Below, piece by piece: positions 1-64,000 of a DNA stretch of 64,000 nt (position 1 is the stretch's first letter; each line of letters opens with the position of its first letter). Source of the DNA: Argopecten irradians (Eukaryota; Mollusca; Bivalvia; Pectinida; Pectinidae). The DNA lies in the NCBI RefSeq assembly GCF_041381155.1, contig NC_091134.1:41499338-41563337 (forward strand). The letters run 5' to 3'. The notes beneath the pieces are model-generated. The model was not told the origin of the DNA. It saw only the letters and a list, made by a program, of their open reading frames with translations, and searched no databases. The translations under genes and the position numbers were made by a program.

Positions 1-989
1 TAAGATCACTAATCATCACCATTGATGTCCTTGGTACAAAGAGCAATGATCTTTCTAGAGAGGAACCAAAGTTTGATGGTTTATGAAAGCTATTATTTTA
101 GGGAAAAATACCGGACCAATGTTCAGTAATGTATTATGTGACATCTGTCCAATATTATTTTAGAACAAAATTGAGCTCACAACCCAAAGATGGAGGTTTA
201 TATGTACATATTACATATACATGACATTGTCAATAAAATTGGGATAGCTCTATTACGTCCTTAACTGCAGGATAGGTCAAGACAATGAGTCAGCATGTTT
301 GATTTGTTTGGGAAAAGAGGGGTTACATAATGTGATGATACTATGGATATGGGCATTTCAGCCGCATAGTCCATCAGCTAGCTTTTGTGGCTGTGCGGAT
401 GAGTGTCGGTACTGTGTATCCTAGTTAAGCAAAGGTGATTGAGCGCTTCCAACTCTTGGAAGAGTGACCGCTCCATTAGTTCTGTGGCACGTTACGATAT
501 TATTTGCATTTCTGACACATTTCAAATTTTCATCTGATTTTCATCTATAGCTTTTCTTATATTCATTCTTGAGACTGTATAATTCTACACTTTCATCAAA
601 TTAATATTAGAGCAATTTCTACAATTTTCATTTCCATGGTACAAAAGTTGTTTGCTGGCCAAAAAGAATATCTATATGTATAGCTAAATTTCTGTTAAGT
701 AATATTTGCAACACATTGGACATCTTGTACCTTAATCTTTAGATCTGTAGGCAGTGATTTTCAAATCAATAACGTATATGTATATATATATTTAAGGGGC
801 CTGTACCTTTTGCATTGGGAAAAATTACATTTCATCTTTGTTGAAACATATATTGTGTTACAGATCTAGAGTTTTTGTTTATCTGGAAAAATATATATGC
901 TATAAATAAATGTATATTCCATAAAATGTACACCATATTAAAACCAACCAATAGCATGTACATGGTATACAAGCCTACATTATATTTAC
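1..989. other. Intronic or intergenic left edge; no exon found
   Basis: The next exon of the KIAA2012-like gene should lie here or beyond the window; none was found. A short hairpin CTTCCAA/TTGGAAG is at 447-463. Confidence 0.4.
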
Positions 990-1352
990 CTCATCTCCAT
1001 ACTGCAGTACTGACAATGACAGCCTATCCAGAGTACCCAGAGCAGAACACGTTTCTATAGCATTAAACTTTTTTGAGAGTGCGGATTTTTGTCTGGATGA
1101 AGATCTGGACACAGACCCTGTATTGTCTACATCCTCTTGTGAGGAAAACAGAATAAGTGCCCCTTTACGAGTGGTGAAGGTTTTCGGGATGTTGAGCTTG
1201 CCGTCAGAGCGCGGAGTGAGTGTACATGTTAGAGGCTGTTCCTTTGTTGACCTCATAGACATAGTGGTAGGGGCCCGGGATCCCAGCCCCACTGTGATCC
1301 CATGTCTGTGGGTATTTTCCCCAGGGTCAATGCATGGCAGAGACTCGGTGTC
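990..1352 (-). CDS. Third exon of the KIAA2012-like gene
   Basis: This 363-bp exon codes for 121 residues in phase 0 at both ends, so it could be skipped without a frameshift. It has a good acceptor (ccttgtag) and donor (gtaaat). The middle is basic and Ser/Thr rich; the PKTF..RKGALILF block is the only part I recognise. Plus-strand open frames over it are shadows. Confidence 0.6.
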
Positions 1353-4300
1353 CTACAAGGAAATTTACATAAGTGTATAATAAAAAGCAGTGTTACATAG
1401 TTAGGTTTATTAAAAAAATGCAACATTCACTTGTCAGGAATCTTCCAATATGGGGGTTTTGAGATCCCGAAACGATGTAGGTAAAGTATACAATTTACCA
1501 TCGATTAGTCCTGCCTTCCAGTGATTATGATTTCACGAATTTCATGTCAAATGATGAATATCTATTAATCTTATATTAATTTTTAATATTTTTATTAATC
1601 AAATTTGTTTTACAATGTATATGCATCGAAAGCATAAAATAAATGTGATCTTTATATATATATATAACATATACAAGCTAGAGAAATTAATTAATAACAG
1701 TGTTGAAACCAGAAAAGCTGAAGACTCTAAATGATTTTCGTTTATTTGATTGATTTTTTTTTCATTTCAACATAATTAAGATAAGATAAGATAAGATAAG
1801 TTTATTTCTGGTTCAGGACTTATATGTAAAGTCCTCTATACCAGACTCAGACAAAATATAGAGTTTACAGTTAATACATTTTTATCCGGTAATAATAATA
1901 AATTAATGATGTATAAAGGCTTTGTAGTTGTATAAGAGTTCTTGTTCTTTCCAATGTTTGTCTAACGCATTTTTGAAGGAGTTTATATTTGGCGCCATCA
2001 CTACATTCTCTAGTAGATCGTTCCATATCTTAGTAGCTCTTAGTGAAAAAAAATTCTCCTAATCTCATAGTTTGATCTTGTATGGAATAGCTTCCTCCTA
2101 TGCCCCCTGCTGCTCTCGCGGTCCGTTGCATCTTTCCATAAAGATAAAATGTTACAACATTCGGAGTCATATATTCCATCTAAAATTTTGAAGAGTTCTA
2201 TCATGTCTCCTCGTATTCTTCTATATGCCAATGTTGGTAATTTCAGTTTCTCCAGCCTTTGACTGTATGCTAGATGTGACATTCCTGGTAGACATTTTGT
2301 CGCTCTTCTTTGGACACTTTCTATCATTTCTATATGCTTCTGTAGGTAAGGCGCCCATACGGGGCAAGCATAGTCCAAATGAGACCGAACTAAGCATTTA
2401 TATAGCGGAATAAATGATTTGATGTCTAAAAACTGAAAAGTTCTTCTCAAAAGTCCAAACATGGAATTGGCTTTTTTTACTTTCTCTGATATATGGGTGT
2501 CGAAGCTTAACGTGGAATCTACAACTACTCCTATATCTTTTTCTTGGTCTATATGTTGCAGTGTTTTTCCATTGAGCTGGTATTGTATAATTTCCTCACG
2601 TTGGTTTCTTGTTCTCTGTTTGTGTATCCTCATGTGTTTGCATTTATCTGGGTGCATTTTTAGAAGCCACGTTTCACTCCATTTCGACATTGTATCTAAA
2701 TCACTTTGCAGATCTAAAGCATCATCTTTGCCACGGATAGCCTTGAATATTTTAGTATCATCCGCAAATAAGTATACGTCTGACTGCACTATATCTGGAA
2801 GATCATTAACAAATATCACAAATAATAAGGGTCCAAGAACCGATCCTTGTGGAATTCCTGATGTTACACTTGACCATTCGGAATTTTTGCCATTCACTGT
2901 TACCATTTGATGTCTTCCTTTCAAAAAAGATGAAATCCAAGTTTTCATCTGCTGGTTGAAATTATATGAGTTTAATTTATTCAGTAAACGGTTGTGCGGA
3001 ACTGTATCAAAAGCTTTCTGATAATCCATGTATATACAATCGACTACGTCACCTTTATCTAAAGCAGTTGTCCATTTATCCAAAACTTCTAAAAGTTGTA
3101 ATGTTGTTGATCTACCTGATAAGAAACCGTATTGTTTGTTGGAGAAGTACTTGTTTTTCCTCATAAATGTTACTATATGATCCCTTATTAGAGTTTCTAG
3201 TGTTTTACAAACAACTGACGTGAGACTTACAGGCCTGTAGTTTCCCGGTTCACACTTATCTCCTTTTTTGAAAATGGCACACACTCGAGCCCTTTTCCAA
3301 TCATCCGGGGAGTTCCTGTTGAAATTGATTGGTTGAATAACTTCGTTATTGGATATGATATTGTACCAGAGGTATTTTTCAGGAACATCGGGTGGAGTTC
3401 GTCTAGTCCGGGGGATTTATCCGGTTTGAGATTTTTTAGGATCTTTGATACAGCTTCTTGTTCTATATTCATTTGTGACATCTCTTCGGCGACTTCTCTT
3501 ATGTACAGATGAGGGGTCGTGTCCGATTCCTGTATGAATACACTGCAAAAAACCGACATAACACTTCAGCTTTTCCCTTATTTGATGTAACTTTAGTTGA
3601 AGTTTTGTCCGCTGGTTTTGCATATAGTTCTCCAATCTCTGATTTCGACGTAGATTTAGATTTTATATAATTCCAAATTGCTTTTGGATCCGACTTTGCC
3701 TTTATCGCTATATTGTGCTCATATTCTTTCCTCAATTTGCGTGTTAATTTCCTTACTTTATTTCTGACCCTATTGTATTCCTTTTCTCACGTTCATATCC
3801 TTTGTAGTTGCAGCCTTCCTTGATAACGAATGCTTCTTTTTTATGGCTTCAAGTGTTGTTGTATCTGCTGGGAAACTATGCTTGTTGTTCCGACCTATTT
3901 TAATGATTTTTGTAGGGACATGGCTTTCTTCTATTTCTTTGACCACCTTTTTGAAAGTGTTCCAATTCTCGTTGATGTTGTTAGAGTTCATAATTATTTC
4001 GTCCCAGTTGGTATCACTTATCTCCTCGTTTATCCTTTCATAATTGGCATTTTTATAACTCTTTTTCTTCTTGCTTTGTAGAGCTATCTTTACTTTACAA
4101 ATGACCTTAAACAGTAGTACACAGTGATCACTTTTACCTAAAGCGCTTTGATATTCAATATCTGATAGTGAATGCTCGTCTTTGCTTATGATAAGATCTA
4201 GGACATTCGGATTGTCTTGACCTCGCCATCTTGTTGGTTCTTGGACATGTTGGAAAAGAAAGTTGTCTTGGAGTTTTTGAATGAACTTGTATTCTTGAGA

Positions 4301-5367
4301 ATCTGTATTCTCGCTCTTTGTATTCCATGTTTCCCAGTTTATATTTGGATAATTAAAGATGGAGAGTGATCTGCCCCTGATCAAAAGTTTGTTGTGTTTA
4401 TCATTTATTATTCTCTATGAAAGTGAAACAAATTAATTAACTCTTTCTAACTACCATGCATTGCAATTAAAGTACCTATTTCTTTGCATATTTGGAATCA
4501 AAAAAGGTTTTGCTCCATATTTTAAAATCAATATGAATATTTAAAAAACAAGAAACACTTAAACTAAATTAATGAATAAAATACAATTCATTAATATTGT
4601 ATTAATACTAGTAGAAAGCGACTGATTAATAAAATTGAAATTCAATTTCATCATTATGCAAAATAAATAAAATTAATAAATATAATTAAATATGCTAAAC
4701 ATGACATTAGATGATAGTCTGCTAAACTTGCCTATATCATTAGGCAGGTTTTTTCCTATTTTTGAACCCCTTTTTTTTTTCTGCCTAATTTATATTAGAT
4801 ATACCATCAGAAAGAACAAAAAAATGCAAAAATAATAATTCTTATAGGCAGGTTTAGTTTAAATACATGAAATTACCCCATGGACAAAAGTTTTGACTTT
4901 GACTACATACATACAACAATGTGTATGTTAATAGACTATCCTAATTTTAATAAAGAACAACATGTATACAAAAAAGGATGATAATTTCCGCTTTAAGAAA
5001 GCTTCTTAACTTGGATGAATTATGTAATAACAGTAGGAAATGTCACCTGTAGTGTTTGTCTGTACATGTTTGTTTTCAGCCTATATACTCACAATATCAT
5101 CTTTATATGGATCATACAGTTCCCCAGACCAGGTTCCATAGCCTCTGGACAACGGACTGAACATAATTACAATTATCTTACACTCTTTATAAGTAAAAAA
5201 ATAAATATTCCAACTTCCAAGTAATTTACACAAGCTAGTTGTGTTTCCATGTGCTTTACCACTCGTTAATTCCACTTTTTCCTGTTAAGATCCATTTATC
5301 TCACGTTTTACAACTTTTTCCTGACAAAATAATGACGGGAATTTTTACACTTCCCGCGTGTCTCCAT
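990..5367 (-). CDS. KIAA2012-like protein, N-terminal three exons (partial)
   Basis: I assembled three exons on the minus strand: 5365-5367 ATG through 5351 (donor gtgtaa), 5093-5156 (acceptor ttcag, donor gtgagt) and 990-1352 (acceptor ccttgtag, donor gtaaat). Joined, they give 148 codons with no stop and consistent phases (2, 0, 0); the gene runs on past the left window edge. The third exon holds PKTFTTRKGALILFS, followed about 40 residues later by LDRLSLSVLQYGDE. From memory this resembles the PKTFSTRKGALILYS stretch and following leucine-rich segment of vertebrate KIAA2012, a poorly characterised protein; I could not align it. The first exon is only 17 coding bases, so the start is the least certain part. 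The LINE at 1.8-4.4 kb lies in the intron between exons 2 and 3. No signal peptide or membrane segment is visible. The gene is head to head with TMEM258. Confidence 0.5.
2040..3284 (-). pseudogene. Reverse transcriptase region of the LINE ORF2
   Basis: This is the longest open piece of the LINE (414 codons), containing RT blocks 1-7 with the FADD active site. The frame closes at 2040 because of a slip in a run of eight T (minus strand, 2047-2054); the expected C-terminal tail (SLRATKIWNDL, then WKEQELL) continues in another frame down to about 1890. Upstream, the frame joins 3227-3559 after a shift near 3290. Confidence 0.88.
3770..4384 (-). pseudogene. Endonuclease C-terminal region of the LINE ORF2
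   Basis: This 204-codon frame covers the second half of an exonuclease-endonuclease-phosphatase fold: the NYPNINW segment, LDLIIS, and the conserved SDHCVLLF near the end of the domain. The first half is missing by 5' truncation. A one-base shift near 3787 separates it from the following linker (RNKVRKLTRKLRKEYEH) at 3735 and below. Confidence 0.8.
4715..4858. mobile_element. Short palindromic MITE, copy 1
   Basis: This ~140-bp element has inverted ends: AGTCTGCTAAACTTGCC on the left and GGCAGGTTTAG on the right, with a T-rich then A-rich middle. The same termini occur at 13212-13318 and 19793-19922. There is no coding capacity. The right end is more worn than in the other copies. Confidence 0.65.
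5093..5156 (-). CDS. Second exon of the KIAA2012-like gene
   Basis: This is a 64-bp exon between acceptor atgttcag and donor gtgagt, reading PLSRGYGTWSGELYDPYKDD. It joins in phase 0 to the 990-1352 exon. The call rests on both splice sites and the uninterrupted joined frame. Confidence 0.5.
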
Positions 5368-5690
5368 CTTTATATATTGCTGCACGCGACTACTATCACT
5401 ACTGACTGACAGCTTCATTCATTATTTACTGCTGATAGGGAAACAAATATAGACGAGTCCAAAAGCATATTTCTGAAGGTAAAGACAAACAAAAGTGAAA
5501 GAGACTTACTTGAATAATATTTTGTCATGAATAAAATTATAGGTGTATATCTATATCCATCCCAAAATAGAAATGTGGTCAATTTTCTGTATCATTACTG
5601 CTTCAGAATGAATAAATTTTATAAAATTTTAATTATTTACCGTCCCCTCACTTTTTCCCATAATGGACTCGTCTACTTTCACCTTTCAGC
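5368..5690. promoter_or_regulatory. Presumed bidirectional promoter, KIAA2012-like / TMEM258
   Basis: Fewer than 400 bp separate the two divergent start codons (5367 minus, 5751 plus). The TMEM258 side carries two ETS-type sites in the 5' leader (ACTTCCG repeated at about 5715-5730). No canonical TATA box is placed at a useful distance on the TMEM258 side. Transcription start sites cannot be fixed from sequence alone. Confidence 0.4.
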
Positions 5691-5750
5691 CATGCGCACA
5701 CACAAGCACCTGCAACTTCCGCTACTTCCGTCAACGCCAACACCGGCAAA

Positions 5751-8700
5751 ATGGTAAGTAGTAACAAGAAATTGGTTGTTGTACTGAAAACTTTTTATCA
5801 AAATTTACTTAACCTGTTTCGTTTACAAATAATAACTAATATTGAACTTTCTTGTCCGTCATTTTTTATATTTCATTGAATTTTCAGCTCCCTAAACACA
5901 TTTTAATCTGATGTCGTATCGTCGGCAGCCACGTTGCAGAATGACTGCCACCATAACTTGTTTATAATTATAGTTTAGGGTAGCATATACGATCATTGGT
6001 GTGATATACAGTTTAATGATGGATATTAAGGAAGCATATACAGAGAAGTAAATAGGTTGAAATAAAGGTTGTCGATATATTTTTCTTTACCTAACCACGG
6101 TAGTTTTAGCTGTCATACAAGGGAAATAACTCATAACAACATTTTTTTTCATCTTTAGGAAGTCTTATTACAAGGATTTATAAGTGTGAAGGATTTGTCA
6201 TTGTCTCTTTACACTGCTAAACACCACACGAGACGCCTATGAACCGTGAATTAAACAATTTTTCTCAACAAACGCTTGTCTTATTATTTTGAGTCAAATG
6301 AAACACCAATGTAAAGCTTTACAACAGCTTATCCTTTTTTTAAGGACGAAAAATTTCGAAGAAATGTCGTAAATTTTCATTAAAAAACTACAACATATCA
6401 TGACGGCATGCTTTTGAAAGTAAGACAGTACCCGTAAGCTACATCAAAGGTTACGCCAGCGGATATCAAAGGAAAATCGGTCGTCGCCCAACGTCGTGGT
6501 CGGTGCACAAATACAAAAGCGCTCGTGATGTATTGATCTGAAACCCTGGGTGACTTATTCTTCTCACCTATGTCCATGCTTAAAATGATGGCTCATGTTA
6601 ATGGCATCTCGTTTTCTGACTGTGGAAAAGAGAACATTAAAATTTGCACACATATGGGAAATTAAGTTTTATAAACCAGTTTGATTGGAAATAAGATAAG
6701 TTGGTTTTACTGTGATATGACCAAAAAGTCCATGGTGGTGAAATGTTTATGAGGTGTTCAAACTCCCTCGATGTCGGAGCCGCCATTACACATGCATGGC
6801 GGTCGGATGTCTTGTATACTGAACGTTAACTCTGCCACTTGCTTGTGGACTGAGTAATGTAACTTTTGTCCATAACTACACTGTCTGTCCATCCGTCTGT
6901 AACACTTTGTTTCTGTGCAATAACTGTAATATATGTAAACCGATTTTCTTCGAACTTGGTGACAAGGTTAAATGCGTTAAGGGCTCGGCCAAGTTTGATC
7001 GCAGCTGTCGATGGACTTTATTTAGCGGAGTTATGGCCCTTTGCTTAAATTAAAAAAAAAAAGTCAGTTTCTGCCACTTCCATACAATAACTAATAAATA
7101 TTAACCTCTATTCTTCAAACTTGGTAACAAGGTTGAATGCCCTAAGTAGGGCTGTGGATTGTCTAACATGTTGCGATCCGATCCGATCCACGATTCAGGG
7201 TTGACGATTCATAGATCGGACCACGAATCACCAGTTAGATACAAGCAAAAGATTCAATTGAAGTAAAACTGTTTTTATTGATAAATCAATAATGATAAAT
7301 GTTTGATTGATAATAAAACCAATTTTAGCAATTTTACATTCCTTATCATTAAGCAATAGAGTTACAGGTGAAGTACAGTAGGATTCAGTCACTGTAACTG
7401 TAAAAAAATCAAATCATTTGAATTTTGAAATAACGTCCTCTCAAAAATACTGCTGCACATGAATTACGGCATGAATCAAAGTCAACCCATCTGTGAACAG
7501 GTACACTGTATATAAATTATCATGGTAAGGCATAAATCACCATATCAAAACATTTCATTGTTACTTTTATTTTGGTCAAATACAGAAAAACATTGAAATT
7601 AAGAAAAACAAGTATTTAAAATCAATAAGAGAAGTTACAATTTACTTTGGTTCTAGGCCTATAGTTTTTATTTTTAATCAGGTGATTTATGATTTTGACT
7701 CATAATTAGGCCTACCTTTCGTTTTTGACATGGGGTTCACATCTACAGTACTCAGTTGCCTAATATAATATATTCGTATTTTTACATATTTCCGACCCGT
7801 AATGAAAACGAAATCGATAATAATCTTTTACATCTCTAGAAGTCAATTATTATGATTTATCATTATTATTTTATGAAGAATTTACAACATTGCATCGAAG
7901 CGTGGGTACGAAAATAACATGTTGCTAGCTTTACTCCCCCAGCTCTTGTGTACTTCCGGTCTACTTCAAAGTGAAAACATCGATGATATTCAGACTTTAG
8001 TGTACATTCCTTCACATTTTTGAGCTATGACAGCATTAAAGAAGGTATTATGTTTTGCTTTCGAAAGATCGCGATCCACAAATATCAGGAGTAACGAATA
8101 TTCGTATCCGATTTATCTCAATAATTCGTGAATACTCGAGTACTCAGATACTCGTTACAGCCCTAGTCCTAAGTGCCTGGCCAGGTTCGATCAACTCTTT
8201 CAGCGGATGTTATTTATCAGAGTTATGGCCCTTTAATTTATCACAAATGTCATTTCGTAGTTTCTGTGTAATAACTAACAAATGTTAAAACTAATACATG
8301 TATTGTTAAAACTTGGTAACAAAGTTAAATGCCTTAAGGGCTTAGCCAAGTTCGATTGCCACTTTTGGCAGATCTTAATTAGCAGAGTTATGGCCCTTTG
8401 ATTAAAAAAAAAGTCATTTTCTGCCATTTCCCTGCAATAACTCTAATAAATATTATCTCATTTTCCTACAACTTGGTAACAAGGTCAAATGCCTTAAGGG
8501 CTTAGCCAAGTTCGATTGCCACAGCATGTTTAAACCAAGGTTAAACCTAACCTCAATAATGTTTACCTATTATATGTCCTGAAAGCGGGGGATTGAAATT
8601 CCACGAATTTACTTGTTATTATTAATGTATATTCTGTTTCTTATCTGAAAAGCAATGACCAAGAATGTAATTATTATTTTTCAGACGTTTGAACTGGAAT

Positions 8701-9680
8701 CCATGGCTCGGTATGTGAGCCCCATCAACCCTGCTGTGTTTCCCCACCTGACGGTTGTCCTACTGGGTATTGGGATCTTCTTCATGGCCTGGTTCTTTGT
8801 GTATCCTTTTTCTCTGTGTCTCATCAGTTAGTGTGATGGTGAACAGGACTAAATATCAACAATATAGTGTGCTGATGTTTAAAAAATACTGTATTTGACT
8901 CAAAAAGCGCCCAGGGCGTTAAAAAAAATTGAAAAATGAAAAGATGCTAATGAGACGAAATTATTGCAAATCTAGACAGTCTTGTGTAGTTTTGGTCTTT
9001 ATTTATGCGTGTCCAATTGAAATCGAGACCTTATTTATGCATGAACAATTGAAATTGAGGCCTCAAAAAGGGGGGAGGGGCGCTTATAGGGACACGGGCA
9101 CTTATTGGGTCGAATACGGTAATGATAATGATGGTGACCATTTCAATGGTTATGTAAACACATGTTATTTTGTAAAATTGTTAATGGTATTGAGGTATAA
9201 CTTTTATCATTGTTTTAAGATTTGTAGTTTTTGTATAATCAATAAATATGTCTTTTGTTAAATCGGCTTGTAGTATTTATAACTATTGTTATACGCAACA
9301 ATAGAAAAGTTAATTTGCTAAAAAAATCTATTTTCATAAAATGTTTTAGTATGTTTTTATTTGTTATTACTGTGTGTGTAAAAAATATAGAATGCCAATG
9401 GCAATTTGTTTTTTTCAGAGACCGATACATAATGGGATTATCTTAAAACATAGAAATAGTTTAATAGTATGTAAATTAGTAATATTGTCAAATGAACATA
9501 TCAAACAAAGCATTGAGTTTATGTGTGGGTAACATTTCCTTAACCAGACCTAGCTATGAAGTAACATCTAACAAGTTCACACGAGACCTGTACAAGGAGC
9601 TTTTGGTATCCCTAGTAGCTTCAGTATTCATGGGATTTGGAGTGTTATTCCTTCTACTCTGGGTTGGAATATTTATATAG
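5751..9680 (+). CDS. TMEM258: TMEM258, oligosaccharyltransferase complex subunit
   Basis: Three coding exons: 5751-5753 (the ATG alone, followed by gtaagt), 8685-8800 and 9554-9680. They give 81 residues, close to the ~79 of the family. The [16 protein letters not shown] segment, [13 protein letters not shown], and [17 protein letters not shown] with the [10 protein letters not shown] tail are near-identical to animal TMEM258 (Kuduk). There are two membrane helices, about residues 20-40 and 57-80. The protein is a small ER-membrane subunit of the oligosaccharyltransferase that transfers glycans to asparagines. Intron 1 is ~2.9 kb and holds a hAT-like element. Intron 2 (8801-9553) has U12-type signals and contains a MITE. 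Start choice: the exon-1 ATG gives [11 protein letters not shown]; the internal ATG at 8703 would give MARY, removing the conserved acidic N-terminus. Confidence 0.96.
5760..6850. other. TMEM258 intron 1, proximal part; no recognised feature
   Basis: AT-rich intronic sequence. It holds one stop-free stretch of about 34 codons (6440-6541, plus strand) that I could not assign, and the recurrent motif AAGGGAAATAACTC at 6119. Confidence 0.4.
6870..8525 (+). repeat. Diverged tandem/dispersed repeat interrupted by a hAT-like insertion
   Basis: Blocks at 6950-7146 and 8174-8520 share the phrases CTTGGTAACAAGGTTAAATG, CCAAGTTCGATTGCC and AGAGTTATGGCCCTTTG, repeated three to four times at roughly 180-bp spacing. 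The 7147-8165 insertion splits one unit. The family is unknown to me; no ORF. Confidence 0.6.
7147..8165. mobile_element. Non-autonomous hAT-like DNA transposon, 1.02 kb
   Basis: Its ends are TAGGGCTGT and ACAGCCCTA. It is flanked by GCCCTAAG (7139-7146) and GTCCTAAG (8166-8173), an 8-bp target-site duplication with one mismatch, the size typical of hAT. The right subterminal region (GTAACGAATATTCG, GAATACTCGAGTACTC) is palindrome-rich. There is no transposase frame, so it would need a partner in trans. Confidence 0.75.
8685..8800 (+). CDS. TMEM258: TMEM258 exon 2
   Basis: The acceptor is ttttcag, and the exon ends TTCTTTGT before GTATCCTTTT. It codes for the N-terminal segment and first membrane helix. 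It ends in phase 2; the valine codon is split GT|C and completed by the first base of exon 3. Confidence 0.95.
8801..9553 (+). other. U12-type (minor spliceosome) intron of TMEM258
   Basis: The 5' splice site reads GTATCCTTTT, an exact match to the minor-class consensus RTATCCTTT. The branch-point element TTCCTTAAC at 9536-9544 matches the consensus TTCCTTRAY exactly, and its adenosines lie 10-11 nt from the AG at 9552-9553. There is no polypyrimidine tract at the acceptor (CAGACCTAG). This placement is also the only one that restores the conserved FVYEV. Confidence 0.9.
8889..9119. mobile_element. MITE in TMEM258 intron 2
   Basis: Terminal inverted repeats of ~25 bp: left CTGTATTTGACTCAAAAAGC, right complement CCGTATTCGACCCAATAAGT, both running into GCCC. 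TA dinucleotides flank both ends, fitting a Tc1/mariner-type TA duplication. It is about 230 bp and non-coding. Confidence 0.65.
9554..9680 (+). CDS. TMEM258: TMEM258 exon 3
   Basis: It codes for [17 protein letters not shown] and the second membrane helix, ending in TAG at 9678-9680. The open frame extends upstream to 9492, but that part is intron: it includes the branch point. Confidence 0.95.
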
Positions 9681-10105
9681 CATTTACTAAAGGTAATTTC
9701 TACTCTAATTATTCTTATTGTTTATTTGTTAGAGAAAATTTTCATGGAATCTGTGTGTTATGTTGCAAAGAGAAGTAAACAATTTTATTTAACAGTGTTA
9801 TTGTGTATACACAAAAAACTATCCAGATTAGTGATTGATAATGAAATATTTATTTTGATTCATTCCGGTAAACATTTTCATTGCCACTTTTATAGAAGTT
9901 ATCTCCCCTTGGATTTCAGAATCTACACGTGCAGACAAAGATGTGTGGAAGGCTGTGTTGCAGTTATCTCCCTTCGCAGTGACTGACAGCACAGACAAAT
10001 GTATGGGTGGTTGGGACAATGGGTGAATGGATCGAGATGTTTAATTGTCACAGTGTGTCCTCATTGTGCTGTTTCATTGTAAATAAATTAAAAACATTTT
10101 TAGTC
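9681..10105 (+). other. TMEM258 3' UTR with probable intron and poly(A) signal
   Basis: A donor-like AAG|gtaatt follows the stop codon by about 11 bp, and an acceptor (ggatttcag) ends at 9919. A terminal non-coding exon of ~180 bp would then end after AATAAA at 10082-10087, which is followed by a GT-rich stretch. An unspliced UTR reaching the same signal is the alternative. Confidence 0.5.
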
Positions 10106-10498
10106 AAAATATGTGGTTTGTTTTGCAGTCTTGATATACACTTTTTGTTAAGATGAAGTATATTTTAGAAAAGTGATACTAGGGACATATGTCTGGATTT
10201 TGCTCATATATTTCAGCTAATTCTTATATATATGTATATGAGCATGGCAGTAATTTCATTAACATTTTAATTGCTATGTTTGAGTTAACAGAAGACCAAG
10301 GTGCACTTGGTCTACCAACACTGGTTGCGCTATATGATGCTAGTTTCAACACTGGTTCCCAAGGGTGGTTGCATTCTATCTGCTTGACCAATATATGACA
10401 ACTATGTATGGTCTTAATGTAAATACTTTATAACATCTTACTCACAGACGATTACAGATTATGATGATAGAATTACTGTAAAAAGTATGACAGAATAG

Positions 10499-12124
10499 GG
10501 TTATTGGTTAACTCTATAGACCTAGCCTCGGTCTAGAATCAGTAGGGCTACTGGTAAACTCTATAGACCTAGCCTCGGTCTAGGACCAGTAGGGCTAGTG
10601 GTAAACTCTATAGACCTAGCCTTGGTCTAGGACCAGTAGGGCTAGTGGTAAACTCTATAGACCTAGCCTTGGTCTAGAACCAGTAGGGCTAATGGTTAAC
10701 TCCATAGACCTAGCCTCGGTCTAGAACCAGTAGGGTTACTGGTTAACTCTATAGACCTAGCCTTGGTCTAGAACCAGTAGGGCTACCGGTTTACTCTATA
10801 GAGCTAGCCTCGGTCTAGAACCAGTAGGGCTACTGGTTAACTCTATAGACCTAGCCTCGGTCTAGAACCAGTAGGGCTACTGGTTAACTCTATAGACCTA
10901 GCCTCGGTCTAGAACCAGTAGGGCTACCGGTTAACTTTATAGACCTAGCCTCGGTCTAGGACCAGTAGGGCTAGTGGTAAACTCTATAGACCTAGCCTGG
11001 GTCTAGAACCAGTAGGGCTAGTGGTAAACTCTATAGACCTAGCCTGGGTCTAGAACCAGTAGGGCTACTGGTAAACTCCATAGACCTAGCCTCGGTCTAG
11101 GACCAGTAGGGCTAGTGGTAAACTCTATAGACCTAGCCTTGGTCTAGGACCAGTAGGGCTAGTGGTAAACTCTATAGACCTAGCCTGGGTCTAGAACCAG
11201 TAGGGCTAGTGGTAAACTCTATAGACCTAGCCTTGGTCTAGAACCAGTAGGGGTAATGGTTAACTCTATAGACCTAGCCTTGGTCTAGGACCAGTAGGGC
11301 TAGTGGTAAACTCTATAGACCTAGCCTTGGTCTAGAACCAGTAGGGGTACTGGTTAACTCAAGAGACCTAGCCTTGGTCTAGAACCAGTAGGGGTACTGG
11401 TTAACTCAAGAGACCTAGCCTTGGTCTAGAACCAGTAGGGGTACTGGTTAACTCTATAGACCTAGCCTTGGTCTAGAACCAGTAGGGCTACTGGTTAACT
11501 CTATAGACCTAGCCTCGGTCTAGAACCAGTAGGGCTACCGGTTAACTCTATAGACCTAGCCTCGGGTCTAGAACCAGTAGGGCTACCGGTTAACTCTATA
11601 GACCTAGCCTTGGTCTAGAACCAGTAGGGCTACCGGTTAACTCTATAGACCTAGCCTCGGTCTAGAACCAGATGGGCTTGTGGTTAACTCTATAGACCTA
11701 GCCTCGGTCTAGAACCAGTAGGGCTACTGTTTAACTCTATAGACCTAGCCTCGGTCTAGAATCAGTAGGGCTACTGGTTAACTCTATAGACCTAGCTGTG
11801 GTCTAGAACCAGTAGGGAAACTGGTTAACTCTATAGACCTAGTCTTGGTCTAGAACCAGTAGGGGTAATGGTTAACTCCATAGACCTAGCCTTGGTCTAG
11901 GACCAGTAGGGCTAGTGGTAAACTCTATAGACCTAGCCTTGGTCTAGAACCAGTAGGGGTACTGGTTAACTCAAGAGACCTAGCCTTGGTCTAGAACCAG
12001 TAGGGGTACTGGTTAACTCAAGAGACCTAGTCTTGGTCTAGAACCAGTAGGGGTACTGGTTAACTCTAAATACCTAGCTTCGGTCTAGAATCAGTAGGGC
12101 TACTGGTTAACTCTATAGACCTAG
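10499..12124 (+). repeat. 47-bp minisatellite, about 34 copies
   Basis: The unit is 47 bp and contains ACTCTATAGACCTAGCC, then GGTCTAGAACCAGTAGGG, with C/T, G/T and A/G variants at a few fixed positions. Each unit can form two hairpins: ACCAGTAG/CTACTGGT (8-bp stem across the unit border) and TAGACC/GGTCTA (6-bp stem, 7-nt loop). Between TMEM258 and lectin A. Confidence 0.95.
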
Positions 12125-12590
12125 AATACCTAAATTTTAACAAGATCGACCGACTTAATTTGACCAGCGCAACGGACCAGAATACTTCAATCTTTGTGCT
12201 TAATGATTTGTATTGTGTTCCTCACATTCAACTTTATATGAATATGCAAAAAACTGACATTGCTGTCGTTTTGAGATATATACCGAAGTATGCCGCGTAA
12301 GACACACTGAACGTTACCCCACTAGGTCACGTTTTATACTGACAACGGGCAAACCAGTCGTCCCAATCCCCATACTAGTAAGCTGAGCACTTTGCAGGAG
12401 CAAAAACTACCACTTTTACAGACTATATTATGTGTGTCTCGCCCAAGGAACAAAACCTACTGGTTTTCTTGTCCCCTATCTAGTAGGCATTGAACTCGGA
12501 TAGGAAAGGGATGTACAAATGAAAATAAAAAAATTCAATGTTTCGTTTTGGTACATAAAAGAGAATTTCGATGAAAGACCAGAATTAACA
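12125..12590. other. Intergenic; one dispersed repeat remnant
   Basis: The segment 12345-12480 (ACCAGTCGTCCCA, then ACTACCACTTTTA) matches 61676-61745 and looks like a decayed dispersed repeat. I see nothing else. Confidence 0.4.
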
Positions 12591-13211
12591 ATTTTATTGA
12601 TGTTATATATATATGTATACAACATTCAACCTATTATTATCCTTACTCCATTGTTGCTGGCCCTGAAATGAAAAACGAGCTATTGTTATATAGGTCAAAA
12701 TTTCAATCTATCTGCAATAAAAATGTAAAATAAGAAATGTAGAATTAATTCTACGTCAAATGCGATCATCATGTGGCTTAATTATCCTGTTTGCCACAAT
12801 CTTTCTATGATTTTCTATATATCCGAAATATTAAAATGACGGATATTGTACCTTCGGGATCACAAACTTTTGTGAAACCCTTGGACGCCTGGTACGGTTA
12901 CTAAATATCTATTTCATCACCCTCAGATAGAATACAGCTATCCTTAATTTATTTGACGATTAATTATCATGTGATGTACTAATTGTTCAAAGTGTATGCT
13001 GACTTCGCTGATCATTGCTCAGAGTGTTGCTTTCAGATGAATTTAATTTAGTACATCACATGCTAATTACTTGGAATGCGATTGGATAACAGCAATGGTC
13101 TATTTTGCGACAGTTAAGTTCCCTGTCCTTCTTGACTACGGAAGACTATACCTGACTACTTCGACACTATAGGAGAACAGTTCCCTCTGGAAAGGGCCAC
13201 AATACAATAAT

Positions 13212-13318
13212 AGTCCGCTAAACCTGTCTATATCATTTGGCGGTTTTTTTTAAATGTCTAATAAATATATTAGAAAAAAAAACCCAAAAAAACACAATAT
13301 AGGCAGGTTTAGCAGACT
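13212..13318. mobile_element. Short palindromic MITE, copy 2
   Basis: It begins GTCCGCTAAACCTG and ends CAGGTTTAGCAGAC, with TA on both sides and a T-rich/A-rich middle, ~107 bp. It sits in the gap where lectin A should carry exon 4. Confidence 0.7.
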
Positions 13319-13708
13319 AAATTTAGTCGCAAACTTCAATATTACAATTGTATTTGGTTGAAGCATATAAATTGACACTTTTAAAAGACTTTAAAAATTA
13401 ATTTCAAATCTTATAACTTCAACAACATTTCGAAACACGAAAACGCTATTTGTAATTGTATAAAAAATACCATATAACATATTTATACAAACGGCTGTGT
13501 TGATAAATTGTTGTTTTTAAAAAGTTGAATTCATCGTCCGAAGTAACCATAGCAAGATATGAATGCAGAGCATTGCAGAAGGACTGCAAAATAAAATTTA
13601 TCAAACATTTAAATTGTAATTCGAAAACATGTATTATAACATAAGATCACATAAAATTGCACAAGTAATAATCAGAAAACATATCGTTTGGCATTGTGTA
13701 GCATTGTG

Positions 13709-15917
13709 CAGGCGCGGATCCAAGGGGGGGGCGGACCCGGCGTACGCCCCCCCTAAAATAGGAGAGAGAAAAAAAAGAAAAGGGAAAAAGAAGGGAAAAA
13801 GAAAGAGGGGAAAGAAGGAAAAGAAGGAAGAAAAAAAGAGGGAGAAAGGAAAAGGGAAAAAAGAAGGAATACGATAAAGAGTGAGAATTAGACAGAAAGC
13901 TCCATTTCCTACCTTTACCGTTTGATGTTATCATTTTAAAATCTAAATGTATTCGACTTTGTGGTACATACATGCATGAACATACTTATATCCAGGCGCA
14001 ATGGTATAATTTATATTTTTTTCGTGTAAGTTAAGGTTTTATCTCCATCGCTTAAAAGGTACAATGTAAATCCCGTCAAGTATTTACTTTTTCCTAAAAA
14101 AAACGATAAAATCCCAATATATTAGATAATTTATTGTCATTAATTTTCAATATTGACAGGTTATATCTCGATATCCTTAGCAATAAAAGAAAAGGGGGAG
14201 GGGGTGGGTGGAAGGAATTGTAGCTGGCCATGAGTCTTCGCTGGTTGACTATATGTCATGCCCTTCGTTCTTCAGGTTGTAAATGATATATTACACACAT
14301 TTTTGAATCAGCATTATAAAGTCCTGTATTAAATCCGACTATCAATTCACAAATGTGTGCGTACTTTCAAGACGCCAGTTACAAGATCACTACTGACGTC
14401 GAATGCTTCTAGAAGCCTTTTATTTGTCCTCAGAATGTGTGTAAAGAAAAAAAGTGGAAAATCAAACCAAATGGAGAACCAAATGCAACAGAAAATGAGA
14501 GCTTCTAGGGGTCTGGGTGCACCCCATGGCCAGATGCCTTCCTTTTCTGTTTCAACAAAAACATATCTTACCGATAATGTTATAAGATAGGACAAACGAT
14601 GTTAAAAAATTAATGCACATGACATAAGGCTCCCTATTAGAAAACAGGATGATAGTAATAATTCAAGCAAATTCCAAGCAGCGTCTGGCCATAGACAGAC
14701 CACTAGCCTTCTTTTCTTTCACTGTCTAATACATGAATTATGAAGATTGTGTATGTTAGTGAAAATACATTATCTAATCTGACAGATAATGTATAAAAGT
14801 AAAAGCTTATATCGTTAAAAAAAGTTCACATACATTTTTATTAGTCCTATAAAAACCTTCAATAGGCGACCCTAGCTGCAATATTGTAGCTCAAAAGTAT
14901 TTTAGACTGAAAATGGTGTCTTCTTTAGAGCTACAATTGTTCCCTATTACTGCTAATGGAGCAAAGTGATGATTATGCAAACCATTATAAAACGTCTGTT
15001 TGTATTATATCGTACTTATTTGATAAAGCTTACCTATCAAATTCTCATCGAGGCATTATTTTTTTACATTATACATATGAAGGTCTTTCAGAAGGGAATT
15101 TATACGGCAAGTTCACAAAATGTGATTTTGACGTCTTGTGAGCGGTACGGTAGATAGTAAGCATGGTATTTATGTTTGTTTTGGACAAAAATAATATGTA
15201 AATGCATTTATATGCGTAAAATAATCGGAAACCTTCAAAAAAGTATGAAAAACTGTGACCGAGTGATTTTCGGAGGCAGTGCTCTACTACGATACATAGG
15301 GACCAATACGTATTCGGCCTACTATGCCTTTAGGCCGGGTACGAATTTGTCCCTATGTATTCGTACCCGGCCTAATGGCATACTAGGCGGCCCCCAGACC
15401 CCCATCCTTTTCTTTGCTTCGTGCCTCTATAAATATTCAGATTTTAGGCAGTGCAATTCTGTAACTTTATATTCAAAATATGATATTAGACGTCAAAAAT
15501 AATAAACGAACATTTTTACATGGCTTCAATTATTTTTTGGAAAAAGTGTACATCAGAAAGCAGGATTTATTAGCATTTATTCGAGGGCTTCTGGGGGCCT
15601 AGGCGGCCCCCAGACCCCCACCCTTCTTCGTTTTATGTCCATATCAATATTTAAGATTTTGATATTGCAATTCTGTAAGTAAAAAAATTAAATCAAAACA
15701 TCAAATAAAAAATATGACACTTGACACGAAAACCATAAATAAACATCCTTAAATGGCTTCAATTATTTTCTGGAAAATGTGTTCATGAAATCCTCAGAAT
15801 GCAGGATTTTGCACCATTTATTCTAGAGCTTCTGGGGGCCTAGGCGGCCCCCAGACCCCTCGCCTGATTTGCTTGGTCCCACGCCCCCTCTAACCTCAAA
15901 ACCTGAATCCGCCCCTG
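13709..15917. mobile_element. 2.2-kb non-autonomous element with CAGGSGCGGAT ends
   Basis: The left end is CAGGCGCGGATCCA and the right-end complement CAGGGGCGGATTCAGG. TTGTG precedes the left end (13704-13708) and follows the right end (15918-15922), a possible 5-bp target-site duplication. Inside are a pure-purine tract (13757-13869) and at least three spaced copies of a GC-rich hairpin (core CCTAGGCGGCCCCCAGACCC near 15383, 15598 and 15840). It has no transposase. The family is uncertain; a hAT would need 8 bp. Confidence 0.5.
13757..13869 (+). repeat. Pure-purine tract, ~110 bp
   Basis: An unbroken run of A and G (AAAAGGGAAAAAGAAGGG type) inside the 2.2-kb element. The basic 'protein' readable across it is a composition artefact. 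Confidence 0.9.
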
Positions 15918-17059
15918 TTGTGGTTATATGACGTTTACTGCATTGTTTCGTCATTAAAATGGCGTACTCAAAGCCGAACCGGGTACCGGGAAGTGGAAAT
16001 CATTATATTTTCAACATATAATGCGGTAGGAGAGTAAAATGCTCGTTCATATGCTGGGTATGAAGGTTAAAGAATCTTTTTTTTTAATCAAAAGTAACAC
16101 ATCGTCTACAATATCCCTATTGTCATATCCTTCATATCCTCATGTCTTATACTATCAGAGATGCCTTTTCCTCATACATGTTGGGAGGGCATAGGCCTGA
16201 CAATGCAAGTTAAAATATTCTTTTTTGAAATAAAAAAAATCTTTCAAATGGTTTGCAGATAACCCCTCTATATCGGCCATTATATAACATTATAAATCAA
16301 GATACAGAATATAAAGGTTGAACTAATTGCGAAAACTCGAGTGTTTGGTTTTATTTATCGTCTTGAACATAATTTGGGCTATGATAAGCACTGACAATCT
16401 TTAGGTCAATGACATGTCAGGTGAGTGCTGGTTCGTGTTGTACAATGTAGATGGGCACGTTCAGTGTTAAAATAATGACATGTTTGACAAAACTACTCTG
16501 TTTATGTACCGTTGTATATCAAAAGCGGTTACTAGGTGCCCTAAAGATGTTTAACTTCCTTAGAAACGGTGAGCAAATTTTAAAGAAAATTAAACGAGGG
16601 GAAATTTTTGGGCCTAACTGTATCGAACCACCTTAAGCATGACAAAACTCATTTGGTGAAATATAGGCATGTTCATCATTTTCGTTGTTAATTTTTTAAA
16701 TTATAAACAAAACTAATGCCTTATCAGAATATTTTATTTAAAGATGTAAAATAATTTGATTTGATCTATTTTATAAGATATGATATGATTTTGTTTTAAT
16801 ACATGTATAGATATTTATATGAAACTACTGCGTAATCTGGATTTTTTTATCGTTAAACGATAAAACTATTTCATTACACGTTTTTGAATCATTGGAAAGT
16901 GTTTTAGGGACAAAAGGTAAGACATTTTGCGATGAATTTTATTAAACCTTTCTTTAACCATAAAGTAAAGAATCCATATTTATGAAAAATAACACACTGA
17001 CCTTTTGACAGGAACAATGCCAGGAGAACAAAAAAAAAAAATTTCGTCATGGTTTGATG

Positions 17060-18345
17060 ACATCCAGCTGTTTCGGACAATGCCTGTGTATGAGATCCCT
17101 ACATGTGTTGGGTTATTATTACATAAGGACAACAATATGAGAACAAGTAAACACATTATCAGTGTCACGATATTAATGTCACCCTTCTATTGAGATATTT
17201 GGTTTTATATCCCTTTAAATCGCCAGTAAAATCTCAATGGAAGAGAATTCATACAGTGAATTGAAATGAATATCAATACGATATGTAAAAGTTAACATGG
17301 GAACAAGAGAAAATTATTTACATGGCAGAGTTGTATTGTAAAATGCAAGAATTGATTGTTGATAAGACTGGTATTTAATTGATGTTTCGTATCAATGACA
17401 AGAGGCGGAAGGGCCTGATCAGTCATCTGACGAGAACCTTGGCATTAGTAAAATGAAAAGTTACAGTTTTTAAAGGCGGCGATTGCTGTTCCCTTTTGAT
17501 TTCGGCCTGGGTTTTTTTTTGTTTTTTTTTTTTTGTTTTTTTGTTTTTGTTTTTTTTTGGGGGGGGGGGGGGGATAAAACATAACAAAACTTCTAAGGCT
17601 TCCCTTTACCGCTCTATAGTTACAGCTCAATCGTACCTCAGTAATAACATGGAAAAGAGGGTTCACCTTATGGGATTTTGAACCGACCCGGAATCTAACA
17701 ACACTTGGTAAGGACCATCTCGGGATCATTCAAGGCAAGTTTCAGCTCAATCTAATTGATTGAACATAAGAAGATGTTCAAAATAGCTTTTGAACTAAAA
17801 CAAAACCCGTTATTGCGTAATCATGTTATCCTTCGGGTAGATTACTTAAATTCCAATCAGTATCTGGTATTTTGTGGTTTGACATACTATTATACAAGGT
17901 ACCTTTCAAGATCTGTTGCCAGTGCGTTAGTTATAATTGCACTGTTTGCTAATATTCCAATTTTAGAAGTAGTACAGATATACCCTTGTCATGTTCGGCT
18001 TTCAATCTTTGCGACATGGTACTTGTGAATCTAGAAAATCCGCTTAAGATTTCTTCAAGGGACATTTCCCTTTTTCAAGGATATATCACTTTTATTTTTA
18101 GCGTGACTATTATCTATTTTGACTCACTGCTGCTTTTCTTATCGTCTTTCTGGTAGATATTGGCCCTCGATATACGCACGTCATAGGGACATGATGCAGG
18201 AAATATGACAATGGCAATGCATCGTTACAAACCTGAGCACAAATCATCGCGATTATCTATTTTATCACACAAATGAGCTAGAGAAAATCAGATGATTAAA
18301 GAGCTTTAATGTAAGATTGGACATAATTATTTGATATTCTTTATA
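17060..18345. other. Intergenic between lectins A and B; no gene seen
   Basis: It includes T(n) followed by a run of about 15 G at 17511-17574. The rest is AT-rich with no supported feature. Confidence 0.5.
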
Positions 18346-18349
18346 AAAC

Positions 18350-20551
18350 TCAGCCGAACATCATAGTGTCAGTCTCGTCGTTGTACCTAAAACATAAAAA
18401 CGAGCACCATAAAATAATACAAATACGAAAGAATAAATAAAACTTGAATTAGGAAATCAAAACTCTAATCTGCAATAAAAAAAAGCAAACCAGAAAAATA
18501 TAGTATAATATTAATGGTAATGGGTTGAATGAAGTATCATTAGTCATGGGTTGAATGAAGTATCATTAGTCATGGCTCTTTATGTTATGTAGTTTTGTAG
18601 GATTTTAATAATGTTTACCACTCAATTGAGTAGGAAAAAGTACTTACACTGATTGACAGATGAAGTTTAAATGTGTCTCGCAAACACCATCGGCGGTCTG
18701 AAAACCACTTCCGGACCATAGATGGAGACAATTAGCGTGCTGAGTTTGGTCTGGTTGTCCACGACCCCAGTTAAAATAGGTGATCTTCTGATCGATAGAT
18801 GCCCATCTCCACACACCTTCAACCTCTTCGTCTGTACCGTCTATCCAGTACTGGTTACGTTGACCTATTAAAAGTGACATATACAATCAATACTATAAAC
18901 ATTCGTTGATCATAATTTAAATTGATGCCCACGTATTGACGCCCGAGTTAAATTATCCGTGGTTTTTTTTTGTAATTTAATTGACCTTATTAGTCATGAT
19001 TTAGTCCAATACCACTTATTATACTTGGCTACTAATACAACAAGTTACTTTATAATAATTAAGTATGAAGACAAAATTTAAAACCATGGAGAATAAAAAA
19101 AGGAATATGTTTGCTGAGAACGAAAATTTAACGTAAATTAAAGAGAACATACAGTTAAACTGACTTCTATTGATTTAGTTGATGGAAGGTTCTTCGACAA
19201 GACTTGAAAACTTACATACACAGTTAATTAGCTATTGTATGAAAAATACCATATCTTTTTACCAACCGTTGCGATGAATAATTGTCGATTTCAAGAAATT
19301 GAATTCATCATCCGAAGTAACTATAGCAAGATGTGAGTGCAGGGCACTACAGAAAGACTGTAATGAAATTGGAATTAGAAACCAGCTTAATTAAAGATGA
19401 CAATACAAGTAATAAATCAAATATGATAATTTCGAAATTGATAGAATAGGAATAAATATGTTACTGTACTGGTTTCAATTTCTGATTAATAATAATGATT
19501 TGAATTTACTAATTGAAAATGTAACATGAAAATGTGAAGATTTGAACTATTTTGATGGATCAAATATTACCGCTGCTTCACTCCACGAGGTTCTATCCTG
19601 AGAAAGCAGGTAACAGTTGGAGTCGAATCGCTCCCAGCCATCCCTACAGCCACCAGAGGCTAGACAGGAATATGAATGTGGTATTGAAGAAAAGTATTTA
19701 AATGTAAGACTCTATAAAGGATAGGGATATTCTTCCCGAGACCAGCCAGTATTACACGTGTAGGTATGAGAGAAATGTAGGTATTGCAAATTAGTCCTCT
19801 AAACCTGCCTATATTATTAGGTTTTATTTCTTAAAAGTATTTTGCTTAATATATATATTAAGCAGAAAAAATAACAAAAATTGAAAATTAAAAAAACCCT
19901 AATATGGGCAGGTTTAGCGGACTTATTACAGATATCAGACAAAACAAATTTTAAGGAGATGCGCTCATTGATAATGAGTTGGCCTCGAAAATTTGACAAT
20001 CGGTTTGTTCACACTATAAAAAATACTCCCTTGCCCTAATATTTTATTATTTCATGTAATTCATATCCTATAGCTATGTGTTTGAATGAATCTATGGCAC
20101 TCTGTATTGTTTTAATTGAAGACTCTGTGGTTGGTCAGTTATTTCTCCTGAAATGACTTCAATTTCTTGGTATGGATATCATGGCAGTGATGGTAACTCC
20201 TGGAATATCGTGGATTAGAAAACTAAAACGGCTGACATGCTGATCATATCATAGAAACAAAAACTGACCTTTTTTTCTAATATAGGCCAGATTTGTCCAG
20301 AGACATGCTTTATGGTTTCTCATTCGAGACATATACAGAAAAGGATTCTGTATCTAATTGATAATAAATGTTACAGTAAATATATAAGCATTGCAAGTAT
20401 TTAAATCATTATTCACTATTCTAAAGAATCATAAAAGTGAAAACTCAAATTATCACATTTATCGAGACGCAATTGTAAAGAAATCATATAAATAAACATA
20501 CTGACCTTTTGACAAATATAATACCAGCAGAACAAAAACAAATTTCGTCAT
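18350..20551 (-). CDS. Secreted single-domain C-type lectin (B), intact
   Basis: Five exons: 20506-20551 (signal peptide MTKFVFVLLVLYLSK), 19571-19659, 19267-19357, 18648-18864 and 18350-18386, with GT-AG borders and phases 1, 0, 1, 2. They give 159 residues, normal for a secreted one-domain bivalve lectin. The fold is clear: CRDGWERF..NCYLLS, SFC..LHSHLAIVTS, YWIDGTDE (the WIGL position), VWRWAS, GQPD at about residues 111-114 and FIC. The six cysteines suit a long-form domain with three disulphides. QPD at the primary calcium site suggests galactose-type preference; the usual WND is replaced by QTADG, so calcium-dependent binding is uncertain. ATTAAA at 18305-18310 is a likely poly(A) signal. 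It probably acts outside the cell in microbial recognition, an inference from the family. Confidence 0.9.
18520..18571 (+). repeat. 26-bp direct repeat, two copies
   Basis: ATGGGTTGAATGAAGTATCA plus six more bases is repeated exactly in the last intron of lectin B. Confidence 0.9.
18648..18864 (-). CDS. Lectin B exon 4, carbohydrate-binding half
   Basis: This carries QRNQYWIDGTDEEVEG, NWGRGQPDQ, ANCLHLW and GVCETHLNFICQS. Although an in-frame TAA follows directly, the donor AGT|gtaagt and the matching terminal exon at 18350-18386 show that it is spliced on in phase 2. Confidence 0.9.
19267..19357 (-). CDS. Lectin B exon 3
   Basis: It reads SFCSALHSHLAIVTSDDEFN onward to HRN, with acceptor ttacag and donor gttggt. 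It is 91 bp, the same length as in paralogues A and C. Confidence 0.9.
19571..19659 (-). CDS. Lectin B exon 2
   Basis: It reads SGGCRDGWERFDSNCYLLSQ to SEAA, with acceptor tctag and donor gtaata. The first two cysteines of the domain are here. It is 89 bp, as in paralogue C. Confidence 0.9.
19793..19922. mobile_element. Short palindromic MITE, copy 3
   Basis: It begins GTCCTCTAAACCTGCC and ends GGCAGGTTTAGCGGAC, flanked by TTA on both sides. It is ~130 bp and lies in intron 1 of lectin B. Confidence 0.75.
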
Positions 20552-20739
20552 GGTTCTTGGATCTTTTTGTTCCGGACAGGATATGGAACTGAGCGTGAGA
20601 CCCTACAGATGTTCAGGTCTTCTTAAATAGGGAAACTTATGGACGCGTTATCATTGTCACGTTCGTACAGTCGCTCTAGGAATTTTGTTTCCTATCTCAC
20701 TAGTTCGCATAGTTAGAATAAGAAATAGAATAAGAAAGG

Positions 20740-21150
20740 GATATTAGAACCGCAGAATCCAACTAAAACTAGATTTCCTAAAATACCCTTTTGGGTAGAA
20801 GATTTAATTTCATAAAGGGCGAATGTGCGGAGCCTGCTGGTTGGTTAGAGTGCATCATTTTCAAATGTTTAATGTGTGTGTTTGGAAATACAAGTAGGTG
20901 TAAAATATCTAAATTAAAAAAAAAACATCTAGTCTGTTTTTGACAAGGGGAGATAATCAAGAGTGGCAATGCTATGACAATTTGGTCAATTATTGATGCG
21001 AAATTCAAAACAAGATGACAACTCTCACCTAAATGTTTATCAAGATGGTACATCTTTTTAGATTTTCAATTCACATGTGAATTCCAAAAAACAGTTTCAA
21101 AAGATCAAACTTAAAAACCTTAAAACCTAGACATTTGCAAACGTTACCAC
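20740..21150. repeat. Segment duplicated at 24700-25090
   Basis: About 400 bp upstream of lectin B's first exon aligns with 24700-25090: shared phrases include TGCTTAATGTGTG-like, GGTCAATT, GCAAACGTTA and the GGGGAGATAATCA-like motif. It is part of the old tandem duplication that made the lectin copies. Confidence 0.65.
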
Positions 21151-21609
21151 TATCGTCGGGAAACGGGAATGGATTGTCAACACGCCCAATACAAAGAACG
21201 TGAACAACACAAAAACTGCAATTAGTTTAGTGTGATAATTTTTAATATTGTTATTGGTTCAAATACATTTCAACCGACAACTGGTAAAGTTTCGCTGTTG
21301 GCCCTGGAATATAAAAATGGATGTGTATAATTCAAATGATATTAAAAATGATACATCAAAGAAGAAATCCTTTACCTACTAAAATTATATGATGATATTG
21401 CTACATACAGTCTGATTAGAATTTCTTTTTACGAAAGAATGTCCAGTAGATTTCAAAACAATATATGAAAAGAATATTTTGATTCAGCAAGAAAGCTTTG
21501 ATGCTACTACTTTTTAACATATAGTATTAGCACGTCAAGATGACGTGATTAAGTCTCTGTGAAACGTGTTATTCTTTTTAAGACACGGATATCATTATGA
21601 TACTTTTAT

Positions 21610-22052
21610 AGGGACCAACCAACTAAATAAAAAAGACCTTCGAAATGGCCCCCTGTGTATACAAGATTGAGCCCAGGATAGAATTTTAACCCGGCCGCCG
21701 ATTGGCTGGCTAATTATGAATTTCAAAAGAAAAATGTTTTCTGACAGGTAATTATTCCTAGATAACCATGATATGAATTTGAAATTTCATATTGAGATTT
21801 AGGTTCAAAATATCAATTTTGATAATGAATAGGTAAAAACATTAGAATTTCAGGATTTTTAGTGCAAAATGCGCCTGATTTCAATATAGCTGCCCTGGTT
21901 AGAGTTGGAGCAGAAGGACCCAAACTTTTTTTTTCTATCTAGTGTTATATGAGAACCTAGATTTTAATTATAGAACACAATAGCTAACTAATATTCCTTT
22001 AATTAATAATACATTACAAAGTTTAACACTGTGGTCTATGTAAAATTATCTA
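21610..22052. mobile_element. ~450-bp TIR element, copy 1
   Basis: The left end is GGGACCAACCAACTAAAT and the right-end complement GAGAACAACCAACTA. It aligns along its length with 38954-39402, including GACAGGTAATTATTCCTAGA and TTTAACACTGTGG. No ORF. It lies in the last intron of lectin C. Confidence 0.75.
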
Positions 22053-23091
22053 GTTGGTTGTTCTCATAATTATATTCCAATGGTCAGTGCCTTTCTGTGT
22101 GACTGTTAACCATTGCAAGATTTCAATATAAATCAATGTTTTTATACTTCTACTACTACGGTGCTGACGCATGAATGATGACGTCATATTGACCAAATGT
22201 TGCAAGAAAAACATTAAGAAAATTGTTGCCATGTTGACCTACAAATGTTTTTTCGGCTATTTTGAAGTGCATATTTTTTGCAGCCGAGAGCCTGGTTCTT
22301 GTTTTCAAAATTCAACTAAATATTGGACTTTGAGAGTGTAACATGATTTACGAAAACCTTGGTTATACAAACATTTTTACCCGACTATACTAAATTGACA
22401 TACTATTTCGAAAAGTATAAAAACGGGGCTCTTGCTGGTTTGCTGGTATTAAAACGCATTAAATACCTGGTAATTCTTATCATAGAACCGGATCTCTGAT
22501 ATATAAACCAATGACACTTTCTCTTTGATCTACATTTATAAATAATTTTACAATTCTACAATTTATATTTTACTCAATAGACCATTGTAAAAAAGTCCTT
22601 ACGTTGTATGGCAAATGAAGTTTAATCGTGCTTCACAATAACCATCATCCATAAGGTAACTCAGAGCATGATTCAAATAGATGCAGTTACTGCGTTGTAC
22701 TTCGGCTGGTTGCCCAGGACCCCAAAATAAAATAGGTTATCTTCTGGTCGTTGGTTGCCCATCTCCACACACCTTCAACCTCTTCATCTGTACCGTCTAT
22801 CCAATAATTGTATGAACCTAAAAGAGGTAAGAACGACAAGTACATTGATCAAGCTTATATACATGATCATAGAGTCAAGTCATATCCAGTTGACTTTGCT
22901 TAGTCTTTGAGCTGTCCAAATTATCATAACCAGCTTATAATTCATTGGAAGGAAATTACTTTTTCAAAGCAAGTGTCATGAATAGACAGAAATTAATGAC
23001 ATGGATAGGTACACTAGAATACAATATGATGATGACACAGTGTCAGTAGCGGTTTGGACAAAAGACGCAGGCGTCCCTAACATGCTCAGTG

Positions 23092-23382
23092 GCCTTGGGT
23101 AATTGATCAGTGACCTTGGGGTAATTGATCAGTGACCTTGGGGTAATTGATCAGTGACCTTGGGGTAATTGATCAGGGACCATGGGGGTAATTGATCAGT
23201 GGCCTTGGGGGTAATTGATCAGGGACCATGGGGGTAATTGATCAGTGGCCTTGGGTGTTATTGATCAGTGACATTGGGGGTAATTGATCAGTGGCCTTGG
23301 GGGTAATTGATCAGTGACCTTGGGTAATGGATCAGTGACATTGGGGATAATTGATCAGCGACATTGTGTAATCTATCAGTTG
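23092..23382 (+). repeat. 22-23-bp minisatellite, about 13 copies
   Basis: The unit is GATCAGTGACCTTGGGGTAA plus TT, with G-run length and ACC/GCC/CAT variants. It lies in the intron between exons 4 and 3 of lectin C. Confidence 0.92.
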
Positions 23383-25511
23383 CCTGCCGTTGTCTTGTAA
23401 CGAACCGTAACGTTATTGAGGTTTAATGAACGGTAATCCTTCTGGAAGATAACTGAACCTATGAATACATCAACATGGGATTTCTCATATTTTGACCCTC
23501 ACCATCTATTGTCACAAATCTATTGACAACGATGAATTGAACACGTATTGCCGAATCCCTGATCCACCATTACTGTCCACATGGAATCTAAAGTTCATAC
23601 AATATGTAAATATGAAACTTTCTTGTGCTTTTCGGATAAGCCATTTTATGTACAATGTATGCTAAAACTGCTCTAACCTTGCTACACGAAGACGCCGTGT
23701 CAGAACTGCACGAACTTCGGGACGCCTTTTGCAAATATGCTCATACAAACCTTTTCATATAGTTCTGATACTGATTCTCAGGTTCAAAAATTGTTTCGAA
23801 CCGTCAAACTTATTTTTAGATTGGAAATGCTGATGTTATGGTCCTGTTGCAATAATGTTACACGTGACTCTCCAGATATATGTTTAGTTATTCGGAGTAT
23901 AAACCGGGTTCAAAATTACTATAATGAGTGCTTATCAATCAAAATACTATATATAATGATACCAACCTCCGCGATGAACAATTGTAGATTTCAAAAAGTT
24001 GAATTCAGTGGCCGAACTAACCATTGCCAAATGTGAATGTAGGGCATTGCAGAAAGCCTTCAAAATAAAATGTATTCCGCTCTATTTCAGGGTACTGCCA
24101 GTAATCTACGTCATGACACGCTTACCATTGATGTGATACAAAATGGCTGACTTTCAAAATACAGCCGATTGATGACGTCGATTGGCACCCCTGTATATAT
24201 AGCATGTCAAATCATCTGGTTTTATTTTCATTTTAAATGGATTTTGCTCTCAAAATCAGACATATATTGAATAACAGCATGGGCGCATACTGATACACCC
24301 GTTTCTCACATCTGAAATCTTGTAAGATATGTAAAGCAAATGTGTTATTATCGCAGAACGGTACAAATATATCAAATTATATCAATGGTTATGATAAGAA
24401 ACAAATTGGTTTCTCTCATTTTGTAAAATTATAATATAAAAGATGATATAATTTAATTACCGATGCTTCACCCCATGACGCAACGTCCTGAGATAGCAGG
24501 TAACAGTTGGTGCCGAATCGCTCCCAGCCATCCCTACAGTCACCAGAGACTAAAGAACGGAATTAATTAAGAATCAATACGTAAGCATTTCCACGAGAAA
24601 TCCTGCCTGTACTGGAAGAATCCGGATTTGTGTTGAAACACAACATTAGTAAAATTCAGTACAATTTCTCCGAGGTAAAAGACATTGTGTCGATAGGCTT
24701 GTAAAGACCACAGAATCAAACCAAAAATAGATTCTTGTAAATCCCCTTCGGAGTCTGCTGATTGGGTATTCAGGGCGCATCAATTTCAAATGCTTAATGT
24801 GTGGGTAGGGCAATACATGTAGATGTGAACTATGTAAAGAAATTTTAAAATTCTGTCAAGTATGTCTATTACAGGGGGAGGTAATCAATATTGGAATTTC
24901 ATGAATATTTTGGTCAATTTTTGGTGCGGAATTCAACATAAGATGGCACCCCCACATAAAAGTTTAGCAAGATGGTAGATTTTAATTTCTTTTTATTCAC
25001 AGGTAAGCGAGATGCCATTCTCCAAAATTAGTGACAGGTGACCAGACTTGAAAACTCCATTTAACCTGGACAGTGGCAAACGTTAACATATCGTATATAG
25101 GGAAATCATTTGGTTCTGCGGTCTCTTGTATAACTTATTACGTAATTACTGCCACCAAATACTGTATGTAACAGTATTCCTTTATCGTGTTTTTATGAAT
25201 CCTTTCTGACATATAACTGAAACTACTTATTATGCATAGAAAGCACGTCTTTAAAATCTTCATTTAACATACGAAAAATAATTAATATTGCATATGCAGA
25301 GAACGTATTTCACTTTTGAAATAAAGTTGAAGTAAACATATAACGAATCTAACTGATACTAATTAAGATTTAATACCCCCGTTTAAACTAGCGATTTTTG
25401 TATGCCTATAAATCACTTCGTAGGTATACTTTAACTTAACATAGTTTGTATAAAGTGTCTATGCATCCGGCTTAACCTCAAATATTGCTGTTGACTCGTA
25501 GATTGTTGGGT

Positions 25512-26190
25512 TGTTTGTAAATTTGGGCAAAATATACAAAAAATGTACATTGTGCATTTCAGTTTTGCAAGTCCACACGATTCAGTGCATATTTCTGTCA
25601 CCAAATAACCATGTCATTATGTTTACTAGTGTTTATAGCATGTGGTAGTAGTTTGACCGAATTCGGCTTTATAAAAGCATACATATCGAGTCTTTTTGAC
25701 CTTGTCAGGAAAGTGGCATGCAAATATGGCATATGTGGGACGTCCCAATTAATACCAATGTACATATTCAATGTTATAATGTCATCTGAACATACTGGGA
25801 ATAATGTTTTTAAGAAAATGTTTAATTTAAGAGTTTAAGTGCATTTCCACTAATCTGCACGTTTTGCCCCAAATACAGCAGTTAAATATTTTTTTTTTCA
25901 AAAATAGTCTTCGTTTCATGTTCAGTGTTCCTAAAAGTATATAATACACGTATTTGAGATGATTGAAATGGCTTCATGTATGCTATATTTGTATCAAATA
26001 ATCTAAAGACGCCATTTTCTTGACAAGGTCAAAAAGGACTCGATGAGTAAGCCTTTGTAAAGTCGAATCCGGTCAAACCATCGCGCCTACTACATGCTAT
26101 AAACACTAGTAAACATATAATGGCATGGTAAATTGGTGACAGAAATATGTACTGAACCATGTGGAACATTTTGCAAAAAATTACAAACAA
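25512..26190. repeat. Imperfect inverted repeat with ~150-bp arms
   Basis: 25575-25710 is repeated in inverted orientation at about 26015-26165. Shared blocks include TTTCTGTCACCAA, TTACTAGTGTTTATAGCATG and TTTTTGACCTTGTCA. The loop is ~300 bp. The 75-codon plus-strand frame in the left arm is not conserved in the right arm, so I do not call it a gene. It lies in intron 1 of lectin C. Confidence 0.75.
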
Positions 26191-26290
26191 CACAACAAGC
26201 TGCGCTCAACATTAATTAAGGTAAAGGTAGATGCATATACACTTTTTTTAGTAACTGAGTTATGTTCAATATGAAATGTCCGAAATATAT

Positions 26291-26485
26291 AGGCCCGGCC
26301 GGGGTTCGATCCCCGGAACGGACGTGAAAAGGTTAGGGGTCACCTGCCCGATCACGTTGGTTTTCTCCGGGCACTCCGGTTTCCTCCCACTATTAGATCC
26401 CTTGCGCGCATACATTCGGGCCATCGAGAGTGATTTGCATAAGCTGTATAACTTGTTTTGTAATCGATGTAAAATAAATAAAGTT
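26291..26485 (+). mobile_element. 5'-truncated tRNA-derived SINE
   Basis: GGTTCGATCCC at 26303-26313 is a good Pol III B box within a CCGG/CCGG tRNA T-arm-like stem. It is followed by a body with GGTTTTCTCCGGGCACTCCG and TTTCCTCCCAC and an A-rich tail (AAAATAAATAAAG). The body resembles the conserved central domain of bivalve SINEs, from memory. No A box is visible at the expected distance, so it appears truncated and inactive. Confidence 0.65.
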
Positions 26486-26799
26486 TATATTTACATGATA
26501 CACATAAGCTGGTTATTGTTAAAGATGCTCCGTCGCCAACAGAGCATAAATGACACTAATCATTTGAACAGTAAAATTAGAAGCTCAAACTTTTTAATGC
26601 TGGTAATTGTGTAAAGTAAGTAACTTTTGTAACTGAAGAAAATTACCGAATCGTCTGCTGCTGTTTTTGATAGAGGAAAAAATACCATTTGTCAGCGGTG
26701 GAGCATCTTAAACAAAAGAGAACTTTTAAGAAGCAATTACAAACCTCCTTCGTTAATCACAAAGAATACAAACAGAACAAAAAATGTCTTCATGTTTTA

Positions 26800-29097
26800 G
26801 TAGCTCCTACTACCTTAGTGCACATATAGATAAGACTGGATGTGAGATCCAAACAGGTGTACGTATAGATAGATGGTTTTGTAAACGAGAATTTCGCAAC
26901 CTAAATAAAACGTTGCCAAAATGTTGTCCGGACGTTATGTGCCCACTGGGTTCTCAAGGATACAATACGTATATGTCCATGCAGTGAATCTCGTTACCTC
27001 GAGGTTTACGATATCGTATTATAGCAGTAGCTATTCCACTTAACTTGAACATATGTAGTAAACATTTTAATCCTGACTGAAAATTAAACAACGTCTTTGG
27101 TTTCAATTTCGTGTTAAGTATGTAGACCAAAGAAGTTATGAGATTTTCAAATACAATTTATCAATATCTGTAGCAAGTTGCCAGTTGCAAATTTTGTCAA
27201 AAATAAACATTTCTATTTTTAGCATATTTTTAGACGTGAATTTTAAGAAATGGCCCATTTTGTGACCATATAAAAATTGTTTTGTTCGCTTTGAGTAGAA
27301 CCACAGTTTTGTTCGCTTTAAGTAGAACCACAATTTTAACATTTTTAACTGAAATTGTTTTCACTTAGATCATCAATGCGCCTTCATTTTTAGCTGTATC
27401 GAGCTAATTTTTGCTGTAAATCTTTACTAGGTTCGTGGTAATTAAAATATTGAGCAATGATATGTGAAATGATACACCTTTGTCGCTGGTATATTTTTCA
27501 AAGAACACTACTGGAAAATAAATTCAACAAACATCCATACAAATCACACACCTCATTAGGAAATTATGATTTTAATATCTTCTGTGTATGGTCAAAACGG
27601 CAATATTCCCATAAAATTCAATATTTTGTCAACTAGGGTTGTATGAAGTTGGCTCGATATACGACGTCAATTAGATATCTTTGAGTGACAATAGCTCAAA
27701 AACGAGCACATGGACATATGTTTTTTTTCTTTCATTTCCTTTTATGGTATGAACTTCTATTTTTCAAAATCTTTATGAGAAAAAGTTTAATACAAGAAAA
27801 TTTTGACTTCTCAGAAGAGTACATCATTAATAGGGTCCGGCTGTATATATGCAAATCTTTATAAGGTTTGCAATTTAAGTAAAACGTTCACAAAAGTTGT
27901 AATTTTTGAAAATTTATTTATCAATAAGCTAATGTTCAATAGACCGAATTAATTGAATGTGTATTCAACTATCACCGATACAGCCTTCAGGAATATAGTC
28001 GGAAAGGTACGAAAAATGAAACAAGTTGGGAGGTTAATAGAAGTGTGGGGACAAGTTTGATTTGATTTAGTAGTGGTAAAAAAAAAAAAAAAAAAATAAA
28101 CGAGACACATATAAATTGGTCACAGTGACCTACTTTAATGATACTGGTTTCCATTCAACATTTAAGTTCATTCTTTCCTTCAAAAATAATTTCAAATACA
28201 TATATTCCTATACACATTTACAAACAAGAACAAGAAAATGTGAAATCACAGATGTTTTTACATAAACTATTGAAACATCAACGAAATATTAATGGATAAA
28301 AGACAAAATTCAAACAACATACCCTGAAAGAATGACTAAAATAAATGTCATTTCGGTACAAGCATATCGCAGTGTAACGTGCTTTGTTCCATTTTGGTTT
28401 CCGGAAGTGATTGCTAAATGTTACACAGACATCGCCATTATCAATAAAGTTGTTTACCCTTTACATCAATTGACATACTAATATAATTGCTTTTCATGGG
28501 TTACTTTGAAATTTTTGAACGCTAAACACCTGGCAATTTCATGAAAATTTATCTTTGGTGCCGATTTCCAGGCAATGAACGAAAAATCTGATGTCGTGAA
28601 AATTACGATTTTATAAGCAAATGTAGAGAAATAAATCATCATCCATAACGAAATTGTCTAAAACTGTCCGAGTTATAAGTTTGCCAATAACAGTCGATTT
28701 TTAACTGGAATTAGGACTTTTGATAATTTTAGATTGAAATCATGATTACTTTATATAAATGTAAAACGTACACACTTGGGAATCCAATGTATAATGTAAC
28801 TGTGGCAATAACAAATGAAACCTTTGTATATTTACTGTTTACATGCGATCGCATTTTTGTTTCATTATTGTTTAACAATCGCAAAAGCAGGTATATACGA
28901 CATGCAACAATGTTTGCTGTAAGAGTAGTTTAGAAATGCAAACTATTTTAAGCTAACAAAATTTTATTTCCAAATGAATAATATTAGAAGTCACTCTTGG
29001 TTCTTTTAAATGACAAGGGAGACGAACTTCTCCAGCAACAATGTTTATTAAACACTAAATTCGTCTATGAAACATTTTAACATTATCTAAATCAATC
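26800..29097. other. Intergenic between lectin C and SYT12; no gene seen
   Basis: AT-rich. It holds two 27-bp direct repeats (TTTTGTTCGCTTTRAGTAGA-type, about 27277-27332) and a run of 19 A at 28078-28096. No exon or RNA gene is supported. Confidence 0.5.
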
Positions 29098-29099
29098 TT

Positions 29100-29558
29100 A
29101 TAATATTATAGATAAAGTTCTCCTTATCCTCAAACCATATAATATTATAGATAAAGTTCTCCTTATCCTCAAACCATATAATATTATAGATAAAGTTCTC
29201 CTTATCCTCAAACCATATAATATTATAGATAAAGTTCTCCTTATCCTCAAACCATATAATATTATAGATAAAGTTCTCCTTATCCTCAAACCATATAATA
29301 TTATAGATAAAGTTCTCCTTATCCTCAAACCATATAATATTATAGATAAAGTTCTCCTTATCCTCAAACCATATAATATTATAGATAAAGTTCTCCTTAT
29401 CCTCAAACCATATAATATTATAGATAAAGTTCTCCTTATCCTCAAACCATATAATATTATAGATAAAGTTCTCCTTATCCTCAAACCATATAATATTATA
29501 GATAAAGTTCTCCCTATCCTCAAACCATATAATATTATAGATAAAGTTCTCCTTATCC
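29100..29558 (+). repeat. 39-bp tandem array, ~12 nearly identical copies
   Basis: The unit is TATAATATTATAGATAAAGT followed by TCTCCTTATCCTCAAACCA. Copies are identical except for one substitution at about 29514 and the decayed last border. As 39 is divisible by three, the minus strand reads as a 13-residue repeat for 141 codons, but with no start context, flanking coding sequence or splice support; I treat it as non-coding. Confidence 0.95.
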
Positions 29559-29559
29559 T

Positions 29560-30550
29560 GGAACCGAATGCACCAAAGGCGAAGCTGATAACAGCGAAAG
29601 CGTTTGGGGTCTTGCTATCATTTGGATGTTTTTAGATGTTATAAAAGAAACAGTTTTGAAATTGACATTGCATCAAAAGCAGATGTGGATATCAGACACA
29701 GACATTTGATTAATGTTCATTTCACTTACACATAGAAATATATAAAAGGACCATAATCATTATATTAATAGGTGGAAATACATAATTATTATGTGGATAC
29801 AATGGAACTGATAACTCTCCAAAATAAAACGCACGAAAAGGCAAGTATCATAAGTATATAATTCAGACTGGAAATAAGTAAACAATGTACATTTGTATTA
29901 TAAAACAGTACCCCCATTCTCGTACGCTAGACATCTTGTAAACCTTATTTTTTAGTTATGATTTACAGGCAAATGCTAGAATTTATAGAAGTTATCTCCC
30001 TTTGTTATTGATGTCACTGCCTATGATTTACAACAATAACATTTATTATATCTACTGTTATTAACAATCAAACGCAAATTGTTTCAATGCATTGATGGGC
30101 GGTCTACGAAATGAATTTTCTTTGGAACAATTTACATACATGCGTTACACTGTATAGCACCCATTTAAGCAAGCTCACAGGCATATGAGGGTCTATATAT
30201 ACACCAAATATCTATTGTATTATTTCAGACAATACAATCGATGCTTAATATTCCATACGGCGCAACGAAAAATCAATTTTTGATAAAAGAAATTTTGTCA
30301 CGGGGTATATGTTTTATTACCCCAATCAATCTATTTCTAATATATCTGAATTAAATTGAACCAAAACTAAATCAAATTAACTTACAAAACCCGGCTATGC
30401 CCATCTTCAGTTATGAATTCAAAAATTTAAAGCTAATGAGAAATACATTGTAGACACTGTATCATGAAAATGTATACACAAAGAAAGGAATATTTGTGAC
30501 AAAATATAGATTTAACTTATATATTGTCAGAAAACTAATTCATTTTTAAA
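29560..30550. other. Region downstream of SYT12 stop; 3' UTR plus unknown
   Basis: This must hold the SYT12 3' UTR; I cannot fix its end. The motif AAGTTATCTCCCTTTG lies at 29988-30003. No other gene is seen. Confidence 0.4.
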
Positions 30551-30721
30551 TCATTTTCTTAGATAATGCCACATAGCGATAGGTTTCCTTAATGACGTCA
30601 TCATTTGGTTCCAATGCGAAAGCTCTGTACCGGAAGTGTTCGCTCCAACAATGATATGGCCGAGAGATGGCGTGCGATTCTCAGGAATCACCTCAGATAC
30701 TGTAATCCTAAGCTGGACAGT
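30551..30721 (-). CDS. SYT12: SYT12 exon 8 (end of C2B and stop)
   Basis: It reads [20 protein letters not shown] to [20 protein letters not shown], then K and TGA. Loop 3 (SEVIPENRT) has no aspartate. The HWNQM and WH motifs of the C-terminal helix are conserved. Confidence 0.93.
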   Translation of the reverse strand, partial: TVQLRITVSEVIPENRTPSLGHIIVGANTSGTELSHWNQMMTSLRKPIAMWHYLRK

Positions 30722-33700
30722 CTGTAAGAACAGTTAGCGTAGACATTTAGAAGTCTTATGACATATAGGATCAACATAAATGCACTTTTGTATATAAAAA
30801 AACTTTACTTTTATGTGTTTATATTAAGAGAGTTTTATTTTGTTCAGTACATGAAAAGTCCTGTAAAATATTTTTTCTACGATTTTTTTTGTTGCGATAT
30901 CGAATGGTCGTTATCAAAATAATTAAATTCTCTTAGAGCAACATTTGTGATTGGAAATTAATCTTATTCATATTTACATATAAGAAGAGTTACCATCTAT
31001 TCTTAAAAATAACTTTAAACGAATTTTCTTTAATAGTGAATTTCGCAAAAGTAACTCGGACGCAAAAGAAAATTGGTTCAGTGTATATAAGCTAAAAAAG
31101 ATCAAGCCATGAACAAAATTTTTAATCAGATTTAAAAATATCCAGGAGAATATCACAGTACAAATGGTTTCACTATAAAATTGAACTAACAAGAAAAGAA
31201 AATTAAGGGTAGTTATGAAGCTTTAAAACCAATTGGAGTGCGTGCTTGTTATGTCAATATACCTTCTTTTCTCATTCGAATATAATACAGCAAGGACATA
31301 GTCATTCAGATCCCCCGCCAATGGAGATATGAAAGCTGAAGTAAGTTTAATTGTGGAGACTTATGTGTATGAAAAAAAAAACAACAGGAAAAAGGAAGTT
31401 GAGCTAAAGAAAGATGGAGTATAATTCAAGTAGAGCGGGGCTGCAATTGTTGAATCAGGTATACAGCCTTGACATTTATATTAGACTATATACACAAAGA
31501 TGAGTGGAGTTTTGCAAAGTAACATTTACCATTTACCATGATATTTTCAGCAATGTTTCCATGGTAACGGAAAAAGTGCAAAAAATGAAAACCTAAAAAT
31601 AGCAAAAGGTACTAGACCATAACAAGAGATCCCAGAGGGATCTTGGCGCCCACCTATCTATCTATGATCTATGTCTGACAATGGAAAGAGGAATCTTTTC
31701 CCTGCTTTTAAAACTTTTTCAAACACACTACATATAAAATTTGAGACAGATCGCTATAGTACTTTCTAAGAAATAGTGGTAACAAACTACAACAATGAAA
31801 TCTAAGATGGCGGCCGATTGGCCATCTTGTTTATTGATCAGTCCCGAAAGGCATTATGGATCAGTCCTTAAAGGTACTATGCACAACTAGGGTACAAGGG
31901 GAAACTATGCATGGAATTTGAGAAAGATCCCTTCAGTACTTTCTGAGAAATAGCGATAACAAACTTTAACTATTAAAATCCAAGATGGCGGTCGGTCGGT
32001 CATCTTGTATACCGATCGGTCCAAAAATACAATATGCACATCTAGGGTCCTAGGGGAACCTGTATATGAAATTTGAGAAAGATCCCTTTAGCACTTTTTA
32101 AGAAATAGTGGTAACAAACTTTAACTATCAAAATCCAAGATGGCCACCTGTCGGCCATCTTGTTGACCGATCGGTCCCAAAATGCAATATGCACAACTAG
32201 GGTCCTAGGGGAACCTGCATATGAAATTTGAAAAAGATCCCTTCAGGACTTTTTGAGAAATAGCGGAAACAAACTTTAACTATCAAAATCCAAGATGGCC
32301 ACCTGTCGGCCATCTTGCTCACCGCTCGGTCCCAAAATGCAACATGCACAACTAGGGCCCTAGGGGAACCTATATATGAAATTTGAGAAAGATCCCTTCA
32401 GTACTTTTTGAGAAATAGCGGTAACAAACTTTAACTATCAAAATCCAAGATGGCCGCCTGTCGGCCATTTTGTTTACCGATCGGTCCCAAAATGCAACAT
32501 GCACAACTAAGGCCCTAGTGGAACCTATATATGAAATTTGAGAAAGATCCCTTCAGTTCTTTTTGAGAAATAGCGGAAACAAACTTTAACTATCAAAATC
32601 CAAGATGGCCGCCTGTCGGCCATCTTGTTCACCGATCGGTCCCAAAATGCAACATGCACAACTAGGGTCCTAGGGGAACCTATATCTGAAATTTAAGAAA
32701 GATCCCTTTGGCACTTTTTGAGAAATAGCGGTAACAAACTTTAACTATCAAAATCCAATATGGCCGCCTGTCGGCTATCTTGTTCACCGATCGGTCCCAA
32801 AATGCAATATGCACAAATAGGGTCCTAGGGGAACCTGTATATGAAATTTGAGAAAGATCCCTTCAGTTCTTTTTAGAAATAGCGGAAACAAACTTTAACA
32901 ATAAAAATCCAAGATGGCCGCCTGTCGGCCTCTTGTTCACCGATCGGTCCCAAAATGCAATATGCACAACTAGGGTCCTAGGGGAACCTGTATATGAAAT
33001 TTGAGAAAGATCGCTTCTTCACTTTTTAAGAAATAGCGGTAACAAACTTTAACTATCAAAATCCAAGATGGCCGCCTGTCGGCCATCTTGTCGACCGATC
33101 TGTCCCAAAATGCACTATGCACAACTAGGGTCCTAGGGGAACCTACGTATGAAATTTGAGAAAGATCCCTTCTGTACTTTCTGAGAAATAGCGGTAACAA
33201 GAATTGTTAACGGACGGACGGACGGACGGACGGACGGACGGAAGGACGGAACCCATTTGTATATCCCCCGCCAACTTCGTTGGGCGGGGGATAAAAAACT
33301 GCACTTTCTTTCATTAGTATTGACTGTACTTCACTTTATTGTTATGTCACAAAATAGAAGGATAACAAAACACACTCTGAATCATTTCCGAGCTTAATGA
33401 CTTTTTATATTTGTAAATGTGTACCATGATGAGGATGGATACTTAAATACAAGTTTATGTTAGTTGGTAAGCATACGGATGTACATTCTATCTTAAATAC
33501 CTTATATTCTACGATATAAACTTACATGAAAGGACGCGGCAAATGTAATGCAATATAGATTTTTTTCGTTTAAGAAATAAAAGTACTTTATTAGACACTC
33601 TTTTTGATGAACTTACAGGTAAGGCCATGGCGGGTGTAATATTATAGTGACATTTTCTATAAAGATGCCAATATTATGATATAAACTTACAGGTAAGGCC

Positions 33701-36700
33701 GTGGCGGGTACCGAGAAGATCATTGCCTCATTAAAAGTTGGGTGTCGCTCGCGTCTCTTCACTGATGTCTTCTTCTTACTGACCTTTCTCCCGTTCTGGA
33801 GGAGGTACACCTTAACAAAGGTATCTGTAAAACATCAAATGTCATTATTTATCACTGTATGGAAAGATAAAAAAAAAATCATATTTCACAATATCCTGTT
33901 TTCTGATTAATGATTAGTTGGACAAACATCTGGATATTTTGTAGTAGTTTGTAGCTGAAACTTCAAAAACGTTTCTATTTTTTGACCATAACATTCAACA
34001 TGATCTTTTTTTTTCAAATAGAGATTGTACATTGTTTTGATTGCGTTAAAGGTGGTATGAACGCAATGGGATACAGACATATTCTACATGTAGCGCTAAT
34101 GCGCTACATGTAGAATATGTCAGCGCTACATGTAGAATATGTCTGTATCCCATTGCGTTCATACTAACTTTAACGCAATCAAAACACAGTTCAATCTATA
34201 TATTTACATAAATAAGTATCTTTTTACATGTTCGTGATCAAATTTAAAACGATGTTGGTTGCAAAGCTGAGTAACTATAGTTAAACTAATAAAAACTCTT
34301 ATGTCTCAACTTACGTCACAAAATCTTATCGAGGCGTGAATTAGAAGTAGTCTGAACCTGCATTGCGTTTGTATTCATACGTCATTGCGTTTACGCTAAT
34401 TTGAACGCAACTCCCCTCCCATTGACTATATAGGGGCATATGTAATATAACTTTTTAATACATCAATAATTTTGCAAATGTATTGAATGCAGGTCTTTAG
34501 TAGCCATTTTTTTATACTTCTTGGTGTGGTGTACCATCATAGCAACATCTACGTGTGATTTCATATAGCATCTCCTAGGAGTTTAGAAGAACGAAACCAT
34601 TGTAATGTTCAATCCTGTTCTATTTAATGGTTCTAAATAGCTACAAAATGTATGATTAAAACATATTAATATTCGAAATAAAATGGCTGGGAAAAAGTAA
34701 TATATCAAAAATGAGATATTTCGTCGCTGCGAGAATAACTTGTCGAATAGTAAACTCTTAGTAGCGAATCGCTACCGTGGATAGCTCTAGGAGTCGTAAG
34801 GAATAGTCATGTCATGTGATGTTGGCACGAGTGTCAAGCTCTAATTAGATATAGGTACATTTAGATATCGGTTTGTTTTTCCTCATTGTTTCTACTATAG
34901 AACACTGATTTCTCCCCTCTAGTTGTAAGCACAGAAGTTAATGCTCAATAAACTGAGACTGTCTCCTCTAAACTGTTCCCACAGGTAGCGTTGTCGGTGA
35001 AACATTTACTTGTGTAGGAACGATGTGTCCAGGGATGTTAATGAAATCTATCTTACAAGTATATCCAAACATAGTCACAGAAGCATATTTTGTATGTCAG
35101 TTTGTACACAGAATTATTCAAATATACTCAAGGCTTAAAATGTGCAAAAGTTGTCTAAATTGTAGAGCATGTTCAATAATATGTTGCGTTCATATACACA
35201 TGAAGCGGTTAAAATATTCATGATCAAAATGTTTCAATTTTTGATATTTTTGATTTAAAAACGTTATATAGGGTTTATAGTTTTTGCCTGTCGCCGATTC
35301 CCATTGTCGCTAACATCTGAGCAATAAATTTTCCTGAAATAAAACAGATCCAATGAAACGGTAAATTTCTGCACATCCTTTACAGGTGATTTAGGAATGC
35401 TACAAGGTTGATCACTATATCCTATGGTGTTTTAAACAGTATTTTACAGAAAACAAAATTAAGACGACGTCATCCCTGCACAAATTTTAGCTTAAAGTTA
35501 AAAGTCACGTCCACTTTGACCAATAGGTAATATGCTACAGATCTGTTTTACGTCATGCAGACGCTTCAGAGGTTATTAACCCGACAATAAATCATAAGAG
35601 GAACCCGGAGATATCCTAGGGTCATAATTGTTCGATGGAAAACATGTGATATTTTCAGAATTGCTTGCAAATAGAAGACAGACAGATGGGTATAACCGAT
35701 ACCGAAACGATTTCTTGAGCCAGATTGACATAAAGGCAATATATATCAGACTGTTCTCATCAAACGGCGTTAATCTTTGGGGGTTTCTATATCTATGATC
35801 AGAAGTAAGACAAATGGGCTCCGTCTATCGAAATTAATATGCGGCAATATTGCAACGCGACAGACAGAGACCCATAGCGACTTCCTAATTGAAAAATGAA
35901 AGTATCAATTGCGATGTAAGAAATTGATATTGGAGGCGATTTTATAGAAACAGTGTTATCTAAAAGGCTATTATTATCAAATTAGAAAATAACTTAGAAA
36001 GAACATTAATACTTTACATCTATGTGTATATTGTGAAAAAGAAGAAAGACGTCCCTTTTAATTATTCTGACTGCATCGTAGATATGTTGGTAATCAGTCG
36101 GAGGAATGAAACGAAAAAAAAACCACCACCCCCCGCCAAAAACAACCCCACCCTCGACAAGAAAAAAAAGAAGAATATTGGCAAAAGTTTTGACCTGTAG
36201 ACTCCGTAGTCCGTTGTTTAACGAAATCTTATATATTATTATACCTCACAGATGAGTCACAGTCGCTGATTGGTCAAGAGACGTCAAGTGTGAGGGCGAC
36301 AAACCATCGTGTATCCCGCTGAACGTCATGTTCAAAAATCATGTTTCCCCCATGCGGAAACCCTCTTACGTTTGGAAACAGTTATCGTTCGTGTATTCTC
36401 CGAGGTATTCCGATAACAAACAAAATGGATGGCAGACGATGTTTCCGTCTGCCTTTGACAACAAATTTAGTAATATTTTTTATGATACAAGATACAGATA
36501 ACACAATTGCACTCAATGTAATGTTTATATGATGTAACACGCTAAAGGGAGTTGATTTGGGCTGAAAGATACGGTAGGTCTAACTTATTATTGAACAATA
36601 ACTGTAACATTAGCCCAACACGGCAACGATGTTTTGGGCAAAAAACATAAGTCTAGCCATTACGTTAGACTTGTATTCTAGCGCGAGAAAAACTTTGTTC

Positions 36701-39700
36701 GATATATTAAACAATTTTATTGCCCTGGAAGTAGGGAGACGTGATGCTTAGTTTACCCGCGGCAAGTCACATTTCCCTCGGGCTACGCCCTCGGGAAATA
36801 TGACATGCCTTGGGTAAACAAAGCATCATGTCTCCCAACCGCCAGGGCAATAAATTTTTATTATTTGTATGATAAACATTATACATGAATAATATCAATT
36901 GAATTTCAATGGTTGTACGTAAGTTTTATCAAACAAATGTATCGTCCTATAGTTTGTATCGCTCGTGTTCCTTTGAATGGCTTCATCAGTAATAATGCAT
37001 AACACGATGCGTCGAGCGAAAAAAACAAAAACAATGTAGCCGATGTAATAGTCCAAGAAGGGTTTACTTGGCGTATAAACGATATCCAATGCCATAGGGA
37101 CACATCTCAGCAGTTTAAGAGTTTAACAAAATCTGGCGTCGGGTTTTAAAGGCTACATAACAAATTAGGTTATTTTACCTATTATATTACCGTGTCTCTG
37201 AGGCGAACGATGATAGCTCTCAAAAACATTGGCTCAATAACCTGTTGCATTGTATACAAATAGATTTAAGCGTGCACTATTGAAAGGATTTCAGGATTTA
37301 AAAGAATAAGGCTCTGCAACCCAGTGGCAGTCATGGAATCATGCGGTGAACAAACAGACGAGAAGAGGAATTTAGATACACCATGCACGCAAAGGAACAG
37401 TGGATGGAATTGCATATTTGACCTCGATTGTCAAGTTTTGAAAATTAGGTGCGTGTGTTGTTTATCGAATGAAGGGATAGTTCCATCGACTTTAAATGGA
37501 TCCGGTAATGGACTGAATCAGCTAATCTGGACAATACCAATATAAACGAAGTGTCTTATCAGGGAAACAATGAAATATGCATTCCGTGTGGGTTTCCTGT
37601 GTATATGAGTGGGCCGCCAGCCAGTAACTATTGGCAGACATGTTAGATCTGTTCAATATATATAGTTGTGATCGCACAGGATAGAGGTCTGAGAATTCAG
37701 TCAAACTATTACAGTCGATTATAAAGTAAACACACACGAGGTTTCATAAAAGCAAAGATGTCTCACTTTTATGCATTGGCATCATAATATGGTTCATAGT
37801 GTCATACATGGAAAAAAAACAACAATGCAAATTCCAAAAACCAACTTATCTCCGCATTGACCCTTGCGGGGCTTTCCAAGAAATTAAGTTTTTCAAAGAA
37901 AAGCAATGATCATTCTATTTATGACTTGTTATAAAGCCCGTTTAAACACAACCGTTGACAGGGTATTAGTAAGGGTAGAGGTATTTGGAAATTTTGTCCC
38001 CCGAATAGAATCTTTTTAGCATATTGAAATGGCAAAAAAGAGTAAGCATATCATTTGCCACTGAAACGTAATTTTGTAGTACAAATATGTATATATGGCA
38101 TGCAACATTATATGTATACGTCCCGCGTATTTAAGAAAACCTGGTTCTAACCATGTGTATTTTACGAACACGTACTAACCATGTATATTTAAGCGACATG
38201 TGCTGTACAAGTCACGTGTATTTTAGTCACGTGTATCTAATAAACGTGTACAACTCACACATATTTAACAGACATCTCCAAGCCCCGTGTGCATTTTATG
38301 CTTTGAAAATGCATCAGATTAGCTTATCAGAGAACCTCAATGACATTCATTTGAATGTATAACCTCTATGTGAACTTAATTCATACGCTGATCCCTAAAA
38401 CATATTTGTGGTACAGACATTTCATTTTACCTAAGGGACTAACAGTCTACTTATTGTACTAAAGTCCCCAATCTAATCCAGGTTTGTGCCAGGTTCTGAG
38501 CGTGCTTTGGGTATATTTTCACGACAATACTAGATATTCTATTGATCATGCAGCGATAGCCAGTCTCTAATACCAATTAGCTTTTACTCCGTTTCATATG
38601 AGATTCATTTTATCTATTTCTGCTGCACAGCGCTGTTCTATACACGCAATGCCCTTTGAAAGGGTCGTTCAAAGACACAAACCATATAAGCGTAATCGTA
38701 CACATTGGATAGTAAGCTAGACTGCACAACGCAACTATTTCGTCCTTCTAGATCTTTCCAGTGATGCGAAAGCACATAAAAAAATGATGATAGGAACATG
38801 AAATAAATCGTCTTCTTTTTATCAAATGCATTTTAAAATGAACCCTAAGAAGAGGTGTTAACAGCATTGAAACAGCAGTTTAAATATAACCAACCATGTG
38901 GATGGGATGTACACTAGTAAAATGTACCATCAGCAATCTACACCATCTGTGCAAGGGAACAACCAACTAAATTAAAAAAGACAGGATTGAGTCCAGGATA
39001 GAATTTGGCCCGGCTACTGATTGGCTAATTAATAATGAATTTCAAAAATAAAAATATTTTCTGACAGGTAATTATTCCTAGATAAAAATGATATGAATTT
39101 GGAAATTCAGATTGCAGTTTAGGTTCAAAGTATCAATTTTGATAATGATAAGGTAAAAACATTAGAATTTCAGGATTCTTTAGTGCAAAATTCACCTTAT
39201 TTCAAAATGGTTGGAGTTTGAGCTGAAGGACCATAATCTTTCCTTCCATCTAATGTAATATCACTTATATGAGAACCTAGACTTTAATAATAGAACACAA
39301 AAGCTATCTAATAATCAGTTGTTTTAATTAAACTTAAATTAAACCAAACATCAACAAACTTTAACACTGTGGCCTTTGTAAACTTATTTCGTTGGTTGTT
39401 CTTTACAAAGGACTACCGAAATATCTAATCATATTTGATATAGGTACTTAACAAAAAGTATTTGACGTCCACACTTGCCTATCCTCCTGATGAGTATATG
39501 CATATTCAACTTCCAACTGTCTTTGTTTGTGAATCACTTACCCCCGGAATCTTTATTGTCGCACCATTTGAGGTTCCTTGCCTTTACCACTACCACGGTA
39601 AGACGTTGAGCGGTGGGGAGATAACTCAGGGAAAACATGATGTCGCCATATTCTGTTGGTTTCTGTAAAAAAACATAAAAAATGATTCCTTCCGTCCTTT

Positions 39701-42700
39701 GGTATATAATTATGGAGTTGTGAGAATGTATACGTTGTTAAGTCAGCTATTGATGCAGGTAACGTTTAAGGATCGTGTATGTTGTTGTGGTCCTCAAATA
39801 TGTTAAAATGTTTATATGTGTGTTAAGAAGCAATGTATTGGAAAAGCTGCATCCCTGATACAACTGCACAACTACAAATACTCTAGATGTTCTATGATAA
39901 CCATGGACAATATGCATTTTTGAGAATCTTACTTAAGCAGTTTTGCATTTTTTGGTCAGAGATACAAGGGATCATAGAGTCTTTGATAAGAATAGTGGCA
40001 ACGCGTATTTTAAGTTGTTTCAGTTTCCTTCCGCAATTAAATATTTTCGCAAATTTTAATAATTTTAAAACTGACAAATTACATATAAAATAAAAACGCA
40101 ATTTTCGTACCATATATATGAAGCTTTTCCAAATAAAAGAAATTGCATGACAGTTCACGCTTTATAGATATTAAAAGTTATATGTTCTGTATGCTAAATG
40201 GAACAATTAGTTGTCAGTTAGATCATGACTCTACAAGAGCTATGTCCATAGCGAGACAGGAAGTTGTGTAATGAACGGAGATTGATTGGCGGAAGGCCGA
40301 TCTGGAAGTGATTATAATGACGTCATGATGAGTGATTATTGGCGGAGCAATCTCTGATACTCTCTGATGGATAGAAATGGGCATGTCAATAAGAACTCCC
40401 ACGTACAATCACGAAGTTATTACAAATACATTGTTTAATATAAGGATTTGTTAATTCTGACAGCAACGGTTCGCGCAACATTTTAGAAATAAAACGTTGC
40501 AGCAAATAACCTAAGCAAGGACGCACTGTCACCGTTCATATTTTAGTGGTATTAATATTTTAGAGGAATTTGTGCTAGAAATTTTGCTATAATTACATTT
40601 TGCAAGTCTTTGATCCAGCGAGAATTGTGAATGTGCAAATTCAGCATTCTTCTGTAAAATCAGTACAGCGCTAAAATTGATATACGTAAGTAAGTTTACA
40701 TTATTTAAAGGAGATCAACAGAACCCTACTGTTAAATGTGTAGATGTAAGAAGATCAACCGAAAACGAGAGAGAGAAACAAAATAAAACCTCATTTGATA
40801 CTATTTTGGGACGAGAAAACTGAGGGCTTTACGACTGGGAATCTTAATCCGTACCATTGATTGTAAATTTAAGTATAAACCAATTACAGCTGTACCACAA
40901 CCCGAATATAGACAACACAGCGACTATATATCCCGAATTAGTGTGGATATGAAACTCTAGGACAACAAAAGATGTTCTTACCGTCACCATTCTTTTAAAC
41001 ATTCTGATTTAAGTTAATATAGATAAATAGCTGACATACTTTTAGAATTTGAGGAAGCACGACATAAAACCATTTAATAAGCAATCAAACATCGCTATTG
41101 AAAAACGAGAGAAAAATAATACGAAACAGAAAAATTATACCAAGTATGTCAAAACACTTTGTGCCCAGTTTCAAGAGCATTCCTTAATTGGGATAATTCT
41201 TAATATAAAATTTCCAACAGGAAATAAGCTGAAGATGTTTTTTTTCTTTTTTTTTTTGCTTTTTCGGAAGACGGTTACTAGATGTAACTGTAATGCTTTC
41301 ACGAGAAAAAAATAAAGAATTAAGAAATTTTCAAACGTTAAAGAAAGTCATGACATCGATGAATGCTCTCATTGATGTCTCAAAGACATAGCCACATATC
41401 GAGAGATAAATGAAAAGAACATACTTAGCTATACAGAAAGCAATGTTTAAGAATACGTTTTAGAATGCGGTCTTACCTCATCGATATCCCGCAGATTGAG
41501 CCACATTTTGATGGGTAAACGGAGGTCAATGTCACCCACCCGGATTTCCGATTCCCCAATCACCTTATGACGGGCATATTTATCTACAGAGAAAACCTGG
41601 AACAGAATGATCCGACTGTCCAGGTCCTCGGGCTCCACTCCGAACAGGAATCTTTCCTTAAAGATGGGATCTGTTGAGTTCTTTTGAATCTGTTGATGTT
41701 AAAAGTTGTCATAATATCATGGACTTTTTAAGTAAGAAAACAAGACGCAGAGGAAGTATAGCTTGGAACATAGCAAACTACAACTGCTTGGGCAGAGCAA
41801 TTAAACGTCAACTTATTTGATTTTGATTTGATATTGATGGAAAAAAGAACGACAATTCCCTTAGAACTCCTGGTCGTATTGGTTTGTTTCATTTCTGATT
41901 GTACGTTTGGGTGATTTTGTCAATTAATGTGGACGGAGTTATGATTTAAATGGAGGTTAAATAGCTTAGAATAATACTAAACTAGACGCAAAACATAAAA
42001 AATAGGTCACCAGGCATTAGTTACAGCTATTGATAAATGACTTTAACTTATACTCTACAACATTTTTCTTTATGGACGCAGCCTTGTGAAACATGATGTC
42101 ATCAGTAAGATGGTAAATATCGGTCCTAGATCATAATCAACCAATACGATCCTACCTTGTTTTCAATCTTGGGTTCTTAATGCTGTACAGCATGCTGTGA
42201 TAAACCTTTTTAATATTATAATTAAATGTAGCTAAAATGATGCATCAAAATATAATTTGAATGGAACCTACGAAGCTCCAATGCTAATGAATGCATTTTA
42301 TGTGTTGAAGAACAAGTGGTCGACCGATTGATAAATATATGAAAATAAATTGTTCAGGATTTAGTGAATTCACAACGAAGTACCTATAAGCATATGCGCA
42401 CGCATGACCACTAAAGTTATATACAAACAATCATAAATCAATCATTGTCATTAATCAGTGGTGGAGGTTTCCTGAAATCAACATCAGAAACGCATTAAAC
42501 ACTCGTCATATTAGGCCTAAACAGGTTGATATTGAATGGATGGAATAATCACTAGGAATACATCGTGATACGACGACAGCTTTATACAAGTATTTAATTG
42601 AATCTGTTTCCTGGTTCTAGCGAGACCGAGGAGCTGTCAGTACCGGCGACCGCTCAAGGATCTCTAGAAACAGAAAATGCCAAACAAAGTTACACACAAT

Positions 42701-45700
42701 ATAATGAACATGACAACGTGTTCTAATGGTTCCAGAAGGCAAAACGAGATTCTGCCGTCAATATACCGAGATGGAAATCCGAAAACTCTGTATTATGAAA
42801 TGAATTCCTTGTTACTGAAATCGACTACCAGTATTGATCCGAGCAAGGACAATTTTATTGCTTATCAGCTAGCATGAAAGATTATTTTCACCAAACGATG
42901 AAGGATGAAGATAAAGCTGTTTATAAACGTTTTCGCTCCATCTCTATTCCCCTGATGTGCCAGCAGTATTGCAGTCAACCTCTTGTATCTTGAGTTGAGT
43001 TTATTAGTATTTTTCTGCATCATTAATATTTTTGAAGATGTTAAGCTGCACAAAGCATAGCAGCATCTACTTATAAATTAGGAGCCGTGTTGTTCATGTA
43101 CCAATTACTTCAGCTACGGATTATTTTGCATTTAAATTGGATTGAATCGTCATTGACATTATTATGTTAAAATTGTTTTGCTAGTGAAAAATAATAGGAT
43201 GAGTCACTTACTTGTGAGATATTTAATAACTGAAGAATCGTTAGATTGCAATGATTGGAGATACAAATGCAATCTGAATGAATGGCAGCTAATTAGCATA
43301 ATTATTCAGCTTCCCAATCATAATCCTGACTTTTGAAATATTGTTTTTGTCAATTTCAGAACTGAAATAGTTAATTTAAGTACAGTGACAATATTCCCGC
43401 GCGGACCAACTTGGTGTCGGTAAACAGAACTCCCATTCATGTATATAGATATTACTACACTAAGTCTAGTCTGCATTTAATCACTCACAATACAGATCTT
43501 GATCATCATTAGAGTAATGGGAGTCTGTATGGCAAAATAAAATATCATTGATAAAACACAAATTCGTTATTTGTGTTCATCAATTATTTCGAAATGTTTA
43601 TGCATTATATTTTATCATCGTTGACATCGTTTTCAAATACGTGTTGTAACGCTAGAATGTTTCACAATCGAGTTCAAGCAAGGACACAATACTAAACAAT
43701 GAGCAGAAATAGGATTTTATTTTATTACGAAATCAATTCATTACAATATTCCTTGTAGAAGTACGCTTATGTTTTACATACATGGAGATGTCATTATGAA
43801 AACGATTAGGAGTGTCTCAATCTGTTTCCCGTTTTAGACATTGCTAGATACATAAACGGAAATGGAAAAATGCGTTTTCGGACGGATACGTGAAGATTAA
43901 CTTGTCTGATGAGGTTTTTTGCAGAAAACTATTTCATCAAATAAATATGCCTGTTCATGTAGCAATGTTAACCTAACGGGTTGGTTCACAATGTTTGTAC
44001 ACACTATCTCACAATTTATATAACGACAAGCAAAATTCGTTTCTCTCTCCAGCTTTACATTTACAGGGACTCGTGAAGGTACAGGGACTCGTGAAGGTAC
44101 AGGGACTCGTGAAGGTACAGGGACTCGTGAAGGAAAAAAATAATGGAAATGAGTCTTTAATACAATCAGTTGTTTCTTGTATCTTGTATCAGAGCCATAG
44201 TCTTATTTTGGATGTGTGATACACGGAAAACAAAAACCCTCAAAAGTAAGGCTGCAACAAATTACATCATTCTATTATCTTTGAAGTCTCATGAGTCATC
44301 ATAGAAATCCATATTTTGTTTCTATTTTCCTTTTTTAAATTCAATCCAGTTTGGCTTATCATTTCGTTTTTATATATCCGTACATGTTGGTCTTTGATTT
44401 GACACATGCTTAATGTGATTTCAATGCTGGCAAGTTAATTTTAAAACTATTTTACGTTATTTTGATACAATCAGTTTACCGCTGACTCAGTAAATGTTAT
44501 TATGTGATGTATACCTTTGTTTGTAACTTGGCGTCTGTGTCTGGTTGAAGAATGCCCCGGATGTACGTGTCCAATGTTCCTGAATACTGATTGGCTGTCA
44601 GGTCACGTGCCTGTATGATACTCACCACGAGCTCGGATACTTCCCTGATCAAAATAAAGTTTATGGAATAAATCCACGATTTTAAATAATCAATTAGGTA
44701 GACATGTCACAACTCAAATGTAATCTCAATTATAAGATAGACATTTAAATATATGAGTATTAATGACAACAAAGTGAAGGACAAAAGAAAGTAAAAGAAA
44801 AAAGGAAACATTTTATACAACGTTTTTAAAAACAGCGGTACAGCCATTGTTTGTAGTTAGACAGTGTTTAAGCTTTTAAAGTCGTTCATCGCACTTCGAG
44901 AACTATGAAAAATCTGTCGGTGATTTATGATAGCCTTGTCAACTTATCTTTAAATGAAGGAATTAGTGAGAGATATCTTATCTTAAAACTCGGATTATTG
45001 GTTTAATGATTTTAATATTTTAATACATTTCTTCAAATACAAATCAACATTTTCAAACTAAACGGTTGTACATGCTTTTGTATGTACTAGATGTACAGAA
45101 TATAGCTTTTTGTATTCACGTAATATAAAAAAGTAGAAGTAATAAACATCTACTCAGCATCAAAATTACAGACAGAAATTCGACTACTTTATGAACAATG
45201 ATGGAAATGACATAACATACGTAGGCATAAAAATGGCCATGTACATGTATGTATATTTATTTTCGTATAAATATTAGACATATATGATGGATTGTACTGA
45301 CTGATATAGTGATTAAAATCGGCTTCGACCAGTTTGATGGCATTCTGATCAATACAATGCGGATAAATATAGAACAAATAATTTTAGTGTCAGCACTAAA
45401 TGAACCACATGATACCGACACTTTGTACCACGTGACACCGTAAGACTCCGCGATATCTCCTGACCATCGCTGGTACGGAACGTTATCTTTCCCCGGAAGA
45501 CACTCCTTTAGTATAGATTCCTACGATGGTCCGGGAATGTTTATGGCAATTGCTGATATAAAACAAAATGGACGCCCTAGTGTTGTCATCTGATACATTA
45601 CAAAGGATAGGAAAATCTTATTTCAAAACGTGACAATGGTATTGTCATTAATGGCCGTATCACGACTTGTTTTATGTGGTGAACAATAAAGTTATATAAA

Positions 45701-48700
45701 GAAATAACTTGACATGACGAAAAAAATAAAAACCATGTTTCAAGTCGTGATATCTGTTCTATCAAAGAATGACTTCCTAACATACGGCATTCAGAGAGAA
45801 TCAAAATCAAAATCAACATAAGTATATTCGATTGGAGTTGATATGGAATGAGGAAATAGTGACCAACCTGTCGTATTCTAATGCAAATTCTAGTTGTCCG
45901 ATCTTTGGCATATCTGGCTGCATTTCCAGTACAGAAGAGTCGGATGCCACGCTGTCACATGACTCTGCTCGCCGTATGCTGTGGGGAATCTCTACCTCTG
46001 ATGCTGTAGCAATACAATAAGATAAATGCTAATGAATGTACATGCAGCAATGGCTGGAATGCATGTAACATTCTCAATATAATTGTATTTAATGATGACA
46101 GGGTTATACTAAATACATGAGTTTCCGGTTGTCATATGATTTCTCCTGTGTGGACTAATTACAACTATTGGCAGTTATAAGCGATTGTTGCATCATAATT
46201 TGATATTTAGGCCAAATTGTATAGTATTTTTACGAAGGATGCAAATGTATGTTTAAGTGTTCTCGTCTCTGAGCTTTTCGCCATTTTATTTGAAATAAAC
46301 CCGCGAACAATGTAGCTTTGAAAGAATTTTGATGTGCTGTTACTAGAATACAATTTGATGAATATATATCCATCGGCTCACAGAATATTTGTTAAAACAA
46401 GAACTCATTTTTAAGATATAAGAAGAAACATTCCTCTATGAATATTCATACGTGTCATTTCGTGTCTAATTTGAAATGAAACAAGGAAGAAAATCAATGT
46501 AATGATGTTACAAGACTTATAAAGATGAACTAATAAAATCAGTAAAAAGTAGCGATGATTTAATTATCGGTAGGACGAATGGTTTGTATCCGTGCTCATA
46601 CTTTTCCGTCACCAGGAAGCTGATTGCTAGTAGACAAGTGGCTCACTAAGTTGCCATAGCCTGGTAGTTTGTGTCTCGTCTTAGAGCAGTATATCCCGGT
46701 TAGTGAAGAATGAAATTACTCCGGCAGTGACTTTTATGTTACTTCGTTGTACTTTTACTAGTTGCCGACATCTCAATTACATTAGGACGACAACAAGTGT
46801 TTTTTGAGATTATTGATGAGACTTGCTCAGAATTCCTTAACATATCTTGTTATTTCATCCCTATTTTGAGATTGTAACATACCTGACTTGGGAAATGATT
46901 TTTATTTTTGATGTCGTCGTAGAGAAAGAATGCTTACTTCTATGGAAAGGTTATATATATTCTGAGGGAGGACGCAGTCTAATGATAATAGCATTCACAT
47001 TATGTTCCAATGCCAACTTTCACTATCATTCTGATACATCCTAATGTGGGTGTCTGTATTAAGGTAGGTCCATACTTTTGAAAACCGCGCCAATTCATAT
47101 GACGCTTTACCGGAAGTTGCGGAGGTTGTTTTGAATTCCAGAATGGTTTCCGATACGCCACGACATCCCACTTGGATATTTTTTCAATAGGTGAAAATTG
47201 TCTACATATAATATTGAATGTTTATAATCATTAAATAAATCAAATAAAAGCAGTGAAGTGAAAATTATATGCTATCTCTGAGGTTTTTGCGTTCCCTGTC
47301 GTAAATGGGAATGGATTTTCAAACACCGGAAGTGCCGTTCGTCGCTATAAATGATAAGAGGGGACCCGGCCGGACCGAAATTCCGGAATTCTAAAAAAAT
47401 CGCATACGGATTTTCTTTAAACACAAAATTTGGAGAAAATCATAAAAACAAACAGACATAAACCAGATATACTATCACAAAAACATATGAACTGATGTGG
47501 AATGTTCTTTTGCGGCATGATTTTCAAAAAATAGTCAAATATGACCCATCTTAGCACTGGATGAAATGGGGGTAGGGTTGTGAGTTACAAACTTCAAGCT
47601 TACAAAATTGTTAAATTTTGATCGAGGACCCCATGTTTTTATATGATATTTGAAAAATATATTATATTGGGCATATCATATACAAATATTGTGAAATTGA
47701 CATGGGTTTTCATTTCCTTTTTGGCCTATTCATTGATTTTTTACGGGCGAAAATATGGCAAAACATGATAATTACGTATAGAAACGGTCCTGGAAAATAA
47801 CAAAAATTAGTTAGCATTTGTAAAAATACAAGAGTTTTGTTTATTGTTCTATCGTTAGAAATTTAGGACAAAACATCAACAGGATCGAGACTACGTTCAC
47901 CCTAATATTACAGAAAACATAATTTTATGAATTTTTCTATTTTCGGCCAGCAAATTTGCATGGATGGTATATTTCAAGCTCAAATATCTCAAAAAGTAGT
48001 TCGAGAACACCCATTTATCTTTACAGATTTGAAATCTACATGAAAAATGCAAGAAAATAAGACCTGTTAGAAAAAAAATGACATGGGTTTCCCCAAAAGT
48101 ATGGAGCTACCTTAAGATTGGGGTCTTGTTTACAACATGATCATTATTACTAAATATCTATAAGGAAATTTCAATACTTATTTTATAAAATATAATCTTG
48201 AGATGGCTAACGTAACCAGTGTGCTGGTAATAAATACAGACAAGCCTTCACTATACTCAACTTACCTACTGAAACCGGACTACTTCTTGCACTTTCTTCT
48301 TGTCGCGGAGGCGAATAACTTCGGGGAGGTGAGTAGGTTTCTGTTTGTCCATAGTTTGGGTCGGACTGGATAGTATCGTATTGCACAAATTTCCCACTGG
48401 TGTCCAGAACAAAGTCTGATTCTGAGTTGACCTGTTTAATAACAACATATAGTCCAAATGTACCACTCTTTTGTTATAATATAAACTTCATTAATCATAC
48501 AACTGGCTTCGAATCAATTACTGTATCAACTGAAACAATAACTCATATTTTTAATTTAGATGGCAGCATAAATGGTTTTTACGTAGGTATACAGTAGTAT
48601 CAAGAAAACCTCACGTTATCTGACAAGATGTTTTTTTCTCACATAGATAGCCATGTAAGATAGAGTTGTCCCATGAAAGACAGCTATGTAAGATAAATCT

Positions 48701-51700
48701 ATCTTACATAGCTGTGACGTCACAATTGAAAAAAAAACAATGAGATGACGTCATGTCAGCCAAAGTTGACGTCATTTTTCTTCTATTTCGATTGATTTGT
48801 CGGATTTATTTACCATTTCATTTGTTTAATTTGCATTTCAAACCGTTTTACCTAAGATTTCTTGTTTATATTTTCAATATAAACCAAACTTTGATGAGCT
48901 CTTTCGAATGGCGTTCTTATTTTTAAAATCGATCGATTATTTAAGAAGTTAAGATTTTGTCACAAAATGGCTGCCTCACCTTTCGTGCAAGTAATTCGAC
49001 AAGCAATGTGAGAAAATAACTCTTTCATATGTAAATTATGTAGGATAGAACTATTCCACCCTCGGGTACAGAATTTTGGGTCAGAAACCTCGGCAAGCCT
49101 CGGTTCTGACCCAAAATTCTGTACCCTCGGGTGGAATTGTTCTATCCTACATATGTACATATGAAAGAGTCATATAATGTGTTTAAATATTTTTGGATTA
49201 GGGAATGACCGAATCAAACCATCTTCATGAAAGTTGCATGAGTTCATTGCACCTACCGAACATCCTCAGTCATTAAGGAAGAAATGATCCCATTACCAAT
49301 ACCATGAAATGTTATATTTGGTATATACGTTTATTCCATGGTATTACATCAATAATATTTCATTGATTGGAAAATATTTGAACATTGAAGCAACGGCATT
49401 AAATTGATAATGTTTATTGAAGTGTGCAATGATTGCAAAAAATATATATGGTTTTGTTTTTGCTTCCATTTATTTGGACATTGTTAAATGCAATATCAAA
49501 TCACTCGTTGACAAAATACATAAATGCATTCTAACCCCTACTTTACGATTATCTCACATATCTGCATTCATGCCAAATAATGATGATACTAAATGAAAAA
49601 CGAAAACTATTTTAGGTGAGCACTTTTATCACTAAAATCATTGTCATTCATAGAATCAATAAAAATCAATATACCCAGGATATACAATGACGCATTTCCG
49701 AAGTAATGGACAACAATGGCCTTTTAATGTCGATAACGTTCATGTTACGAAAATTTAACAGCTATTATCACTTGTTTCATTGTCTGTACGTGTAGGTGTA
49801 TAGAGAGTATGGAATGAACTTTCATAGTGCTGACCCAATATTTCATATGCAAGACATTGTTTTCATGTAAATCAGCATTTTTGTTTCAATTTCTCTACTA
49901 TGTAAGATTTTCCCGTCACTGGCAAAAGTTAGCGTATATCTTAAAGATCCCCACGCATGACAACTAAAAGGCTAGATTGTGTTTTAATATAGGCAGTAGA
50001 CTTCACTGAGATAGCACTATAAATTGGGAAATAGAGGATAAACCGACGTTGTGAAATACAAATACGGTCGACTAGTCACATCTTCCGGCGATTGTGACGT
50101 CAAATTTTGACGTAATTTTGTGACCTTAGAATCGCCGTAAGTTGAGATTAATTATACTCGTATCTTGAAACTCCCATATCCACCGCACTCATATATGCAA
50201 CGCTTGGCGTCCTCAATAACCTTGGTCCTTCGCATTTATTTAAAATTTAAAACCAAACATTTAAAAAAAAACCCACACAACATAATAGGTTTCAAGCAAT
50301 ACACAATACATTCAAATTAGATAGAATATATCGGTGGCTGTGGACATTTATGGATTCGGTGTGCAGTAAGGACGAGACACAATGGGAATACTGTCAGATC
50401 GTTTACTGGGTATCAGACTGTGATTGTGATACAGATAAAAGGAAGAATGCGTGTTGTGATAAATACCGATCCGAACACCATTAATTAATATTCATGCTAC
50501 AAAGCACAACATCTAAAACCGTTCATGTCGTGTGTAATCACACAGAGCATGTCTGTTTTGTCCAGGGACGTAACTTTGCTCCGACACTGACATGTAGTCG
50601 GTACTGAGTGGAATATAGACGCCATTCTTACCATGAAAGTATTGTCTCGTAACATGCTTAACAAAATACGGTTCAAATAGTCAAGTCTTTGATTGTGTGA
50701 ATGATACTTTTATTGATATGCGATGTACATACCGAGTCTATTGTCATAGTAGAAGTGATAGTAAATATATGTTCGGTACGGCATGCAATCACGAATAATG
50801 CCAATTAAATTAGCGTTGTTGTCGACTATCTGTGTATCAGCCAAAGGTTCCAATAACGGGCGAAGAGTTATCTCAGAAACAGACCTCTTGCCCCAGGGAC
50901 TCAATATTTGCTGACGAGGCTTACGTGGCAAGATGATATCGTATAATATGTTCACCAAGGAATGGTTTCACTCCTGAAAAACTATCAATACCGACTTCAA
51001 TGTCAAAGATAAATTAAATTCTTGAAGGCTTAGAGATCCATCACGATGTCAGAAGATCTTAAAATAATATAAAGTAGACACAGGATCAAGCAAAAATGGA
51101 AAAAAATCGTTCTGGGAGAGACTGAGAATGTCAAATACTGTCTTAAAATTAAGGTAGCTGAGGCGCTAGACAAGACGACCATTTTAGGCTATAACCAGGG
51201 ATCTAAACTCACCATTGTTGAATGTCAAGAGATGTACAGCAAAAAATGGTAATAATCAATCACAGAATAGTGATAATTCACGAAAGGTAAAACCTTTATG
51301 ACATTTCGATCGGCGTGGTATCTTCATTCACCACCATAGTTCATATACAATAACAAACAAGTAAATAGAATTTTGCCAAAAAATAATACATATCATCCAC
51401 TGGTTAATGCAAGATGATGTTGACAGTACATACCAAGTTTTGTTTTCAATAAATGTGATGTTTATTGACTAGTCTAAACAAAATAGCTACTTGGTATGTA
51501 CTATCAGGGAGTAATTATCGTAGACTACTTGGTATGTACTGTCAGGGAGTAATTATCGTAGAAGTTTGTTAGTTTATTTGATCACATTAACATACTTTTA
51601 AAAGAAACCATGTTATCTTAAGGACGGCCTCCCATGTATGTGTTGTTGCGTGCGTGAAGTACCTGGTGCGTGATTTGGGAGACCGCGGTATATTTCTGAT

Positions 51701-52950
51701 GTATCTTCTTGTTACAGTCATTTTAGGCTCAGGTAGGAGCACTTTTATATACTAAAAATGTGATGCGTGTCAATGGAGACATTAGTAAGAATAGAAAAGA
51801 TACAGTCCTAAATTTAGTCGCCTTTTAGATTTTTTTGGGGGAAATAGGGAAAGTATGTACAATTATAACGCCCTCCATGCTGGTTACGTAATAAAACGAT
51901 TAACGACCATTAAACTATGGTTTTATTACATATCATCAGTCTTATGTACAATGCATGTCAGGAGCATATGTCATACTGTACACTGTTCAGGATACAATAC
52001 AATGCAACTGCAATAATGTACGCTCGTAATACGTGACAGGAACTATGTCGTCACTTCCGTCATACGTGACTATTGTCATACGTCTCCGTGTGACCACACG
52101 CAGGAGACTATAATAACGCTGTGTTAAAGGTTGGCGATAGCATGCTCGTCAATAGCAGGAATTCCAACAGGTTGCTGAAATATGCGTTAATCCCAGTGTC
52201 TCCGTTATTGATCTGCATGCATGTCACATCTTGTTGTCAGACAATGCATTACTGCTATAGCTGATACGGTGCTGTCCGTAACGTACCAAATAGGGCTAAA
52301 CTATCATGTCTAGAATGTGTCTTGTATACAAATAAAAATGAAAAAAAGAGAATAAGTCAAAATGTTATTACAAATAAAACGTGTCTTTTAAATTAACATG
52401 CATGTATTAACTGTCGAATTAACTATTTCTTTAAAATGGATCCTTTGAACTATTATGCATGCATATACTGTCTAATGAATCATTTCCATAAATGTAAAAT
52501 TATATAATAACCCAGAGCTTTAGTAGATGCAAGTTGTATGAAGACTACGAAGAAGTTCTAAGGTCAACTTCATTACTTCATCTTGACAATCGTATTCTCT
52601 GTGAAAGATATTCCTATAGTAGCTTCGCTATCAATGACATATGGGATCACAACTTAAATTCATTTTGTAACTAGATAGTTTGGCGGAAGTAGCTGTATGT
52701 ACCGGTTAGTTGAGTACTGTAGCAGTATGTAAGCTGTAATAAAGTGGTTGGGGTACTATAAAAACATTTTAGCTACACTCACCATGTATCCGTTGTACTG
52801 TTCATGTTGGGTTAAAACCGCTTTCTCTTCTCCACTTGCAAAGCAGGATGTGACATTGTAAATTCCAAAAAGGCGAATTAAAATTGCAATCACAACCGCA
52901 GCCACCACACAAATCCCTAGAACAAGGAGAGCGATCCCAACGTCACTCAT
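30551..52950 (-). CDS. SYT12: Synaptotagmin-12 orthologue
   Basis: Eight coding exons: 52783-52950, 48266-48431, 45868-46003, 44515-44644, 41477-41689, 39542-39662, 33691-33824 and 30551-30721. All have GT-AG borders, phases agree, and the joined frame is 412 residues plus stop (vertebrate SYT12 is about 420). One membrane helix lies at residues ~6-27, then a Ser/Pro-rich linker, C2A (~146-270) and C2B (~275-405). C2B carries [40 protein letters not shown] and [10 protein letters not shown], and ends [17 protein letters not shown], all characteristic of SYT12. C2A keeps two of five calcium-ligand aspartates and C2B loop 3 has none, so it should act independently of calcium. It is a membrane-anchored vesicle-trafficking protein. 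The first exon is duplicated at 54281-54448. Confidence 0.95.
31621..33293. mobile_element. Pearl-like element with ~155-bp core repeats
   Basis: The left end is AACAAGAGATCCCAGAGGGA (hairpin GATCCC/GGGATC). It is followed by about ten tandem units of ~155 bp, a (GGAC)n run at 33208-33249, and a 3' hairpin ATCCCCCGCC...GGGCGGGGGAT. Each unit carries AAGATGGCCG/CGGCCATCTT (10-bp stem, 5-nt loop). Flank, core tandem and microsatellite architecture matches the bivalve 'pearl' elements, thought to be Helentron-related. It lies in SYT12 intron 7. Confidence 0.7.
33691..33824 (-). CDS. SYT12: SYT12 exon 7 (C2B polybasic strand)
   Basis: It reads [20 protein letters not shown] to [15 protein letters not shown]. 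The [12 protein letters not shown] polybasic face, which binds phosphoinositides and SNAREs in other synaptotagmins, is kept. The donor context (ttacctgtaag) is repeated at 33612-33632 as a small local duplicate. Confidence 0.93.
34034..34185. mobile_element. Foldback element with 64-bp arms
   Basis: 34034-34097 and 34122-34185 are inverted copies with two mismatches; the 24-nt loop contains a third partial copy of the inner arm (CTACATGTAGAATATGTC). The arms contain GCGTTAAAG and TATGAACGCAATGGG; related pieces (CATTGCGTTTGTATTCATAC) follow at 34362-34412. SYT12 intron 6. Confidence 0.85.
36713..36858. mobile_element. Foldback element, CCCTCGGG family
   Basis: Long palindrome: TTTATTGCCCTGG ... 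TTTCCCTCGGG, CTACGCCC centre, then CTCGGGAAATATGACATG ... CCAGGGCAATAAA. Arms are ~65 bp at roughly 85 percent by eye. SYT12 intron 6. Confidence 0.85.
38130..38280 (+). repeat. Degenerate repeat rich in CACGTG
   Basis: About six copies of a loose 20-30-bp unit with CACGTGTATTTTA or relatives; two carry a perfect E-box (CACGTG). Confidence 0.5.
38954..39402. mobile_element. ~450-bp TIR element, copy 2
   Basis: GGGAACAACCAACTAAAT on the left; right-end complement AAGAACAACCAACGAAAT. It aligns along its length with 21610-22052. SYT12 intron 6, about 140 bp from exon 6. Confidence 0.75.
39542..39662 (-). CDS. SYT12: SYT12 exon 6 (start of C2B)
   Basis: It reads [20 protein letters not shown] to [11 protein letters not shown]. 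Both loop-1 acidic positions of C2B have aspartates. The acceptor is tttttacag and the donor gtaagt, phase 1. Confidence 0.93.
41477..41689 (-). CDS. SYT12: SYT12 exon 5 (C2A, calcium loop 3)
   Basis: It codes for 71 residues from [18 protein letters not shown] to WLNLRDIDE, in phase 0 at both ends. Loop 3 reads [10 protein letters not shown] where synaptotagmin-1 has YDFDRFSKHD: only the middle aspartate survives. Confidence 0.93.
44062..44133 (+). repeat. 18-bp tandem repeat, four copies
   Basis: Exact ACAGGGACTCGTGAAGGT x4 in SYT12 intron 4. Confidence 0.93.
44515..44644 (-). CDS. SYT12: SYT12 exon 4 (C2A, calcium loop 1)
   Basis: It reads [20 protein letters not shown] to [18 protein letters not shown]. 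In the LPALD...SDPY frame of synaptotagmin-1, the first aspartate is Q and the second is kept (LDTY). Confidence 0.92.
45868..46003 (-). CDS. SYT12: SYT12 exon 3
   Basis: It codes for [20 protein letters not shown], a basic-acidic serine segment, and the first C2A strand ([12 protein letters not shown]). Acceptor gctacag, donor gttggt, phase 2. RRAES resembles a basophilic kinase site; mammalian SYT12 is a PKA substrate in its linker, so the site may be analogous. Confidence 0.92.
47063..48111. mobile_element. TTAA-flanked non-autonomous DNA transposon, 1.05 kb
   Basis: The ends are GGTAGGTCCATACTTTTG and (complement) GGTAGCTCCATACTTTTG, with TTAA directly outside both (47059-47062, 48112-48115), as for piggyBac-type insertion. 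No transposase frame. SYT12 intron 2. Confidence 0.78.
48266..48431 (-). CDS. SYT12: SYT12 exon 2
   Basis: It codes for the proximal cytosolic linker: [19 protein letters not shown] to the Pro/Ser-rich [11 protein letters not shown] segment and SSPVSV. Acceptor ttaaacag, donor GTAG|gtaagt, phase 1. Confidence 0.9.
48652..48775. promoter_or_regulatory. Cluster of three perfect CRE sites plus an inverted repeat
   Basis: TGACGTCA occurs at 48715-48722, 48746-48753 and 48767-48774. Immediately to the left is a perfect 14-bp inverted repeat (AGCTATGTAAGATA / TATCTTACATAGCT, 4-nt loop). It is in SYT12 intron 1. A fourth CRE lies at 50095-50102. Confidence 0.55.
49019..49169. mobile_element. Foldback element with ~72-bp arms
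   Basis: Near-perfect palindrome from ACTCTTTCATATG to CATATGAAAGAGT, centre GGCAAGCC. Arms include GTAGGATAGAAC and GTACAGAATTTTGGGTCAG. SYT12 intron 1. The minus-strand frame across it is an artefact. Confidence 0.9.
51476..51562 (+). repeat. 38-bp direct repeat, two copies
   Basis: CTACTTGGTATGTACTATCA plus 18 bases, repeated with one mismatch. Confidence 0.85.
51620..51790. repeat. Dispersed repeat remnant (also near 12.4, 60.9 and 61.7 kb)
   Basis: TTTGGGAGACCGCGGTATAT here matches TTTGGGAGGCTGCGGTATAT at 60941, and GAGCACTTTTATATACT matches 61725. The family is unknown to me. Confidence 0.5.
52783..52950 (-). CDS. SYT12: SYT12 first coding exon, proximal copy (1a)
   Basis: It codes for residues 1-56: [20 protein letters not shown] and the rest of the membrane helix, [13 protein letters not shown], ending NGYM before gtgagt in phase 0. 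A cysteine just after the helix is a possible palmitoylation site. A four-codon upstream ORF (ATG GCG ATA TGA, 52947-52958) overlaps the start codon. Confidence 0.93.
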
Positions 52951-54280
52951 ATCGCCATGGAAAGACAGACCTCAAGTGATGAAGATGTGGATTGTCTCAG
53001 GAAGTACTCCCACGGAATAGAGCTATTATTTCACCTACGGTATTGATGATTCATGATTGATTCTGAAAGATATAAACCTAAAATTAATAAATATGCATTA
53101 AATGCAATGTATCATGGTATGTTTGCAGCATTGATTTTGCCAATAAGAAATAAGTATATATTTGAGGGAAACGTTAATTTGTTTTCGCGTAATGGGCTCG
53201 GAGTGTTATAAATATTTACGTAAGCACGACAGTGGTATGATAACTCAAACTGCGCGTTTTCTATATGACTTTTGAAATTTTGTTTTATTAAATTCCTGTT
53301 AGGATGTGTGTTTAGAAAGCACAACCAATTTTATGTATTGGCCGTAATAAATGGAAATCGATGTTGAACTTCAGCATTAATTAACTTTCTAATTTACCTC
53401 GTGAGACCAGATACCACAATTAAAATGACACGGTGTGTCCATGACACAAAGGTGTAATGGGAACTTAGTAATTGCTCCAAAATAACAAACGACACAAGGA
53501 GCATCGTTAATGAGACCTGGTTCATGCATTATCAATGACAAACATCATGGTAGCTTCGTTCAACTACGAGGTCATACCGTATCTAACTACATACAAACAA
53601 GGAAGGTAGTTAATCACGGTGAATACTGTTTCATCAAGTTTTCATACTTTACTAAATGACATAAAAAGGGTAAAGATAACTAGAATACGATATAATAGAT
53701 AATTTACGTGCAATTCAATGGTATGTCAGTATGTTTACGTTGTCTTCCATGTTTCTACAAAATATCAATCACATTTTAGATACAATCGTACAATTTCTGT
53801 GTCTTCTTTACTTCAAATACAATGCATTACTGCTATAGCTGATACGGTGCTGTCCGTAACGTACCAAATTCTAATGTGTCTTGTAACTAAGTCAAAATGA
53901 CGTGTCTTTTAATAACATGCAAAAAACTGTCGAATTAAACTTTAAAATGGATCTTTTGAAATTTTGAACTGTTAATTCATTTCATAAATGTAAAATTATA
54001 TATCAAACCCATGAGCTTTAGTAGATGCAAGTTGTATGAAGACTACGAAGAAGTTCTAAGGTCAACTTCATTACTTCATCTTGACAATCGTATTCTCTGT
54101 GAAAGATATTCCTATAGTAGCTTGGCTATCAATGACATATGGGATCACAACTTAAATTCATTTTGTAACTAGATAGTTTGGCGGAAGTAGCTGTATGTAC
54201 CGGTTAGTTGAGTACTGTAGCAGTATGTAAGCTGTAATAAAGTGGTTGGGGTACTATAAAAGCATTTTAGCTACACTCAC

Positions 54281-54448
54281 CATGTATCCGTTGTACTGTT
54301 CATGTTGGGTTAAAACCGCTTTCTCTTCTCCACTTGCAAAGCAGGATGTGACATTGTAAATTCCAAAAAGGCGAATTAAAATTGCAATCACAACCGCAGC
54401 CACCACACAAATCCCTAGAACAAGGAGAGCGATCCCAACGTCACTCAT
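54281..54448 (-). CDS. SYT12: SYT12 first coding exon, distal duplicate (1b)
   Basis: This encodes the same 56 residues as 1a, with the same donor and the same overlapping upstream ORF. It lies 1498 bp farther from exon 2. If it is a real duplicate rather than an assembly artefact, it offers an alternative first exon giving an identical protein from a second promoter. Splicing 1b to 1a is unlikely because 1a has no obvious acceptor in phase. Confidence 0.8.
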
Positions 54449-55321
54449 ATCGCCATGGAAAGACAGACCTCAAGTGATGAAGATGTGGATTGTCTCAGGA
54501 AGTACTCCCACGGAATAGAGCTATTATTTCACCTACGGTATTGATGGTTCATGATTGATTCTGAAAGATATAAACCTAAAATTAATAAATATGTATTAAA
54601 TGCAATGTATCATGGTATGTTTGCAGCATTGATTTTGCCAATAAGAAATAAGTATATATTTGAGGGAAACGTTAATTTGTTTTCGCGTAATGGGCTTGGA
54701 GTGTTATAAACATTTACGTAAGCACGACAGTGGTATGATAACTAAAACTGCGCGTTTTCTATATGACTTTTGAATTTTTTTTTATTAAATTCCTGTTAGG
54801 ATGTGTGTTTAGAAAGCACAACCAATTTTATGTATTGGCCGTAATAAATGGAAATCGATGTTGAACTTCAGCATTAATTAACTTTCTAATTTACCTCGTG
54901 AGACCAGATACCACAATTAAAATGACACGGTGTGTCCATGACACAAAGGTGTAATGGGAACTTAGTAATTGCTCCAAAAGAACAAACGACACAAGGAGCA
55001 TCGTTAATGAGACCTGGTTCATGCATTATCAATGACAAACATCATGGTAGCTTCGTTCAACTACGAGGTCATACCGTATCTAACTACATACAAACAAGGA
55101 AGGTAGTTAATCACGGTGAATACTGTTTCATCAAGTTTTCATACTTTACTAAATGACATAAAAAGGGTAAAGATAACTAGAATACGATATAATAGATAAT
55201 TTACGTGCAATTCAATGGTATGTATAAACGTCAGTATGTTTACGTTGTCTTCCATGTTTCTACAAAATATCAATCACATTTTAGATACAATCGTACAATT
55301 TCTGTGTCTTCTTTACTTCAA

Positions 55322-58300
55322 ATGTGTCTTATTCTAAAACTTCGATAATCACAAAAAACGGGAAATTTTGAATTTTATCAAAAATCAAACAAAAAAATAA
55401 TAAAAAAAAAATGCAAGGAAAAATAAAGAAGGCCTACAGAACAGCGTAAAACTGGACTTTGTGAGAAATATGTAGTTTGTATTAGAATCTGTACCCTAAT
55501 AATACTACAGCGATAACAGTATACTTATAACTTTATTTTATAAAATATACACCCTTATTTAGAATGGTAACACAAATTAATAGATTATCAAACAAATAAC
55601 CGAAAAAATAAACTCATAATTAGTTCGTTTTCCTTAGTAATATGAAATATCACCTGCTTGATTGCAAATTAATGCATATGTATTCTGTTATTTGGGATTT
55701 TCCAGTGCATGGAATCCTCTGAGTGTAGCAAAATAAACATTAATAATAATAATAAAAAAAAAAACCAAATAAATAAAACAATAATTTCGGTTGATATATA
55801 TATCATGAAATAATTTCAACACAGCGATACCCTAATCTAATCCACGTGTCTTGAAGTATATAGATTCTGTTGTAAGTATTTTGGATCCTTCCCGTATTCA
55901 CTGACAATAATGAAGAATGTTTTCACATACTGATACGAACCAAGTCAATAAACTAATGTTGTTTCCGAAGGAAATGATTGCAGAGTGGATACAACCGGAC
56001 GAGCCAAATAAAATTGTTACATTTATTTATAAGGCTTATCATCGCCTCTATTGGAATCGTCACGATTGTTTGCATATATGTTACGAAAAGATGTGGTCCG
56101 CCTCAGAAACAGTTCATACAATGCTTTTCGTATATGGATGTCTGTCATAAAAACAACCAATCCATGGGAGGGGCAACCCGTATACAAGGATTATGTTTAG
56201 GAAGATTATCATGTTTTTAGTTATAAAGGAAATCTGGCGGAAACAATCAGAAAAAATGTTTATACTTAACCTAATCAACACGAAGGTGATACTTAGAAAT
56301 ATCATTTGTAGTATCACCCAGTTACTACTGGTCGAATTGGACAATACGATTATTGTTTTATTAACATTAATTCCTCTTTCAAGAATAATTAATGTTTTAT
56401 TTTTTTAAAATTAATGTTGAAATGTTCAAGTAATAGTTGTATTTCTGTATTTCTGTATATGCTCTTTGTACCCATGTCAAATCTCTTCAAAAATAATAAT
56501 AAATAAATCAAATAAAAAGAAATTTGTATTTCAATATTTAGACTTAACCATTAGCTGGTGGACGGTTTTTCATTTCAAGTAGTAAAAATATTGATTATTC
56601 CCAAGCGTACTGATCGTAGATAACAAATCAAAGTATTCTACAATTATAGAAAGGAATTTGCTGCAATGCCGAGAATAAAAATTAATGTGTTATCAATTCG
56701 ATCATTATTTGACCGTGTTACATAAATCCAAAGCTCCTTCGGTGGATACCTTTTCTAGCTAGATTTATACTTCTACAGCTAGTGAAAAGTAAATCAACAC
56801 ATTCGGACATCAAATAGAGTTGGCTTATAAATATGAATAATCTTCCTACTCCCTAACCCTTTGCTTGAAGAAATCATTGTCATAAATCATAGTATGTATG
56901 GAATAGTTGCATGTGCCATAGAAGATTGACCTCATCAATAAATTGTAAACTTATCAGTCCGAGTGTTTTAAAGACTTTATGTGACATATAGTATTAGGAA
57001 TCCTGTGTCAGACCTGGCAGACCAAAGTAGGCAATTAGACATCCTAATAAAGATGGATGACAAAAAACCGTAAAACAAGTCGTGAACACCCTGGCATCTA
57101 TCGTAGTAGGACAAGGAGAATCGATATGTAGTCTATAAAGACAGAACCGTACTGTCGAGACTGACAGCGCCGACTGGTGGCTTTGGGTAAACACCTACAT
57201 AAGCCCCTCAAGTATTCTTATGTAGTAATTAAGTCCACCGATAACATTAGTTACAATATCTACCTCACGGCTAAGCTAATAAAGATGTGGTTCATATTTC
57301 CCTCCCTTAAAGTACACACAAGTCTTCCTCATTTTCATTAATAGCCAAAAACACTTGAAAGAAGAAATTTGTATATCTCCATAATAACGAGATATTTTAT
57401 ATTGTTAAAGATCGACAAAATTTAAGGTGAGCTGTTTTTCAAATTGAAAGTTAAAATCCCACAAAAAGGAAACAAAATCATCTTTAAACTACATTTATAC
57501 AAAGTTAGTTTATTAGTTTTGCTCTGTATTTTTGAACATTTATGATCAAAGCGATGGTTTGCCTAAAGCCCGATTTCACGCATACAAGGCAAATACTGAC
57601 ATGGATAACAGATGGTCTCTGTTTGGTCAGATTCCCGTCCTTTTAACAGTCAGGGTCATGGCCTTCCATGTATATGACTTACTATTTCGATACACTAGTT
57701 TATTACTATAAATGTTAATGTATATCTTACATTGGATGTATTGTATAAAAATACCCGTTATATTGCGAGTGTGTAAACCAAGATGATATATTTTCTCACA
57801 TTAGAAATCAGTGAAAACCATCCACCTGCAGCTTGTTTCCGTCTTAGCACATTTTAAAAATTATATGGCTTGTGGAAATGTATATTAATATGATAGTGAC
57901 ATGGTGTACTTGCGAGTGCCATGTAGTATCTTTCATAGAAATCAAAATAATGACGGCACAATCGATACCTTTGCGCAAGGGAAATAACTCTGTACTTTGC
58001 AAAGACGTAATGGAATTGTCTAGGTTGACTATATGAGTCTCTATATTGTATCAAGAGTCGTAGGGATTGTGGTGGGAGTCTAGAATATTTACCGACCTAA
58101 ATGAAATCTCCTGTTGAGTCGTGCTGACTGATAGTTAGGTCAGTTGTAAAATTAAGGGTTGCTTTGTCCATCGAGGTCAGGTCTAAATGTCGAGTAATTA
58201 GCCCCAGACGTCATCGATTTGTTATGAGTGATGAAATGATATATCATACCGTCAAGTTGTTGGACCAACTAAATACAGCACGGTCTGTCCGGTGTAAACA

Positions 58301-59990
58301 TCACACGCTAGACGAAACGGCAATTCCAACTGAACATGGTAGAAAATCGAGAGTAACATTTAACCAGTCATCTTATAAATGGAATGCGTTCTCTTCGATA
58401 TTGAACTTATTTGTATATTTCAAAGCTAAAATTGATAAAATCTTTTCTTAACATGTCCTTGTACTTGTCTTGTACATGTACCTCTAGGATTAGAGGAGTT
58501 TAAAAAGAAATGCACTGTATATCGTTCTGAAATGGGGGTGGTTGGGTTGGATGGTTGTTCGTTATCGCCCAATTTTCTCATGTTTACGTTATATAGGGCG
58601 TACACATTACATATGTGTAAAAGACTGTAGGATTTTCTTTTTTCTGACGTCTTCCTATTAACTGTCCCACTTTCCCCCTCTTAGTTGAACTTCAATTTGA
58701 GAAAGGAGTTGAGTTATATTCACTTGTAGAGGCACACCAAATGATTGTTATACAAATGTTTGCTCGTGTTCTTCATTCACCAGAATAAAAAAAAGGATTT
58801 GTTGCTTCAGTATCTTTGACAGCACTATAAATGGACAAGGAGCTACATCATTACTATATTACCACAGCCTCCCAAAAATGGTATGCATTGACCACGTGAT
58901 ACATAGGGCATGCGAGGGAAGTCACCAGCAAGGAGATACGATAGTGATAGGATGTCAAGCGATATAATACTATACCAATGGAACTTCTCCAAACTCATGC
59001 TGACACAACACAATGAGGTAAGAGCACAGAAAGAGTACACAGCACCATTTTCTTTTTATATACCAGCCTTGTATCCCTTGTATAGACATGTGCGCCAATT
59101 ATTTTTGATTACACAGAAAACGTTAATAAACACTGGAAAATTGGTATTCTTATCGTGTTTTCCAGAACAACGTAGGCGGTGAAAAGCGAAAGTGGCTGCT
59201 AATTCTAAGGTTGACATTTACCGTTTTTTGTGTCCCATTGCACCACCTAATCTTCTTACATGTTTACCTACCATATTTCTCACATCCTAATTTGGCATCG
59301 GAAGCCGTTCACCTGAACCTAAGAACCGGTCTCTGTAGCCTAGAGGAAGTACAGACATTCTAAAAGAAACATTCTGCCGGGACATTCTTGATCCTTTGAT
59401 ATTTTAGGATCAGGTTTTGGTATAACGTGTTTTAAATGGAAATTTTGTTTTCTTAGCAGATGTATCGTTGTTAAACGTCACGTGGTTGTTAAAAGTTCCT
59501 AAAAATAAAAAAAGTTTGTGGTATCAAAGACAGCCATTTGGTGTCGTTAGGTTAATGATTAAGTAGGTTTGTATAAGATTGTTATTGTATTATCTTTTAG
59601 TACTGACTGTGGCGGTCCAAACAATTACAGCTGGAAGGTCAAAATTGCAATGTCAAATACATTAACTATTATTATACCTCATTTTCATTTAAAATGTTCT
59701 TATTGTATTAAACTGGATACATATCTAACATTGAATAAGTTAGATATTTCACCGTAATTGGAAGAAAGTTGAGGGGAAGTGGACGTCGCATGCAACGTCA
59801 ACTAACAATTGCAACCTTGTTGCTTATTTTTTACGACAAAGATGCTACAACAAATGTCTATGCAATGTATCGTCAGGGCATGATGTTGATATGTCATTGA
59901 CGGCAGTCCGACGGATTTTAAGCAAAGTTGTTAGGGAAGATTTAGATTGCTTGTTGATAATGGATGTAACAGATTCAAGGATGTATCATT
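55322..59990. other. Upstream of SYT12; no gene seen
   Basis: This should contain any non-coding first exons and promoter of copy 1b, but I could not place them. The open frames at 55917-56220 and 58164-58451 lack splice or homology support. Confidence 0.45.
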
Positions 59991-60006
59991 ATTTAATTTT
60001 GTTTGG

Positions 60007-60160
60007 TTTAATACCATAATTTTGCCCCACTGTGGTGGCAAAACATCTAGAATTGTCTCCATGAAAAGAGTTATTTTCTCTCTTCGCCCTCGAGAAAATA
60101 ACAACACTTTACGGGGAGACAAATCTAGATGTATCCCTCCATAGACGGCCATAATTGTAT
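60007..60160. mobile_element. Foldback element, CCCTCGAG relative
   Basis: Palindrome centred at ~60085: ACATCTAGAATTGTCTCC ... TTATTTTCTC, TCTTCGCCCTC, GAGAAAATAA ... GGGGAGACAAATCTAGATGT. The centre resembles that of 36713-36858. Confidence 0.75.
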
Positions 60161-61174
60161 ACTTCATCACCCATACTAAAGAGTGTACAGCTTGTAGACC
60201 ATAATATAAAACACATATGTATCATTTGCGGATATCTAAAAACAGCTTTTTTAATGTTGCATCGTTATAACGTTATTGTGAATCTCAATATTGCCACTAT
60301 ATACATTTAATTTCATGTGAGCATCTTATAAATCTGTACGACCATGAAGAGTTGCCTTTGATGAGAGTAGTCATTGTCTGTAATCAATGATTCATTCGAT
60401 TATAGCATGGACATTAACACATGTGATATTAATTACATGACAACATTGATATTTCCCAAACACAATGACAAACTTTATAATAAGATTGAACGCTATGGTT
60501 TGATGTAAGTGTTTTCCTGTACCGTAGTTTATGTTTGTCTGTCATGGTCTATTTGATATAACGACATAACAGCTCGTCCAACTCGACATATTCTTATACT
60601 CTCAGACGCCGTCTTGTGTAGGATTTATGCGTGTTTAAAGTGGCAGGTTGATATGCTGGCTAGGGTACGATCCAGAGGACCTTGCGATGAAACCATTAGT
60701 GAGATACATGGCGCTTAGAACTACACAACGGTAGACAGATACGCCAACCTGAAGATATCAGTATAGAATTACATAACATGGAAATAAGTAATGAATCCAG
60801 CTTATCTGGAAAGATTCTATCCAGCAGTCACCTGCAGATTGATGCTCAAACCTTAAAACATTTCAAGGATATTGTCTTACTTCGAAATCTAAGGAAACTT
60901 TCTCTGTGTACAATGTGATGCGTGTGTGAATATCTGTATGTTTTGGGAGGCTGCGGTATATTCGTGCAATGTCGATTGGAAATAAACGGCTTGTGAATTT
61001 AGCGTTCATATTATTTTGTCTTAGTTATGATATTTTTGATGAGTGTGAACTTTTTAACGAATATTTATATCATTACGAATCAAATTAAACGTAATAAATA
61101 GAAATAAAGTATAGAGAGAAAGTTTAAGAACCAGGTGCCCCAAAAGAGTTAGTTAATGAAATGGATTTATTTTG

Positions 61175-61281
61175 TTACGAATGAGAGATGAAACGGTGTA
61201 TCCGGACAAAAGCCGTCAATATACCCGGCATGTCTGGCATGTCCTCCACGTGGGTGTCGAACTTGACGTTGGGGAGCCTAC
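61175..61281 (-). CDS. Possible terminal exon, unknown gene
   Basis: After a weak acceptor (ccgatataag) the minus strand reads RLPNVKFDTHVEDMPDMPGI and on to HRFISHS, then TAA at 61175-61177, with AATAAA at 61166-61171 only a few bases later. GC content is higher than its surroundings. No upstream partner exon was found in the remaining 2.7 kb and no homologue is recalled. Confidence 0.25.
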
Positions 61282-61299
61282 CTTATATCGGAGGAAACG

Positions 61300-64000
61300 G
61301 TGAAGTTTTTATAAAGGTACATATGCCATTCAACTTGTTTTCTATTATTGACATTTACAAAATTGATTTTTGAACTATTTGTACACTATCTGTTAAACTA
61401 ATCAATGTCATGAAATTATTTATTTACGCTTCAAGACACGAAAGTTAACATTACAAAAACATTGGTTGGCTGGTGTTTTGGTTAGCTTGACTTCATATTA
61501 ACAGTGTCTTTTGTATGCGGCGTGCTACGAGTGTCAAGTACGTGACGTGTGTTTTGAATGACTTTAATTTGAGTCTCCTTGCAATAGAGGAACTCAGTAT
61601 TATATCAATGAAAAATGCCACCGTAGACACCAAACAAGCACATCCCATCTGGTCACATTATACTAACAACTGGGGAACCAGTCGTCCCACTCTCTTAATG
61701 TTGATCGTTGAGCTGGAGCAGGGACTACCACTTTTATATACTTAAGTGTGTTACGGCTTGTGACAGACATGGGCGAACGCTCAACTGAAGTTTAAACTTG
61801 AGGCGGTGTCAAAGGAGACGTTTGAACGAAAAATTCCAGTAGGGACACGAGAAACACAAATGATGTACAGAACACACACTTCTCTTCGAAATCAAGAGTG
61901 TTGACAAGTTTGCCCTAAAATATTTGCTTGATATATATTTGCTATGTTCTTATTCACTGCAAGATACATGTACTGGCATTCTGCCCAAAACTGGTTGGCT
62001 GGTACATTATTTATAGATGTAAAACTACCACCTACTGTAGGTATCTATTGCGTCATTACTGCTCAGCAATTCGGTAATTTACACCAATGTCCATATAAAG
62101 CGATAACTTATAAATTGTTTAGACAAATCTGATGAAGAATGACACTTTAAGGTAATTATAAACTATACTCACATTAACTATTACGCTCGGTATCATCTCT
62201 GTTTATATGAATGATACAATAACCCGTAGGACCTGCAGAATGGATTATTTAATGGTCTATACTTGACAAAATTAATCTCCAAGTAAAACATAAAGTTGAT
62301 AACACAGGTTAAAAAACATCAACAGTATTTATCTTTTTTATTTTGTCATGAACATTTAAGAAATCCAAAACTTACACGAAAGATAAATTACAGTATTCAA
62401 AAACAATTCGTGAAATGCTTAATTTTAATTGTGCGTCCTTCTGAGGAAAAAACCACTTATTTTACACACGCATCCCCTTATAATCTCTGCCATATATAAT
62501 GCATCGTTAATCTGAAATGTGTGGGTGTATCTATATGTTCCAGAGTTAAACTATGTATTTACATGAAGTAAAATAGAAATTCCGTGTAGTTCTTCCATTT
62601 AATTTCATTTAAAATCCGCGTTTTATTTTATTTTATAACTTCTAGGAAAACAAACAGTTATTTTTAGATCCTTCCGAAATCAGACTAGGTACAGTATTAT
62701 CACCTTTAATTGAATCAATTTGAGTTTATACGGGATTAATTCTCCCTATGTGCTAGTTAAGAGAGCAACGACATCCACATGGAATGTCCCGATGACATTT
62801 TTATTGTCTATATCTAATTATAGATTTCGATTAACTTGTCTATGGCTACTAGAGTTCGTTGCCCTTCACTAATTGAGTTTTGATCCTAAGTTCGTCCCTT
62901 GTCTTCTATAACGGAAGAGTCAATTGATGATGGTCACCAGCAGGTGTTGGTATCCTAAAAAGGGCAGGGGTGGTCAGTGTTAATGGTCTAATTACTTTTT
63001 CCTGTTCTGTCCCAGCTAATACCATTATCTGTGCCACGTGCCGCAATAAGACTTATTGCCCGTTATTAGAGCTGACCAGACCTACTTGTGGACGGACATT
63101 TCGTATAAGCGTAATGGCCATCTATTGGTAAGTGACCAGAGTATCATCATTATATTTCATTCAGTAATGTTTGTGGTAATTGCGGTCTATAATGTCTCAA
63201 TGTTAATTACAATATATCGTATTCATCCGTAACTAGATTAAGAGTTTCGCAAAGAAACGCCCTTAACAATTAAACACTAACGCATTTTATAAATTTCCTT
63301 ATTTTTACCATATGTTAGCACCATTATAGTATTTCATGTCTAAACTCTTTAATGCAAGAGAATTAAATCGAGAGCCTCTGATGAATGTACGCTTAATGCC
63401 CGGGATTGTCAGTGAACAACAAAAATCGCGAAATCGTCGCGGAAAGCAGACATACTTTCGATGCAATTCGTGACGGCGCATACAGCAGACATAGTCGGCA
63501 CAAGATCTAAACAATCAAGTTACAGAATAGAGATTTCACGACTGTCGTGTTGTCAATGCTGAACACAGAACCATCCTTGATAAGTATATTTGGTGTTAAT
63601 TGTCTTTTCCATACCATATCCTGCAACAAGTGCTGCGGACACACGCTGGCCACTGTTATAAAGCATTAAAACGTTGTATAGCATCCTCCTGCCAGACGCG
63701 TTATGGATTGGAGCCCCACAATTGTCCCTAAACAGGTACCGTTATACAAAAGTGAGACATGAACGATGAACACACGGTTCGAGTGAGGGAATTAGTCTGA
63801 GAAGGTATAATGCTATTGTATTATCATGGCTAAGGTATATAGATAAAAAGTTAAAGGCTTGGTCATCACGTAGCCGCCGGGGAATTGAAACAATACTGAC
63901 AATTTCTTTGTGAAGCGTTGTCATGGTAACCATCCTATATCTTGACTGATCAAATATCTTTATCAACCAGTGGACATTACACAATGTGGCACCACACTTA
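61300..64000. other. No supported feature except repeat remnants
   Basis: AT-rich. 61665-61830 is a dispersed-repeat remnant shared with 12.4 and 51.7 kb. Nothing else could be supported. Confidence 0.45.

Follow-up and report, generated by a model that had tools for sequence, protein, structure and literature searches.

The window, that is, the whole stretch of 64,000 nucleotides of Argopecten irradians DNA that was analysed (G+C 35%), harbors on its forward strand a gene whose coding exons flank positions 8801–9553 and encode a protein of the Ost5 family (Pfam Ost5, PF05251; 99.7 bits against a cut-off of 27.4). Human TMEM258 (6s7o_C) aligns to this protein gap-free across 74 of 74 residues (E 1.8e-38), and both the profile match and this alignment bear out the identification of the gene as TMEM258 in an earlier note on this DNA. 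The sole further family listed for the protein, DUF6512, scored below its own cut-off. A search of the whole 846-Mb host genome with the protein matched these two exons only (two matches, two candidates scored), and the gene therefore looks single-copy in this genome. Beyond the host, as one would expect of a eukaryotic gene, no relative was confirmed among viral contigs (28 pattern stretches) or among the genomes of bacteria and archaea (129 pattern stretches).

The conserved part of the protein begins with MARY at 8703, within coding exon 2 (8685–8800, forward strand), whose start at 8685 is predicted from the sequence and which ends in the GT of a Val codon, in phase 2. The last coding exon (9554–9680, forward strand) terminates in the stop TAG and is followed by an AATAAA at 10082. 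Upstream, a candidate coding exon 1 is proposed at 8027–8044 (forward strand; ATGACAGCATTAAAGAAG, translated by eye as MTALKK), with GTATTATG directly after it and, 75 nt upstream of it, a ACTTCCGG box that we take to resemble a housekeeping promoter element. The candidate intron 1 (8045–8684, forward strand; AAG/GTATTA ... TTATTTTTCAG/ACG, where slashes mark exon–intron boundaries) would be U2-like, and its donor gives a U1 duplex of -5.7 kcal/mol, against -1.9 kcal/mol for the donor at 8801. A tandem array of about 35 copies of a 47-bp unit (10496–12124) begins about 400 nt past the AATAAA of TMEM258, another holds 8.5 copies of a 155-bp unit (31878–33200), and a nearly perfect 39-bp tandem repeat of 11.8 copies (29099–29559) is open in one forward and two reverse frames. 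Remains of a non-LTR-like retrotransposon lie on the minus strand at 2040–4414, with an RVT_1 match of 124 bits and, in a separate frame, an endonuclease–reverse transcriptase match of 30.4 bits (cut-off 27.4). Searches of the whole window for tRNAs and for Rfam families found none.

The intron between coding exon 2 and the last coding exon was characterized by a junction scan, duplex energies and in-register pairing counts, the scan combining each possible exon end between 8740 and 8859 with each possible start of the next exon between 9400 and 9599. Five placements, which are the same letters sliding across the junction, yield exactly the gap-free protein, and canonical GT-AG ends occur only at 8801–9553 (forward strand, 753 nt), where the Val codon is split GT/C, in phase 2. 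All remaining in-phase pairs of GT, AT or GC with AG or AC add or delete residues. The letters and coordinates of the earlier note hold up: the donor TTTGT/GTATCCTTTTTC lies at 8801, TTCCTTAAC at 9536–9544, and the acceptor is CAGACCTAG/CTATGAA, with 9553 as the last intron base. Its statement that the codon phase fits only this placement is right insofar as this is the only canonical gap-free one, but it is slightly too strong, because an AG at 9547 shares the phase and would add Pro-Ser. With its phase 2 and a U at -1, the intron is in line with the bias against phase 0 and the excess of U at -1 described for U12-type introns in a section of PMC7367187.

At the donor (8801–8812, forward strand), positions +4 to +11 of GTATCCTTTTTC pair in register with the 5' end of host U11, AAAAAGGGC, at 8 of 8 bases, one of them as G-U. 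Such complete pairing is reached at 8 of the 7266 GTs on both strands of the window, 8801 counted in, and, among sites starting with GTA on either strand, at 8801 only. The free-register U11 duplex (-6.1 kcal/mol, rank 127 of 7263 GTs) is good and less exclusive; free-register energy being a blunt measure, in-register pairing was therefore counted too. Pairing with the 5' end of U1 is unremarkable (-1.9 kcal/mol, rank 3234 of 7263 window GTs). The site also agrees with RTATCCTT, presumably the highly conserved consensus of U12-type donors, and the exact match to the diagnostic donor element claimed earlier is confirmed. Donors of the RTATCCTT type appear in Table 1 of PMC7367187.

Upstream of the acceptor, TTCCTTAAC (9536–9544, forward strand) ends 9 nt before the end of the intron. 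Without mismatch and at branch distance (8–21 nt), this motif precedes 2 of the 6503 AGs on both strands of the window, and both of these (9553 and 9561) are served by the single motif at 9536–9544. It conforms to TTCCTTRAC, close to the acceptor, which we take to be the U12 branch consensus, and an exact branch element 10–11 nt before the acceptor is thus present as first described. By eye, TTCCTTAAC is the complement of GUAAGGAA in host U12 with one A bulged, while the folding program favours a straight helix, UUCCUUA/UAAGGAA, over the bulged A; the free-register U12 duplex (-6.9 kcal/mol, rank 160 of 6498 AGs) is again good and less exclusive. The branch adenosine is either 9542 or 9543, and the distance to the last intron base is accordingly 11 or 10 nt, which is at or adjoining the optimum of 11–13 nt given in an excerpt of PMC3584512, where either A is said to be able to serve.

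The acceptor AG lies at 9552–9553 (forward strand), behind an earlier in-phase AG at 9546–9547, and the branch motif is followed by the nine letters CAGACCTAG. The same excerpt of PMC3584512 describes U12 introns as having no distinct polypyrimidine tract. The absence of such a tract had been claimed here as well, and it stands in that CAGACCT alone separates the branch motif from the AG; a count of pyrimidines from -18 to -4 (10 of 15, mostly the branch motif itself) does not, however, by itself separate 9553 from U2-like AGs in the intron, where the AGs richest in pyrimidines have 11–12 of 15. If donor and branch motif are taken as independent, the chance of finding both at a junction defined by homology is 8/7266 x 2/6503, or about 3e-7, with counts that include the site itself.

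All four of the snRNAs that set the minor spliceosome apart are encoded in the host genome, each over its Rfam cut-off. The search scored the best first-look candidates only, so the copy numbers are lower bounds: at least one U12 gene (108.5 bits), at least two U11 genes (100.8 bits each), at least one U4atac gene (77.1 bits) and at least two U6atac genes (96.9 and 92.8 bits). Both U6atac copies contain AAGGAGAGA, presumably the donor-pairing stretch, and the first copy is predicted to form a duplex of -6.9 kcal/mol with the TMEM258 donor. The two U11 genes (G000:C2:16868355-16868483 and 16907088-16907216) lie about 39 kb apart, with equal scores and, by eye, the same letters.

Two further genes, PTEN and EIF3K, were read as controls from the same genome. 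The minor intron of PTEN is presumably intron 1. A passage of PMC3728624 attributes a minor intron both to human PTEN and to human EIF3K. The human PTEN query gave ten matches, of which the five lying together in exon order on C5 were read and the five on C6, C7 and C16 were left out. Exon 1 of host PTEN ends in ...GATTTGACAT/GTATCCTTTTTAATTT and the next exon follows ...TGTTCCTTAACAGCTTATCAG/ACATCTATCC, so that the ends of its intron 1 read CAT/GTATCCTTTTT ... TTCCTTAACAGCTTATCAG/AC. Four further donors of the gene are U2-like by eye and carry no ATCC (TCG/GTAGGT, AAG/GTAGTG, AAG/GTACAA and GTA/GTAAGT). Host EIF3K (G000:C10:39874748-39875392), the sole match to its query, is a continuous open frame of 258 aa that spans residues 3–217 of 218; the minor intron of the human counterpart is absent from it, and the gene is uninformative as a control because an uninterrupted frame leaves no intron there. 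It may perhaps be a retrocopy that took over from the original gene. One of the two controls, PTEN, is thus informative, and it agrees with the minor class.

A MITE of about 230 bp had been noted in the TMEM258 intron, and it is indeed found at 8887–9121 (forward strand), with terminal inverted repeats that are 26 nt long and imperfect (21 of 26 matching), TA at each end and relatives across the genome. These relatives amount to at least 46 matches, with some copies split over several matches, when the best 40 of 2727 first-look candidates are scored. The TA at both ends is compatible with a TA target-site duplication. Within the element, a 32-nt unit is tandemly duplicated (two copies, 8999–9062, forward strand, the second unit at 9031–9062), and this duplication is absent in this form from the 11 other copies in an alignment of twelve loci that includes the present one; one of them, L010, has by eye a longer duplication of its own over an overlapping stretch. 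The MITE begins 86 nt inside the donor, ends 432 nt before the acceptor and overlaps no splice signal. The origin of the intron from the MITE was considered and rejected, since at these distances the element supplies neither signal.

Taken together, these signals indicate that 8801–9553 is almost certainly a genuine U12-type GT-AG intron, in phase 2, in an animal TMEM258 gene that encodes an Ost5-family subunit of the oligosaccharyltransferase. Its actual splicing, its use of the snRNAs and the dependence of the gene on the minor spliceosome are predicted from the DNA. According to the proposed model, U11 would base-pair at the donor and U12 at UUCCUUAAC, leaving the branch adenosine bulged out, and the two would recognise donor and branch site jointly, as in established minor-spliceosome biology, after which U6atac would take over from U11 at the donor. 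The exon would then be joined behind 9553, the second AG past the branch site and the first at a workable distance, 9547 presumably being passed over because it is too close to the branch site. The MITE, lying clear of every splice signal, would be a passenger. If the intron were retained, the frame would run for nine more codons to a stop at 8829–8831, and the contribution of the last exon would be lost, namely the second half of the protein with, by eye, the second membrane helix; full-length TMEM258 would therefore depend on minor splicing. The description of the product as a core glycosylation subunit is fair in one sense, although TMEM258 is not the catalytic subunit.

For the alternatives, C11ORF10 is taken to be the older name of TMEM258. 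The one that survives best, although it is distinctly unlikely, is a twintron-like gene, in which the minor pair would be used normally and a U2-type pair, GTATGT at 8711 and TTTTTTTCAG ending at 9418, would be used on failure of minor splicing. Such a fallback would suit the U1 duplex energies, -6.3 kcal/mol for 8711 and -1.9 for 8801, and the T-rich AG at 9418, which belongs to a candidate U2-like cryptic acceptor inside the intron (9405–9418, forward strand; TTTGTTTTTTTCAG), 135 nt before its 3' end; a passage of PMC3728624 also has U6atac-inactivated human cells resort to cryptic major sites around the minor intron of C11ORF10. However, joining 8710 to 9419 would lose most of the protein, with a stop after 11 codons (by eye), and in AT-rich DNA such as this window both GT and T-rich AG sites occur often. 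It is very unlikely that the intron is U12-type but uses the AG at 9547, alone or as a second form, which would place Pro-Ser after the junction Val; the phase would be unchanged and no stop introduced, and CAG is the commoner acceptor trinucleotide, but the insert would break a junction that aligns gap-free to human TMEM258, and intron 1 of host PTEN likewise skips an AG just behind its branch site. This AG also lies only 4–5 nt from the branch A, against the optimum of 11–13 nt stated in the excerpt of PMC3584512. Least probable is an intron of the U2 type with ends that look like U12 motifs, either by coincidence or as remnants of an ancestral U12 intron, since, although GT-AG ends are common to both classes and conversion from U12 to U2 type has been proposed and illustrated in a section of PMC7367187, the donor and branch motifs are both perfect, pairing with U1 is ordinary and just CAGACCT stands between branch motif and AG.

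The U12-type call is thus correct and well supported, and it is an ordinary one. C11ORF10 is named among human minor-intron-containing genes in a passage of PMC3728624, published in 2013, so that the suggestion that the TMEM258 minor intron is special is weakened, and the minor-spliceosome dependence of the gene is not new. The literature searched returned nothing on TMEM258, by that name, with the minor spliceosome, minor introns or U12, a single paper on C11orf10 with U12-type or minor introns, nothing on minor or U12 introns in bivalves, and nothing linking minor-intron-containing genes with the oligosaccharyltransferase. A broader proposal, which we regard as unlikely, is that the minor intron of TMEM258 has occupied the same codon since the protostome–deuterostome ancestor and that, together with a nearby U2-type fallback pair, it would let the level of U6atac set the level of this shared oligosaccharyltransferase subunit, in mammals and invertebrates alike. 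Part of PMC10639083 describes minor introns as relatively enriched in molluscs. Against the U12-type call itself, a section of PMC2831892 puts the conservation of human minor introns at only about 20% of invertebrate comparisons. The TMEM258 intron alters no current view; it offers a clear non-vertebrate case of a gene that carries a minor intron as its human counterpart is known to do, and it is consistent with, but no proof of, long-term conservation of the intron. The two near-identical minor introns of TMEM258 and PTEN, with the four minor snRNAs, can serve as anchors for annotating minor introns in the host genome.

Compared with known systems, the closest counterpart is the human C11ORF10 (TMEM258) gene, which is the same gene by protein and is also minor-intron-containing, the likeness being known at the level of the gene (from the passage of PMC3728624). 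Within the host, intron 1 of PTEN shares with the TMEM258 intron the donor GTATCCTTTTT, the branch motif TTCCTTAAC, the GT-AG ends and the skipping of an AG just after the branch site, at 9547 in TMEM258; it differs in its phase, 1 instead of 2, and in its size, its flanking exons lying about 24 kb apart, whereas the TMEM258 intron measures 753 nt. The inserted element, in turn, has in common with TA-flanked MITEs its 26-nt inverted repeats, TA ends and many copies, while the 32-nt internal duplication is this copy's own.
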